Shown: in pieces, positions 1-51,134 of the stretch
Numbering within the stretch: position 1 is the first letter of the stretch
Layout of the letters: the number at the start of each line of letters is the position of its first letter
Source: an uncultured Bacteroidota bacterium
GTDB taxonomy: Bacteria > Bacteroidota > Bacteroidia > 2-12-FULL-35-15
Direction of reading: 5' to 3'
Length of the DNA stretch: 51,134 bases
NCBI GenBank assembly: GCA_903919535.1
Contig: CAIXIP010000115.1
Location: forward strand, 1-51,134
Translations under genes and position numbers: made by a program
Notes under the pieces: model-generated
The model's database searches: none
What the model was told of the DNA's origin: nothing
What the model saw: only the letters and a program-made list of their open reading frames with translations

Positions 1-180
1 AAACAAAAGGAATTTTACACATATTTAAATTCATTTTAAGCAGTTAACTCTTTGAACTTCGCAATAGAAGCTCCTTTTTTATATTCATAAAAATAGAGTG
101 TGTGAGTGTGCGGATAAAACAAATAATAATAAACCAAAATAAATAGAATTAGAACATTAAAATCAAAAATTACATTCAGT
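1..180. other. Window edge, no gene supported
   Basis: AT-rich sequence upstream of the first gene. The minus strand has a short open stretch ending at a stop near position 41, but it has no convincing start and no recognisable protein. No TAnnTTTG element was found close to the start codon at 181. Confidence 0.4.
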
Positions 181-1026
181 ATGAAAACAAGAACTCGTCT
201 TCAATACGTTTTTTATGTCACTTTATCTGCATTAGCAGTATGTACATCAGCTTGCAAAAACGAAAATAAATTTAAAACTGATGAAGAGAAAGAGCATCAA
301 TTAGCCTTAGAGCACAATATTAAAAGCATAAAGGAATTCAAGACTGCATTTTTAGGAGACGTTCCACAAAAAGAAATACGTTCACATGAAATATTTTTTA
401 ATGAGGATGGGAATAAAATAAAAGAGATGGATTACTCATCTGAAACCGACAAGGGGCTTACAATTACTTATGAATATGACAAAAAAGAAAACTTAATATC
501 TTCAAAATGTTTAAATCCTGATAACAGCATTGTATTTAAAACAATGAGGAATTACTATGCAGATGGAAACAGAAAGGATCTTTATTTTTATCTTCCTGAC
601 GGGACATATAAATACAGAAACACAGCTGAATATGATGAAAAAGGAAACATGATAAATTTGAAATGGTTTTGGCCGACTGGTTTTAAAGCAGAAAATAAAT
701 ATACTTATAATGATACCAAACCGATGGAAAATAGCGAATATAATCCTGAAGGAGTGTTTCTTTATAAGTGGGTATACAAGTACGACAAAAGGGATAATTT
801 AATTGAAGCAATTCAATATTATCCGAATAATTCAATAAATAGCAAAATTGATTACGCATATAACACTAAAAACCAATTGATCAAACAAGACAATATTATT
901 GGTGAATTTGTTCAGAACAGTTTAATTTTCGAATACAATAACAAAAACCTCTTATGCACTAAAACAGAATATTCTACATCCGGAATTATTTCTAGTAAAG
1001 TGAGATTTGAATACGAGTATTATTAG
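181..1026 (+). CDS. Putative lipoprotein with YD-like repeats
   Basis: The N-terminus is a lipoprotein signal peptide: basic MKTRTR, a hydrophobic stretch, then a lipobox ending TSAC with Cys25 as the likely lipidated residue. The rest of the 281 residues is built from short strand-rich units with recurring patterns of the kind YxYDxxxNLI and YDEKGNMI, spaced about 20-25 residues apart. These resemble the YD/RHS-like or MORN-like beta repeats common in Bacteroidota surface lipoproteins. This suggests an extended beta-solenoid anchored to a membrane, but no catalytic motif is visible. It stands alone on the plus strand, 121 bases before the next start. The function is unknown and the repeat assignment is by eye. 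Confidence 0.75.
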   Translation: MKTRTRLQYVFYVTLSALAVCTSACKNENKFKTDEEKEHQLALEHNIKSIKEFKTAFLGDVPQKEIRSHEIFFNEDGNKIKEMDYSSETDKGLTITYEYDKKENLISSKCLNPDNSIVFKTMRNYYADGNRKDLYFYLPDGTYKYRNTAEYDEKGNMINLKWFWPTGFKAENKYTYNDTKPMENSEYNPEGVFLYKWVYKYDKRDNLIEAIQYYPNNSINSKIDYAYNTKNQLIKQDNIIGEFVQNSLIFEYNNKNLLCTKTEYSTSGIISSKVRFEYEYY

Positions 1027-1100
1027 TCTAACACATCTAATGATAACATAAAAAAAAGGACATTAATCTCGAAAACCGTTAAACCCGTTATAAAAAAAAC

Positions 1101-1108
1101 TATATTTG
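1101..1108 (+). promoter_or_regulatory. -7 promoter element TATATTTG
   Basis: TATATTTG matches the Bacteroidota -7 consensus TAnnTTTG, 40 bases before the ATG at 1148. A clean -33 TTG is not visible. It argues against translation starting at the upstream ATG at 1106, which falls inside the element. Confidence 0.5.
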
Positions 1109-1147
1109 TACATTATTTTAAAAAAAACTAATCTAAAAATTATAATC

Positions 1148-2002
1148 ATGAAAAAAATAATTACACTTTCTTTAGCTGGAGTTGCAGCTATTTCATTAAT
1201 GTCATTTGGAGTTATGCATGCCTATTTTGTTGGAGGAACAGAATCACCGGCAGATGCTAATGGTATTGGTAATTCATCATGCTACGGATGCCATGGCGAC
1301 TTTGCATACAATGCAGCGGGAGGGTCCTTAACTGTTGCAGCAAGCGGCAATTTGCTTACTTCTGGTTATGCATTAAGCACTGATTATACTTTCACTGTAA
1401 CATTAACAAGATCCTTACAAACCACATTTGCACTAAATTTTCAAGCACTAAAAAACAGCGGATTAGCTGATGCTGGTGTATTAGCTCCTCTGAACGCTGC
1501 AACAGTGCTTTCGCCAGGAACAGTAACAACACTTAAAGGAGATGATGTTGGGAATTTAGGAACAGGTTCTTTTGTTTATACATTTAAATGGACTTCACCG
1601 GCAACAAATGTTGGTGCAATTGATTTTTATGCGTTAGGCAATGCTTGTGATGGTGACGGAGGAACTGGTGGAGATTATATTTATACTACAAATAAATTAA
1701 ACATCACTTCTAGTGTTGGAGTTGCTGAAAAAGCTGCTTTAGATTTAAATGTATCAGTATTTCCTAATCCTGTAACAGAATCAGCTAACGTATCTTATGT
1801 TCTGAATTCAAATTCAAGCGTTTCTGCTAAATTGATCTCAATAAACGGACAAGTTGTTAGTACATTCTTTACAAACGAACAACAAACAGCTGGTAAACAA
1901 GATAAAAAATTAGCGATTGATCCTTCACTTGCTAAAGGAAATTATTTTGTAGTTATCAATGTAAATGGAAAAAATTCTTACAAGAAAATTGTTGTAGAAT
2001 AA
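1148..2002 (+). CDS. Secreted CxxCH protein with T9SS type A sorting tail
   Basis: This is a 284-residue exported protein starting MKKIITLSLAGVAAISLM, a typical signal peptide. An in-frame ATG at 1106 would add 14 residues but sits inside the promoter element, so 1148 is preferred. Soon after the signal peptide comes SSCYGCHGDF, a CxxCH heme-binding-type motif in a Gly/Ser-rich setting. The central beta-rich part resembles the Reelin-like 'choice-of-anchor V' domain of Bacteroidota, which often carries such an N-terminal CxxCH. The last 75 or so residues begin VSVFPNPVTESANVSY and end in a Lys-rich strand, the type A T9SS sorting domain, so the protein should cross the outer membrane and be surface-attached or released. 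Covalent heme is possible but unproven. Confidence 0.85.
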   Translation: MKKIITLSLAGVAAISLMSFGVMHAYFVGGTESPADANGIGNSSCYGCHGDFAYNAAGGSLTVAASGNLLTSGYALSTDYTFTVTLTRSLQTTFALNFQALKNSGLADAGVLAPLNAATVLSPGTVTTLKGDDVGNLGTGSFVYTFKWTSPATNVGAIDFYALGNACDGDGGTGGDYIYTTNKLNITSSVGVAEKAALDLNVSVFPNPVTESANVSYVLNSNSSVSAKLISINGQVVSTFFTNEQQTAGKQDKKLAIDPSLAKGNYFVVINVNGKNSYKKIVVE

Positions 2003-2020
2003 TTTTTTAAAATATAAAAA

Positions 2021-2054
2021 AAGGCGTTCTGCAAAATTGCAGAACGCCTTTTTT
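2021..2054 (+). terminator. Intrinsic terminator
   Basis: Perfect inverted repeat GGCGTTCTGCA / TGCAGAACGCC with an AAAT loop, followed by a T run and preceded by an A run. It is strong on the plus strand for the gene ending at 2002. Confidence 0.9.
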
Positions 2055-2364
2055 ATTTTGGTATGGGGCTATCCTTATTTCATTTGTTTTTAAAATTGCT
2101 TCATATCCAATTGCATTTATAAAACAGCTAAATGTGTGCTGTCAGTCTGAGTTTGTCGAAGACTGCGCGCAGAAACCCATTTGACTATACTATATTTAAC
2201 TTTGGTGTAACTTCTCGATACTCTCCCTTCGGAAAAACTCGATTGACATGAAAGTCTTCAAATGGTATTGTGATTGAATAAAATGAACTGTCAGCTTGTA
2301 TCTGTTCCCTTTTGAATAATGGATCAAGAAGGTATGAATAAACTCGATTAGCAGAAAAAAATAT
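2055..2364. repeat. Intergenic repeat debris
   Basis: No gene is supported here. Two repeat-like pieces are visible. At 2139-2170 a REP-like unit has CAGTCT and AGACTG arms around an 11-base loop. At 2212-2247, TTCTCGATAC followed by ACTCGATTGAC resembles the right arm of the palindromic element at 48621-48743 (TTCTCGATAC ... ACTCGAACTGAC) in degenerate form. One arm of a 20-base inverted repeat that flanks the MFS gene lies at 2329-2348. Confidence 0.5.
2329..2348 (+). repeat. Left arm of imperfect inverted repeat around MFS gene
   Basis: AAGGTATGAATAAACTCGAT here pairs with the reverse complement of 3642-3661. 18 of 20 bases match, including an uninterrupted 14-base core TGAATAAACTCGAT. 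The arms lie just outside the MFS transporter gene. Confidence 0.6.
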
Positions 2365-3534
2365 TTATTTTTTTTGCAATAGGAAATATCCAATAACAAT
2401 TAAGACACCAATTGAAGCAACAACAAAGGTAACCTGAGGGTAAAAACTTACCCATAACAAACCTGCAATAGTGCTGGATAATAATGTAATTACACTCGCG
2501 CAGCTAGCATGAAAACCGATTGCCGTAGCGGTTTCAGAAGCAGGAACAATTTTTGAGATCCACGCTTTGGAAACACCTTCTGTTGCAGCCGCATAAACAC
2601 CATAAACAAAAAACAACATATATAACATTAGTTCACTTTGCACAAAAACCATCCCTCCATATACTATTGCAAACATTATTAAACCTAAAATAAAAGTTGG
2701 TTTCATACCTATTTTATCTGCTAACAATCCCATTGGATAAGAAAATAGAGCATATATCAAATTATAAAACACATAAACGCCAATTATATTTAAATCACTA
2801 ATGCCAATATATTTAGCCATTAGTAATAAAAAAATATCAGAGCTATTGAATATTGCGAACAATAACAATCCTACTACTAATTTTTTATATTCCCCTTGGG
2901 CAATTTTCCAATAATTGAAATAGGAAAAAAAATGTCCATTTTTTGTTTTTACTACAACTTCTTTTTCCTTTTCCTTAACAAAGAATAGTAGCGCAACGCC
3001 TAATATTCCCGGAATAAAAGCAAATAAGAAAAGAGGCTTATAATGTGCGGGGTAAAAATACAAAAACACTAATGCCAATAAAGGACCAATAGCAGCACCT
3101 AAAGTATCCATTGCGCGATGCAAACCAAAAACCTTCCCTTTGTTTTCTTTTGCGCACTCGTCAGACAGCATCGCATCGCGTGCACTTGTACGCATGCCTT
3201 TTCCCAAACGATCGGTGCTTCTTACAAATAGAACCCAAACAGGTTGAATAAACAAAGTCATTAATGGTTTGGAAATGCTGCTTAATAGATAACCTAATTT
3301 TACAAATGGCAAACGTTTACCGATATCATCAGAACGCTTTCCAAAATACCCTTTCGACATACCAACAATAGCTTCAGCAATTCCTTCTAAAATACCAATC
3401 CATAAAGCAGTAAAACCAATTGTTTTTAAATAGATAGGAATGACAGGGTATAACATTTCACTTGCTACATCGGTAAGTAAACTTACAAACGAAAGCACCC
3501 AGATGGTACGCGTGAAAATTTTTTGTTTGGTCAT
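2365..3534 (-). CDS. MFS transporter
   Basis: A 389-residue integral membrane protein of the major facilitator superfamily with about twelve hydrophobic segments. The N-terminal part contains the pattern GILEGIAEAIVGMSKGYFGKRSDDIGKR, with the loop 2-3 type G-x-x-x-D/S-x-x-G-K-R signature, and a repeat-like GLLADKIGMKP in the second half. The start is placed at MTKQKIFTR (3534) because a minus-strand TATATTTG promoter element lies at 3549-3542. The longer frame to 3627 would run through repeat DNA and is dropped. The substrate cannot be told; the closest general type is the small-molecule MFS permeases of Bacteroidota. The gene stands alone, boxed in by inverted repeats and REP-like hairpins, which hints at past rearrangement. 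Confidence 0.85.
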   Translation of the reverse strand: MTKQKIFTRTIWVLSFVSLLTDVASEMLYPVIPIYLKTIGFTALWIGILEGIAEAIVGMSKGYFGKRSDDIGKRLPFVKLGYLLSSISKPLMTLFIQPVWVLFVRSTDRLGKGMRTSARDAMLSDECAKENKGKVFGLHRAMDTLGAAIGPLLALVFLYFYPAHYKPLFLFAFIPGILGVALLFFVKEKEKEVVVKTKNGHFFSYFNYWKIAQGEYKKLVVGLLLFAIFNSSDIFLLLMAKYIGISDLNIIGVYVFYNLIYALFSYPMGLLADKIGMKPTFILGLIMFAIVYGGMVFVQSELMLYMLFFVYGVYAAATEGVSKAWISKIVPASETATAIGFHASCASVITLLSSTIAGLLWVSFYPQVTFVVASIGVLIVIGYFLLQKK

Positions 3535-3541
3535 TATGTCA

Positions 3542-3549
3542 CAAATATA
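3542..3549 (-). promoter_or_regulatory. -7 promoter element for MFS gene
   Basis: TATATTTG on the minus strand, 8 bases upstream of the ATG at 3534, implying a very short leader. It decides the start codon choice for the MFS gene. Confidence 0.5.
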
Positions 3550-3564
3550 AGAATTGACAGCAGG

Positions 3565-3661
3565 ATTTCTTTTCTTTTTCCTTGAATGAAAAAGAAAGAA
3601 AAAATCAAGAACAAACGATCTCTCCACACCGACAACTCGACATCGAGTTTATTCAATCCTT
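3565..3661. repeat. Hairpin repeat and right inverted-repeat arm
   Basis: TTTCTTTTTC (3571-3580) and GAAAAAGAAA (3588-3597) form a 10-base stem with a 7-base loop. At 3642-3661 lies the second arm of the 20-base inverted repeat that brackets the MFS gene. The hairpin style resembles dispersed intergenic repeats common in Bacteroidota chromosomes. Confidence 0.45.
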
Positions 3662-3756
3662 TCGCGCCTTTTCAAAAATGAAATTACGGTTAGCTTAAAT
3701 TAATTTTCGTGATTTTATTTTTATTGCTTTATGCCCAGAAAGTTTTTTTTAAAATT

Positions 3757-5409
3757 TTATTTCACCAAAAATGAAATTGGTTTTCCGGTACAACCATTAG
3801 GGAATTGAATATTTAACATCATAGCCAATGTGGCTGCAACATCTGTTATAAAAACCTGTTCAGAAGAGCTACCGTGCTGAATATTCCAACCATAAAACAA
3901 TAGTGGAACATGTGTATCATAACTGTATGGAGAACCATGTGTGGTTCCATAGTGAGGAAAATCTACCCACGCAGGTTGATAATTGATCAATACATCACCT
4001 GAACGTTTCGGATTAAACCCTTTTTGCATCAAATAACGAGACCCTTCTGTAAATTGAGAATTATTAAGCGTTTCAGCAGTAAGCACTTCTGAAACATTAG
4101 GCATGTTTTGCATAAATGCTGCCGTAATTTCCTGAACTTGATGCAAGCTTAATTTTTTATCTTCAATTGCTTTATGATTTAAAAAAACTTGTTGATTTGA
4201 GAAAGAAAGTACTAAGGTATCACCATAATATTTCAATAAATATTTTTTCAATGTATCAACCATCTTTGTTTCATCCACATAACCAGCAGGAACTTTTAAG
4301 TCCATCAGATAAGCTGGAACCTGAGGAGCGGCATGGTCAGCTGTTAAAAAAACAAGTACATTATTTTTTCCGATTTGTGTGTCCAAAAACTTCAAGAATT
4401 CACCAAGATCCTTATCTAATCGAATATAATCATCCTCTTGCTCAACAGAATTAGGGCCGTATGCGTGACCAATATAATCAGGAGAAGAAAATGACACAGC
4501 CAAAAAATCAGTAGCTGTTGACTTTCCCATATTTTCACTTTTAATTGTTTCTATGGCAAAATCTTTTGTAAGCGAATTCCCAAAAGGTGTGCTACGAATC
4601 ATGTTTAACCCACCATTCGTTTTTATTAATTCAGGCAAATTATGAGGAAAAACGGGACGAGTTTCTCCTTTAGCAATAAATTCATAATTATTATCATCAG
4701 AAACACTCTCAGTATATTGTTCAATTGGTAAAAGTGTATTCCATGGCTGACTCATATATTTTTTAGCTAATTCTTTTTTATTAAAGTCTTGCACCCATTG
4801 AGGTAAATCCTTCATGTAATAAGTACTCGTAATAAAACCGCCAACGCTTCCATCGTACCAATAAGCTGCATTTGCAGTGTGACCGGCAGGAAGAATAGCG
4901 CTTCTGTCTTTTAATGCAACGCCAATTACTTTTGATTTCATAGATGATGAAATTCGTAATTCATCAGTAATAGTTGTTGTAAGCATGTTTACAGGAGAAC
5001 GTTTTCCCTCTGGAGCAGTTGTGCCTACTCCGGTTACATTATCATCCTGTACACAATAACTATTTTTCCCTTTTCCTTTATCATACCAATCATTAGCAAT
5101 AATACCATGAACAGCAGGAGTAGTTCCTGTATAAACAGAAGCATGCCCCGGACCAGTATAAGTAGGGACATAATTAAAATTTGTATTCCTACAAAAAAAG
5201 CCATCGTTCACCAAACGTTTGAACCCATCATTTCCATATTTATCCCAATAACGATAAATATAATCGTAACGCATTTGATCAATAACAATTCCTACTACTA
5301 ATTTCGGCTTTGAATTTCCATTTGCTGGAGCAGTTGCTTTTGCTGGAGTTTGTGAATGAGTTAAAGAAACAAATAGAACTAGAAAAAGAGTGGCAATTAT
5401 TTTTTTCAT
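3757..5409 (-). CDS. pafA: PafA-like alkaline phosphatase
   Basis: A secreted 550-residue alkaline phosphatase-superfamily enzyme with a signal peptide (MKKIIATLFLVLFVSLTHSQ). Visible active-site elements: Asp44 in VIDQMRYD as metal ligand, Thr85 in TYTGPGHAS as the nucleophile, Asn106, Lys167 and Arg169 in LKDRSA, Asp311 and His315 in SPDYIGH, Asp358-His359 in TADHA, and a late His in YDTHVP. The Thr nucleophile with the Asn plus Lys-x-Arg phosphate clamp is the hallmark of PafA-type phosphomonoesterases (Elizabethkingia) as opposed to diesterases of the same fold. Length also matches PafA (about 546). It should release phosphate from organic monoesters in the periplasm. It is the last gene of a run behind crcB and the nuclease-like gene, with a 57-base gap. 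Confidence 0.9.
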   Translation of the reverse strand: MKKIIATLFLVLFVSLTHSQTPAKATAPANGNSKPKLVVGIVIDQMRYDYIYRYWDKYGNDGFKRLVNDGFFCRNTNFNYVPTYTGPGHASVYTGTTPAVHGIIANDWYDKGKGKNSYCVQDDNVTGVGTTAPEGKRSPVNMLTTTITDELRISSSMKSKVIGVALKDRSAILPAGHTANAAYWYDGSVGGFITSTYYMKDLPQWVQDFNKKELAKKYMSQPWNTLLPIEQYTESVSDDNNYEFIAKGETRPVFPHNLPELIKTNGGLNMIRSTPFGNSLTKDFAIETIKSENMGKSTATDFLAVSFSSPDYIGHAYGPNSVEQEDDYIRLDKDLGEFLKFLDTQIGKNNVLVFLTADHAAPQVPAYLMDLKVPAGYVDETKMVDTLKKYLLKYYGDTLVLSFSNQQVFLNHKAIEDKKLSLHQVQEITAAFMQNMPNVSEVLTAETLNNSQFTEGSRYLMQKGFNPKRSGDVLINYQPAWVDFPHYGTTHGSPYSYDTHVPLLFYGWNIQHGSSSEQVFITDVAATLAMMLNIQFPNGCTGKPISFLVK

Positions 5410-5466
5410 GATGTATTTTTATTTTGAATATAAAAAAATGCTGATTGAGTTTGGTGTGTCAGTTAA

Positions 5467-6471
5467 CTAAAATTCCTTTTCACTTTCAATACCAAAAAGC
5501 TTTCCTGTTTTCCACAATTTAATTTCTTGCTTCAACGGTTTGCTATTTCTTTTAGTTAAATCAACAGGATCCAAATCATTCAAATCTGGCTTACCAGCGT
5601 TTACCCATGCTGTGTACCAAAAATTAGCTGCATCAGAAATTGATTTTCGCATTTGTTTTTCTACCATTCCATTTAATGACGCATTTAATAGTTTTGCATA
5701 CTCATCCGAATAAATAGCTTGTCCAAATTTTGATTTAGTTACTTTTCCATCGGCACCTGTTTTGAAAATTTTATCTTCTGTAAACTTCTGTCTTAATTCG
5801 CGATCTCGTGCTAATACAGTATCTACAAGTTTGTGTGTAGAAAAAACAATATTCCATGTTTCTATTTGAACATTGTCAATGTATTTTGCATCACCTGTGT
5901 AATAATTAAAATCTTTTCCGAATATTTCCGGCAAACGTGATTCCCACAATGAATGAATCCCTTTTTGGTTGGTCAGCTGTCCGTCATAGTTAGCAGAAAT
6001 ATGTAATGGCATATTCGCATCACCTAAATAATGACCAAGATCAGCAGCAATAAAAAGTATTTCTGTTTTCTTTTTTTCTTTAAAGGCTTTGGTCAGTTTC
6101 TCCATTAGATCCTGAATATACCAAGGTAAAATACCATTGTCTTTCAAAAACTTTTCATCGTACCTACCTTTTGCTTCCGTCATTGTTTTAGGCAAACTAT
6201 CCGGTGAACCGAAATTTTCAAAATCAAAAAAGTGACGAGGATTTTCTGCTTTATCATTCAAGGTGTATTTACGCAAATCAGGAACTGTAGATTCTTGTGT
6301 GATGAAATCAATATGATTATAAAAGAATGTTTGAAGTGGAGCAGGCAATGCAAATACAGCAGCTCTATCGATATGTTCATGACCAAATGAACCCCATGAT
6401 ATTAGCATTGGGCTGATTCCGATAAAACAAATAAAAATTAGTACTGATGTTAGTTTAAGTCTTTTTTTCAT
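5467..6471 (-). CDS. Zinc-dependent phospholipase C / S1-P1 nuclease-like protein
   Basis: A 334-residue exported protein. After a signal peptide the mature chain opens with SWGSFGHEHIDRAA: a Trp near the mature N-terminus plus His, the zinc-binding start of the phospholipase C / S1-P1 nuclease fold. Further ligands fit the family pattern: an Asp in VPDLRKY, HFFDFENF, LGHYLGDANMPLH with two His and one Asp, and HSLWESRLPE, which parallels the NLHxxWD part of S1/P1 nucleases. The reaction is therefore hydrolysis of phosphoesters with a three-zinc centre, but substrate (phospholipid or single-stranded nucleic acid) cannot be decided from sequence alone. It lies 15 bases after crcB, so the two are probably cotranscribed, and 57 bases before pafA, suggesting a phosphate-scavenging theme. 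Confidence 0.8.
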   Translation of the reverse strand: MKKRLKLTSVLIFICFIGISPMLISWGSFGHEHIDRAAVFALPAPLQTFFYNHIDFITQESTVPDLRKYTLNDKAENPRHFFDFENFGSPDSLPKTMTEAKGRYDEKFLKDNGILPWYIQDLMEKLTKAFKEKKKTEILFIAADLGHYLGDANMPLHISANYDGQLTNQKGIHSLWESRLPEIFGKDFNYYTGDAKYIDNVQIETWNIVFSTHKLVDTVLARDRELRQKFTEDKIFKTGADGKVTKSKFGQAIYSDEYAKLLNASLNGMVEKQMRKSISDAANFWYTAWVNAGKPDLNDLDPVDLTKRNSKPLKQEIKLWKTGKLFGIESEKEF

Positions 6472-6487
6472 GTGGAGATGTTATTAG

Positions 6488-6853
6488 TTAAGCTTGTTTA
6501 GTTAAAAAGTATATAAGTGCAATACAAACAGTAACACTTATCAAAATATTTGCAATTGCATAGAGTAAATTTCCGGAACGCATCAATTCAACTGTTTCAT
6601 AACTGAAAGTAGAAAAAGTGCTAAATCCTCCGCAAAAGCCAATCAATATCAACATCCTTAAACTTGGATTCGAGATAAGCTTATCGCTAAATAGCATTAA
6701 AGTTAATGCAAGAACCAAGCAAGAAAAAATGTTTGATAAAAGTGTAGCCAATGGAAAAACAGATTTAAAATTTGCTTGTACGAAAGCAGCAATACCAAAT
6801 CTTGCAAGACTTCCCAAACCACCACCCAAAAATACCAATAGCAGATTATTCAT
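6488..6853 (-). CDS. crcB: Fluoride exporter FluC/CrcB
   Basis: A 121-residue protein with four membrane segments, the usual size for one subunit of the dual-topology fluoride channel FluC. The N-terminal GGGLGSLARFGIA corresponds to the GGxxGAxxRY motif, and GFCGGFSTFSTFSYE carries the phenylalanines and central Thr/Ser track that line the fluoride pathway. The conserved GTLxxN segment reads LATLLSN here, with Ala in place of Gly, a mild deviation. The protein removes cytoplasmic fluoride passively. A single gene is present, so it would act as a homodimer. A minus-strand TATCTTTG promoter lies 30 bases upstream. I see no clear fluoride riboswitch in the short leader. Confidence 0.93.
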   Translation of the reverse strand: MNNLLLVFLGGGLGSLARFGIAAFVQANFKSVFPLATLLSNIFSCLVLALTLMLFSDKLISNPSLRMLILIGFCGGFSTFSTFSYETVELMRSGNLLYAIANILISVTVCIALIYFLTKQA

Positions 6854-6882
6854 TTATTAAATTCATGTTAATTTTTGCTACA

Positions 6883-6890
6883 CAAAGATA
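6883..6890 (-). promoter_or_regulatory. -7 promoter element for crcB
   Basis: TATCTTTG on the minus strand, about 30 bases before the crcB ATG at 6853. A -33 TTG at standard spacing is not seen. Confidence 0.5.
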
Positions 6891-6995
6891 AAATTTATTT
6901 ATACTAAAGGTGTTTTATTTATGAGCCAGTTTCGCTACTTTGTAATAAAGGTAAGTGTCACATTGGTAATTTTAGAAAAGCCTATTTCTTTAGGG

Positions 6996-7586
6996 TTATC
7001 GCCTCCGTTTTTGAATCCAACGATTCGCTTTATAGCATAAGTATGACGATCCTGCACCAATGATTGCACCTGCTAACACATCGCTTGGATAATGAACGCC
7101 AAGATCCATTCGCGAATAACCAACAGAGCATGCCCAAAGAAAAGATGGTGCAACAACATACCATTTCGGAAATGCAATACTAAGTGAAGTTGCTGTGGCA
7201 AAAGCATCAGAAGTATGCCCCGAAGGGAAAGAAGGGCTTCCTGCATGCATGGAACCTTCTATAACTGGATATGTTACAAATGGGCGTGGGCGATTAATCG
7301 AAAACTTTAGTACAGTTGTAATCCCGGCAGATACTAACAAAGATGCACCAATGTACATCCCCTTATTTTTTAAAGTGCTATCGTGTTTAATGAATCCTGC
7401 ACACAAAACTCCAACAGGGATTCCAATACTTACAGGTGTGATTGAATTAGAGATCGTTCTATAAGTTTCATCGAGATTTTTATTGCGATTTAGATTAATT
7501 TTTTTCAAAATATTAATATCAACATTTTGAGAAAACAATGACGAGAAGAAAATAAGAAAAAAGGAAATCAAGAAAAAATACTTCAT
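6996..7586 (-). CDS. PAP2-family phosphatase (complete motifs)
   Basis: A 196-residue membrane protein with a signal peptide-like N-terminus (MKYFFLISFFLIFFSSLFSQ). It carries all three phosphatidic-acid-phosphatase 2 motifs: KFSINRPRPF (motif 1), PSFPSGHTSDAF (motif 2 with PSGH), and YSRMDLGVHYPSDVLAG (motif 3 with the nucleophilic His). The expected reaction is dephosphorylation of a lipid phosphate or diphosphate, such as undecaprenyl diphosphate or lipid A, on the periplasmic side. Its start overlaps the stop of the upstream PAP2 gene by four bases, so the two are translationally coupled. The two paralogues sit at the end of the hpt-adk-obg operon. The exact lipid substrate is not determinable. 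Confidence 0.88.
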   Translation of the reverse strand: MKYFFLISFFLIFFSSLFSQNVDINILKKINLNRNKNLDETYRTISNSITPVSIGIPVGVLCAGFIKHDSTLKNKGMYIGASLLVSAGITTVLKFSINRPRPFVTYPVIEGSMHAGSPSFPSGHTSDAFATATSLSIAFPKWYVVAPSFLWACSVGYSRMDLGVHYPSDVLAGAIIGAGSSYLCYKANRWIQKRRR

Positions 7587-8161
7587 TGCATCTTTTGAAT
7601 TTTATTATCGAAGAAAAAATAAAGTTTGTAAACTGCAACTCCAATCCCCATTCCTACTATTGCACCAACAGCAACATCAGCAGGATAATGCACTCCATTG
7701 TAAATTCGGCTATAGGAAACCAGGGCTGCCCATATGAAAACAAAAGTTCCAAAATATTTTATTTTATTTTTGAAAAACAAGCCTAAAAACATCGCTAAAG
7801 CAAATGTATTTGCAGCATGAGACGAAATGAAACCATACGTTCCGCCACAAACAGCATTCAAATGAATTTGTGATTGCAGAAGTAAATTATGGCAAGGGCG
7901 ATAACGTAGAAAAATATTTTTAAAAGCATGAACAGATATTTGATCACTTAATAAAATTAGAAGAGTTGCAGCAAGAAGAACCAACCACATTCGTTTTCCA
8001 ACCTGCTTGTAAACTAAATAAAAGAAAAATAAATAGAGTGGAATCCAAATGTATTTGTCACTCAACCAAAACATTAAATTATCAAAAAACACATTGTGCT
8101 TACTGTTAAGAAACAGGAAGAGCTGTGTATCGTAATCTTTGATGAGTTCAATTACATTCAT
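7583..8161 (-). CDS. PAP2-family phosphatase (variant motif 2)
   Basis: A 192-residue membrane protein, upstream partner of the PAP2 gene it overlaps by four bases. Motif 1 is KNIFLRYRPCHN and motif 3 is YSRIYNGVHYPADV, both well kept. Motif 2 reads GFISSHAANTF: the usual PSGH is replaced by SSHA, a variant seen in many Bacteroidota lipid phosphatases and still containing the catalytic-site Ser and His. It has about six hydrophobic segments and no cleavable signal peptide. Likely role: undecaprenyl-diphosphate or related lipid phosphatase in the inner membrane. It starts 28 bases after obg, within the same operon. Confidence 0.85.
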   Translation of the reverse strand: MNVIELIKDYDTQLFLFLNSKHNVFFDNLMFWLSDKYIWIPLYLFFFYLVYKQVGKRMWLVLLAATLLILLSDQISVHAFKNIFLRYRPCHNLLLQSQIHLNAVCGGTYGFISSHAANTFALAMFLGLFFKNKIKYFGTFVFIWAALVSYSRIYNGVHYPADVAVGAIVGMGIGVAVYKLYFFFDNKIQKMQ

Positions 8162-8189
8162 TTTATTGAATAAAAAAACAAAGCTTTAT

Positions 8190-9218
8190 TTAATAATCAA
8201 ACCCATTATCAGAACTGTTCAATTGCTTCCACAACTCATCTTTCAGCTCGGTTAATCCTTTTCCTGATTGGGATGAAAAATAAAGCACAGGAACTGTTTT
8301 CTTTTCTTTGAAACGTTTATTTATGTCCTTTTTCAATTCTGCTAATAATTCATCATCCAAAAGATCGCATTTTGAAATTGCTAAAATTCTCTTTTTATGA
8401 AGTAGTTCAGGATTAAATTGATCCAATTCGTTCAACAATATTTTATATTCTTTAATAATATCATCTGCATCAGCTGGCACCAAAAATAACAATGTAGAAT
8501 TACGTTCGATATGACGTAAAAAACGTAAGCCAATTCCTTTTCCTTCGCTAGCACCTTCAATAATTCCAGGAATATCAGCCATTACAAATGATTTGTAATC
8601 ACGATATTTTATGATACCTAAATTTGGAACAAGTGTAGTAAAGGGGTAGTTAGCAATTTCTGGCTTAGCAGCTGAAACAACTGATAACAAAGTAGATTTG
8701 CCGGCATTCGGGAATCCAACCAATCCAACATCCGCTAATACTTTTAATTCAAGAATTTTCCATTCATCACGTCCATCACCACCGGGCTGCGCATAACGAG
8801 GTGTTTGGTTAGTAGAAGATTTAAAATGATCATTCCCTAAGCCTCCTCTTCCACCTGGCACAACAATTATTTCTTGTCCTTCTTCAGTTATCTCCCCTTC
8901 AATCTCACCTGTTTCAGCGTCTTTGATTATTGTTCCCAAAGGCACATCCAAAATTTCATCTTTCCCCTCAGCACCTGTCAAACGAGCACTTCCTCCTTTT
9001 TCACCTGCTTCGGCAATAATATGTTTACGATATTTTAGATGGATAAGCGTCCAAAACTGTTTGTTGCCTCGCACAATAATATGCCCTCCTCTACCTCCAT
9101 CACCACCATCAGGACCGCCTTTAGCAGTAAGTTTGCTGCGATGCAAATGCACAGAGCCTGCACCGCCCTTACCGGAACGACAACATATTTTTACATAATC
9201 AACAAAATTCGAATCCAT
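8190..9218 (-). CDS. obg: GTPase Obg/CgtA
   Basis: A 342-residue Obg-family GTPase acting on the large ribosomal subunit during assembly and stress. The N-terminal Obg domain (about 1-158) is glycine-rich ([27 protein letters not shown]). The G domain follows with G1 GFPNAGKST at 168-176, G3 DIPGIIEGA at 215-223, the Obg-typical [15 protein letters not shown], and G4 SKCD at 282-285. The usual NKxD reads SKCD. The C-terminal acidic OCT domain of some Obg proteins is absent, as is normal in Bacteroidota. It lies 34 bases downstream of adk in an operon with hpt, adk and two PAP2 genes. Confidence 0.97.
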
Positions 9219-9252
9219 ATCACACGTATTACATTATATCAAAATGATATAA

Positions 9253-10173
9253 TTATTTTTTCTTCTTTTTAGCAACAACTTTCTTTGTTGATTTTTTAAC
9301 AGCCTTTGCTTGAATCGGTTTTACAACCTTTTTTGCAAGCTTCTTAACAATTTTTTTTGTTGCTTTTTTTACAGACGTTTTCTTAACAGGAGCTTTTTTT
9401 GCAACTTTTTTAATAACTTTCTTAACTACCTTTTTCAAAACTGCCTTTTTCACTATCTTCTTTACAATCCTTTTGTCTGCCTTTTTCACAACTTTTTTTA
9501 CAGTTTTCTTAGCAACTTTTTTTACTGCCTTTTTTACAGGCGCTTTTTTTGCTACTATCTTTTTAGAAGCTACTTTTTTCTTTGCTGGCTTTTTTAAACC
9601 AAGTTTAATATCGATTGCATCACAAAGTGAATTAAAAATCTCTTCTATTAAACCTAAGCCTTTAACGCCTATATATTTCTTTTGTGCAGAATAATAATTT
9701 TTTACAGGAGCTGTTTCATTGTTATATACATCAATTCTTTTTTGGATAACCTGAGGGTTTTGGTCGTCAGGTCTGCCACTTTCTTTTCCACGCAATAACA
9801 AACGTTTTTTTAATTCATCTTCCTTTACTTCAAGAGCAAGCATCATGGTAATAGATGTCCCTTTTGATTTTAATAAATTATCCAAGGCCTCTGCTTGTGC
9901 AGTTGTGCGAGGAAATCCATCAAAAATAAATCCTTTTGCATTCGGACTTTTATTTACTTCCTGCTCTAACATGCTAATTGTAACTTGGTCGGGCACCAAT
10001 TGGCCACTGTCCATGAAACTTTTTGCAAGTTGCCCCAAAGCTGTTTCACCTTTTATATTTTTACGGAAAATATCTCCCGTTGAAAGGTGAACTAACTTAT
10101 ATTTCAAAATTAACTTTTCTGATTGGGTTCCCTTTCCAGCACCGGGAGGTCCGAATAAAATAATGTTTAACAT
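9253..10173 (-). CDS. adk: Adenylate kinase with histone-like Lys-rich tail
   Basis: Residues 1 to about 192 are a complete short-LID adenylate kinase (AMP + ATP to 2 ADP): P-loop GPPGAGKGT at 8-16, the AMP site around LSTGDIFR, DGFPRT at 85-90, and a compact LID near GKESGRPDD with RIDVYNNET following. From about residue 194 to 306 the protein continues as an unbroken low-complexity tail of Lys, Ala and Val with repeating units such as VKKAVKKVAKK and APVKK, resembling bacterial histone H1-like proteins or the C-terminal tails of eukaryotic H1. Ordinary Bacteroidota Adk is about 190 residues, so the tail is an addition of about 113 residues with no stop or frameshift at the junction. It may bind nucleic acid or ribosomes. 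The gene lies between hpt and obg. Confidence 0.93.
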   Translation of the reverse strand: MLNIILFGPPGAGKGTQSEKLILKYKLVHLSTGDIFRKNIKGETALGQLAKSFMDSGQLVPDQVTISMLEQEVNKSPNAKGFIFDGFPRTTAQAEALDNLLKSKGTSITMMLALEVKEDELKKRLLLRGKESGRPDDQNPQVIQKRIDVYNNETAPVKNYYSAQKKYIGVKGLGLIEEIFNSLCDAIDIKLGLKKPAKKKVASKKIVAKKAPVKKAVKKVAKKTVKKVVKKADKRIVKKIVKKAVLKKVVKKVIKKVAKKAPVKKTSVKKATKKIVKKLAKKVVKPIQAKAVKKSTKKVVAKKKKK

Positions 10174-10255
10174 ATTTGTAGCTTTTGAAGTTTTTATATT
10201 ATTTGTTGTGAATTTTATTTACATAATTTTTAAAGCAACGATGTTGCAGCAAATT

Positions 10256-10792
10256 TTAATTCGACTTCACATAAATATCAGCAAGGTTTCTACCTAGTCC
10301 ATTGTAATCTAACCCATAACCGACTAAAAAATCATTGGGTACTTTAATTGCAACATAGTCAACTGGGAATGTTTTAGTATATGCCAAGGGCTTAAACAAA
10401 AGAGTTGCAATTTTAACATCTGCAGCACCCATATTTTTCAATTCATTCCATACGTTTTCAATCGTATTCCCGGTATCTACAATATCCTCTACAATAACTA
10501 TTGTGCGGCCTTTAATATCTTCATTCAATCCTATCAATCCTTTAATTTTTCCGGTAGATGACGTTCCCTCATAGGATGCCATTTTTACAAAAGAAATTTC
10601 ACAATCGATATTTACCTTTTTCAAAAGATCAGAGGCGAACATAAAAGAGCCATTCAGAACTGCCAGAAACAAAGGTTTTTTTCCTTTCAGGTCGTTATTT
10701 ATTTTTGTGGCAACTTCCGAAACTGCCTTTTCGATCTCTGTTGAAGTAATTTTTATTTCAAAAGTTAAATCGTGAATTTTAATGCTGTTCAT
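10256..10792 (-). CDS. hpt: Hypoxanthine phosphoribosyltransferase
   Basis: A 178-residue type I phosphoribosyltransferase that salvages hypoxanthine (and perhaps guanine) with PRPP to make IMP/GMP. The PRPP-binding loop VEDIVDTGNT lies at 101-110. The flexible-loop region FVKMASYEGTSSTG and the purine-binding KVPNDFLVGYGLDYNGLGRNL segment near the C-terminus match bacterial HPRT. Length is normal. It is the first gene of the hpt-adk-obg-PAP2-PAP2 run and is divergent from purE, which acts in de novo purine synthesis. A minus-strand TAATTTTG promoter element lies about 20 bases upstream. Confidence 0.95.
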   Translation of the reverse strand: MNSIKIHDLTFEIKITSTEIEKAVSEVATKINNDLKGKKPLFLAVLNGSFMFASDLLKKVNIDCEISFVKMASYEGTSSTGKIKGLIGLNEDIKGRTIVIVEDIVDTGNTIENVWNELKNMGAADVKIATLLFKPLAYTKTFPVDYVAIKVPNDFLVGYGLDYNGLGRNLADIYVKSN

Positions 10793-10811
10793 ATAGCTAA
10801 ATTTGAAGATG

Positions 10812-10819
10812 CAAAATTA
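10812..10819 (-). promoter_or_regulatory. -7 promoter element for hpt
   Basis: TAATTTTG on the minus strand fits TAnnTTTG and lies 20 bases before the hpt ATG at 10792, in the 124-base divergent hpt/purE interval. Confidence 0.4.
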
Positions 10820-10916
10820 CGCAAAATACGGCTATAAAAAACACCATATTTTATTTTAAAAACATTGATAAAAAAAGGTATTTTTACCCTTCAGTTTAAT
10901 CATAAAAACAAAAGCT

Positions 10917-11429
10917 ATGACTCCTAAAGTGAGCATTATAATGGGTAGTACATCCGATATGCCTATCATGCAAGAAGCTGCAAAAATTCTAAATGAATTC
11001 AAGATTCCTTTTGAAATTAACGCATTGAGCGCACATCGTGTGCCTGAGCAAGTTGCCGAATTCGCAAAAAATGCCCATTTAAAAGGCATTCGGGTGATTA
11101 TTGCCGGTGCAGGCGGGGCGGCACATTTACCTGGTGTAGTTGCTGCATTTACTCCTGTTCCTGTAATTGGTGTGCCTTGTCGTTCATCCATTTCCATTGA
11201 CGGTTGGGATTCTGTACTTTCCATTTTACAAATGCCTCCGGGTATTCCTGTTGCCACTGTTGCACTTGACGGTGGACAAAATGCCGGTATATTAGCGGTT
11301 CAGATCTTGGCTGCCGGAGATGATGAACTTTTGAAAAAAGTGATTGATTTTAAAGAAAATCTGAAAAATAAAATTTTAAAAGCAAACCAGGAATTATCGG
11401 CTGTAAAGTTCGAATACAAAACAAACTAG
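10917..11429 (+). CDS. purE: N5-carboxyaminoimidazole ribonucleotide mutase
   Basis: A 170-residue class I PurE, which moves the carboxyl group of N5-CAIR to C4 in de novo purine synthesis. Family hallmarks are visible: GSTSD at 10-14, SAHRVPE at 38-44, the AGAGGAAHLPGVVA segment, PVIGVP, and SILQMPPGIPVATVA near residue 100-115. Length and layout match the bacterial octameric enzyme. The gene is divergent from hpt, so purine salvage and synthesis genes face each other. The usual partner purK is not nearby. The next gene starts 28 bases downstream on the same strand but is unrelated in function. Confidence 0.97.
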   Translation: MTPKVSIIMGSTSDMPIMQEAAKILNEFKIPFEINALSAHRVPEQVAEFAKNAHLKGIRVIIAGAGGAAHLPGVVAAFTPVPVIGVPCRSSISIDGWDSVLSILQMPPGIPVATVALDGGQNAGILAVQILAAGDDELLKKVIDFKENLKNKILKANQELSAVKFEYKTN

Positions 11430-11457
11430 GCTTTTGCGAATTCCAAATAAAATTTAA

Positions 11458-12309
11458 ATGAAAATAATCTACTCCATTATTCTGTTTATTTGTCTTTCAA
11501 TTTCTGCAAAAGCAGGCAACGAAAACTTTCCGGTAGGTGCACGATCCTCTGCAATGGGTAACGCATCTGTTTCTTTAAGCGATGTATGGAGTGCACAACA
11601 TAACCAAGCAGGATTAGGCTTTTTACACAGTCCGTCTGCTGGAGTATATTACGAAAACCGCTTTATGCTTAAAGAATTGAGCGTAAAAGGTGGCGTTTTG
11701 GCAATACCGGTAAAGGGGGGGGCATTTGGCTTATGTATTAGCAACTTTGGTTATTCGCTATACAGTGAAAACAAATACAGCCTATCCTTCGCAAAAGCTT
11801 TTGGAGATAAATTTTCGATGGGAATTGCAATGGATTATCTAACGACAAAAATATCCGAAGGTTATGGAAAAAAAGGAGTATTTGCTGCAGAAATTGGCTT
11901 ACAAGCAAAACCTATAAAGGGCTTAAACATTGGAGCACATGTATATAATCCAACCCGAACAAAACTTTTAACATATAACAATGAGCGTATTCCTACAATA
12001 ATTCGATTGGGTGCTGATTACACTTTTTCTGAAAAGGTAACAATAGCTTTAGAATCTGAAAAAGATATTGCACAAAAAGCAATTTTTAAAGCAGGTATTG
12101 AGTACCGAGCGGTAAAAGAATTTTACTTACGAGCCGGAATTTCAACTAATCCAACATTAAGTTCGTTTGGATTTGGAATAAATCTTAAAAACTTTAAGCT
12201 TGATCTTTCTGCAAATTATCATCAAACACTTGGATTTAGCCCTCAATTAGGCTTGACCTACAATTTCAACAAAGCAGAGAAAACCGAAAATAAAAAAACA
12301 ACAAATTAA
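11458..12309 (+). CDS. PorV/FadL-like outer-membrane barrel protein
   Basis: A 283-residue exported protein with a signal peptide cleaved near AKA|GNENF. The mature start GNENFPVGARSSAMGNASVSLSD and the following WSAQHNQAGLGFL match the N-terminal signature of the PorV/PorQ (UPF0164, FadL-like) family: a plug-like segment with RAxAMGxA followed by alternating beta strands to the C-terminus. It is shorter than the T9SS shuttle protein PorV (about 390), so I call it a relative, not PorV itself. It is followed two bases later by the helix-hairpin-helix/barrel protein, and the pair is probably cotranscribed and may work together in the outer membrane. Confidence 0.75.
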   Translation: MKIIYSIILFICLSISAKAGNENFPVGARSSAMGNASVSLSDVWSAQHNQAGLGFLHSPSAGVYYENRFMLKELSVKGGVLAIPVKGGAFGLCISNFGYSLYSENKYSLSFAKAFGDKFSMGIAMDYLTTKISEGYGKKGVFAAEIGLQAKPIKGLNIGAHVYNPTRTKLLTYNNERIPTIIRLGADYTFSEKVTIALESEKDIAQKAIFKAGIEYRAVKEFYLRAGISTNPTLSSFGFGINLKNFKLDLSANYHQTLGFSPQLGLTYNFNKAEKTENKKTTN

Positions 12310-12311
12310 CA

Positions 12312-14474
12312 TTGGGAACGATCAATAAATATTATTTCAATATTTTTTCAATCGCATTTTTGTTGCTGTTGCTAAGTGCTTTTTCATTAAAAGCGCAAGA
12401 TACTATTCCCGCAAAAATAGATGATACCGAAATACAACAGCAATTAGAAAATATAGCCGAAAGCACCGAAAACGAAGAAGCGGATTATTCTGAACTTGTA
12501 GATGGCCTGCTATTTTTAAAACAACACCCAATCAATCTAAACCGCACTAATAAAGAAGAGCTACAACAAATCCATTTATTGAATGATATTCAAATCAATA
12601 ACTTACTTACCCATATTGAAAAAGATGGCAACCTTATTTCGATTTATGAAATACAAGGCATCGATGGGTTTGACCTACAAGCAATCCAGAAAATTTTACC
12701 ATACATTTATGTAACAGATAATTTCACCTCAGCCCATTTCAATATAAAAGAAATGTTCCGCAGCGGGCAACACACTGTTATTCTTCGTTACGGACAAACC
12801 ATCGAAAAACAAACCGGATTTTCTCCTATTGATAGCGCGGAATTATTTAACAGTGCGAATTCCCGATATATTGGTAGTCCGCAAAAAATATATGCACGTT
12901 ATCGCTTTACCTATGGAACCAATGTTAGTTGGGGAATAACGGGTGAAAAAGATCAGGGCGAATTATTTTTCAAGAACAAACAAAAATTTAAGTACGATTG
13001 GTATGAACGATCATTAAATGGAAACCAACATTCTGGTTTTGATTTTTACTCCGCACATTTTTTTATAAAAAATATTCGTTTTGTTAAAGCTCTGGCAATT
13101 GGCGATTTTCAAGCAACTTTCGGACAAGGCTTAACATGTTGGAGCGGAATGTCATTCGGAAAAAGTACTGATATCATGAGTACAAAAAAGTCGGCTGCAG
13201 GATTAAAACCTTATGCATCTGTTGATGAGAACAGATTTTTGCGAGGTGCAGCAACAACAATTGGGTTTAAAAAAATGGAAGCTACTGCATTTTTTTCAAG
13301 AAAACATGTTGATGCAAATGTTACTGATACTTTACCTGATGGAGAAATTGCAGCCATATCATCCTTACAGGAAACGGGTTATCATACCACACCAAGCGAA
13401 ATTGCCGACAAACATTCTATTGCACAAACTATTTTTGGAGGAAATGTATCCTACAAAGGGCGCAGATTATCTATGGGATTGACTGCTGTTGAATATCAAC
13501 TCGACAAAGATTTTAATCGCGCATTATCTTATTACAATCAATTTGAATTTTCATCAAAACGAAATTTTAATGTTGGTATGGATTATAATTTCATCTTTCA
13601 TAATTTCAATTTCTTTGGCGAAGAAGCAATTAGCCAAAGTAAAGGAAAAGCCTTTGTTAATGGAGTTTTGGTGAGCCTTGACCCTCGTGTATCATTAACT
13701 ATTTTACATCGTTATTACGATCGCAATTATCAAAATTTGCTAAGTAATGGATTTGCCGAAAGCACTACTGCAGCAAATGAAAAAGGAACATTTATCGGCT
13801 TGGTTGCTAAACCAACAAACACCTTAACACTTACAACTTATTACGATCATTTTGAATTCCCTTGGTTAAAATATCAGGTAAATGCACCATCAAAGGGAAA
13901 TGATTTTGTTGCACAATTAAATTATACGCCCACAAAAAAAGTGGATATGTATTTTAAGATTCGTGAACGTAATAAAGAAAAAAACACAAGCAATGCTGAT
14001 GCTCTTATTGATTATGTTGTTCCTTTGAAACAAACCACGTATCGATTTAATGTAGCATTTAGCATTTTACCTTCTGTGAAATTAAAAAGCAGAGTTGAAT
14101 TTATTGATTATAAACTCGACAATAATAAAACCGAATCGGGATATTTAATTTACCAAGATTTTACATACTCAAAAATGGGGAAACCACTTTCGATAACCTT
14201 ACGTTATGCCTTGTTTCAAACTGATAGTTATAATGCACGTATTTATGCTTATGAAAATGATATGCCCGGCTCCTACTCTATTCCTGCTTATTATTACCGA
14301 GGTTCTCGTTTTTATATTATGCTGGATTATAATATCACACGAAAAATTGAATTATGGGTGCGCTACTCACAAACTTTCTATGATAATAAAAATGTAATTA
14401 GCCAAGGTTCACTCACCGAAATAAATGGCAATACAAAATCTGAGATTAAAGCGCAGGTTGTTTTTAAATTTTAG
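12312..14474 (+). CDS. Helix-hairpin-helix protein with predicted beta-barrel region
   Basis: A 720-residue exported protein. There is no ATG near the start; translation most likely begins at the TTG at 12312, just after the stop of the preceding gene, because this gives a good signal peptide (NKYYFNIFSIAFLLLLL to SLKAQ). Residues 71-133 contain ComEA-like helix-hairpin-helix repeats: HPINLNRTNKEELQQI followed by a second unit SIYEIQGIDGFD. The remaining 580 or so residues are beta-rich with aromatic girdle patterns and end in AQVVFKF, a terminal Phe typical of outer-membrane barrels. Known relatives in Bacteroidota are annotated only as HHH-domain proteins. A DNA-binding motif on an exported barrel-like protein would fit DNA binding or uptake at the envelope, but HHH folds also bind other partners. 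Confidence 0.75.
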   Translation: MGTINKYYFNIFSIAFLLLLLSAFSLKAQDTIPAKIDDTEIQQQLENIAESTENEEADYSELVDGLLFLKQHPINLNRTNKEELQQIHLLNDIQINNLLTHIEKDGNLISIYEIQGIDGFDLQAIQKILPYIYVTDNFTSAHFNIKEMFRSGQHTVILRYGQTIEKQTGFSPIDSAELFNSANSRYIGSPQKIYARYRFTYGTNVSWGITGEKDQGELFFKNKQKFKYDWYERSLNGNQHSGFDFYSAHFFIKNIRFVKALAIGDFQATFGQGLTCWSGMSFGKSTDIMSTKKSAAGLKPYASVDENRFLRGAATTIGFKKMEATAFFSRKHVDANVTDTLPDGEIAAISSLQETGYHTTPSEIADKHSIAQTIFGGNVSYKGRRLSMGLTAVEYQLDKDFNRALSYYNQFEFSSKRNFNVGMDYNFIFHNFNFFGEEAISQSKGKAFVNGVLVSLDPRVSLTILHRYYDRNYQNLLSNGFAESTTAANEKGTFIGLVAKPTNTLTLTTYYDHFEFPWLKYQVNAPSKGNDFVAQLNYTPTKKVDMYFKIRERNKEKNTSNADALIDYVVPLKQTTYRFNVAFSILPSVKLKSRVEFIDYKLDNNKTESGYLIYQDFTYSKMGKPLSITLRYALFQTDSYNARIYAYENDMPGSYSIPAYYYRGSRFYIMLDYNITRKIELWVRYSQTFYDNKNVISQGSLTEINGNTKSEIKAQVVFKF

Positions 14475-14635
14475 GTTTCATTTCAAAAACATTCTACAAT
14501 CAATTGCAATATTGACCGCACTTATAGTATTTGATCATTGCTTACAGATGAAGGTACTGGCAAATGTTCGGAAACAATTACACAGCTGTGAAAAACATTT
14601 ATATCCCGCAGTTGTTTTAGGTGAGTTATGCTCAG
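14475..14635. repeat. Repeat copy A of cassette-like patch
   Basis: GGCAAATGTT at 14559-14568 and GCTGTGAAAAACATTT at 14585-14600 reappear, in the same order and orientation, at 15252-15295. The copy includes the 10-base palindrome CACAGCTGTG at 14581-14590. No gene is supported in this gap. Confidence 0.5.
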
Positions 14636-15163
14636 TTATTTTTTACAACTCCTGTCCTTCCGTCTCTGTATTGCCGCATGTCTTATATCTGCAACTTTGT
14701 TTTTAGATTCTATTGTCAAAGCTTTCGAAATAATTTGAAGCGTTTGAATTGCTGTGTTATAATTTTGGAAGTCGTTTAGTTCTCTTCTAAATCCAGATTT
14801 ATTGACAAAAACAATGTCGTAAGTTTTTGTTTCATAAGTCCTTTGTCCGCCTCGACTCATCATTGTTTGTGATTCATTTGTTTGGCTTAGTTCGACTTTT
14901 ATATAATTTGCAGTTATAACCCATATTCCGAAACGGAAGGAAAATAATTCGTAAAACTTTCTAACTCTTTTTTTATTCGCATCAATTTCAATCCCTGTTC
15001 TTAATAAAAGCAAAGAGATTCCAAAAACCAATATAGAAGTTGCAACAAAAATATTAGCAAAGAAACTGACTCCCCCAATAATGATTAGAAGAACTCCAGG
15101 TATGAAATATTCGAATGTAAATCCTAATTGAACGAATGTTCTCGTTTCCATATAATTGGGCAT
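14636..15163 (-). CDS. Hypothetical membrane protein
   Basis: I do not recognise this protein. From the ATG at 15163 it is about 175 residues: MPNYMETRTFVQLGFTFEY, two closely spaced hydrophobic segments (IPGVLLIIIGGVSFF and ATSILVFGISLLLL), then a cytoplasmic-looking domain with strands RVRKFYELFSFRFGIW and TYDIVFVNKSGFRRELNDF and a basic C-terminus. This layout resembles small PH-like or bPH2-type membrane proteins, but that is only an impression. The longer frame to 15346 is rejected because a minus-strand TATATTTG promoter at 15229-15222 lies inside it. The gene is bracketed by a direct imperfect repeat (14559-14600 and 15252-15295) and is likely accessory. Confidence 0.6.
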   Translation of the reverse strand: MPNYMETRTFVQLGFTFEYFIPGVLLIIIGGVSFFANIFVATSILVFGISLLLLRTGIEIDANKKRVRKFYELFSFRFGIWVITANYIKVELSQTNESQTMMSRGGQRTYETKTYDIVFVNKSGFRRELNDFQNYNTAIQTLQIISKALTIESKNKVADIRHAAIQRRKDRSCKK

Positions 15164-15221
15164 AAAGACAAACGAAGCTAAAAAAGGTGCGGAATTACTT
15201 ACACTCTCTTGTCTTGCAGCA

Positions 15222-15229
15222 CAAATATA
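15222..15229 (-). promoter_or_regulatory. -7 promoter element
   Basis: TATATTTG on the minus strand, about 60 bases before the ATG at 15163, with a TTG (CAA on the plus strand at 15254-15256) 24 bases further upstream, slightly beyond the usual 17-23 spacing. Confidence 0.5.
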
Positions 15230-15251
15230 AATTAAAAGCCTAACTGTGAAT

Positions 15252-15295
15252 GGCAAATGTTTAGAAATAAATTTATGCCGCTGTGAAAAATATTT
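15252..15295. repeat. Repeat copy B of cassette-like patch
   Basis: GGCAAATGTT (15252-15261) and GCTGTGAAAAATATTT (15280-15295) repeat the blocks at 14559-14600, with a diverged 16-18 base spacer between them. The period is about 693 bases, one gene length. Confidence 0.55.
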
Positions 15296-15328
15296 GCGAC
15301 TTGCACAAACTCCACATTTATTTTTGTT

Positions 15329-15344
15329 GATGTTAGTGGCAGCC
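15329..15344 (+). repeat. Inverted-repeat arm (left)
   Basis: GATGTTAGTGGCAGCC; its core ATGTTAGTGGCANCC matches the reverse complement of 16337-16351 with one mismatch. The two arms bracket the T9SS-tailed gene at 15456-16094. Confidence 0.5.
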
Positions 15345-15455
15345 AACCTTTCTATTCGAATACAAAACCGTCAGCAAGCAAATAAACATAAAAACCTCTG
15401 CGAGACTGTCCACAAGTAAAAAAGACGATTTTCTCAGTTTAGTATGTTAACGCTA

Positions 15456-16094
15456 CTAATGTAGTATTATTTTCTTGTTCAGAATGTTTTTCTTGTCGTC
15501 AATGATTTGCAAAAAGTAAACACCTGTCTGCATTTCAGCTTTTTCAATAATAAATTGTTTTCCAGAAAAGTTTTGTGATTTAATTTCTTTTCCTAATATG
15601 TCTGTTACTTTAATTGTAGTATTTTTCTGTTCGTTACTAAAACTAACGGTCGTTGAATTAGTAAATGGATTTGGATAAATGTTTATAATATTGTCTGATT
15701 GATTGAGTAAGGAAATTCCTGAAGTTAAAAGATTAACCCAATAATAATTGGCAATAACGCTTCCCCTCCCTGTTGCGCACTGGTCGCTAATTAACGTAAA
15801 ATTTAGTGTGTCATTCTGAATTGAAAAAGTGTATTTTCCTGTGTCTGCTGAGCAGGTTGTTGGTGGTATATCAAAGATTGTGAAATTACTGCCGTTTTCC
15901 CAATATTCTGAAATATGAGTGTAAGTGATATTATCAAAACTTCGGAACACTGTGTCATTCCCAAATTTAAAATATGCAAAGACGGTGCTTGGAGTATGAT
16001 AAACAGTCCAAGTTGTATTAGGAAGTGATTGAGCGAAAATGTTTAAGTAATTCATTGCAATGATTATTAATATCAAAGAGATTTTCTTTTTCAT
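15456..16094 (-). CDS. Small secreted protein with T9SS type A sorting tail
   Basis: A 212-residue exported protein with a signal peptide (MKKKISLILIIIAMNYLNIFAQ). The middle part, from SLPNTTWTVYH to VIANYYWVN, is beta-rich with two Cys (TTCSADTGKY and DQCATGRGS) and reads like a lipocalin-type barrel (NTTW start, GKYTFSIQNDTLNF strand pair), though this is weak. From about residue 136 it continues INIYPNPFTNSTTVSF, GKEIKSQNF, TGVYFLQI and a Lys-rich end: a type A T9SS sorting domain. The protein is thus exported across the outer membrane. It lies in the accessory patch between inverted repeats and has no operon partner. Function unknown. Confidence 0.8.
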   Translation of the reverse strand: MKKKISLILIIIAMNYLNIFAQSLPNTTWTVYHTPSTVFAYFKFGNDTVFRSFDNITYTHISEYWENGSNFTIFDIPPTTCSADTGKYTFSIQNDTLNFTLISDQCATGRGSVIANYYWVNLLTSGISLLNQSDNIINIYPNPFTNSTTVSFSNEQKNTTIKVTDILGKEIKSQNFSGKQFIIEKAEMQTGVYFLQIIDDKKNILNKKIILH

Positions 16095-16508
16095 TCTGTT
16101 TTTTGCGTGGTCGCCACATTTGTCTATTTATTATCTGTTTCCTTAAGAGGGTTTTGCCGATTCAAATAGTAACGTCTTAAATATGCATTTATTGTCGGCT
16201 TAAAAACATTATAAAAGATGAACTTGCAATCTCTTGTCGTGTTTTGTCTGTTTACGTATCTGTCTGCGAGTTAAAATATTTTTTAAAAAATTGAAACGAA
16301 AAATTGTCTTTCGTGCACGTTTATTTTTAAAAATTTGGTTGCCACTAACATGTATATTAACGAAATTGCGTTTATATACTTATTAGAAACAAATGTAGTC
16401 CATTTTAATATACAATAAAGTGGCATTACTGCATTTGAATTTTGTATACTTGGCAGATATGATTCAAACGTGAATACTTGAAATGAAGCAAAGAGTTTCT
16501 CCCACAAA
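16095..16508. other. Intergenic region without supported gene
   Basis: AT-rich, no convincing ORF on either strand. It contains the right arm GGTTGCCACTAACATGT (16337-16353) of the inverted repeat whose left arm is at 15329-15344, and a second TCTGCGAG at 16263-16270 matching one at 15397-15404. It looks like non-coding flank of an inserted gene. Confidence 0.4.
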
Positions 16509-16536
16509 AAAAAGCTTCGATCTCTCGAAGCTTTTA
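16506..16536 (-). terminator. Intrinsic terminator of the nidogen/PKD gene
   Basis: On the minus strand the stem AAAGCTTCGA / TCGAAGCTTT with a 4-base loop is followed by a T run, 25 bases after the stop codon at 16561. The A run on the other side could make it bidirectional. Confidence 0.85.
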
Positions 16537-16560
16537 AATAAATTAAATATCCTTACTACT

Positions 16561-18960
16561 TTACCTTAATATCTGCACAAATCCATACAGCGGTTTTTTG
16601 AGTTTGGGACCATCCAAAACAAAATAATATACTCCATCAGGATGATTTCCACCCGTCCAGTTATTTTGATAATTGGTGCTTTCGTAAACTTTAATTCCCC
16701 AGCGGTTATATACTTTTAAAGTTGAGCTTGGATAATATTCTAAATTTTTTAAATAGAAGAATTGATTCAATCCATCAGCTCCAGCATTGTTTGGTGTAAA
16801 CACATTTGGAACCTGAATTTCAGAAACGATTTCATAATTTTTTCTGATTGTATCCCAACATCCATCACTACTTTGAACAGCCAATGTTATTGTATAAATT
16901 CCATTGTCACCATATTGATGAATTGGATTTTGTGAATTGGGATGACTTCCGGATGCATCACCAAAATCCCAATACCAAGTTGTAATCGAGCCACCGCTAA
17001 CAGTTGAAATATCATTAAAATTAACAGGAGCACCTAAGTTTGTGGAGCCTGGAGGATTTGTTGTAAAATTGGCACTTGGGCCGTTATTGGCTGTTACAGT
17101 AACCGTATCAGCAGCGTGACAACCATTTGAATAATTTACTGTTACATTATAGGCGCCACTGGAATAAACATAATCAGATTGTGTGGTAGCCGCTGTAGAC
17201 CATGCATAATTTGCTCCTGATAAAATCGTAGGATTTGCTGTTAACAAAATACTGTCACCAGGGCAAAAAGGTTGAACACCTAAAATTGTAACTGCAGGAC
17301 TTGCGTTAACAACAGTTATTGATGGAGAGGTTCCCACGCAACCATTTGTATCTGTTACAGTAACAGTAAATGAACCACTTACCGTTGATACAGAATCATT
17401 GGTGCTGCTGTTTGACCAAACAAAATTGGTGTATATCGATGCTGAATCTACATAAAGTATTGTAGGGTTTGAGCTACATGTAAATAGATTACCGATAATT
17501 ACCGGTGTTGGATTTGGATGTTCAATTACATTTACAAAATTTGTTTTTGAACAACCGCTCTTTTTTGAAGTTACCCAATATTGTCCTGTTGAATTTGCCG
17601 AAATAGATGTTGTTGAAACACCTGTACTCCAATAATAGGAATCGTAATTAGTTGGTGTTACACTAAGTGTAGTGCTGCCTCCATTACAAAACTCGAGGTT
17701 ACCTGTAATAAGAGGGTTAAAGCTTGCTAAACCAAGAGTATCAACATATATATTTAAATTAATGATTGTAACCCCTACCGGTGAACCATCATCAGTAGCA
17801 GTAAAAGTAATAACATGGTTTCCGGCATTTGCCAAACCAGAAATAATTTGAACCTGTGCATTTGCAGAGTTTCCAGAAGTATTAGAAATCACACTTGCTC
17901 CCGGCATCCCATTCAAATTTACAGAAACTGTTGTTGTTTGACCAATTTCCGGAGCAAGGAACAAACCATTTAAAATGAGTGTATCACCCAAACCACAAAT
18001 ACGAAGTGTATCGCAATTATTTAAACCATTTGCAATTGGTGCAATATTAGTACTGTTGCATGAATTAAAATAAAAAGTTTGATTATCCAACCAACTTACA
18101 CCATCATTTGCACCGTAGCCACCATCATAAGCTACACCAGCCTGATCAAAACGACCAAGTTGAATATAATTATTTCCAGGTGAACCTTGATTAACACCTA
18201 CAGTAGCCGGGGTGCCACCAAAACCATTTGTTCCTTGTGATGCATCACCAGTTGTCCATTGCATATCACCATAACAAAAAGCAATATTATTACCATTTGG
18301 AATAATTGGATCTGTACCATTTGAAATGATCAATTGAAACGTATTCAATTTATCAGCATAAGAGTTATAATATCCTACATTTTGCCATTTTACAATCATA
18401 TATGTTGGAGTGATCTTATAATAAACCAAACCACTGGCAGTATTCCGAGTATCAACATCACCCCAAAAAGGAGCTACCATTATAAATGTTGGATCAGGAA
18501 AAGGATTTGAAGAAAAAGTAGAGTAACCACTTCCAAAAGATACATTTCCATTATTATTTATATACAATTGGGTATAATTGGTACCGTATAAACAAAAGTT
18601 GAATGGAATTGTTTTTACAGAAGTTGAAGCATCATCATTTCTGTAATCAGGAGCTGTATACCCTGAAAACTCAGCAACATTGAATGTTCCATCTATGGGA
18701 ACAATACAGCTGCAAGTGGATGAATTAACTCCTTTGTAACCCATTTTTTTAAGATGCTCAGGAGTAACTTTCACTGGTTCAGTGTTAATTGAGCCAGTCT
18801 TTTGCTCATTGTTTATTATTACATATTCCACCCCTTGCTTTAATGCACCTTTTGCTTTCATCTCTGCATAAACCTCTTTAGGCAAAAGCATTTTGGATTG
18901 GGAGAATGTTGGTAAAATGATTGTTCCAAATAACGCGAATAGTAAAAAGTATTTTTTCAT
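16561..18960 (-). CDS. Nidogen/PKD protein with T9SS type B (CHU_C) tail
   Basis: A 799-residue exported surface protein. Signal peptide MKKYFLLFALFGTIILPTFSQ, a short propeptide-like helical part, then a nidogen-like domain at about 95-300 (NFCLYGTNYTQLYINNNG, VAPFWGDVDTR, LGRFDQ). Several Ig-like/SprB-type repeats follow, each with a Cys and patterns such as YYWSTGVSTTS and VTVTDTNGCVGTSP, then a PKD domain (WYWDFGDASGSHPNSQNPIHQY). The last 90 or so residues (PNVFTPNNAGADGLNQFF, LKVYNRWG, WTGGNHPDGVYYFVL) form the gliding motility-associated CHU_C domain, i.e. a type B T9SS sorting signal. The domain set suggests an adhesin. It is monocistronic with its own terminator. Confidence 0.92.
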   Translation of the reverse strand: MKKYFLLFALFGTIILPTFSQSKMLLPKEVYAEMKAKGALKQGVEYVIINNEQKTGSINTEPVKVTPEHLKKMGYKGVNSSTCSCIVPIDGTFNVAEFSGYTAPDYRNDDASTSVKTIPFNFCLYGTNYTQLYINNNGNVSFGSGYSTFSSNPFPDPTFIMVAPFWGDVDTRNTASGLVYYKITPTYMIVKWQNVGYYNSYADKLNTFQLIISNGTDPIIPNGNNIAFCYGDMQWTTGDASQGTNGFGGTPATVGVNQGSPGNNYIQLGRFDQAGVAYDGGYGANDGVSWLDNQTFYFNSCNSTNIAPIANGLNNCDTLRICGLGDTLILNGLFLAPEIGQTTTVSVNLNGMPGASVISNTSGNSANAQVQIISGLANAGNHVITFTATDDGSPVGVTIINLNIYVDTLGLASFNPLITGNLEFCNGGSTTLSVTPTNYDSYYWSTGVSTTSISANSTGQYWVTSKKSGCSKTNFVNVIEHPNPTPVIIGNLFTCSSNPTILYVDSASIYTNFVWSNSSTNDSVSTVSGSFTVTVTDTNGCVGTSPSITVVNASPAVTILGVQPFCPGDSILLTANPTILSGANYAWSTAATTQSDYVYSSGAYNVTVNYSNGCHAADTVTVTANNGPSANFTTNPPGSTNLGAPVNFNDISTVSGGSITTWYWDFGDASGSHPNSQNPIHQYGDNGIYTITLAVQSSDGCWDTIRKNYEIVSEIQVPNVFTPNNAGADGLNQFFYLKNLEYYPSSTLKVYNRWGIKVYESTNYQNNWTGGNHPDGVYYFVLDGPKLKKPLYGFVQILR

Positions 18961-19132
18961 CTTTAAAATATAATTCTAATTAATTTTTGAATTCGTAAAT
19001 ATAAAACTTTGTTTATAATAATGCTACGTTATAGAGGATGATTTTTTAGGGTTTGAGGTTGCATGTATTCCCTCCAAAAATTGATTATAATTAAAATAAT
19101 CGCAATCAAACTCGTTGATTTCATTATTCATC

Positions 19133-19140
19133 TATCTTTG
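19133..19140 (+). promoter_or_regulatory. Promoter of the MATE gene
   Basis: TATCTTTG (-7 type) 8 bases before the ATG at 19148, with TTG at 19115-19117 upstream (15-base spacer, slightly short). It rules out the earlier in-frame start at 19115. Confidence 0.55.
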
Positions 19141-19147
19141 CGCCCCT

Positions 19148-20491
19148 ATGAAAAGTCTTTTGACAGCAGAATATCTTACAAGCTACAGGAAAACATTTTT
19201 TCTCGCTTATCCTGTTGTTCTAAGTCAGCTCGGGCATATCATGGTTGGTGTGGTTGATACCGCCATGGTTGGTCAAATAGGTTCAATTCCTCAAGCAGCC
19301 GTTGCACTTGCTAACAGTCTTTACATTTTAGTCTTAGTATTCGGTCTGGGTGTTTCATATGGTGTTACACCATTAGTAGCTGCTGCCGACAGCTCAAAAA
19401 ACCACTCTGAGAATGCAGCTTTATTAAAACATGGCATTATTATCAATACGGCAATGGGAATACTTTTATTTCTCCTTCTGGTAATGATATCTCCTGTTTT
19501 GAATTATTTCAATCAAAAGCAAGAAGTGGTTGATCTGGCAATTCCCTTTTTAAACGTAATGACATTAGGAATGATCCCTCTTTGTATTTTTTCGGGATTT
19601 AAACAATTTACTGAAGGGCTTTCCTTTACCCGTATTGCGATGCTCATTACTGTTGGTTCAAACTTATTAAATATTGTACTTAATTATGTAATGATATTTG
19701 GCCATTGGGGATTTCCGGCAATGGGATTAATGGGATCATGCTGGGCAAGTTTCATTTCACGGGTGGCGATGGCGTTGGCAATGTTTGCTTACGTATACTA
19801 CAATAAACACTTTAAAGTGTATTGGAAAGATTTTAATTTTAAAAACATTTCAAAAGAATTGACAAAAAAAATTCTTGCATTAGGTATTCCATCAGGATTA
19901 CAATGGGTGTTTGAAGTAGGAGCATTTAGCTTTGCTGTAATCATGATTGGATGGATTAGTCCGACAGCACAAGCAGCGCATCAGGTAGCACTAAGCTTAG
20001 CTGCCACAACATATATGATGGCAAGTGGATTATCTGCTGCAGCATCTGTGCGTGTTGGAAATCAGTTGGGATTAAAAAACAGGGAAGGAATCCGTACAGC
20101 AGGGTTTAGTGCCGTGGTTATGGCTTTGATGTTTATGGGGCTTATGGCAATTTGTTTTATTTTATTTCGCGATACGCTACCAACGTTTTTCAGCAGTGAG
20201 CCTCAGGTAATTTCCATCTCTGCATCATTACTAATAATTGCTGCTTTTTTTCAACTAAGTGATGGCACACAAGTAGTTTGTTTAGGAGCCTTGCGAGGCA
20301 TGAAAGATGTAACAATTCCCACTGTAATTACTCTTATAGCTTATTGGGTTATTGGCCTACCAATGAGTTATATCTTTGCTTTCAAACTTAATTTTGGAGT
20401 GCAAGGAGTTTGGTATGGCTTATCACTAGGATTAACTACGGCTGCTATACTTCTTTTTTTAAGGTTTAATTATGTAAGTAAACGGATTTGA
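19148..20491 (+). CDS. MATE-family efflux transporter
   Basis: A 447-residue membrane protein with about twelve segments, of the NorM-like multidrug and toxic compound extrusion family. Family patterns: PVVLSQLGHIMVGVVDTAMVGQIG at about 19-42, GLGVSYGVTPLVAAADSS, and in the second half GIPSGLQWVFEVGAFSFAVIMIGWI followed by AAHQVALSLAATTYMMASGLSAAASVRVGNQLG. Such proteins export cationic compounds or metabolites using a Na+ or H+ gradient. The start is set at MKSLLTAEYL because a promoter element lies just upstream and would interrupt the longer frame. It is convergent with aroA and has no operon partner on its strand. Confidence 0.93.
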   Translation: MKSLLTAEYLTSYRKTFFLAYPVVLSQLGHIMVGVVDTAMVGQIGSIPQAAVALANSLYILVLVFGLGVSYGVTPLVAAADSSKNHSENAALLKHGIIINTAMGILLFLLLVMISPVLNYFNQKQEVVDLAIPFLNVMTLGMIPLCIFSGFKQFTEGLSFTRIAMLITVGSNLLNIVLNYVMIFGHWGFPAMGLMGSCWASFISRVAMALAMFAYVYYNKHFKVYWKDFNFKNISKELTKKILALGIPSGLQWVFEVGAFSFAVIMIGWISPTAQAAHQVALSLAATTYMMASGLSAAASVRVGNQLGLKNREGIRTAGFSAVVMALMFMGLMAICFILFRDTLPTFFSSEPQVISISASLLIIAAFFQLSDGTQVVCLGALRGMKDVTIPTVITLIAYWVIGLPMSYIFAFKLNFGVQGVWYGLSLGLTTAAILLFLRFNYVSKRI

Positions 20492-20550
20492 AGTATGAAT
20501 TCTTGAAGCCTTTAATTTACATAAAAAAATCCGTAGTGATAATAGTGTAA

Positions 20551-21807
20551 TTAAATTTCTTCCACTACAAATCCAACAGATTTCAGATCATTCCAAAAAT
20601 TTGGATATGATTTTTTTACAACCTCGGGGTCTTCTATCAACACTGAATCGGTATACATAGCCAATGTTGCAAAGGCCATCGCCATGCGATGATCTTCGTA
20701 AGTTTGTATCGGCAAATCGGATTTACAAAAAGAGCTTGGGTCAATTTTAACGGAGTTATCATTTAAAATTTCCACAACAACTCCAAATTTATACAATTCA
20801 TTTTTTAATGCTTGTATCCGGTCCGTTTCTTTTATTCGCAAAGTGTGCAAGCCATTAAAAAATGCCGGCACTTTTAGGGCACCTGCTACAACAGCAATAG
20901 TTTGGGCTAGATCAGGACAATCAGAAAAATCAAAACCAAAATGTTCATCTCGCACATTTGTTTTTGTTAAATGTATCCCTTCATCCGTAAATTTTGTTTT
21001 TACTCCGAAAAATGGAAAAATATTTTCCACTATCGAATCGCCTTGCATACTTGGATTTCTTAACCCTTTTATAGAAAAATCAACTTCCTTTGACAAGGCA
21101 GCAAGAGCATACCAGTAGGAGGCAGCACTCCAGTCCCCTTCAACTTGATATTCATAATCTTGTTCACTTTTTCGATGATAAGATTGTTTACTCACTGAAA
21201 CATAACAGTCGTGCCACATGCCATAAACACGAAACTCTTCCATCATATTCAGAGTCATGTTAATGTATGGTCGCGATGTAACATCGCCTTTGAATTTTAT
21301 TACCAACCCATTTTGTAATTCAGGAGCAATTAATAATAAAGCAGAAATGAATTGACTACTTACATTTCCATCCATTTCAATTTCACCACCTTTTAAAGAT
21401 CTACCCGTAATTTTTAAAGGCGGATACCCTTCTTCCTCCATATACTCAATGTTTGCACCCAGTTGGCGTAAAGCATTCACCAAAATTCCAATCGGGCGTT
21501 TTTTCATTCTATCCGAACCGGTCAAAATATGGGTACCTAATTTTGTAGAAAAATAGGCTGTCAAAAAACGCATAGTTGTTCCTGCTGCTCCTACATCGTA
21601 AGGCTCAGGAGAATATGAGTCCTTCACAGATTGTAAAAGAATTTGTTGCAGAGTTTCGGTATCCTGAGCAAGGGCCAGATTTTTAATTTCAAATCTCTCA
21701 CGGCACAATGCCTGAATTATAAGTGCACGATTACTTTCACTCTTAGAGGCCGTTAGGGTTATAGCACCCTTTAATTTTTTTGTAGGATGAGAAATTCGAT
21801 ACATCAT
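20551..21807 (-). CDS. aroA: 3-phosphoshikimate 1-carboxyvinyltransferase (EPSP synthase)
   Basis: The enzyme joins shikimate-3-phosphate and PEP in the shikimate pathway. From the start MMYRISHPTKKLKG (21807; the ATG at 21804 is equally possible) it is 418 residues. Landmarks: TASKSESNRALI at 19-30 with the phosphate-binding Lys and Ser-Asn-Arg, DVGAAGTTMRFLTAYF (PEP site, corresponding to the NAGT loop), KKRPIGILVNALRQLGA, DGNVSSQFISALLLIAP, HTLRIKETDRIQAL, and DHRMAMAFATLA near the C-terminus. It is somewhat diverged, as usual in Bacteroidota. The start codon lies one base after the stop of aroB, so the pair is tightly coupled. Confidence 0.95.
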   Translation of the reverse strand: MMYRISHPTKKLKGAITLTASKSESNRALIIQALCRERFEIKNLALAQDTETLQQILLQSVKDSYSPEPYDVGAAGTTMRFLTAYFSTKLGTHILTGSDRMKKRPIGILVNALRQLGANIEYMEEEGYPPLKITGRSLKGGEIEMDGNVSSQFISALLLIAPELQNGLVIKFKGDVTSRPYINMTLNMMEEFRVYGMWHDCYVSVSKQSYHRKSEQDYEYQVEGDWSAASYWYALAALSKEVDFSIKGLRNPSMQGDSIVENIFPFFGVKTKFTDEGIHLTKTNVRDEHFGFDFSDCPDLAQTIAVVAGALKVPAFFNGLHTLRIKETDRIQALKNELYKFGVVVEILNDNSVKIDPSSFCKSDLPIQTYEDHRMAMAFATLAMYTDSVLIEDPEVVKKSYPNFWNDLKSVGFVVEEI

Positions 21808-21808
21808 C

Positions 21809-22900
21809 TTATTTAAACAATTTAGTTTGTTCAATATAATAATTCAACGACTCCTTTATTAAATCAGGTTTAGCCGTTTTATTTATTTCGCATTTACCAA
21901 TTGATGACAATAAAGAAAAGTTAATATCTCCTTTATTATTTTTCTTATCATGTTTCATTAACTCAATTAAACGATGAAAGTCCAATTCATCAATCTTTAC
22001 TGCTTTGTATTTGCTTAAAATAAATTGCGTTATCTGTTTCAATTCTACACTTGTTAATTTACACAACATGTTTGACAAATAAGCTTCACATATCATCCCT
22101 ACGGCAATTGCCTCGCCATGTAGTAAATGTTTACGATTATTTTGCTCCAAAGAAAAGGTTTCTATTGCATGACCAATTGTATGGCCGAAATTTAATATTT
22201 TACGAATATTATCTTCTTTGGGATCTTCGAGAACAACACCATTTTTAATATGTATGGATGTTTCTATCAATGTATCGAAATTATTCAAGAAAGAAAAATC
22301 AGCCTGCGCAATTCGCTTCCAATAATCCGAATCAGCAATTAATGCGTGTTTAATAATTTCTGCAAATCCGGAAAGGAGCTGTCGCTTATCTAGCGTGCTC
22401 AGAAAAACAGGATCAACAAATACAGCAGCCGGGTTATTAAATAAACCAATTTCATTTTTCAAATGATTAAGATCCACTCCAACTTTACCACCAATCGATG
22501 CATCCACTTGCGAAAGTAAAGTAGTTGGAATATTAATAAATCCAATCCCTCGCTTGAATGTTGAAGCAATAAATCCGCCCATATCACTAATAACACCGCC
22601 ACCCAAATTTACTATCAATGATTTTCGATCACCACCATATTCACTTAATGTTGCCCAAATTTGCGAACACACTTCAATATTTTTACTTTCTTCCCCACTT
22701 TCTATTTCAATTATTTCAGCTTCTTTAAACACTTCAACCTGCTCAACTAACTGAGGATAACAACACTTTAGGGAATTTTCATCTACCAAAATGAACAATT
22801 TGGTATATTTATTTTTATTGACCCTAAAAAAACGATTAACTTCTTTTGCAATTCCTTTTCCGATATAGACGGAATAATTGCTTGCTTTAATTTCTGCCAT
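21809..22900 (-). CDS. aroB: 3-dehydroquinate synthase
   Basis: Second enzyme of the shikimate pathway: DAHP to 3-dehydroquinate, NAD+ and divalent-metal dependent. The start is MAEIKASNYSV at 22900, giving 363 residues, because a minus-strand TATATTTG promoter lies at 22923-22916 over the longer start. Visible motifs: GEESKNIEVC, the NAD-binding NLGGGVISDMGGFIASTFKRG, IPTTLLSQVDASIGGKVGVD, LLSGFAEIIKHALI with the metal-ligand Glu, NFGHTIGHAIE and HGEAIAVGM with the metal-binding His. It is immediately upstream of aroA on the minus strand. Confidence 0.96.
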   Translation of the reverse strand: MAEIKASNYSVYIGKGIAKEVNRFFRVNKNKYTKLFILVDENSLKCCYPQLVEQVEVFKEAEIIEIESGEESKNIEVCSQIWATLSEYGGDRKSLIVNLGGGVISDMGGFIASTFKRGIGFINIPTTLLSQVDASIGGKVGVDLNHLKNEIGLFNNPAAVFVDPVFLSTLDKRQLLSGFAEIIKHALIADSDYWKRIAQADFSFLNNFDTLIETSIHIKNGVVLEDPKEDNIRKILNFGHTIGHAIETFSLEQNNRKHLLHGEAIAVGMICEAYLSNMLCKLTSVELKQITQFILSKYKAVKIDELDFHRLIELMKHDKKNNKGDINFSLLSSIGKCEINKTAKPDLIKESLNYYIEQTKLFK

Positions 22901-22915
22901 AAATAAATCTATAAA

Positions 22916-22923
22916 CAAATATA
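22916..22923 (-). promoter_or_regulatory. -7 promoter element for aroBA
   Basis: TATATTTG on the minus strand, 15 bases before the aroB ATG at 22900. It fixes the start codon. No -33 TTG at normal spacing was found. Confidence 0.5.
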
Positions 22924-23028
22924 CTTAAGAGTTTTATAATTATATCTTTTTTTATTGCTGTTTATCCTATAGAAAATCACATTGAGCGAAAAGTGGATTG
23001 GCAAAATAGCTTAGTGTCAAAATAGTTT

Positions 23029-23057
23029 TACCTTTGCGTTTAACTAAATGGTTAAAC
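23029..23057 (+). promoter_or_regulatory. Promoter and putative TetR operator
   Basis: TACCTTTG (-7 element, 23029-23036) is followed at once by GTTTAAC-TAAATG-GTTAAAC (23038-23057), a perfect 7-base inverted repeat over the likely transcription start and 10 bases before the ATG of the TetR gene. Position and symmetry suit autorepression of the efflux operon. Confidence 0.6.
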
Positions 23058-23067
23058 TGAATAATTA

Positions 23068-23682
23068 ATGGCAAAATTACCAGAGGGAAAAACAGAAGAC
23101 CGAATCCTTGAGGCTGCAAAAACAGTTTTTATGAAACATGGTTTGTATGGAGCCAGAATGCAAGACATTGCTGATACTGCAGGAATAAATAAAGCATTGC
23201 TTCATTATTATTTCAGAAGCAAAGAAAAATTATTTGACAAAGTTTTTGAGGGAGCTTTGGTAAAATATTTTAAACAAATGGATGTATTTTCTGATTCATC
23301 ATTACCTATAAAACAACGGGTTTTTAAATATGTAGACAACATCATTGATTTTTATGCTGAATATCCACAAATGTCAATGTTCATAATAAAAGAAATAAGC
23401 GTTAATCCAGAATTATTTAAACAAAAAGTAAATATTGCAAAAAAAACAAAAGGGACACGTCTGTTAGAAGTATTAGACGAAGGCATCGCAAATGGAGAAA
23501 TAAAAAAAATTGATACCGCCATGTTTTTAATTAATCTTCAATCCTTATGTTCTTATCCATTTTTAGCTACTCCACTATTTAAGCATGTACTAAAAGTAAA
23601 CCATAAAGACTGGAATGACTTTAATTCTGATAAACTAAAACAATCAGTGAAAACATTTGTTGAGAGTACATTAAGCAAATAA
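23068..23682 (+). CDS. TetR/AcrR-family transcriptional regulator
   Basis: A 204-residue one-component regulator. The N-terminal DNA-binding domain (about residues 8-55) has the TetR helix-turn-helix GARMQDIADTAGINKALLHYYFRSKEKLF. The remaining helical part is the ligand-binding and dimerisation domain; the ligand is unknown. It is the first gene of a plus-strand run with a TolC-like, an HlyD-like and a DHA2 MFS gene (gaps of 25, 13 and 5 bases), so it very likely represses this drug-efflux operon. A palindrome just upstream of its start is the likely operator. Confidence 0.93.
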   Translation: MAKLPEGKTEDRILEAAKTVFMKHGLYGARMQDIADTAGINKALLHYYFRSKEKLFDKVFEGALVKYFKQMDVFSDSSLPIKQRVFKYVDNIIDFYAEYPQMSMFIIKEISVNPELFKQKVNIAKKTKGTRLLEVLDEGIANGEIKKIDTAMFLINLQSLCSYPFLATPLFKHVLKVNHKDWNDFNSDKLKQSVKTFVESTLSK

Positions 23683-23707
23683 CAAGATCAGCTAAAAATA
23701 TAAAAAA

Positions 23708-24967
23708 ATGAAAAAATCAATTCTTTTTTTACTACTTATTGCAAGCACCTGTTTTGGTCAAAAGCAAAGTATATCAATTGACTCATGTATTATTTGGGCC
23801 AAGAAAAATTATCCGCTTATAAAACAAAATAATTTAATAGAGCAAAACAGCGAAAACAATATCAAGGGAGACAATAAAAATTGGCTTCCGAAAGTTTCGT
23901 TTATTTCACAAGCAACTTACCAATCAGAAGTCTCTGAATTTAACTTGCCCGGTTCGCATCTTACGTTCCCAAAAGATCAATACATGAATGCGTTAAATGT
24001 TGAACAAACACTTTTTGATGCAGGCCAGATAAAACAACAAAAACTTGTTGAAAAACTGAATGCTGAAAATGAATTAGAAAAAAATGAGGTTGAATTATAT
24101 AAACTAATTGATCGTGTTAATCAGCTTTATAGCAGCATATTGCTAACACGTGAAAATTTAAAAACATTGAATATTTATCTGAACGATATCACAAATAAAA
24201 AAACTATTATTAGTGCATCTTTAAAGAACGGGCTTGTTTTACAAAGTAATTTGGACGGACTAGAAGCAGAAGAATTAAAAACGGAACAATCAATTATTGA
24301 AGCTAAAGAAAATATAAATGCCATCTATCAGTCGTTAGGGCAATTCATCAACAAAACAATTACTGATAGCACTGAACTTTCGGTTCAACCAATCATACCT
24401 GCCAAACAAGGCAATGAAATTAATCGCCCGGAATTAAAAATGTTCAGCAATCAAAAAGATTTAATAGATGCCCGTTACAAACTAACTAATAAAGCTGCAT
24501 TCCCAAGAATTGCAGTATTTGGCGAAGGTGTATACGGTAGGCCTGGTTATAACTTTCTAAATCAAGACATGAGATTTTTTGGCAAAGCAGGAATAAACTT
24601 GAAATGGAACATCAGCGCTTTATATAATCTTTCAAAGGAAAAGCAAAATGCAAGCATCAGCAAACAAATGGTAGATGTGCAAAAAGAGGTTTTTGAATTT
24701 AATTTAAAAACTTCAATGGCAACACAAACTGCTTCAATTAATTCGTTAAAACAAATTTTAGAAAAAGATAAAAGTATAATTGAAAAAAGACATCACATTT
24801 CACTTACTGCTGCATCTCAGCTTGAAAACGGTAGTATAACAACTACAGATTACTTAACAGAATTAAACGCTGAAATGCAGGCTATTCTCAATCAGAAAAT
24901 TCATGAAATAAAACTCATGAATGCAATTACTAATTACAATACAACAAAAGGAATCACAAATTTTTAA
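23708..24967 (+). CDS. TolC-family outer-membrane efflux protein
   Basis: A 419-residue exported protein with a signal peptide (MKKSILFLLLIASTCFG). It is rich in long amphipathic helices with a twofold repeat, the outer membrane factor layout: SIDSCIIWAKKNYPLIKQN at the mature start, the strand pair WLPKVSFISQATYQS, and in the second half LTNKAAFPRIAVFGEGVYGRPGYNF and FFGKAGINLKWNISALYNLSKEK. It should form the trimeric outer-membrane duct for the EmrAB-like pump encoded directly downstream. The last Cys of the signal region is not in a lipobox, so it is probably not a lipoprotein. Confidence 0.9.
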   Translation: MKKSILFLLLIASTCFGQKQSISIDSCIIWAKKNYPLIKQNNLIEQNSENNIKGDNKNWLPKVSFISQATYQSEVSEFNLPGSHLTFPKDQYMNALNVEQTLFDAGQIKQQKLVEKLNAENELEKNEVELYKLIDRVNQLYSSILLTRENLKTLNIYLNDITNKKTIISASLKNGLVLQSNLDGLEAEELKTEQSIIEAKENINAIYQSLGQFINKTITDSTELSVQPIIPAKQGNEINRPELKMFSNQKDLIDARYKLTNKAAFPRIAVFGEGVYGRPGYNFLNQDMRFFGKAGINLKWNISALYNLSKEKQNASISKQMVDVQKEVFEFNLKTSMATQTASINSLKQILEKDKSIIEKRHHISLTAASQLENGSITTTDYLTELNAEMQAILNQKIHEIKLMNAITNYNTTKGITNF

Positions 24968-24980
24968 TCATATAATTCAA

Positions 24981-26081
24981 ATGACCAAATCAAACGTAGA
25001 AAACGAGAACCCGAAAAAGAAGAGCAAAAAAAAACTGTTTATTATTTCTGGTGTTTTTTCAATTATCTTAATTATTACACTTGCATTTTGGATTAGATCA
25101 GCAGGATTTGAATCTACTGACAATGCTCAATTAGATGCCAATATTATTCCTATTCGCACAAGTGTTTCGGGATATATTAAAACCATTCATTTTAAGGATA
25201 ATGAACATGTAAAAAAAGGACAATTGCTCATAACGATTGATGATACAGATCTAAAAACAAGAGTTGCACAATCACAAGCGGCATTAGAAAATGCAAAAGC
25301 AAATTTATTATCCGTAAAAAATAATGCGAACGCTGTTTCTCAAAATGCTGATGCTGCTTCACTAACATCAGAATCAGTTCAGCAAAATATAAATTCGGCA
25401 AAAGCTAAATTAAAAAAGGCGGAAGAAGATTTTAAACGCATTGAAAACATGTATAACGCGAAAGCCAGTACACAAGCTCAATACGATGCTTCAAAAGCTG
25501 ATCTGGATATTACAAAAGCGCAATATGATGGTGCCGTAAATCAATACAAATCTTCTGCAGCACAATCACAAGGAGTTCATTCACAAGCTGAAGCCCAGCA
25601 AGCACAAATTATTTTAGCAGAAGCATTAGTAAAGCAACGTGAAGCCGAATTATTATTAGCGCAGACACAATTAGATTACGCTTCCGTAAAATCACCATGC
25701 GATGGAATTGTTTCGAAACGAGCTGTTGAAGAAGGACAATATATTATAATAGGACAACCACTATGCTCTACCATCGATAATGAGAATTTATGGGTAACGG
25801 CAAATTTCAAAGAAACACAATTGAAAAAATTAAAACCAGGACAAGAAGTTGAAATTAAACTGGATGCATACCCGGATATTGAAATGAAGGGCACTGTGGA
25901 ATCATTTGTAGGTGCAACAGGAGCAAAATTTTCTTTGTTACCGCCTGATAATGCAACAGGTAATTTTATTAAAGTTACGCAAAGGGTGCCTATTCGTATC
26001 ACAATTACTGATTATCCAAAAGATAAAACAGATATTTTATTTCCAGGATTAAGTGCATTTGTTGAAGTAAAGATTAAATAG
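24981..26081 (+). CDS. HlyD/EmrA-family membrane fusion protein
   Basis: A 366-residue periplasmic adaptor starting MTKSNVENENPKKK, 13 bases after the TolC-like gene; the longer frame that overlaps that gene is dropped. One membrane segment (KLFIISGVFSIILIITLAFWI) anchors it in the inner membrane. Next comes ESTDNAQLDANIIPIRTSVSGYIKTIHFKDNEHVKKGQLLITIDD, the first half of a lipoyl/biotinyl-like domain, a long Ala/Gln-rich coiled-coil hairpin (about 95-215), the second lipoyl half SPCDGIVSKRAVEEGQYI, and a beta-barrel domain. The STDNAQ motif and long hairpin fit EmrA-type adaptors that pair with DHA2 pumps. Confidence 0.93.
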   Translation: MTKSNVENENPKKKSKKKLFIISGVFSIILIITLAFWIRSAGFESTDNAQLDANIIPIRTSVSGYIKTIHFKDNEHVKKGQLLITIDDTDLKTRVAQSQAALENAKANLLSVKNNANAVSQNADAASLTSESVQQNINSAKAKLKKAEEDFKRIENMYNAKASTQAQYDASKADLDITKAQYDGAVNQYKSSAAQSQGVHSQAEAQQAQIILAEALVKQREAELLLAQTQLDYASVKSPCDGIVSKRAVEEGQYIIIGQPLCSTIDNENLWVTANFKETQLKKLKPGQEVEIKLDAYPDIEMKGTVESFVGATGAKFSLLPPDNATGNFIKVTQRVPIRITITDYPKDKTDILFPGLSAFVEVKIK

Positions 26082-26086
26082 AAAAC

Positions 26087-27664
26087 TTGGAAACTTCACT
26101 TCAGCATAAAATTGTTTATCCAACAGGATTCGAAAAATGGATCTTAATTATCACAGCGATTAGCTGTGCTATTTTAGAATTGATTGATACCACTGTTGTA
26201 AATGTTTCCTTACGTGAAATAAGCGGGAACATTGGTGCTACAACCACAGAAATTGCCTGGGTTGTAACTGCATATGCAATTTCCAACGTTATCATTATCC
26301 CATTAACAAGCATGTTATCTGATCTTTTCGGAAGAAAGATTTACTTTACAGCATCCGTTCTCATTTTTACATTTTCATCACTTATGTGCGGATTGTCGAC
26401 CAATTTATGGACACTTGTATTTTGGAGATTTGTACAAGGCCTAGGTGGTGGCGGCTTATTATCAACTGGTCAATCTATTATTATTGGAGCTTTTCCTCCC
26501 GAAAAAATTGCTACAGCAAGTGCAATTTTCGGAATGGGAATAATTATGGGTCCAACATTTGGTCCCGCACTTGGTGGTTTTATCACGGATAATTTTTCAT
26601 GGCATTGGATATTTTTTATAAATATTCCAATTGGAATAATAGCAGCCGTGCTTTCATGGACATATGTTACAGATATGGTGGGTGCAAAGAAGCCTAGAAA
26701 AATAGATTGGTGGGGAATCATCTTTTTAGTTGTCGCAATTGGCTCAATACAATACGTATTAGAAGAAGGCACTTCAAAGGATTGGTATGAAAGCAGTGAA
26801 ATAACTTTTTTCTCAATTACTGCAGCACTCGGCTTAATTGCTTTTATATGGAGGGAATTAGCAATTGATTATCCTGCTGTTAATATTCGACTTTACAAAA
26901 ATTATAATTTGGCAATGGGTAGCTTAATGAATTTTATGCTAGGTTTTTTATTGTTCGGAACAGTTTTTATTTTTCCCTTATTTGCTCAAATATCTTTAGG
27001 ATGGACTGCAACCGACACAGGTGTATTTATGATTCCCAGCGCACTTTGTTCGGCTATTGCAATGCCAATCGTAGGAAAGCTTTTAGGAAGGGGAACAAAT
27101 CCAAAAAGAATTATTATTATTGGAATCCTTATCACATTTATTTTTTTAATGATGCTTTCTTTTGCATCGCCTGACTCTAACCAAAACAATTTTTATTTCC
27201 CATTTGTGTTACGTGGAGTTGGATTAGCATTTATGATGTCGCCAATATTATCATTGGCTGTTGCCGGTTTGCGAGGAAGAGATCTTGCTCAAGCAATTGG
27301 CTTAGCAAACATGATTCGTCAATTGGGTGGTGCTGTTGGTATCGCACTAATTAATGTTTTCCTTTCCCATAAAAATGCTGATGTAAGAGGAAATATGCTT
27401 GGATACATTTCAGAATACAGCAATGCAACTTCTGAACGAATTTCGGCATTCACTCAAAATTTTATTTCGAATGGATTTTCAGCTGGAGATGCTGAAGCAC
27501 TTGCTCACAAAATGATGGAAAGCATATTATTCAAACAACAAGCAATGGTAAGTTATACTCAAGGATTTTTTACAGTAGGGATTTCCATTCTAATTTGTAT
27601 TCCCATTGTTTTTTTAATCCGTTATAAAAAAACAGAAAAAGCAAAAATTGTTTCAGATCATTAA
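26087..27664 (+). CDS. DHA2-family (EmrB/QacA-like) drug:H+ antiporter
   Basis: A 525-residue MFS transporter with fourteen predicted membrane segments. Translation most likely starts at the TTG at 26087, 5 bases after the adaptor stop; there is no ATG before the first membrane segment. Signatures: ELIDTTVVNVSLREISGNIGATTTEIAWVVTAYA (DHA2 motif D1-type region with LDxTVVNVA), LSDLFGRK (motif A), RFVQGLGGGGL, and GPTFGPALGGFITDNFSWHWIFFINIPIG (motif C followed by WRWxFxINxPxG). It forms with the two preceding genes a complete tripartite pump exporting lipophilic or cationic drugs. Confidence 0.93.
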   Translation: METSLQHKIVYPTGFEKWILIITAISCAILELIDTTVVNVSLREISGNIGATTTEIAWVVTAYAISNVIIIPLTSMLSDLFGRKIYFTASVLIFTFSSLMCGLSTNLWTLVFWRFVQGLGGGGLLSTGQSIIIGAFPPEKIATASAIFGMGIIMGPTFGPALGGFITDNFSWHWIFFINIPIGIIAAVLSWTYVTDMVGAKKPRKIDWWGIIFLVVAIGSIQYVLEEGTSKDWYESSEITFFSITAALGLIAFIWRELAIDYPAVNIRLYKNYNLAMGSLMNFMLGFLLFGTVFIFPLFAQISLGWTATDTGVFMIPSALCSAIAMPIVGKLLGRGTNPKRIIIIGILITFIFLMMLSFASPDSNQNNFYFPFVLRGVGLAFMMSPILSLAVAGLRGRDLAQAIGLANMIRQLGGAVGIALINVFLSHKNADVRGNMLGYISEYSNATSERISAFTQNFISNGFSAGDAEALAHKMMESILFKQQAMVSYTQGFFTVGISILICIPIVFLIRYKKTEKAKIVSDH

Positions 27665-27718
27665 ATAATTGTATCTTTTTCTTCTGATTGAATTATGGAA
27701 GCAAGAAAACTTACATTT

Positions 27719-28960
27719 ATGAAAACAAACATCTTTATAATTATCCTTTTTCTGTTTCAATCAGTATTTTGTTTTTCACAAAACAAACCTGCACCTAAAA
27801 ACAACAGAGCAGTTTCTGCAGATTGCAAAAAGCCTATCCCTATTGAACTCAAAAGCTCCTACACATATGGTCCAACTGTTCCACCAAAAGGATTTGGTGA
27901 CCATCAAGAATTCAAATTAAACAACAATATTACTTTTGAAGGCGAACATAATTCTGCTTGGTATTTATTATCCATTTCGAAAGATGGTGAGCTAATTTTC
28001 GATATTGTACCTCAAGACACAACAAACGATTATGATTTTTTAATTTACACGTATACCGACTCTGCGTTTTGTGATGCCCTTCAAAAAAACAAATTGAAAC
28101 CATTACGTAGCAACTTATCAAATATTAAAAAATCCGTTGAAGGAAATACTGGAATCAAAACAAATGCAACAGCAAATCCTATAGGAAAAGGAATTGGCAA
28201 AGCTTACTCAAAATCTATTGATGTAAAAAAAGGAGAAAAATACATGCTCATTCTTGATAATGTTACTCCTGAAGGAAAAGGCCATACTATCTTTTTCAAT
28301 TTTATTAAAGAAGTCGAGATCAAAGGCAAAGTACTTGGATCAGACAGTATTCCTTTGGTTGCCGAGATTACACTTTCTGACAACAAAGGAAATACAGTTG
28401 AAGAAACTAAAAGTAATTCATACGGAGAATATAAAATAAACACTAAAATCAACGAAAATCAGAACTATAGTCTTACCTACTTTGCCGACAGTACTTTTGT
28501 TCAATCGACAACAATAAACACAAAAGACCTGAAAGGGAAAGCTGAATTTCCAAATATTAAAACTGTCCTTCCGAAATTAAAAAAAGGTGAAAAATATAAA
28601 TTAGGTAGTATTAATTTTTATGGCAATGTCGCAATATTATTGCCTGAATCTTATCCTTCTGTGGAGGCACTCTATAAATTGATGAAGAAAAATAAAAATA
28701 TGAAAATAAATATTGAAGGACATGTGAATGATCCTGTTAAGAAAGCATCAATAAGTATAGATTCCTTTAATCAGATCTTATCCGATAACAGAGCTAAAGC
28801 GATATATGATTTTCTCATTTTAAAAGGTATTGATAAAGAAAGAATGAGAACAGAAGGGTTTTCTAATAAAAAAATGTTATTCCCACATCCCTTATCTGAA
28901 ACAGAAGAACAAGCTAACAGAAGAGTTGAAATAAAAGTAGTATCAATTAATGGGGAGTAA
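27719..28960 (+). CDS. OmpA-family protein with Cna-B-like domain
   Basis: A 413-residue exported protein. MKTNIFIIILFLFQSVFCFSQ at 27719 is a good signal peptide; an upstream ATG at 27695 would add eight residues. The N-terminal part (KPIPIELKSSYTYGPTVPPKGFGDHQEF) is a beta-sandwich-like region found in Bacteroidota OmpA proteins. A carboxypeptidase-regulatory/Cna-B-like domain follows (KGKVLGSDSIPLVAEITLSDNKGN ... SYGEYKINTK) and then a C-terminal OmpA domain with INIEGHVND, LSDNRAKAIYDFLILKGIDKERMRTEGF and ANRRVEIKVV, which binds peptidoglycan. The typical peptidoglycan-binding Asp and Arg seem kept in variant form. It ends one base before the convergent DUF4258 gene. Confidence 0.87.
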   Translation: MKTNIFIIILFLFQSVFCFSQNKPAPKNNRAVSADCKKPIPIELKSSYTYGPTVPPKGFGDHQEFKLNNNITFEGEHNSAWYLLSISKDGELIFDIVPQDTTNDYDFLIYTYTDSAFCDALQKNKLKPLRSNLSNIKKSVEGNTGIKTNATANPIGKGIGKAYSKSIDVKKGEKYMLILDNVTPEGKGHTIFFNFIKEVEIKGKVLGSDSIPLVAEITLSDNKGNTVEETKSNSYGEYKINTKINENQNYSLTYFADSTFVQSTTINTKDLKGKAEFPNIKTVLPKLKKGEKYKLGSINFYGNVAILLPESYPSVEALYKLMKKNKNMKINIEGHVNDPVKKASISIDSFNQILSDNRAKAIYDFLILKGIDKERMRTEGFSNKKMLFPHPLSETEEQANRRVEIKVVSINGE

Positions 28961-28961
28961 T

Positions 28962-29378
28962 TTAGTTGCAATCGCAACTATCTTTTTCCATTTTCAGATC
29001 TATAGCTGTTACAACTTTTGAAATGGTATCACAATCTGCAATAATGATACGTAAACTTTTACCATCAATAGCTACACCTTCAACAGCATAGGTTCCATAA
29101 GGTTTTTCGTGAACATTACTTTTATCGTAATTTACTTTTCCGCTTTTCAAAATTTGTTTTATTTCAGCTTCTGTAATATTTCTGCAAAGCATTCTACATG
29201 CTGCGTGTTTTGAATATTCCAATTTTTGATGTTCAAGTTCAGCTAACTTTCTTGAGGACGGACTTTCACAGCTTCTGCCACGAAAGATAACTGCAACCAT
29301 CATTAGTCCCAACAAAAATCCAAAACCATAAAACTTAAATCGTCTAATTAAATCAGCATTTTTACCTGGTATTGCCAT
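28962..29378 (-). CDS. DUF4258-like membrane-anchored protein
   Basis: A 138-residue protein with one N-terminal membrane segment (FKFYGFGFLLGLMMVAVIF) and a small domain of the DUF4258 type: YSKHAACRMLCRNITEAEIKQIL (the SxHAxxRMxxRxIxxxEI pattern), then GTYAVEGVAIDGKSLRIIIADC, then VVTAIDLK. The fold is related to small RNase-toxin-like proteins, although many Bacteroidota members are stand-alone and unlinked to antitoxins, as here. The extra Cys residues and a C-terminal CDCN are notable. It lies 44 bases downstream of the Ald-like gene on the same strand and could be cotranscribed with it. Function unknown. Confidence 0.8.
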   Translation of the reverse strand: MAIPGKNADLIRRFKFYGFGFLLGLMMVAVIFRGRSCESPSSRKLAELEHQKLEYSKHAACRMLCRNITEAEIKQILKSGKVNYDKSNVHEKPYGTYAVEGVAIDGKSLRIIIADCDTISKVVTAIDLKMEKDSCDCN

Positions 29379-29422
29379 GTAGGAATTAAAATTATTTCGT
29401 TAATAAAATTTATTAAGCAGAG

Positions 29423-30640
29423 CTAGATGCCGGCCATTAACAGGTTAATATCTTTATATGGGAGTTTAAATATTTTCCCTAATACACGATTGGTGAGTGT
29501 TCCATTGTATAAATATACACCATTGCGAACTCCTTCATCTCTGCGAAGCAAATAATCCACGCTTCCCTCATCACCAATATCAATTAGTATTTGCGCAAAA
29601 ATAGTGCTTAACGAATATGATGCAGTGCGTGAAACACGTGATGCAATATTTGGAACACAATAATGAATTACGCCATGTTTGCGGAATACAGGTTTTGTAT
29701 GATTGGTAACTTCAGATGTTTCAAAACAACCACCTTGATCAATACTTACATCAATTATTACAGAACCTGTTTTCATTTCTGCTACCATTTCTTCCGTTAC
29801 AACACATGGGGTACGACCATGTTGGGAGCGAATTGCTCCAATCACCACATCGGCAGTTTTCAAATGTTTTGCTAGTACTCGAGGCTGAAGCGTTGAAGTA
29901 AAAATTCGTCTTCCAAGATCACTTTGCAAACGTCTTAATCGGGAAATAGAATTATCAAATACTTTCACAGATGCCCCCAATCCAAGCGCAGCACGTGTTG
30001 CAAATTCGCCAACAGTACCAGCACCAAGAATTATTACTTCTGTTGGAGAAATCCCTGAAATACCTCCTAATATGGATCCTTGTCCGTTATTTACATTACT
30101 TAAATATTCTGCAGCAATAAGTATTGAAGTACTTCCTGCAATTTCACCCATAGAGCGAATGATCGTATAAATCCCATCTTCATCCTTTATCCAATCGAAA
30201 GCAATTGCTGTAATTTTTTTTGCTATTAATTGTTTAAGAAAATCTTCGGGCTGAACAGTCAATTGCAAAGCTGAAATAAGCGTTTGTTTTTGCTGCATCA
30301 TTTCAATTTCTTTCGAAGAAGGAGGCGCAACTTTTAAAATAATATTTGCTTTATAAACCTCTTCAGGACTATAAACAATTGTTGCTCCTGCTTCACTGTA
30401 ATCATGATCTTCAAAGTGAGCCATTTTACCTGCATTGCTTTCGATAACAATTGTATGACCGTTGTTTACTAATAATGCAACAGCATCTGGCACTAGTGGA
30501 ACACGATTCTCCTGAAACGAAATTTCTTTAGGAATTCCAATAAATAATTTACCTTTTTTACGGGCTACCTCAAGCATTTCCTCTTGCGGCATTAATGCTG
30601 TTTGAGTAAGTGCCGCTAATAATTCTTTGGATGTTTTCAT
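29423..30640 (-). CDS. Alanine dehydrogenase/PntA-family protein with altered active site
   Basis: A 405-residue protein of the alanine dehydrogenase / transhydrogenase-alpha superfamily: N-terminal IGIPKEISFQENRVPLVPDAV at 34-54, a Rossmann NAD site ILGAGTVGEFATRAALGLGA from about 204, VVTEEMVAEMKTGSVIIDVSIDQGGCFETS, and HGVIHYCVPNIASRVSRTAS. Compared with true alanine dehydrogenases the catalytic Lys of the KVKEP motif is Ala105 (KVAPP), and the catalytic His of YLHLA is Gln126 (SALQL). This region resembles PntA more. Bacteroidota homologues are usually named alanine dehydrogenase, but reductive amination of pyruvate is doubtful. It lies downstream of tsaE and porX after a 190-base gap with its own TAAATTTG element (30680-30673, minus). 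Confidence 0.85.
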   Translation of the reverse strand: MKTSKELLAALTQTALMPQEEMLEVARKKGKLFIGIPKEISFQENRVPLVPDAVALLVNNGHTIVIESNAGKMAHFEDHDYSEAGATIVYSPEEVYKANIILKVAPPSSKEIEMMQQKQTLISALQLTVQPEDFLKQLIAKKITAIAFDWIKDEDGIYTIIRSMGEIAGSTSILIAAEYLSNVNNGQGSILGGISGISPTEVIILGAGTVGEFATRAALGLGASVKVFDNSISRLRRLQSDLGRRIFTSTLQPRVLAKHLKTADVVIGAIRSQHGRTPCVVTEEMVAEMKTGSVIIDVSIDQGGCFETSEVTNHTKPVFRKHGVIHYCVPNIASRVSRTASYSLSTIFAQILIDIGDEGSVDYLLRRDEGVRNGVYLYNGTLTNRVLGKIFKLPYKDINLLMAGI

Positions 30641-30830
30641 TTCTAGATTTGTGAAGGGATGTTACATTCCAACAAATTTATAAAATCTAAGCCAAAGTTT
30701 GCGTTTATTATTAAGGAGTTATTAAAGGTTGAGTGTTGATTAACATAAAGTCGCCATAAGAACTTCTATTATTGATTAGCAAAGAAATACAAAAGGGTGT
30801 TATTTGAGCTGGAAGAAGCTGATAATGATT

Positions 30831-31247
30831 TTAACCAATGAAAATGATTCGTTGTTCATCATTTTGTTTAATTGTAACTTTTATATGATCTTCGGAAAGG
30901 AGTTCCGCAATTTTTTCAGGCCATTCAATAAAACAAAAAGCGTCAGAATAAAAATAATCTTCGTACCCCATGTCATAAGCTTCACTCAGTGATTTGATCC
31001 GATAAAAATCGAAATGAAATATTTTTTCTCCTGATGAAGATCGATATTCGTTTACAATTGAAAATGTAGGGCTACTAATAGAATCTGTGACACCAAGTGT
31101 TTCACAAATTGCTTTGATAAAAGTTGTTTTACCTGCCCCCATTTCGCCATAAAAAGCAAAAATCTTTTTATTCCCGCATAATTTCAATAATTGCTCTGCG
31201 GCAGAATTGAGTTCTGATAAATTATTTATTGTAATTATTTGTTCCAT
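30831..31247 (-). CDS. tsaE: tRNA threonylcarbamoyladenosine ATPase TsaE
   Basis: A 138-residue P-loop ATPase needed, with TsaB, TsaC and TsaD, to make N6-threonylcarbamoyladenosine at position 37 of ANN-decoding tRNAs. Walker A is GEMGAGKTT at 34-42. Further landmarks are SPTFSIVNEY, HFDFYRIKSLSEAYDMGYEDY (the FDxYR motif), and FIEWPEKIAELL. Length and order are normal. It begins 29 bases after porX, a linkage I recall as common in Bacteroidota (porX-tsaE-ald). Confidence 0.95.
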   Translation of the reverse strand: MEQIITINNLSELNSAAEQLLKLCGNKKIFAFYGEMGAGKTTFIKAICETLGVTDSISSPTFSIVNEYRSSSGEKIFHFDFYRIKSLSEAYDMGYEDYFYSDAFCFIEWPEKIAELLSEDHIKVTIKQNDEQRIIFIG

Positions 31248-31276
31248 TTATAAACTATACGGCTTTCAATAATTGC

Positions 31277-32830
31277 CTATTTCGCACTCAAAGTAATAAA
31301 CGGAATGATCATTTCTTCCAATGAAATACCCCCGTGCTGAAAGGTATTGCGATAATAATTGACATAATAATTGAAATTATTCGGATATGCAAAAAACTTA
31401 TCATCTTTCACAAAAACAAAAGCTGTGCTAACATGCTGTTTGGGTAAAAATGCATCAGCTGGATTACGGATTTCAAAAACATCTTTCTTCACATAATCAA
31501 GACTTTTGCCTTGTTTGTAACGTAAATTGGTATTCACATTTTTATCTCCAACAACCTTAGAAGGCTCTGTAACTTTAATGGTTCCATGATCAGTAGTAAT
31601 TACCAACTTGCATTTTTTTGCAGCAATTTGTTTAAGGATATCATGCAAAGGTGAGTGCTCAAACCAAGATAAAGTAATAGAACGATATGCCTTTTCATCA
31701 TCGGCTAATTCACGTATAACTTCCATTTCGGTGCGTGCATGTGAAAGCATATCTACAAAGTTATAGACAATCACATTCAATTTATTTTGCATTAAATTGC
31801 CCATGTTTTCTGACAATCTTTTTCCAGCAGCATGATTTGTAATTTTATTGTAACTATGCTTTACATCTTTACCTAAACGTTTTAACTGTTCTACCAGCAA
31901 ATCCTCTTCGTGTAAATTTTTCCCTCCTTCTTCCTCGTCATTTAACCACATATTCGGGAAACGTTTTTCAATTTCAGATGGCATTAACCCTGAAAAAAAT
32001 GCATTACGCGCATATTGCGTTGCAGTAGGCAAAATACTACTATATAAATCTTCCGATTCAACATTAAAATAGTCAGAAATAATTGGTTGAATTATTTTCC
32101 ATTGATCGTATCTTAAATTATCAATCAAAACAACAAAAGTTGTTTCATCCTTATCTAAAAGAGGAGCCACTTTTGCTTTAAAAATTGTGTGTGAAAAGAG
32201 TGGCGGATTTTGAGATTTACCATTCAGCCAGGCAATGTAATTATTCTCAATAAATTTACCGTATAACTTATTTGCTTCCGCTTTCTGCATTTTCAGGATC
32301 TCCATCATACTTTCATCCTTACTTTTATCAAGTTCCAACTCCCAATACACCAGCTTTTTATATACATCAATCCATTCATTCCAGCTCAAACGATCACTTA
32401 ATGACATTCCTATCTGGCGAAATTCTTGCTGATAATTAGAAGTCGTTTTTTCACTTATCAAACGCCTGTTATCCAAGGTTTTTTTCAGAGAAAGTAATAT
32501 TTGCTTTGGGTTGACCGGCTTTATCAAATAATCAGAAATTTTAGAGCCAATTGCATCTTCCATCAAATATTCTTCTTCACTTTTAGTGATCATAATAACG
32601 GGCAGATCCGGCTGCTTGGATTTTAAACGATTAAGAGTTTCCAGACCGGAGAGTCCAGGCATATTTTCATCCAATAAAACGGCTGCATAATGATTTTTTC
32701 CAACTAACTCAATTGCTTCGTCACCACTAGTAGCTGTTTGAACATCATAACCTTTTTCCTGTAAAAACAATATATGAGGTTTTAACAGGTCAATTTCATC
32801 ATCAGCCCATAGAATCTGTATCTTATCCAT
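31277..32830 (-). CDS. porX: PorX-type response regulator with PglZ domain (T9SS regulator)
   Basis: A 517-residue response regulator. The receiver domain (about 1-120) has the acidic pair Asp10-Asp11, the phosphoacceptor Asp54 in AVLLDENMPG, and the switch Lys in YLIKPVNPK. A helical linker leads to a PglZ (alkaline phosphatase-superfamily) domain with FVVLIDNLRYDQWK, a Ser/Thr-rich ILPTATQYARNAFFSGLMP holding the Thr nucleophile, NFVDMLSHART, and VITTDHGTI. In Porphyromonas and Flavobacterium, PorX works with histidine kinase PorY to control T9SS genes, and its PglZ domain has zinc-dependent phosphodiesterase activity. All metal-site signatures appear intact. It is divergent from the HD gene. 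Confidence 0.95.
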   Translation of the reverse strand: MDKIQILWADDEIDLLKPHILFLQEKGYDVQTATSGDEAIELVGKNHYAAVLLDENMPGLSGLETLNRLKSKQPDLPVIMITKSEEEYLMEDAIGSKISDYLIKPVNPKQILLSLKKTLDNRRLISEKTTSNYQQEFRQIGMSLSDRLSWNEWIDVYKKLVYWELELDKSKDESMMEILKMQKAEANKLYGKFIENNYIAWLNGKSQNPPLFSHTIFKAKVAPLLDKDETTFVVLIDNLRYDQWKIIQPIISDYFNVESEDLYSSILPTATQYARNAFFSGLMPSEIEKRFPNMWLNDEEEGGKNLHEEDLLVEQLKRLGKDVKHSYNKITNHAAGKRLSENMGNLMQNKLNVIVYNFVDMLSHARTEMEVIRELADDEKAYRSITLSWFEHSPLHDILKQIAAKKCKLVITTDHGTIKVTEPSKVVGDKNVNTNLRYKQGKSLDYVKKDVFEIRNPADAFLPKQHVSTAFVFVKDDKFFAYPNNFNYYVNYYRNTFQHGGISLEEMIIPFITLSAK

Positions 32831-32873
32831 TTTTTCTTAATTTTATTGCTTTACAAATTTAGAAATATAAAAG

Positions 32874-32907
32874 TTGAATTCGGTTATAAAAAGATAAATT
32901 ATCTTTG
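32874..32907 (+). promoter_or_regulatory. Promoter of the HD gene (TTG-N23-TATCTTTG)
   Basis: TTG at 32874-32876, a 23-base spacer and TATCTTTG at 32900-32907, six bases before the ATG at 32913: a full Bacteroidota promoter with an extremely short leader. On the opposite strand TAAATTTG at 32861-32854 could serve porX. Confidence 0.65.
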
Positions 32908-32912
32908 CAACA

Positions 32913-34142
32913 ATGAACACATTCTCTAACAAACGAAAGATATTTAACGATCCAATTTACGGTTTCGTATCTATACCCTATGAAATAATTTACGATCTCA
33001 TAGAACACCCCTATTTTCAGCGACTACGCAGAATAAAACAATTGGGGTTAACAAATTTAGTTTATCCTGGGGCATTGCATACACGTTTTCATCATGCGAT
33101 GGGCGCTATGCATTTAATGGGAGAAGCTATTGAAGTGATACGCTCAAAAGGAAATGAAATTACTGATGAAGAAGCAAAAGCTGTGACCATTGCTATTCTT
33201 CTGCATGACATAGGGCACGGACCATTTTCACATGCATTAGAACATAGTATAGTTAGTGATGTATCTCATGAAGCCATCTCTGAATTGTTTATGAACCGAC
33301 TGAATAACGAATTCAACGGAGAGTTAACATTAGCAATAAAAATATTTCAAAATAAATATCGTAAAAAGTTTCTACACCAATTAGTATCTAGCCAATTAGA
33401 TATGGACCGTTTGGATTATCTGAAACGTGATAGTTTTTTCACAGGTGTTTCGGAAGGAGTTGTTAGTTCTGACCGCATCATAATAATGCTGAATGTTGTG
33501 AATGATCAGTTGGCTGTTGAAGCAAAAGGGATTTATTCGATTGAAAAGTTTATTATTGCTCGCAGACTTATGTACTGGCAAGTGTATTTGCATAAAACAG
33601 TTTTGAGTGCAGAAAATTTATTAGTAAACATTTTAAGACGCGCGAAAGAGCTTGCAGAAAAAAAAGAAGAACTTTTTTGCACACCCGCCTTAAGAACATT
33701 TTTATACAAACAACATTCTTTAAACGATTTCATTAAGAAACCGGAAACATTAGATTCATTTGCTTTATTGGATGATTCTGACATAATGACTTCCGTAAAA
33801 GTTTGGACAACCCATAAAGATGCTGTGCTTTCTAAACTTTGTAATCAATTAGTAAATCGCAAATTATTTAAGATCGAATTACAAAACATTCCATTCAAAG
33901 AGGAAAAAATAAAAGAGTTAAAAAATAAAATAAAAGCACTTTACAAATTAAACGATAAACAAGTTAATTATTTTGTTTTTTCGGGCAATGTGAAAAATGA
34001 TGCTTACCGCGCTGATAAGATAAGTATCAATGTATTATTTAAAGATGGTACCGTTTCTGATATCGCAAATGCTTCAGACCAATTAAACATTCAGGTTTTG
34101 GCCAAAACAGTTAAAAAATATTATTTGTGTTATCCCAAATAG
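32913..34142 (+). CDS. HD-domain phosphohydrolase (SAMHD1/dGTPase-like)
   Basis: A 409-residue cytoplasmic HD-superfamily protein. The metal-site pattern is complete: HTRFHHAMGAMHLMG at 56-70, ILLHDIGHGPFSHALEH at 95-111 with the HD pair, and SQLDMDRLDYLKRDSF from about 160. The N-terminal KIFNDPIYGFVSIP is typical of this family (COG1078), which includes SAMHD1-like dNTP triphosphohydrolases; the substrate of the bacterial group is rarely proven. In many Bacteroidota this gene is followed by lpxD and then lpxC/fabZ. Here lpxC/fabZ follows after a 181-base gap with no lpxD between. Confidence 0.92.
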   Translation: MNTFSNKRKIFNDPIYGFVSIPYEIIYDLIEHPYFQRLRRIKQLGLTNLVYPGALHTRFHHAMGAMHLMGEAIEVIRSKGNEITDEEAKAVTIAILLHDIGHGPFSHALEHSIVSDVSHEAISELFMNRLNNEFNGELTLAIKIFQNKYRKKFLHQLVSSQLDMDRLDYLKRDSFFTGVSEGVVSSDRIIIMLNVVNDQLAVEAKGIYSIEKFIIARRLMYWQVYLHKTVLSAENLLVNILRRAKELAEKKEELFCTPALRTFLYKQHSLNDFIKKPETLDSFALLDDSDIMTSVKVWTTHKDAVLSKLCNQLVNRKLFKIELQNIPFKEEKIKELKNKIKALYKLNDKQVNYFVFSGNVKNDAYRADKISINVLFKDGTVSDIANASDQLNIQVLAKTVKKYYLCYPK

Positions 34143-34323
34143 TAACGAATTAAAATAAGTTTACTTAAATAAACATATATATCAACAAAAAGCTATTCAA
34201 AACAAAATACTCCTTCATGGCTTTATAATTAATAATTTGTATAAATTTGAGACTTAAACAAACATTCCATAGTAATATTATATTTTAAACATTTTTGCAT
34301 TTTTTGCATTTTAAGAAAAAACA

Positions 34324-35751
34324 ATGACAGTTAATCAAAGAACCATTAAAAACGCTGTAACAATTTCTGGTGTTGGTTTGCATACCGGCAAACAGGCAAC
34401 TCTTACATTTTTGCCTGCTCCTGAAAATCATGGTTACAAATTTCAACGAGTTGACCTTACCAACAATCCTATTATTGATGCGGACGTTGATAATGTTGTA
34501 GATACAGCTCGCGGAACAACATTAGAACAAAACGGAGCACGCATTTATACAACAGAACATGTATTAGCAGCTTTAGTTGGGATGGAAATTGATAACGTAT
34601 TGATGGAAATTGATGGTCCTGAAATGCCTATAATGGACGGAAGCTCAATGCCATTTATATTGAAATTAGAAGAAGCTGGAGTTGTTGAACAAAATGCAGA
34701 ACGTATCTATTTTGAATTGAAGGAAAATCTTTCTTACGAAGACCCAATCAAGAATGTAGAAATGCTTGCTGTGCCTCAAGAAGAATTCAGAGTTACCGTA
34801 ATGGTAGATTATAATTCTGACGTGCTAGGAACTCAGCATGCACACATTTATAAAGTTAGCGACTTCAAAACTGAAATAGCAAATTGCAGAACTTTTGTAT
34901 TCTTGCATGAATTGGAAGCTTTATTGGAACACAACCTTATCAAAGGCGGTGATTTAAATAATGCTATTGTTCTGGTTGATAAAGAAGTTTCAGAAGAGAA
35001 ATTAAATAAACTTAAAAAAGTTTTCCATAAAGAAGATGTTGAAGTTAAAGGGAAAGGAGTATTGAACAATACTACGCTTCATCACTTTAATGAACCTGCC
35101 CGTCATAAATTATTAGATATTGTTGGAGATCTCGCATTGGTTGGAGTTCCTTTAAAAATGCACATTTTAGCCGCTCGTCCCGGACATGCAGGAAATATTG
35201 CCTTTGCTAAAAAAATAAAAGAATTAATTAAAAAGCAAAAAAGCAAAAAAAATGAGCATCCTACATTTGATCTAAATAAAGAGCCTGTCCTTACCATCAT
35301 GGACATTCAAAAATTATTACCACATCGTCAGCCATTTTTATTAGTTGATAAGATCATGGAAATTACTCCTGAATCAGTTATTGGAGTAAAAAACGTTACG
35401 ATGAATGAAGAGTTTTTTAAAGGCCACTTCCCTGAAAACCCCGTAATGCCTGGAGTTCTATTGGTTGAGGCAATGGCACAAACTGGTGGTGTTTTGATAT
35501 TAAAAACAGTTCCTGACCCGGAAAACTATTTAACCTATTTCATGAAAATTGATGGTGTTAAGTTTAAACAAAAAGTTGTACCTGGTGATACCGTTGTATT
35601 TGACCTTCATCTTTTATCTCCTATACGAAGAGGAATCTGTCATATGAAAGGCATCGCATATGTAAACAACAAACCGGTAATGGAAGCCGAATTAATGGCA
35701 CAAATAGTAAAAATTAAAAAAAATGAACCAACTATCATACCAGCATCCTGA
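34324..35751 (+). CDS. lpxC/fabZ: Bifunctional LpxC/FabZ
   Basis: A 475-residue fusion typical of Bacteroidota. The N-terminal 305 residues are LpxC, the zinc deacetylase that commits UDP-3-acyl-GlcNAc to lipid A: zinc ligands His79 (TTEHVLAAL), His261 and Asp265 (PARHKLLDIVGD), and catalytic His288 (RPGHAGN). After a Lys-rich linker (about 300-315), residues 320-475 form FabZ, 3-hydroxyacyl-ACP dehydratase: LLPHRQPFLLVDKI, and the active-site His368 and Glu382 in GHFPENPVMPGVLLVEAMAQ. Fusing the two could balance lipid A and fatty acid synthesis, which compete for the same hydroxyacyl-ACP. The 3' end overlaps lpxA by 29 bases. Confidence 0.97.
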   Translation: MTVNQRTIKNAVTISGVGLHTGKQATLTFLPAPENHGYKFQRVDLTNNPIIDADVDNVVDTARGTTLEQNGARIYTTEHVLAALVGMEIDNVLMEIDGPEMPIMDGSSMPFILKLEEAGVVEQNAERIYFELKENLSYEDPIKNVEMLAVPQEEFRVTVMVDYNSDVLGTQHAHIYKVSDFKTEIANCRTFVFLHELEALLEHNLIKGGDLNNAIVLVDKEVSEEKLNKLKKVFHKEDVEVKGKGVLNNTTLHHFNEPARHKLLDIVGDLALVGVPLKMHILAARPGHAGNIAFAKKIKELIKKQKSKKNEHPTFDLNKEPVLTIMDIQKLLPHRQPFLLVDKIMEITPESVIGVKNVTMNEEFFKGHFPENPVMPGVLLVEAMAQTGGVLILKTVPDPENYLTYFMKIDGVKFKQKVVPGDTVVFDLHLLSPIRRGICHMKGIAYVNNKPVMEAELMAQIVKIKKNEPTIIPAS

Positions 35752-36496
35752 AGCTAAAATCGGAAAAAATGTAATATTGTCGCCATTTTCAACTGTTTAC
35801 GAAAATGTTGAGATTGGTGATGGGACATGGGTTGGACCAAACGTAACGATTTTTCCAGGGGCACGCATCGGAAAAAATTGCAAACTATTTCCAGGTTCAG
35901 TAATTGCTGCTATTCCTCAAGATTTGAAATTTAAAGGGGAAGATACGACTGCTGAAATTGGTGATAACACAACAATACGTGAGTGTGTAACCGTTAACCG
36001 TGGAACTATAGATAAACAAAAAACATCAATTGGTAGCAATTGCCTGTTAATGGCTTATGTTCATGTAGCACATGATTGCACAATTGGAAACAATGTAATT
36101 ATTGCAAACAGCGTTAACTTTGCAGGACACGTTGATATTGATGATTGGGTAATTATTGAAGGAGCAGTTGGCGTTTCACAATTTGTAAAAATTGGAGCAC
36201 ATGCGTTTATTTCAGGTCATACAGGAGTAAGAAAAAATGTACCTCCATTTACAAAGGCAGCACGTGAACCGTTGCAATATATTGGAATAAACTCTGTTGG
36301 GTTGCGTAGAAGAGGATTCAGTAATGAACGCATTTCTGAGATCGAAGATATTTATCGTACACTTTATATCAAGGGACATAACGTAACAAATGCATTAGCT
36401 ATCATTGAACAAGAAGCTCCTGCTTCGCCTGAAAAAGATCAAATACTTAGATTCATCCGTGAATCAAAAGATGGGATTATGAGGGGGATTTCCTAG
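35723..36496 (+). CDS. lpxA: UDP-N-acetylglucosamine acyltransferase LpxA
   Basis: First lipid A enzyme: it transfers a 3-hydroxyacyl chain from ACP to UDP-GlcNAc. The protein has 257 residues with a left-handed parallel beta-helix of hexapeptide repeats (about 10-185: IGKNVI, VEIGDG, ARIGKN and so on). The catalytic His lies in YVHVAHDCTIGN at 112-123. The C-terminal helical part (SVGLRRRGFSNERISEIEDIYRTLY) is as in the family. The start codon is inside the last ten codons of lpxC/fabZ, so translation is coupled. Confidence 0.97.
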   Translation: MNQLSYQHPEAKIGKNVILSPFSTVYENVEIGDGTWVGPNVTIFPGARIGKNCKLFPGSVIAAIPQDLKFKGEDTTAEIGDNTTIRECVTVNRGTIDKQKTSIGSNCLLMAYVHVAHDCTIGNNVIIANSVNFAGHVDIDDWVIIEGAVGVSQFVKIGAHAFISGHTGVRKNVPPFTKAAREPLQYIGINSVGLRRRGFSNERISEIEDIYRTLYIKGHNVTNALAIIEQEAPASPEKDQILRFIRESKDGIMRGIS

Positions 36497-36517
36497 GCTA
36501 AGAATTGTGAATTTCTA

Positions 36518-37153
36518 ATGAACATAAAATTAAATAATATAGGTAAGCGTTATAATTACGAGTGGATTTTCCGCAAAGTAAATTATGAATTTACGAGTGA
36601 TAATAACTATGTTATTTTAGGTTCAAATGGTTCAGGAAAGTCAACATTACTTCAAGTAATAGCTGGCAATATCATTCAATCTGAAGGTGAAATCATTTAC
36701 GATAATTCAACAGCAAATAAACCGCAATCAATAATCGACATTGATTCCATTTTTCAACATATCAGTTTTGCTTCTCCATACTTAGAATTGTTTGAAGAAT
36801 TCACATTAGCTGAATCAATTGAGTTTCAGGCTCAATTTAAACCATTTTATGAAGGATTAACAACAAAAGCAATAATTGCACTTACTCAACTCGAAAAAGC
36901 ACAAAATAAACAACTTAAATATTATTCATCAGGAATGAAACAACGCGTTAAATTAGCTTTGGCTATTTTAGCAAAAACCCCTCTCCTACTGCTTGATGAA
37001 CCCACTTCCAACCTTGATAAAAAAGCAATTGACTGGTACCAAAATTTAGTAAACACCTATTCAAAAGATCGATTGATATTTGTTTGCTCTAACCAGCAAG
37101 AATATGAATACCCTTTTTGCAACAAACAGTTAAGCATCGAAGATTACAAATAG
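36518..37153 (+). CDS. ABC transporter ATP-binding protein
   Basis: A 211-residue stand-alone ABC ATPase. Walker A is GSNGSGKS at 35-42, the signature reads YYSSGMKQRVKLALAIL (SSGMKQR in place of LSGGQ, a form common in CcmA-like and short exporters), and Walker B is LLLLDEPTSNLD. It begins 21 bases after lpxA, probably in the same transcript. No permease gene is adjacent, so its partner and substrate are unknown. The lpx context suggests an envelope role. Confidence 0.9.
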   Translation: MNIKLNNIGKRYNYEWIFRKVNYEFTSDNNYVILGSNGSGKSTLLQVIAGNIIQSEGEIIYDNSTANKPQSIIDIDSIFQHISFASPYLELFEEFTLAESIEFQAQFKPFYEGLTTKAIIALTQLEKAQNKQLKYYSSGMKQRVKLALAILAKTPLLLLDEPTSNLDKKAIDWYQNLVNTYSKDRLIFVCSNQQEYEYPFCNKQLSIEDYK

Positions 37154-37342
37154 TCATAGTTTAAGAAATCTATTTGCTATAAATTTGATATCAGGTACTT
37201 TCAATTATAATTCGAATTAAAAAACAGCTTTAAAACCTACATTTAGTTACTCGAAAAATATTTGTAGATTTTTTTTGCTAAGCATTGGTTTAATAGAATT
37301 ACAAGAAATAGCACCTTTTATATTTAATCTAATCGATAAATT

Positions 37343-38014
37343 TTGATATCAATCGCTCAAAAAATTATCAGTTATATTTTCCCTCTCAATATTGAAAAGA
37401 GAAGAGGCGACCTTACAAATCAATTGGAAATAACAATTGAAAATGGAAGGCATGTGTTAAACACCAAACATGTTAACTATTCATTTGGTGGTTTGCACAA
37501 AGTATTTGAGAAAATTTTCGAGAAAGAAAAAATTGAAACGCTTGAGATTAAAAATGTATTAATACTTGGTTTTGGTGCCGGTGATGTAGTTGAAATGCTC
37601 TTGGAAAAATACAAGTTTAATTGTTCAATTACCGGCATAGAAAAAGACCATGTGGTTATTGAACTAGCAATGAAATATTTTAATATTAAACGATTTCAAA
37701 ACTTAAAATTATTGAATGAAGATGCATTCACTTATGTTCAATCCAGTCAGGAATCATTTGATATGATTATTATAGATCTTTTTGTGGATGATAAAGTTCC
37801 AAAAAAATTTGATCAAGATGACTTTCTGAATAACATTAATAAATTAAAAGCAAGTAAAGGAATAGTTTTTTTTAATAGACCTTTTTATGATGAAGCAACT
37901 CAGAAACAGAGTTTAGAAGTTGCAAAAAAAATGAATCAGATAATTGGAAATACTTCTCTAAATAAGATTAAATCATACGGAATTGAAAACTGTGTATTGG
38001 TACACAGGCATTAA
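37343..38014 (+). CDS. Spermidine synthase-like methyltransferase-fold protein
   Basis: A 223-residue protein with a class I SAM-methyltransferase/spermidine synthase Rossmann fold: NVLILGFGAGDVVEMLLEKY (motif I), ITGIEKDHVVIELAMKYFNI (motif II with acidic residue), LLNEDAFTYVQ (motif III) and FDMIIIDLFVDDKVP (motif IV). The D-A-F and I-D-L-F segments are those of spermidine synthase-like proteins of unknown substrate. The start is the TTG at 37343; no ATG precedes motif I in frame apart from internal ones, so the true start is uncertain. A TAAATTTG element lies at 37180-37187. It is convergent with the acyl-CoA ligase gene. Confidence 0.75.
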   Translation: MISIAQKIISYIFPLNIEKRRGDLTNQLEITIENGRHVLNTKHVNYSFGGLHKVFEKIFEKEKIETLEIKNVLILGFGAGDVVEMLLEKYKFNCSITGIEKDHVVIELAMKYFNIKRFQNLKLLNEDAFTYVQSSQESFDMIIIDLFVDDKVPKKFDQDDFLNNINKLKASKGIVFFNRPFYDEATQKQSLEVAKKMNQIIGNTSLNKIKSYGIENCVLVHRH

Positions 38015-38029
38015 TTTAGGCTTGCTTAA

Positions 38030-38119
38030 TTATTCCCCTTCTATCACAAAAGCTTCCCAATAATAGGGTTCAGGGTATTTTTCTTTTAGTTTAAATTGTG
38101 ATACGCAAACTAATTTTGT
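38030..38119 (-). pseudogene. C-terminal remnant of a CHAT-domain protein
   Basis: An open stretch of 29 codons before a stop, on the minus strand between two convergent genes, reads TKLVCVSQFKLKEK then YPEPYYWEAFVIEGE and stop. This matches the very conserved end of CHAT (caspase-like) domain proteins, which typically finish with a pattern like YPxPYYWAAFVLIGE. An in-frame TGA at 38120-38122 closes it upstream and no CHAT catalytic core is present, so it is a leftover tail. An 8-base inverted repeat TATCACAA/TTGTGATA lies at 38042-38049 and 38096-38103. Assignment rests on motif recall only. Confidence 0.55.
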
Positions 38120-38141
38120 TCATTTTACAGATAAAAATATT

Positions 38142-39932
38142 TTATCCGAGTACCTCATTGTGCGAAAATATTTCAGCCACAACAGTGCTATATTTTTGCA
38201 TTATTACTCTTCGTTTTAATTTCAGTGTTGGGGATAATTCCCCCGAATCAGCTGACCACATATCACCTACAAGACGCAACCTTTTTACTTTTTCATCACT
38301 CCCCAGGGACCTATTAAATTCGTTGACTATAGAATTATAATAAGCTATTACTTGCGGTTCTTTTATTATCTGTTCTTTATCAGAAGCATTTATCTTATTC
38401 TCTCTGCACCACTTTTTCAATGAATCAAAATCCGGAGATATGATAGCGCTTGTAAATTTTTCCCCTTCACCAATCACCATCAACTGATCAATAAAAACAG
38501 ATTCTTTAAAAAGATTTTCAATCGCCTGTGGAGAAACATACTTTCCATTAGATAGTTTAAAAAGTTCTTTCTTTCGATCTGTTATTCGCAAAAACTTTCC
38601 ATCCTCTAAAACTCCGATATCACCAGTATAAAACCATCCATCTTTATCGATGGCTAATTTTGTTGCTTCATCATCTTTGTAATAACCAATCATTACATTG
38701 CTGCCTTTACAAAGTATTTCACCATCTGCCGCAATTTTTAATTCTACATTATCAATGACTGCCCCAACCGTTCCTAATTTCAATAAAGGTGATGTTTCTC
38801 GATTAATTGTTATGATTGGTGATGTTTCAGTCAAGCCATACATGTTCAATAGTTTTATTCCTGCCGCCCAAAACACTCGTTCTAATCGAGGTTGCAATGC
38901 TGCTCCACCCACACCAATAGAAATAATATTCCCTCCCATCGCTTCTCTCCATTTGCTAAAAACAATTTTATTAGCCAATTTTAATTTCAATTCATACCAC
39001 ATTCCGTTTTCGCCATTGACTTTGTATTGCAAACCGATATTGATTGCCCAGAAAAATAATTTGCGTTTTATTCCTGAAAGTTTTTCTCCTTTATCAATAA
39101 TTTTATCATATACTTTTTCTAGAATTCGCGGCACAGCGCCAAAGCCATGCGGCTTAATATCCAATAGATCTGAACTGATAGAACCTAAGCTCTCGGCATA
39201 ATAAATACTACAACCAGAATATTGCGACTGATAATTACCCATACGTTCACCAACATGACAAATTGGTAAAATACTTAAATAACGATGATGGGGCTGAAGA
39301 TGAAAAACTTCTGAGGCCGATTTTGCATTTGAAATTAAATTTCGATGAGATAATAATACACCTTTCGAATTACCTGTTGTACCAGAAGTATAAATTAAAG
39401 TTACTGCGTCTGTTTCTATAATTTCTGATTTAATTATTTCCAGTTCAGTTTTAAATTTATGCTCATTTTGTTTTCCTAGTTCTAAAACGGCTTTCCAATT
39501 ATCAATTCCGGGAACATCATCAAATGAATATACTTTTTCAAGTGTTGCTATTTCATCAACTAAGGAACTTATTTTATTCGATAATGATTTATCAGATACA
39601 AAAACAAATTTCACTTCTGCATGAGTAAGAATAATTTTATAGCCTTCCTTATCAAGCGATGTAAAAATAGGCACATGGATTGCCCCTGTTTGCGCCATTC
39701 CCAAATCTATAAAATTCCATTCGGGACGATTATTTGAAATGGTTGCAATTTTATCTCCTTTTTTTATTCCTAATGCTAAAAGACCGTAACTAATAAAATT
39801 TGAATTATTTATATAATCAACAGAACTGTATTTAACCCATTGGCCATTTACTTTACCTGCAAGTGCATCTTCTTTCTGAAAATAATTGTCTTTGTATTTT
39901 TGAAGCAAATCGAAAGTACGTGTAATGCTCAT
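38142..39932 (-). CDS. Long-chain fatty acid-CoA ligase (AMP-forming)
   Basis: A 596-residue ANL-superfamily enzyme that activates fatty acids through an acyl-AMP. The P-loop-like motif LIYTSGTTGNSKGVLLSHRN lies near residue 180, followed by LPICHVGERMGNY, the A5 motif LLNMYGLTETSPIITINRE, the A7 motif DGWFYTGDIG, and ITDRKKELFKLSNGKYVSPQAIENLF. The C-terminal SLGSDEKVKRLRLVGDMWSADSGELSPTLKLKRR is the FACS form typical of FadD15-like enzymes. It starts 17 bases after the LpxL-like gene, so the three minus-strand genes 38142-41580 form a lipid-related operon. Confidence 0.93.
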   Translation of the reverse strand: MSITRTFDLLQKYKDNYFQKEDALAGKVNGQWVKYSSVDYINNSNFISYGLLALGIKKGDKIATISNNRPEWNFIDLGMAQTGAIHVPIFTSLDKEGYKIILTHAEVKFVFVSDKSLSNKISSLVDEIATLEKVYSFDDVPGIDNWKAVLELGKQNEHKFKTELEIIKSEIIETDAVTLIYTSGTTGNSKGVLLSHRNLISNAKSASEVFHLQPHHRYLSILPICHVGERMGNYQSQYSGCSIYYAESLGSISSDLLDIKPHGFGAVPRILEKVYDKIIDKGEKLSGIKRKLFFWAINIGLQYKVNGENGMWYELKLKLANKIVFSKWREAMGGNIISIGVGGAALQPRLERVFWAAGIKLLNMYGLTETSPIITINRETSPLLKLGTVGAVIDNVELKIAADGEILCKGSNVMIGYYKDDEATKLAIDKDGWFYTGDIGVLEDGKFLRITDRKKELFKLSNGKYVSPQAIENLFKESVFIDQLMVIGEGEKFTSAIISPDFDSLKKWCRENKINASDKEQIIKEPQVIAYYNSIVNEFNRSLGSDEKVKRLRLVGDMWSADSGELSPTLKLKRRVIMQKYSTVVAEIFSHNEVLG

Positions 39933-39949
39933 AAAGTATTTTATTTGAA

Positions 39950-40831
39950 TTAATTATTTTCGGACTTTGGTCTTTTGTGCTTCCATTTACGATGCGACCA
40001 AAGATAATCTTCAGGTTTTTTTCGGATGATCTCTTCTAATTTCCGCATATATTTTTCAGTGATCTCTCCTGAAGTAGTTGAACCTGAATTTTCTTCAAGC
40101 AAAATCATATTTGCAGTATAATATCCTCTTTTCACACGTTGAATATCAAAATAAACAACAGGCATATTATAATGTTTGGCAAAAAACTCGTGCCCCTTCA
40201 TACAAGGAGTATCTTGATTTAAGAACATCATCCAATGTACTCCTTTTAAATTAGAAGGACTTTGATCTGCGCCAAAAAAATAAGTTGTCGGCATATCCTT
40301 TTTAGCTGAAAAAGCTTTACGAACATCTGCTTGTGGAATCATTTCTGTTCCTAACTTCTTTCTGTTATTCCTCATATACTCATCAATATAAGTATTACTA
40401 AGTTTGGTATATAAGCTAATAACATGATGTTTAATTTGAGCAGGAGCACCTGTAATTCCCCACTCCCAATTTGCAAAATGTGCTCCAACTGATATTACAT
40501 CTTGCCCCTTGTCAAATAACTTATCCATCACATCCGGATTAAGCACTTTATAACGCGAAACTAATTGTTCCTTGGTCATTGAAAACCCTTTAACACCTTC
40601 TAAAATAATATCACACAAATTTTTGTAGAACAATTTCATCAATTTGATTTTTTCCTGTTCCGATTTTTCAGGAAAGGAATTACTAATGTTCTCATAGATC
40701 ACCTTTTTTCTGTACGGCAATAAATAGTAGAATAAAACAAACAGACAATCAGAAAAGAAGTACAATAACCAAAATGGTATTATAGAAAAAAGTTTTGTTA
40801 TTAGTATAAATAAGTAATAAGAGAATCGCAT
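39950..40831 (-). CDS. LpxL/HtrB-like lipid A acyltransferase
   Basis: A 293-residue membrane-bound lysophospholipid acyltransferase-superfamily protein with an N-terminal membrane anchor. The catalytic HX4E motif is HFANWE at 118-123, and FGADQSPSN resembles the second conserved site of LpxL. Further family traits are LFYKNLCDIILEGVKGFSMT and RKKPEDYLWSHRKWKHKRP at the C-terminus. Such enzymes add secondary acyl chains to lipid A; a role in other acyl lipids (for example ornithine or glycine lipids) is possible. It lies between the phosphopantetheinyl transferase (41 bases upstream) and the acyl-CoA ligase. Confidence 0.9.
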   Translation of the reverse strand: MRFSYYLFILITKLFSIIPFWLLYFFSDCLFVLFYYLLPYRKKVIYENISNSFPEKSEQEKIKLMKLFYKNLCDIILEGVKGFSMTKEQLVSRYKVLNPDVMDKLFDKGQDVISVGAHFANWEWGITGAPAQIKHHVISLYTKLSNTYIDEYMRNNRKKLGTEMIPQADVRKAFSAKKDMPTTYFFGADQSPSNLKGVHWMMFLNQDTPCMKGHEFFAKHYNMPVVYFDIQRVKRGYYTANMILLEENSGSTTSGEITEKYMRKLEEIIRKKPEDYLWSHRKWKHKRPKSENN

Positions 40832-40872
40832 TAAATTTTATTTTTTGAAAAATATATAAATCAAACCCAAAG

Positions 40873-41580
40873 TTAATTTATAAATTTTATTTCTGAAATT
40901 TTTGTTTGTTTATCTTTATATACAATTGTTCCTGCGTAATCAGCCGCGATAGAAAAATCGGTGAACGACCAATCTTCCTGCTCAAACACGCCTTTTATCG
41001 CATCCAATTCATATTTATTATTTTCAAATGTAAATTCGAGATTGTCAGGTGAAAGTCGCATACCTTCACCAATTGCTTTTAAATATGCTTCTTTGACAGT
41101 CCAGAATTTAAAAAAACGTTTTTCTTTTTCTGTAGGATTTTTTGAAATAAATTTTTTTTCCTTTTCAGAAAAGTTTTTTTCTATCAATTGATCCAGGTCT
41201 GGAAGTGTTCTGATTTTTTCAATATCAATTCCTACTTCACCGGCACGTGAAAAAGCAAAAACTACATTTGCGCCTGAATTAGAAATATTAAAACAAAGTT
41301 CGGTATCATCCATCGCAAAAGGTTTCCCTTTACTATGTTTCCCGATATTTATTTTTGGTGCGTCAATATTTAAATAATCTGATAATAGCAATCGCAAAGC
41401 ACCCTGACTCATAATAAAATTTTTTTGAACCGAAGGAAATTTAAAATAAGAGATACGTTCTTGTTCCTTTTCAGAAAGAGCTGATTTGCATTTTTCAAAA
41501 AAAACATTGGAAGGATTTAACGAAACACAATACAAATGAATTTCTCCCTTTGGTAATATCATACTAAAAATATTTTGCAC
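40873..41580 (-). CDS. 4'-phosphopantetheinyl transferase (Sfp-type)
   Basis: A 235-residue Sfp-family enzyme that moves phosphopantetheine from CoA onto carrier proteins. Motifs: GKPFAMDDTELCFNISNSG (CoA site region), VGIDIEKIR with the Mg ligands Asp119 and Glu121, and FWTVKEAYLKAIGEGM with Glu164 at 159-174. Length fits the two-lobed monomeric form. In this setting it may serve the fatty acid ACP or a secondary-lipid carrier; no polyketide or nonribosomal peptide genes are seen here. It is the first gene of the minus-strand lipid cluster. Confidence 0.93.
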   Translation of the reverse strand: MQNIFSMILPKGEIHLYCVSLNPSNVFFEKCKSALSEKEQERISYFKFPSVQKNFIMSQGALRLLLSDYLNIDAPKINIGKHSKGKPFAMDDTELCFNISNSGANVVFAFSRAGEVGIDIEKIRTLPDLDQLIEKNFSEKEKKFISKNPTEKEKRFFKFWTVKEAYLKAIGEGMRLSPDNLEFTFENNKYELDAIKGVFEQEDWSFTDFSIAADYAGTIVYKDKQTKISEIKFIN

Positions 41581-41790
41581 TAAATGTTGAATTATTCAAA
41601 TTCAAAAAATGAATTCAAATCTTTAATTACGAAGTTACTAAAAATCGAGCGCGAGTATTTTGTTTTTGGAATAACAATAAAAATGTTCATCTGATTATAT
41701 CGAAATCATGAGTGTATAAACACAAAATGAATTGTTCATAAGATTGTTAAAAACTAAAATTATTTAACTAGGTAAGGGGAATTAACGGTC
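41581..41790. other. Intergenic, nothing recognised
   Basis: AT-rich spacer between the divergent phosphopantetheinyl transferase gene and the promoter at 41791. No ORF or repeat stands out. Confidence 0.4.
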
Positions 41791-41798
41791 TATATTTG
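41791..41798 (+). promoter_or_regulatory. -7 promoter element TATATTTG
   Basis: TATATTTG followed by GCAGCCGC. If used, transcription would start near 41805 and give a leader of about 255 bases before the ATG at 42061. There is no clean -33 TTG at 17-23 bases. Confidence 0.5.
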
Positions 41799-41802
41799 CA
41801 GC

Positions 41803-42000
41803 CGCTTAATCGAAGAAAAAATAATGTTAAGCGAAACAATTGAGCTGAAATAAAAACGGCTCTTCATATTAAATCAGTAGGCCTAGTAACTTACTTAATT
41901 TAGAAAGGAGAAAACAAGAAACAGTATTTAAACTATAAATTATCATCACTCTTCAGAAGAGCCGTTGAAAACAAAAACCTTGAAGCTTTTCGTTTCAAGG
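41803..42000 (+). ncRNA. Candidate structured leader RNA
   Basis: Three stems can be drawn by eye in the long 5' region. Stem 1: CGCTTAA (41803-41809) with TTAAGCG (41827-41833). Stem 2, long-range: AACGGCTCTTC (41855-41865) with GAAGAGCCGTT (41956-41966), a perfect 11-base pairing closing 90 bases. Stem 3: CCTTGAA (41978-41984) with TTCAAGG (41994-42000). A 9-codon ORF, MLSETIELK, occupies 41824-41853 and overlaps stem 1. The AT-rich background makes the GC-bearing stem 2 notable. It could be a cis-regulatory leader, an attenuator with a leader peptide, or a small RNA. It matches no riboswitch I know. Confidence 0.4.
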
Positions 42001-42060
42001 GTCAATGTATAAATAAATAGAATAACAACAAAATTATTAAACATTAATCCAAATAAAATT

Positions 42061-42495
42061 ATGAAAAAATTAATTATAGCAGCATTTATATTATTAGTAA
42101 CAACAGCGCATACGTTTGCGATATCCATAACAGTCACGTTAACTACAAAAGCACATTGGGATGGCTCTTCCTGTGCCTATGCGCCACAAGGAATCTGTGT
42201 GCGTCTTACACTAGGAACTGAAATGCTTAGCACGAATGAAGTAAATGGGAATATGTCTTATGATAAAGCTCGAGGGATTATTCTTACTTTTTCGAAATCC
42301 AAAGATTTACAAAAAAAAGGTAATAGTTCATTATTCGCAAATAACTCATTTATAGTGGACGGTGATTCCCCTATCTCATATAGCTTGCTGAGAAAAATTG
42401 GCTATTCTATCTCCAAAGATTACACAATTAAAAAAGGGAAATATTCTTATTCAACAGAAGGTGATATCATTACAGTTATAATTCCAGTTAATTAA
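42061..42495 (+). CDS. Small secreted protein of unknown function
   Basis: I do not recognise this 144-residue protein. It has a clean signal peptide (MKKLIIAAFILLVTTAHTFA). The mature part begins ISITVTLTTKAHWDGSSCAYAPQGICVRLTL with two Cys (38 and 46) eight residues apart that could form a disulfide, and continues as alternating beta strands (RGIILTFSKS, SFIVDGDSPIS, DIITVIIPVN). No T9SS tail or lipobox is present, so it is probably periplasmic or released. A structured leader lies upstream and a strong terminator downstream, so it can be made as a separate short transcript, possibly at higher level than the three following genes. Confidence 0.75.
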   Translation: MKKLIIAAFILLVTTAHTFAISITVTLTTKAHWDGSSCAYAPQGICVRLTLGTEMLSTNEVNGNMSYDKARGIILTFSKSKDLQKKGNSSLFANNSFIVDGDSPISYSLLRKIGYSISKDYTIKKGKYSYSTEGDIITVIIPVN

Positions 42496-42503
42496 TAATT
42501 TAA

Positions 42504-42534
42504 CGAGCAGAATTTAATTCTGCTCGCTTTTTTT
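42504..42534 (+). terminator. Intrinsic terminator inside the locus
   Basis: CGAGCAGAAT / ATTCTGCTCG, a perfect 10-base stem with a TTA loop followed by a run of seven T, directly after the 144-residue gene. Partial read-through would lower expression of the downstream genes. Confidence 0.9.
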
Positions 42535-42546
42535 ATCTTATAAAAT

Positions 42547-43200
42547 ATGACTACAAATAAATTAAGAAAATTCTATATTCTAGCAATTTTCATTTTCCAA
42601 TTTTTGAGCTCTTTTGCACAAATAAATATTGCCATAACTCATCATGGAATAGATGATGGCTCAGCTAACCTGACCAAAGAGGACAGCCTGCACATAAAAA
42701 CATTTCAGATTGAAGATTTTGGAAAAAACATGCCTTCTAAAAACAAGTCTGAAATTGACTTTGACTTAATTACAGTAGACCAATTAAAACAAATATGCAG
42801 TAAAAATAAGTATACATGGTTATTCATTCAGTCTTCCTGGTGTGGAGCTTGCATAAGTAATCTAAACAAAAACAGAAAAACTGTTGATTCACTAAAAGAT
42901 GAAGGCATATCAATTGTGGTGGTTACACAAGACATATTAATAAAACAATTGCAGAAAAAAATATTTATGGAAAAATATAATACGTTATCATACATTATTG
43001 ACCCAAAAAAATATGGAACAAACGAATCCAAAAAACAAGAACAATTTATTCTGGAAATTGCTGGCAATAACAAAATAGAAAACAACCCAGGAAGTGTGCC
43101 CAAAAATTTATTTTTAAACCAAAAAGGGGAATTAGTTTATTTCGACACTACCTACAAAATCAATACAACCCTTATAAAAGAAAAAGTCCTTAACAAATGA
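42547..43200 (+). CDS. Exported thioredoxin-fold protein (CGAC)
   Basis: A 217-residue exported protein with signal peptide (KFYILAIFIFQFLSSFAQ). From about residue 75 it has a thioredoxin-like fold: WLFIQSSWCGACISNLN with active site Cys99-Gly-Ala-Cys102, then GISIVVVTQD, a helix, and SVPKNLFLNQKGELVYF, where the Pro is placed like the cis-Pro of thioredoxins. It resembles TlpA/ResA-type periplasmic redox proteins but is diverged, with a 50-residue N-terminal extension. It overlaps the following lipoprotein gene by four bases (ATGA), so the two are coupled. A plausible role is redox control of Cys pairs in the neighbouring proteins; this is inference. Confidence 0.8.
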   Translation: MTTNKLRKFYILAIFIFQFLSSFAQINIAITHHGIDDGSANLTKEDSLHIKTFQIEDFGKNMPSKNKSEIDFDLITVDQLKQICSKNKYTWLFIQSSWCGACISNLNKNRKTVDSLKDEGISIVVVTQDILIKQLQKKIFMEKYNTLSYIIDPKKYGTNESKKQEQFILEIAGNNKIENNPGSVPKNLFLNQKGELVYFDTTYKINTTLIKEKVLNK

Positions 43201-43820
43201 AAATAAAAGTAATTCTATATTGCATATTTTTAGTGTCATTATCATCATGCACTTTTATTATAAAAAAATGGGCTGGTATAAAAAATCCAAAATTAGAATC
43301 AATTCATTCTATAAACCATTACGCTAACAAAAAAGGTATAGATACCAGCATGTTTATCTTTTCAAAAGATTCAGCAAGTTTATTCAAACTGAATAATATG
43401 TTTTCTTCTTTCCCTGAAATCTTAGTGTTTGATAAACAAAAGAAATTCATACCCTACAAAAATGATTCTTCCACTTGTAATGGACCTGTTGATAACACCT
43501 TAAAAGGGATTTGCAATATCAGTTCGAATAATTTTTTAAGTACGAAAAAAATACTTTATGACTCATTACTAAATTGTATTATTGACCCTAATAAATGTTT
43601 GAAGTCCTTTGATATAAAAGATGTTGATTATGTTGTGTTTGTCAATTTTCAGAAAAATTTCCCTAGGTTAATTAGAACACATATCGTCCCATGGAATGCA
43701 GTTATTAAAGCAAACAATGCAAATTGTAAAGTGAAATACATTTACGTTGATCTTGACTATTTAAAAAAATGGGGAATAAGTAAAAAATCTTTGCCAAAGT
43801 ATCGATTCAACATATTTTAA
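43197..43820 (+). CDS. Cys-containing lipoprotein of unknown function
   Basis: I do not recognise this 207-residue protein. The N-terminus MKIKVILYCIFLVSLSSC is a lipoprotein signal with the lipidated Cys at 18. The rest has a mixed alpha/beta look: SMFIFSKDSASLFKLNN, FPEILVFDKQKKFIPY, DVDYVVFVNF and KVKYIYVDLDYLKKWG. The strands with FPEILVFDK could reflect a degenerate thioredoxin-like fold without a CxxC. Five further Cys occur in the mature chain, mostly in SSTCNGPVDNTLKGICN and LNCIIDPNKCLKS. It starts within the stop of the CGAC protein gene and ends 24 bases before the DUF3078 gene. Confidence 0.75.
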   Translation: MKIKVILYCIFLVSLSSCTFIIKKWAGIKNPKLESIHSINHYANKKGIDTSMFIFSKDSASLFKLNNMFSSFPEILVFDKQKKFIPYKNDSSTCNGPVDNTLKGICNISSNNFLSTKKILYDSLLNCIIDPNKCLKSFDIKDVDYVVFVNFQKNFPRLIRTHIVPWNAVIKANNANCKVKYIYVDLDYLKKWGISKKSLPKYRFNIF

Positions 43821-43844
43821 ATTTTTTCATAATTTTAATATTTA

Positions 43845-44735
43845 ATGAGAATAGTACATACTATTATTTATTTACTATTTACATTATGTTCACTAAATGG
43901 TGATGCGCAAAATCAAAAAGACACCACAAAAAAGTGCTTTCATCTACCACCAACTTTTACATATTCGAACAATTTTTCCGCTTCATATGTAAGCTATAAA
44001 AACTGGAAATACAATGGATATAATAATTTCGCCTTTCTACTTCGTGAAAATATAAATTATGACACAATTGGTAGTAACTGGGAAACACATGTTCGCTTTA
44101 ATGGTGAACTAGGATATATGAAATTTATTGATAGCTCATGGTATAAAAATACTGACTATCTGGATTTAAGCATAGAAGTTGTAAAAGTCAAAACGAAAAG
44201 AATTACAAATGTCTTTTCCCTTTATTTCAATTCTCAATTTTTGTCTACCTATGAAAATTATTACAACGAGGCTGGTTCCTACTCGAAACGTTGGGCGGGC
44301 GGTTTTGGTAACCCTATGTACTTAGATCTGGGCTATGGTTCTGAAATTCGTTTTTGGAAAAACTGCAGAATTAATTTAACCTACGTAACTCTCCAAACTA
44401 CTGTTATGCCAGCCTTAAACAAAGAACAACCTAACACTAACAATGATTTTCTTTATAAAAAGTCAATAATAACTTCTGAATATGGCTTGGGAATTCAAAC
44501 ATACATACGTCACAACTTTACTGAACGAATACGATGGGAGAATTATTCAAAAGGTTTTGTAAATGCGATCAACAGAAATCGCTTTAATATTGATTTCAGG
44601 AATAAAATAATTATTAAGGTCCTCAAATATTTAGATTTGATATTAGATAGTCGAATCAGATATATGCCTTCCCCTCCTTATAAATTTCAATTTCGAAATG
44701 AATTAATGTTGTCCTTTACATTTGAGAGAATTTAA
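43845..44735 (+). CDS. DUF3078-like outer-membrane barrel protein
   Basis: A 296-residue exported protein with signal peptide (MRIVHTIIYLLFTLCSLNGDAQ). The mature chain shows the DUF3078 pattern of Bacteroidota: FSASYVSYKNWKYNGYNNFAFLL near the start, then alternating strands rich in Tyr, Trp and Asn with turns (WETHVRFNGELGYMK, NVFSLYFNSQFLSTYENYY, KRWAGGFGNPMYLDLGYG) and a final strand FRNELMLSFTFERI. It is probably an outer-membrane beta barrel. Function of the family is not established. It closes the four-gene locus. Confidence 0.8.
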   Translation: MRIVHTIIYLLFTLCSLNGDAQNQKDTTKKCFHLPPTFTYSNNFSASYVSYKNWKYNGYNNFAFLLRENINYDTIGSNWETHVRFNGELGYMKFIDSSWYKNTDYLDLSIEVVKVKTKRITNVFSLYFNSQFLSTYENYYNEAGSYSKRWAGGFGNPMYLDLGYGSEIRFWKNCRINLTYVTLQTTVMPALNKEQPNTNNDFLYKKSIITSEYGLGIQTYIRHNFTERIRWENYSKGFVNAINRNRFNIDFRNKIIIKVLKYLDLILDSRIRYMPSPPYKFQFRNELMLSFTFERI

Positions 44736-44783
44736 AAGAAATAGCGTTATTAACAATTCGAAGAAAACTTTTCAAAAAAAACA

Positions 44784-46991
44784 TCAAATCCTTATCCCAA
44801 TAACTAACACATCATCAACCTGCTCAATAGTTCCGCGCCAATTATCAAAATGAGTCTCTAGCTCTATTTTTTGTGTCTCCATTGGCTTATCCGCAATAGA
44901 AGCCAGAATCTCTTTAAACTTTTTACTCATTAATTTTTTTCCTCTATCGCCACCAAACTGATCTGAAAAACCATCAGTAAAAGTGTAAACACAATCATCT
45001 TTTTGTAATTCGATTGTTCTTAAAGTAAATGGTTTTAATTCACCTTGATGTAAGCCAACAGGAAATTTATCAGCTTTGTATTCCAGTATTTCTTTCTTCC
45101 TTACTATTATCAGCGAATTATTTGCAGCTGCAAATTGCATTTGCTTATTATCAAAATCAAACGAACAGCACACAGCATCCATTCCATCTCTAGTGGTTTC
45201 CTCATTTGTGTCAGAGCTTAATGCTTTGATAATTTCCTCCCGAACATGAGAAAACACCAAATTAGGCTGTGTAATTTTTTTCTCATTAACAGTTTCGGTT
45301 AATTTCGAAATATTTAACAAACTCATGAATGCCCCAGGAACACCATGTCCTGTGCAATCACAGGTAGCCAATAAAAATTTATTATCGACAGTATTTTGTG
45401 CCCAATAAAAATCTCCTGAAACAATATCTTTAGGTTTATACAATACAAAATGATCTGGTAAATTTTTCTTCAATAAGTTATCAGAAGCTAGAAGCGCCCT
45501 TTGAATGCGTCTTGCATAATATATCGAATCAAGTATCTCTTTATTCTTTACCTCTATTAATTCTTTTTGGTGAGTAATTTCTATGTTCGCTTTTTGTTTT
45601 TCGCGATAACGCTTGAACATCATAAATGCGAGAATCAATAACAAAACGATTCCTGCAACAGCCACGTAATTAACAAGATTTTGCCTAACGATTCTTTCGT
45701 TTTGTATTTCATTATCTTTAGTAAGCAACTCGATTGCTTTTTGTTTCTTATCAGCCTCATACATGGCTTGCATTTGGCCAATCCGTTTATTGACTTCATT
45801 GTTATTTATTTCTTCATAGACGGCTTGCAATTTTTGCTGGTAAATAAATGCTTCCTTAAAGTTCTTGGATTGGCTGTAAATAAATGCAATAGAACTATAG
45901 CAATTTTTCATTTCATCTTTGTCACCTTCCTTTTCAATTATCTCTAGTCCTTTTAGAGCAAACTCTTCCGCTTTTTTATAATTTTTTTGCGCGCTATATA
46001 CATCTGCCACTGACATCATTGCCCTAGCAGCACTATATTCATCATTATTCTTTAAGGCCGAATCTAAAGCAATTTGTTGATACTCCATTGCTTTATCATA
46101 TTGTTTCATATCAAACAACAATACACCAATATTATGCAACACCATGCTGTATGAAGTATTCATCCCAATTTTTTTATATAATCGTGATGCCTCATTATAA
46201 TTTTTTATTGCAGCATCATACATATGTTGCTCACGATAAATTATGCCCAAATTATTATACACATTAGCTTCGGCTTCCTCTCTGTTATTCTTTTTAAACA
46301 GTTCAAGGGCTTTAAAATTATAATTGATGGCATTATCTAATTGATGTTGTTCCTGATAAATCACCGCAATATTTGCATCTATCATTGCATCTTGTATTTC
46401 ATCTTTTAATATTTTATTTTGTTGCAAAGCTTTAAAAAGGCAATCCAAAGCTTTGCTGTAATCCCCAATATTTTGGTATACTACTGCCAGATTGGTTAAT
46501 GCAACCATTTCTACATTAATATTTTTCACCTGCTTCGATTGTTTTATTGCCTCTTTATAATAGTGCTCGGCTTTTAAATAATCTGCCATATCTAAATACA
46601 CGTTCCCCACATTGAGATTTGCTTTTGATTGCATTGCAACCTGATTAAGTTTAATACCTATTTCTGCGGTTTTAGTAAAATATTCAATAGCCTTTTTATA
46701 ATTTGCCAATGAACGATTTTCGATACCCAGCAATGTGTAAGACTGCGCTTTCCCATTCTCATAATTTAATTTTTCAGAAAGGGCCAATGCCTCCATTGCA
46801 AAGCCTTCAATCTTATTGATATCAGAATATGAATATTCCCACCCAATATCAATAAGGAGTTTAACTCTGTTTGTATCGGCCTTTTGAGTTTTTAAAACGA
46901 TAAGAAGACTGTCTACAACCTGAGATGAAGAATATTGAGCTATTGAAATAAGAACAATAAATAGAAAAATTATCTTATTATTTTTTTTCAT
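44784..46991 (-). CDS. TPR protein with SpoIIE/PP2C phosphatase domain
   Basis: A 735-residue signalling protein. After a signal peptide come about eight tetratricopeptide repeats (to roughly residue 400; units such as ALTNLAVVYQNIGDYSKALDCLFKAL), a membrane segment (VNYVAVAGIVLLLILAFMMF), a coiled coil, and a C-terminal SpoIIE-type PP2C Ser/Thr phosphatase with the metal-site elements KPKDIVSGDFYW, ATCDCTGHGVPGAFMSLL, GMDAVCCSFD and FTDGFSDQFGG. The TPR part would face the periplasm and the phosphatase the cytoplasm, a common Bacteroidota sensor design, often paired with anti-sigma-factor antagonists; none is encoded here. A TATTTTTG element lies at 47031-47024 on the minus strand. Confidence 0.92.
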   Translation of the reverse strand: MKKNNKIIFLFIVLISIAQYSSSQVVDSLLIVLKTQKADTNRVKLLIDIGWEYSYSDINKIEGFAMEALALSEKLNYENGKAQSYTLLGIENRSLANYKKAIEYFTKTAEIGIKLNQVAMQSKANLNVGNVYLDMADYLKAEHYYKEAIKQSKQVKNINVEMVALTNLAVVYQNIGDYSKALDCLFKALQQNKILKDEIQDAMIDANIAVIYQEQHQLDNAINYNFKALELFKKNNREEAEANVYNNLGIIYREQHMYDAAIKNYNEASRLYKKIGMNTSYSMVLHNIGVLLFDMKQYDKAMEYQQIALDSALKNNDEYSAARAMMSVADVYSAQKNYKKAEEFALKGLEIIEKEGDKDEMKNCYSSIAFIYSQSKNFKEAFIYQQKLQAVYEEINNNEVNKRIGQMQAMYEADKKQKAIELLTKDNEIQNERIVRQNLVNYVAVAGIVLLLILAFMMFKRYREKQKANIEITHQKELIEVKNKEILDSIYYARRIQRALLASDNLLKKNLPDHFVLYKPKDIVSGDFYWAQNTVDNKFLLATCDCTGHGVPGAFMSLLNISKLTETVNEKKITQPNLVFSHVREEIIKALSSDTNEETTRDGMDAVCCSFDFDNKQMQFAAANNSLIIVRKKEILEYKADKFPVGLHQGELKPFTLRTIELQKDDCVYTFTDGFSDQFGGDRGKKLMSKKFKEILASIADKPMETQKIELETHFDNWRGTIEQVDDVLVIGIRI

Positions 46992-47161
46992 TAAACGGGT
47001 TTATTTGGTAATCGTTTAAATATCAAAAATAGAAAAAACTCATGGAGTAATTGCAGCCATTTTCTAATATAATTCAAGATTATAGAATCTATTCATGTAG
47101 CAATTAATTATATTAAGACATCGAAGGAATAATACATCCGAAACGCTTTAAATTATTTCAT

Positions 47162-47169
47162 TAAATTTG
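47162..47169 (+). promoter_or_regulatory. -7 promoter element of the esterase gene
   Basis: TAAATTTG four bases upstream of the ATG at 47174, giving a near-leaderless transcript if used. No -33 TTG at standard spacing. Confidence 0.4.
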
Positions 47170-47173
47170 AATT

Positions 47174-48286
47174 ATGAAAAAACTACAACTACTCCTTGCT
47201 TTCATTTTAATTAGCAATCTTATAACAGCACAAACCACCATTATTGATAGTATTCTCTCTGGTGGAATTTATCGTAATTACCGAGTTTACGTTCCGGCAG
47301 CCTATACAGGTGCGAGTGCTCGACCATTGATATTAGATTTGCATGGCTATACATCTAATGCAATTCAAGAACAAGCCTATTCTAATTTTAAACCAATTGC
47401 TGATACTGCAAATATTATTATGGTGTATCCTAATGGTACATTGTTAAGTGGACAACCTTATTGGAATGCGGGGTTTGGTCCTGGAGTTAACGATATTCAA
47501 TTTATCTCCAACTTGATTGATTCAATAAGCAGCCAGTATAACATAGATGCAAACAGCGTATACTCATGCGGAATGAGCAATGGAGGTTATATGAGCCACA
47601 CATTAGCGTGTGCATTAAATAATAAAATTGCTGCTATTGCTTCTGTAACAGGCACAATGACTACTTTACAACATAGTACTTGCATACCAAACCGCGCTGT
47701 ACCTGTAATGCAAATAAGCGGAACAAATGACCCAACAGTTACATATACTGGAATGAGCGGCTCTCTTGCAATTGACTCTGTGGTTCATTATTGGGTGGCC
47801 AATAATAATTGTAATACTACTGCTGTATTTAATAATGTGCCCAACATCAATAGTACAGATGGTTGTACTGCCGAACACTATGTTTATAATGGTGGAACAA
47901 ATGGTTCTTCAGTTGAATTTTATAAAATCATAGGAGGTGCACATACATGGCCAGGTTCACCATATACCATTGCAGTTACCAATCAGGATTTTAATGCATC
48001 TGAAAAGATTTGGCTCTTTTTCAGGAAATACAAACTGAATCAGTTTGTTGGTGTAAATGAAATTTCGAATAACAACACTATTGATCTTTTTCCAAATCCT
48101 TGTACAGATATATTAACTATTGAAGGGAAAGAAATTTCTTCTTTGCAAATAATTGATATTACCGGTAAAGTATTGATCACATCAACTAAAAAACAAATTG
48201 ATGTTTCTAAGTTGGTAAAAGGAATTTATTTTGTTGTTTGTGTTTCAGGAAACAATCGAAGTGTAAAGAAGTTGATCAAGATATAA
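47174..48286 (+). CDS. Secreted LpqC/PHB-depolymerase-like esterase with T9SS tail
   Basis: A 370-residue exported alpha/beta hydrolase (COG3509, LpqC/poly-3-hydroxybutyrate depolymerase-like, overlapping with feruloyl esterases). Signal peptide MKKLQLLLAFILISNLITAQ. Core motifs: YRVYVPAAYTGASARPLILDLHGYTSN, MVYPNGT, CGMSNGGYMSH with nucleophile Ser135, GTNDPTV with Asp186, and GGAHTWPG with His257, a full triad. From about residue 297 the T9SS type A sorting domain begins (NTIDLFPNPCTDILTIEGKE ... LVKGIYFVVCV ... KKLIKI). It hydrolyses esters outside the cell; the polymer or side-chain substrate is unknown. Confidence 0.92.
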   Translation: MKKLQLLLAFILISNLITAQTTIIDSILSGGIYRNYRVYVPAAYTGASARPLILDLHGYTSNAIQEQAYSNFKPIADTANIIMVYPNGTLLSGQPYWNAGFGPGVNDIQFISNLIDSISSQYNIDANSVYSCGMSNGGYMSHTLACALNNKIAAIASVTGTMTTLQHSTCIPNRAVPVMQISGTNDPTVTYTGMSGSLAIDSVVHYWVANNNCNTTAVFNNVPNINSTDGCTAEHYVYNGGTNGSSVEFYKIIGGAHTWPGSPYTIAVTNQDFNASEKIWLFFRKYKLNQFVGVNEISNNNTIDLFPNPCTDILTIEGKEISSLQIIDITGKVLITSTKKQIDVSKLVKGIYFVVCVSGNNRSVKKLIKI

Positions 48287-48288
48287 TT

Positions 48289-48513
48289 TCAATTCGCGTC
48301 ACGCATCAATTTTACATACAAGTCCTCCACTTTTTTTCTTGCCCAGGGAGTTTTTCTCAAAAAGGTCAGACTTGATTTAATACTTGGATCAGAAATAAAA
48401 CAATTGATGTGGATATGGTGTGCGAGGCCTTCCCAACGATAAGTTTCTACTAATTCTTCCAGAATTGATTGAAGTGTTTTTCCGTGAAGAGGATCTTTTG
48501 GAGAAGGTGACAT
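48289..48513 (-). CDS. VF530 (DUF2132) family protein
   Basis: A 74-residue protein matching the VF530/DUF2132 family nearly end to end: [19 protein letters not shown], then [22 protein letters not shown] and KVEDLYVKL. The family is small, found across many bacteria, and described as having a DNA-binding-like helical fold; its biological role is not settled. It is convergent with the esterase gene, with stops two bases apart. Confidence 0.92.
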
Positions 48514-48620
48514 GGGACAAATTTACGATTCTTTGTAAATTTTACAGGATTAATAAATCGACACTTACTATTTTAAATTTAAGCCCCACATTTTCCGAAA
48601 ACACAGATTGGCCAAGTACT

Positions 48621-48743
48621 GTCAGTTCGAGTGTTTCTGAAGCGGAAGCAAAAGAAACGTATCGAGAACATTTCTTAAATAATTTTTATTTTCACTTGTT
48701 CTCGATACAATTCCGCAAAAAAAGCGGAATTACTCGAACTGAC
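48621..48743. repeat. Nested palindromic repeat element (REP/MITE-like)
   Basis: A 123-base element with outer arms GTCAGTTCGAGT (48621-48632) and ACTCGAACTGAC (48732-48743) and inner arms GTATCGAGAACA (48659-48670) and TGTTCTCGATAC (48697-48708), all perfect 12-base inverted pairs. Each half also has its own hairpin: GTTTCT/AGAAAC (48633-48638, 48653-48658) and TTCCGC/GCGGAA (48711-48716, 48724-48729). The result is a cross-shaped fold. A degenerate half copy lies at 2212-2247. The ORF reading through it is not a real gene. Confidence 0.8.
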
Positions 48744-48793
48744 TATGCAGCAAATTATTCGATACCGATTATTAGGTGTTCTACAATTTTAAT

Positions 48794-48801
48794 TATCTTT
48801 G
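48794..48801 (+). promoter_or_regulatory. -7 promoter element before a mini-ORF
   Basis: TATCTTTG eight bases before the ATG of a 21-codon ORF at 48809, the same spacing as seen for real genes in this window. Confidence 0.45.
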
Positions 48802-48808
48802 AATACCA

Positions 48809-48874
48809 ATGAGAACAAATTATAATAAAGCACCATTCAAATTTCTGCCCTGGGTAGCCTTACCCGGTTTGTAA
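48809..48874 (+). CDS. Possible small ORF (21 codons) or frameshifted small membrane gene
   Basis: ATG at 48809 gives MRTNYNKAPFKFLPWVALPGL and a stop. A one-base shift near the stop would continue into VIFLFFQGIAFPFLFIKFYL, a membrane-like segment, to a stop near 48946. The promoter spacing is good and a hairpin AGGGAA/TTCCCT (48890-48895, 48902-48907) follows. Options: a leader peptide for the downstream gene, a small membrane protein broken by a frameshift, or chance. Too short to judge. Confidence 0.3.
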   Translation: MRTNYNKAPFKFLPWVALPGL

Positions 48875-48947
48875 TTTTTCTCTTTTTTCAGGGAATTGCA
48901 TTTCCCTTTCTATTCATTAAATTCTATTTATTTATACATATTTGAAA

Positions 48948-48962
48948 ACGATGAATCATCGT
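48948..48962. promoter_or_regulatory. Perfect palindrome upstream of the saccharopine dehydrogenase-like gene
   Basis: ACGATGA-A-TCATCGT, a 7+1+7 base perfect palindrome 25 bases before the ATG at 48987, placed like an operator. The regulator is unknown. Confidence 0.4.
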
Positions 48963-48986
48963 ATTCAATAATTAAAACACATTCAC

Positions 48987-50144
48987 ATGAAAAAAATTAT
49001 TGTATTAGGTGCCGGCATGGTTGGCAGCACAATTACCATTGATCTTGCAAAAAAACATACTGTTACAGTTGCTGATTTGAGTAACAAAGCATTAGAAAAA
49101 CTAAAGCAAAAAAACTCCCAAATAAATACTCTTCAACTTAATGCTAAAGATAAAGCTGCATTAATTGCAGCAATAACACCTTTCGATCTAGTTGTTTGTG
49201 CCGTACCGGGTTTTATGGGATATGAAACATTAAAAACAATTATCGAAACAGGTAAAAATGTAGTTGACATTTCGTTCTTTCCGGAGAACTCTCTTGACCT
49301 TGATGCTTTGGCAAAACAAAAAGGCGTAACTGCAATTGTTGATTGTGGCGTAGCTCCAGGAATGGACAACATTATTTTAGGTTATTACAATGAAAAAATG
49401 AAGCTTACTGATTTCGAATGTCTGGTGGGTGGATTACCTAAAGTAAAAAAATGGCCATTTAATTATAAAGCACCTTTCTCTCCTATTGATGTAATTGAGG
49501 AATACACTCGCCCTGCACGTTATGTAGAAAATGGAGAGATCATTACCAAACCTGCCATGTCAGATATCGAACACATTGAAATGGATGGCGTAGGTACATT
49601 GGAAACATTTAATTCGGATGGTTTGCGTTCCATCATTTTTACGATGCCACATATTAAAAACATGAAAGAGAAAACGATGCGTTATCCCGGTCATATCGAA
49701 AAAGTGCTTGCTTTGCGCGATTCAGGATTTTTCAGTAAAGAGCCTGTAAAAATAAATGGTGTAGATGTCGTTCCTTTGGATTTTACTTCTAAGATTTTGT
49801 TCAACGAATGGAAATTAGGTGATACGGAGGAAGAGATAACCGTGATGAGAGTTACAGTTACCGGAACAGAAAATGGCGTGGAGAAAAAAGTAAGTTATCA
49901 TTTGTATGACGAATACAACAAAGAAACGCAAACATCATCTATGGCACGCACAACAGGGTACACTTGCACGGCAGCTGTTGAACTAGTATTGAAAAACATG
50001 TTTGCAGAAAAAGGCGTGTTTCCTCCGGAATTAGTTGGTAAACATGAAGCATGTTTTAATCATTTTATGAATCATTTAAAAGAGCGTGGTGTTAATTATC
50101 GCAAAGAAGAAATGATTATTACGGATTCGAAAATGAAGGCATAG
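48987..50144 (+). CDS. Saccharopine dehydrogenase-family protein
   Basis: A 385-residue oxidoreductase of the saccharopine dehydrogenase / lysine-ketoglutarate reductase family. The N-terminal Rossmann fold begins IIVLGAGMVGSTITIDLAKKH with the dinucleotide-binding GAGMVG at 8-13, followed by VTVADLSNKALEKL and DLVVCAVPGFMGYETLKTIIETGKNVVDISFF. The second domain has DCGVAPGMDNIILGYYNEKM, GGLPKVKKWPFNYKAPFSPIDVIEEYTRPA and CTAAVELVLKNMFAEKGVFPPELVG. It probably takes part in lysine or a related amino-acid turnover, with NAD(P). Exact direction and substrate are open. A perfect palindrome lies 25 bases upstream and a bidirectional terminator follows. Confidence 0.9.
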   Translation: MKKIIVLGAGMVGSTITIDLAKKHTVTVADLSNKALEKLKQKNSQINTLQLNAKDKAALIAAITPFDLVVCAVPGFMGYETLKTIIETGKNVVDISFFPENSLDLDALAKQKGVTAIVDCGVAPGMDNIILGYYNEKMKLTDFECLVGGLPKVKKWPFNYKAPFSPIDVIEEYTRPARYVENGEIITKPAMSDIEHIEMDGVGTLETFNSDGLRSIIFTMPHIKNMKEKTMRYPGHIEKVLALRDSGFFSKEPVKINGVDVVPLDFTSKILFNEWKLGDTEEEITVMRVTVTGTENGVEKKVSYHLYDEYNKETQTSSMARTTGYTCTAAVELVLKNMFAEKGVFPPELVGKHEACFNHFMNHLKERGVNYRKEEMIITDSKMKA

Positions 50145-50160
50145 CTTACAAAACAATTTG

Positions 50161-50203
50161 AAATAATAAAAGGCGCGTTATCTCAACGTGCCTTTTATTA
50201 TTT
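50161..50203. terminator. Bidirectional intrinsic terminator
   Basis: AAATAATAAAAGGCGCG pairs with CGTGCCTTTTATTATTT across a 9-base loop (one G-T wobble), with A run before and T run after. It sits between two convergent genes and can serve both strands. Confidence 0.8.
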
Positions 50204-50959
50204 CAAAACTTGCGACATATCAAATTCACTATGGGTTCCGCTTATTTCACGAAACTCTTTCTCGTGGCTTCCAACGAGTTTAAATAACATTTCTCCCTGA
50301 GCAAAAGGAATTAAACTATCCGTATGAGAATGGCAAACAAGCACAGGAGCTTTCGCATTCGGAGCTATCGAAGATGTGTTTAATAAGCTACCACCAAACA
50401 GGCAAAATATATTATATTTTTCTTCACACATTTTTTTCATACTATAAAAGGTATTTACAGTAATTACCTTTTTAAGTTCTGGATAATGAGTTGCTGCATA
50501 CATGGCTGGTGAACCTCCCATTGAGTGTCCTATGACAACAATATTTTTAAGATCAATATTTTTTTCTTTTAAATATTTGAGCGCAACATCCACTGTTTCG
50601 TAAATATTTTCGGTGTTGGGCTCACCGGTTGATTTTGAATAACCAGGATATGCAGGAGAACAAATATTTCCGAAAAGATGTAAATCGCTGATCAATTTTG
50701 GCAAACGCCCTGCATTACCGTGAAGATAGAGGTAAGTGATTTTTGCAGTATCATTAGGTATCCACAAAATATCTATATTATCGCCTCCTTTATTTTTTCT
50801 GAATTCCTGAACTAGCTTCTGCTCAAATAGAGTGTTTTTACTCTTATCTGTTTTATAAATCATTTTGGGCGAAATGATAAGCAGTGCATAACACGCTAAC
50901 AACCACAAAACAACCAACACTATTAATGTCTTGATTATTCGTTTTACTGTTTTGTTCAT
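50198..50959 (-). CDS. Membrane-anchored alpha/beta hydrolase
   Basis: A 253-residue serine hydrolase with an N-terminal membrane segment (TLIVLVVLWLLACYALLIIS). The hydrolase core shows LYLHGNAGRLPKL (oxyanion region HGN), SPAYPGYSKSTGEP, the nucleophile elbow GHSMGGS with Ser146, CHSHTDSLIPF with Asp214, and SGTHSEF with His243, a complete triad. It resembles the BEM46/ABHD13-like family of membrane-bound esterases or lipases; the natural substrate is unknown. It is convergent with the saccharopine dehydrogenase-like gene. Confidence 0.88.
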   Translation of the reverse strand: MNKTVKRIIKTLIVLVVLWLLACYALLIISPKMIYKTDKSKNTLFEQKLVQEFRKNKGGDNIDILWIPNDTAKITYLYLHGNAGRLPKLISDLHLFGNICSPAYPGYSKSTGEPNTENIYETVDVALKYLKEKNIDLKNIVVIGHSMGGSPAMYAATHYPELKKVITVNTFYSMKKMCEEKYNIFCLFGGSLLNTSSIAPNAKAPVLVCHSHTDSLIPFAQGEMLFKLVGSHEKEFREISGTHSEFDMSQVLK

Positions 50960-51010
50960 GGGAGATTTTTTATTTTCAGCAAAAATAACACTATTTACTA
51001 TGCGTGCATA

Positions 51011-51134
51011 TTAAATAAATTTATTATAGCTAAAATTTACATTGCTAGCAATACTGCCATCATTGCTTATATTTTCAATTACATACATTTTATCTTTCGC
51101 AATGTATCTGCCCGCTGGAACAACAGTTGGAAAA
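51011..51134 (-). CDS. C-terminal end of a truncated gene
   Basis: The last 40 or so codons of a minus-strand gene cut by the window edge. The visible end reads FPTVVPAGRYIAKDKMYVIE, then NISNDGSIASNVNFSYNKFI and a stop. The pattern is that of an extracellular repeat or fibronectin-like beta protein, but nothing definite can be said. It lies 51 bases upstream of the hydrolase gene start on the same strand. Confidence 0.6.
   Translation of the reverse strand, partial: FPTVVPAGRYIAKDKMYVIENISNDGSIASNVNFSYNKFI

Follow-up and report, generated by a model that had tools for sequence, protein, structure and literature searches.

A conserved gene set of Bacteroidia that joins a small secreted protein, a thioredoxin-like lipoprotein and a DUF3078-like barrel behind a structured RNA leader

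The window analyzed here is the whole 51,134-nucleotide stretch of DNA from an uncultured Bacteroidota bacterium, and one of its loci contains four plus-strand genes together with a promoter-like element, a folded leader that extends to the gene 1 ATG, and a stem-loop following gene 1. The features are as follows.

41791–41798, plus strand: promoter-like element TATATTTG, a −7-type promoter element of Bacteroidota
41803–41809/41827–41833, plus strand: first leader stem, CGCTTAA / TTAAGCG, seen in the sequence at the putative 5' end of the transcript
41849–42003, plus strand: conserved structured RNA leader, defined by covariance model R1
41855–41966, plus strand: long-range closing stem P1 of 11 pairs, AACGGCTCTTC (41855–41865) with GAAGAGCCGTT (41956–41966)
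41876–41895, plus strand: hairpin P2, AGTAGG (41876–41881) with CTTACT (41890–41895); A-U/U-A double change in three genomes
41902–41910, plus strand: extended Shine-Dalgarno-like element AGAAAGGAG, complementary to the 16S 3' tail
41947–41961, plus strand: local hairpin CACTCTTCAGAAGAG, a competitor of P1, sharing CTCTTC with the P1 5' strand
41978–42000, plus strand: hairpin P4, CCTTGAAGC (41978–41986) with GTTTCAAGG (41992–42000); A-U/C-G double change in three genomes
42061–42495, plus strand: gene 1, small secreted protein of 144 residues with Cys38 and Cys46, ATG at 42061
42504–42534, plus strand: stem-loop 3' of gene 1, with T7 following it in the window; position conserved, sequence unrelated between genomes
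42547–43200, plus strand: gene 2, exported thioredoxin-fold protein with CGAC at residues 99–102, an optional member (Redoxin 18.8 bits, below cut-off)
43197–43820, plus strand: gene 3, lipoprotein with lipobox Cys18 and a predicted thioredoxin-like fold lacking CxxC (PDB profile search, AF2 model)
43845–44735, plus strand: gene 4, DUF3078-like predicted outer-membrane barrel (PF11276, 24.8 bits)

Every element listed in an earlier sequence-only reading of this DNA is present at its reported position, and genes 2 and 3 overlap by 4 bases. The promoter element recurs at the equivalent place, 207–273 bases 5' of gene 1, in 8/8 compared loci, as TATATTTG in seven and as AATATTTG in one. The proposal that all four genes form a single system holds for genes 1, 3 and 4, whose homologues, far from being mostly unlinked, stay together in a collinear arrangement both within the genus and in several families of the class, but not for the CGAC protein, which is present in 1/36 genus genomes and is not a fixed member. 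The cassette is carried by ten of the 36 genus genomes, with genes 1, 3 and 4 in the same order in all nine carriers other than the window genome and the barrel adjacent in 9/9; the contig of one genus carrier ends before the barrel. Among 395 genomes of the class, 32 contain the gene 1 family and 28 have the lipoprotein as well as gene 1, where 4.6 would be expected (P = 6e-23). In 28/28 of these the two genes are neighbors, separated by 0–157 bases, or by 708 in the case of the window, whose CGAC gene lies between them. The order is kept across families despite differing neighbors, and in most of the genus the cassette occupies what appears to be one conserved chromosomal site. It is an undescribed but evolutionarily conserved gene set in Bacteroidia. 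A phage, plasmid or defence origin was considered and rejected, as no plasmid copy was found for the three gene 1 homologues searched and a PADLOC search for anti-phage defence gave no credible match, the best (E = 0.031) being to a short stretch of Cas5b.

Neither gene 1 nor its profiles matched any Pfam, NCBIfam or PDB family, and the 30 homologues examined lack a T9SS sorting domain (Por_Secre_tail) and, in a Pfam scan, any curlin or Fap family. A fold search with the gene 1 model gave no credible match (best E = 0.26), and the model is poor around the cysteines (pLDDT below 50 at residues 31–36 and 39–45). The cysteine pair is conserved in 30/30 homologues and may form a disulfide.

Two kinds of thioredoxin-like protein accompany gene 1. 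Gene 2 resembles the Thioredoxin/TlpA/ResA family in having CGAC within a thioredoxin-like frame (Redoxin alignment at residues 82–155), and it falls below the cut-offs for named subfamilies, reaching 18.8 of the 26.6 bits required by Redoxin and coming close to the cut-off of no NCBIfam model. Homologues occur within the cassettes of another family (loci L100, L099 and L061), and CxxC thioredoxins either replace or join the lipoprotein, their motif being CGPC in L100 and CGAC in the window, while in L066 an NCGNC protein and a DCC1-like oxidoreductase adjoin gene 1. The CGAC thioredoxin is an optional cassette member. The lipoprotein is, judged by its sequence, also thioredoxin-like: its profile retrieves PDB thioredoxins, which make up most matches at E < 1 (best match E = 0.0008), in alignments that span the active-site strand and helix. 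Unlike that family, it has no CxxC, the aligned members having WAK/WAx..G..N at the WCGPC position, and its segments are ordered as if permuted, the N-terminal half matching the C-terminal half of thioredoxins (YkuV, gene 2) and the C-terminal half matching their N-terminal half. This swapped order fits a circular permutation, and the lipoprotein is probably circularly permuted; its AF2 model (pLDDT 88) gave a weak fold search in which the best match, at E = 0.096, was a circularly permuted DsbA. The thioredoxin fold of the lipoprotein was not anticipated by the sequence-only reading, nor was the conserved leader RNA with its extended Shine-Dalgarno element. The lipoprotein family also occurs alone in about 29 of the 395 genomes, so its role extends beyond gene 1.

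Gene 4 scores 24.8 bits against PF11276, just under the curated gathering cut-off of 25, and 9/9 genus members match that profile (best E = 1.9e-7), whereas relatives in other families score further below (16–19 bits) or do not match. An iterated profile finds the barrel following in 27 loci from several families. The gene 1–lipoprotein pair of L062, L063 and L073, all of one family, has no neighboring barrel, so the barrel is either not always needed or encoded elsewhere. One paper describes the DUF3078 protein PG1786 of Porphyromonas gingivalis as residing in the outer membrane (PMC9722745), and another lists it among T9SS components predicted by bioinformatics (PMC5053529); the papers we found do not describe a link between DUF3078 and small secreted proteins.

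Genes 1 and 2 are separated by a hairpin of 10 pairs (42504–42526) followed by T7. A stem-loop with z ≤ −4 follows gene 1 in 9/9 tested genus loci, as compared with 10/140 other gene ends, and its position is conserved across families even though the sequences are unrelated between genomes. The earlier idea of an abundant first product with limited read-through is supported by this conserved position, while the name 'strong terminator' may be too narrow, since the hairpin keeps its position in relatives of which most have no T run. In puf operons, intercistronic stem-loops set stoichiometry, with a strong stem-loop lying between an abundant first product and scarcer partners; the cassette has a similar arrangement, but its stem-loop differs in sequence in each genome while keeping its place. 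The window hairpin does resemble a complete intrinsic terminator, and this, with the rarity of the CGAC gene in the genus, would suit two separate units, in which the gene 1 transcript ends at the hairpin and genes 2–4 form an unrelated redox or envelope operon. We find this highly improbable, because cassette order is maintained among different neighbors, gene 1 and the lipoprotein are always adjacent where they co-occur, several relatives that keep the stem-loop have no T tail, and a scan with an E. coli-type consensus only finds no promoter-like site between the hairpin and gene 2.

The leader is a conserved structured RNA with a switch-like appearance. The stems noted earlier are present and belong to it, while the 9-codon ORF noted with them (41824–41853) exists but is not conserved and has been dropped as a functional element. 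Covariance model R1 matches 10/36 genus genomes, exactly the gene 1 carriers, at E ≤ 6.2e-11, with the next-best match in any genome at E = 0.07, and beyond the genus the 395 class genomes yield no match at E ≤ 0.001; Rfam gave no gathering-score match in the window, and permissive scans only chance-level matches. In the R1 alignment 97.8% of cells are paired, and three pairs show compensatory changes, those in P2 and P4 and a single G-C to A-U double change in P1 (L016/L020). Stems comparable to the first leader stem are visible by eye in relatives. The leader fold has a z of −2.9, with 2/200 shuffles equally stable. Identity among genus members is 61–97% for the leader, as against 42–70% for the gene 1 coding sequence and 37–74% for upstream DNA, such that the leader evolves more slowly than gene 1. 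This slower divergence and the ability to fold on its own could also describe an independent small RNA that lies upstream by chance and does not regulate the operon, but that is very unlikely given that the leader is found once in each of the ten gene 1-bearing genus genomes, always 5' of gene 1 and at no other site, and that no terminator is predicted between the two.

Taken with the gene content, these features lead us to favor, tentatively and at a little short of an even chance, the reading that the locus forms a single envelope cassette whose core is a small exported protein, the gene 1 product, made in bulk, and that it serves export, maturation or display of this protein with RNA control of its level and stoichiometry. 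A single transcript would begin just past 41798, and the folded leader would gate expression, in a direction that we can only infer. The stem-loop would keep gene 1 mRNA abundant while only part of the transcription or message reaches the partner genes. The gene 1 product would be exported by Sec, cleaved, and given a disulfide by its conserved cysteines; the lipoprotein would hold or mature it in the periplasm, joined in some lineages by a cysteine-active thioredoxin such as the CGAC protein, and the barrel would anchor it or move it across the outer membrane. The maturation idea of the sequence-only reading fits the invariant cysteine pair and the recurrence of thioredoxin-fold partners, with export, maturation and display themselves still inferred roles. 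The lone lipoproteins, the loci without a neighboring barrel and the poor model around the gene 1 cysteines weigh against the cassette reading. Curli and Fap amyloid operons likewise encode a small exported subunit in excess together with a lipoprotein and an outer-membrane exporter; gene 1 differs from those subunits in its conserved cysteine pair, in having no evident repeats and in matching no curlin or Fap Pfam family. If the cassette reading is correct, Bacteroidia share an unnamed envelope system, two protein families undescribed in the searched libraries (one of secreted proteins with a cysteine pair, the other of cysteine-less lipoproteins whose thioredoxin fold is apparently permuted) come into view, and the widespread, uncharacterized DUF3078 barrel gains a testable partner.

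Two other roles for gene 1 draw on its divergence and neighbors. Within the genus, gene 1 has only 20–37% identity to the window copy, whereas the barrel is conserved at 61–65%, as might be expected were gene 1 a small exported antibacterial and the lipoprotein, alone or together with the barrel, a protector of the producer or part of the exporter. The L098 homologue adjoins a C39-peptidase ABC exporter and an HlyD-type fusion protein, a pair that usually exports bacteriocins, and this setting is also consistent with gene 1 being exported cargo; one lineage pairs gene 1 with cysteine-rich peptides and oxidoreductases; and the genus distribution (10/36) is patchy. We nevertheless regard antagonism as unlikely, since Pfam, NCBIfam and PADLOC searches matched no toxin, bacteriocin or immunity family, and the apparently single chromosomal site in most of the genus, with no plasmid copy found for the three homologues searched, does not suggest mobile DNA. 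In other lineages the neighbors include dedicated regulators, either a divergent LuxR-type (L061, L062, L063, L073, L099 and L100) or an XRE regulator (L074, L078, L079, L101, L102, L104 and L105), and several loci of the genus have TPR-SpoIIE phosphatase genes 3' of the barrel. These would accord with a signalling or stress role, in which gene 1 supplies a secreted ligand or a sensor domain and the lipoprotein and barrel read it, but we think this distinctly unlikely: the cassette has no TonB-dependent transducer, anti-sigma factor or kinase, and the stem-loop and leader appear to favor bulk production, which would be unusual for a ligand.

Within the favored cassette, the leader has one further component. 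About 150 bases upstream of gene 1, the element AGAAAGGAG is complementary to the 16S 3' tail ACCUCCUUUCU, taken from a same-genus genome because the tail of the window genome was looked for and not found, being probably unassembled. The extended element spans 9–11 bases, forms a duplex with 16S of −13 to −18 kcal/mol, and in the genus has no start codon behind it; no such sequence precedes any of the window ORFs (0/41). The hairpin CACTCTTCAGAAGAG is kept in the nine genus leaders that retain the 3' half. A bS21-controlled mRNA with a strong Shine-Dalgarno sequence (below −13 kcal/mol) is known in Flavobacterium johnsoniae rpsU (PMC9976891). The two are alike in having an extended element of comparable strength in a phylum that largely ignores such sequences, and differ in that the cassette element lies far ahead of gene 1 and, in the genus, lacks a start codon. 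We speculate, while judging it rather unlikely, that the leader belongs to a cis-regulatory RNA class not seen before. Its two-state fold would show or hide a start-less extended Shine-Dalgarno element, and production of an abundant secreted protein would be switched when free 16S 3' ends bind there, for instance those of ribosomes without bS21; in that fold CTCTTC may pair upstream as P1 or within the local hairpin. The leader, being compact and single-copy, could show what purpose Shine-Dalgarno pairing serves where ribosomes for the most part disregard it. The rpsU gene of the window genome has no such element in front of it, and membership of rpsU in a regulon shared with the cassette was rejected on that ground. 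A comparable leader, in which a Shine-Dalgarno element is joined by a two-codon ORF, occurs in a second family.

All elements that the sequence-only reading had described at this locus were found where it had placed them when the sequence of the window was checked, in the following layout:

41791, plus strand: promoter-like TATATTTG; the leader is the stretch from here to gene 1
42061-42495, plus strand: gene 1, small secreted protein
42547-43200, plus strand: gene 2, thioredoxin-like protein (CGAC)
43197-43820, plus strand: gene 3, lipoprotein, overlapping the thioredoxin-like gene 2 by 4 bases
43845-44735, plus strand: gene 4, barrel

The four genes had been proposed to form one system, and a barrel search of the 36 genomes of the genus yielded eight more with the cassette; at all of these loci with a sufficiently long contig gene 1 is followed by a stem-loop, then by one or two lipoprotein genes and then by the barrel. 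Linkage and order thus hold for gene 1, lipoprotein and barrel, whereas the CGAC gene is present in only one of the 36 genomes. Strong scores for gene 1 and for the leader RNA pick out an identical set of ten of these genomes, the tenth being G009, whose contig stops at the lipoprotein. Among 395 Bacteroidia genomes, profiles match gene 1 in 32 and the lipoprotein in 57, and both in 28, versus 4.6 expected (hypergeometric P 6e-23, which overstates independence as the genomes are related by descent); the two genes are adjacent in 28/28. An iterated barrel profile places a barrel behind this pair in 27 loci, including some in distant families where single barrel searches miss it. At three loci of one family (L062, L063, L073) gene 1 is present twice, with a lipoprotein but without a neighbouring barrel. 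CGAC-type thioredoxins recur across cassettes: L100 consists of gene 1, a CGPC thioredoxin and a barrel, L099 pairs gene 1 with a thioredoxin, and in L061 a homologue is split into two frames.

All nine genus loci tested, and most cassettes outside the genus, have a stem-loop directly 3' of the gene 1 stop. Its z (folding stability against shuffled sequences) lies for the most part between -4 and -8, whereas of 140 other gene ends no more than 10 reach -4. From one genome to another the stem-loops have unrelated sequences, and a T run is absent from most of them, so it is position that is kept, not sequence. None follows gene 1 in L072 or L066, both without a lipoprotein or barrel behind it, and this pattern suits a device that would hold gene 1 output above that of its partner genes.

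The leader between TATATTTG and gene 1 also folds more stably than its own shuffles (z -2.9). Any two genomes share 61-97% identity over its core (41849-42003), versus 42-70% over the coding sequence of gene 1 and 37-74% over upstream DNA, and no Rfam family matches it. Three helices make up the consensus fold (closing stem, inner hairpin, downstream hairpin), with 97.8% of alignment cells paired. Covariation is modest, with ten sequences and only three double-changed pairs, one in each of these helices, a signal lost on sliding the partners. CTCTTC occurs twice, and since either copy can pair with the same GAAGAG, as a long stem or a local hairpin, a two-state fold is possible. In the L017 leader (L029) a deletion has removed the 3' half of the structure, making this relative a natural mutant suited to testing leader function.

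The leader carries AGAAAGGAG(GU), 9-11 bases complementary to the 16S tail ACCUCCUUUCU, taken from another genome of the same genus; duplex energies calculated with the canonical tail are -13 to -18 kcal/mol. No start codon stands behind this Shine-Dalgarno (SD) element, and none of the 41 ORFs of the window has an SD. In another family the leader has AAAGGAGG and, behind it, a two-codon ORF that reads ATGACTTAA or nearly so; its leaders in L074, L077, L078, L079 and L103 share an extended SD and then a two-codon ORF (ATGACTTAA or ATGACATAG/ATGACTTAG), some 100-110 bases ahead of gene 1. Leaders in four other genera (L101, L102, L104, L105) have in common a motif resembling GGCAGCCnCGTTCGCCTCA, which lies some 60-80 bases ahead of gene 1. 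Ribosomes of F. johnsoniae lacking bS21 favour mRNAs with such extended SDs (PMC9976891). The rpsU gene of the window genome is without an SD.

Profile searches with gene 1 returned no Pfam or NCBIfam family and no PDB relative. Its signal peptide was called by reading the sequence, without a prediction tool. A cysteine pair is present in 30/30 members; the usual spacing is five residues, a few members having six or seven (the window copy seven), and conserved glycines come after the pair in most. With a mean pLDDT of 75.5 the AF2 model is only fair, and the region around the cysteines is disordered in it, so we can only infer a disulfide. One homologue (L066 7793-9759) has as neighbours a small Cys-rich peptide, an NCGNC membrane thioredoxin and a DCC1-like thiol-disulfide oxidoreductase.

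For the lipoprotein, modelling gave a good structure (pLDDT 88). Most PDB matches to its profile at E < 1 are thioredoxins, aligned from the active-site strand onwards, and WA..(x)G..N occupies the place of thioredoxin WCGPC. Its N-terminal half aligns weakly with C-terminal thioredoxin segments (YkuV and gene 2), and the first structural match, also weak, is a circularly permuted DsbA. The best reading, supported but not proven, is a permuted, cysteine-less thioredoxin fold. Solo relatives without gene 1 (L081-L086, L095, L096; CQPIMMKIYGIKxPxIEN type) indicate a wider family of such lipoproteins. Gene 4 is a DUF3078-like protein; in published work the DUF3078 protein PG1786 is listed as an outer-membrane protein and among predicted components of the T9SS (PMC9722745, PMC5053529).

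Our computed results are the co-inheritance, the architecture, the thioredoxin-like lipoprotein, the stem-loop and the leader RNA; tentatively, we take the locus for a cassette that would export, mature or display a small disulfide protein made in bulk, with transport, disulfide, partner roles and regulation as its putative parts. An antagonism system is the main rival and seems unlikely to us, even though it is favoured by how fast gene 1 diverges and by the one homologue beside a C39-ABC exporter (L098 4476-8316, where the gene 1 homologue, which has no clear signal peptide, adjoins genes for an HlyD-type fusion protein and an ABC exporter with a C39 peptidase). The libraries and literature searched contain neither of the defining protein families, nor the leader, nor the combination.

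In the window, a VF530 DNA-binding protein gene (48289-48513, minus strand) sits a few kb past the cassette on its downstream side; in L013, L014, L016, L017 and L019 it is directly upstream, with one other ORF intervening in some, which suggests local rearrangement at one ancestral site. Several loci of the genus have, downstream of the barrel, TPR-SpoIIE phosphatase genes, which may be regulators or common neighbours of the cassette; the window copy (44784-46991, minus strand) is in the opposite orientation, and those of relatives are:

L012 10362-12374: TPR-SpoIIE phosphatase
L013 11531-15588: TPR-SpoIIE phosphatase
L014 9984-11936: TPR-SpoIIE phosphatase
L015 4307-6340: TPR-SpoIIE phosphatase
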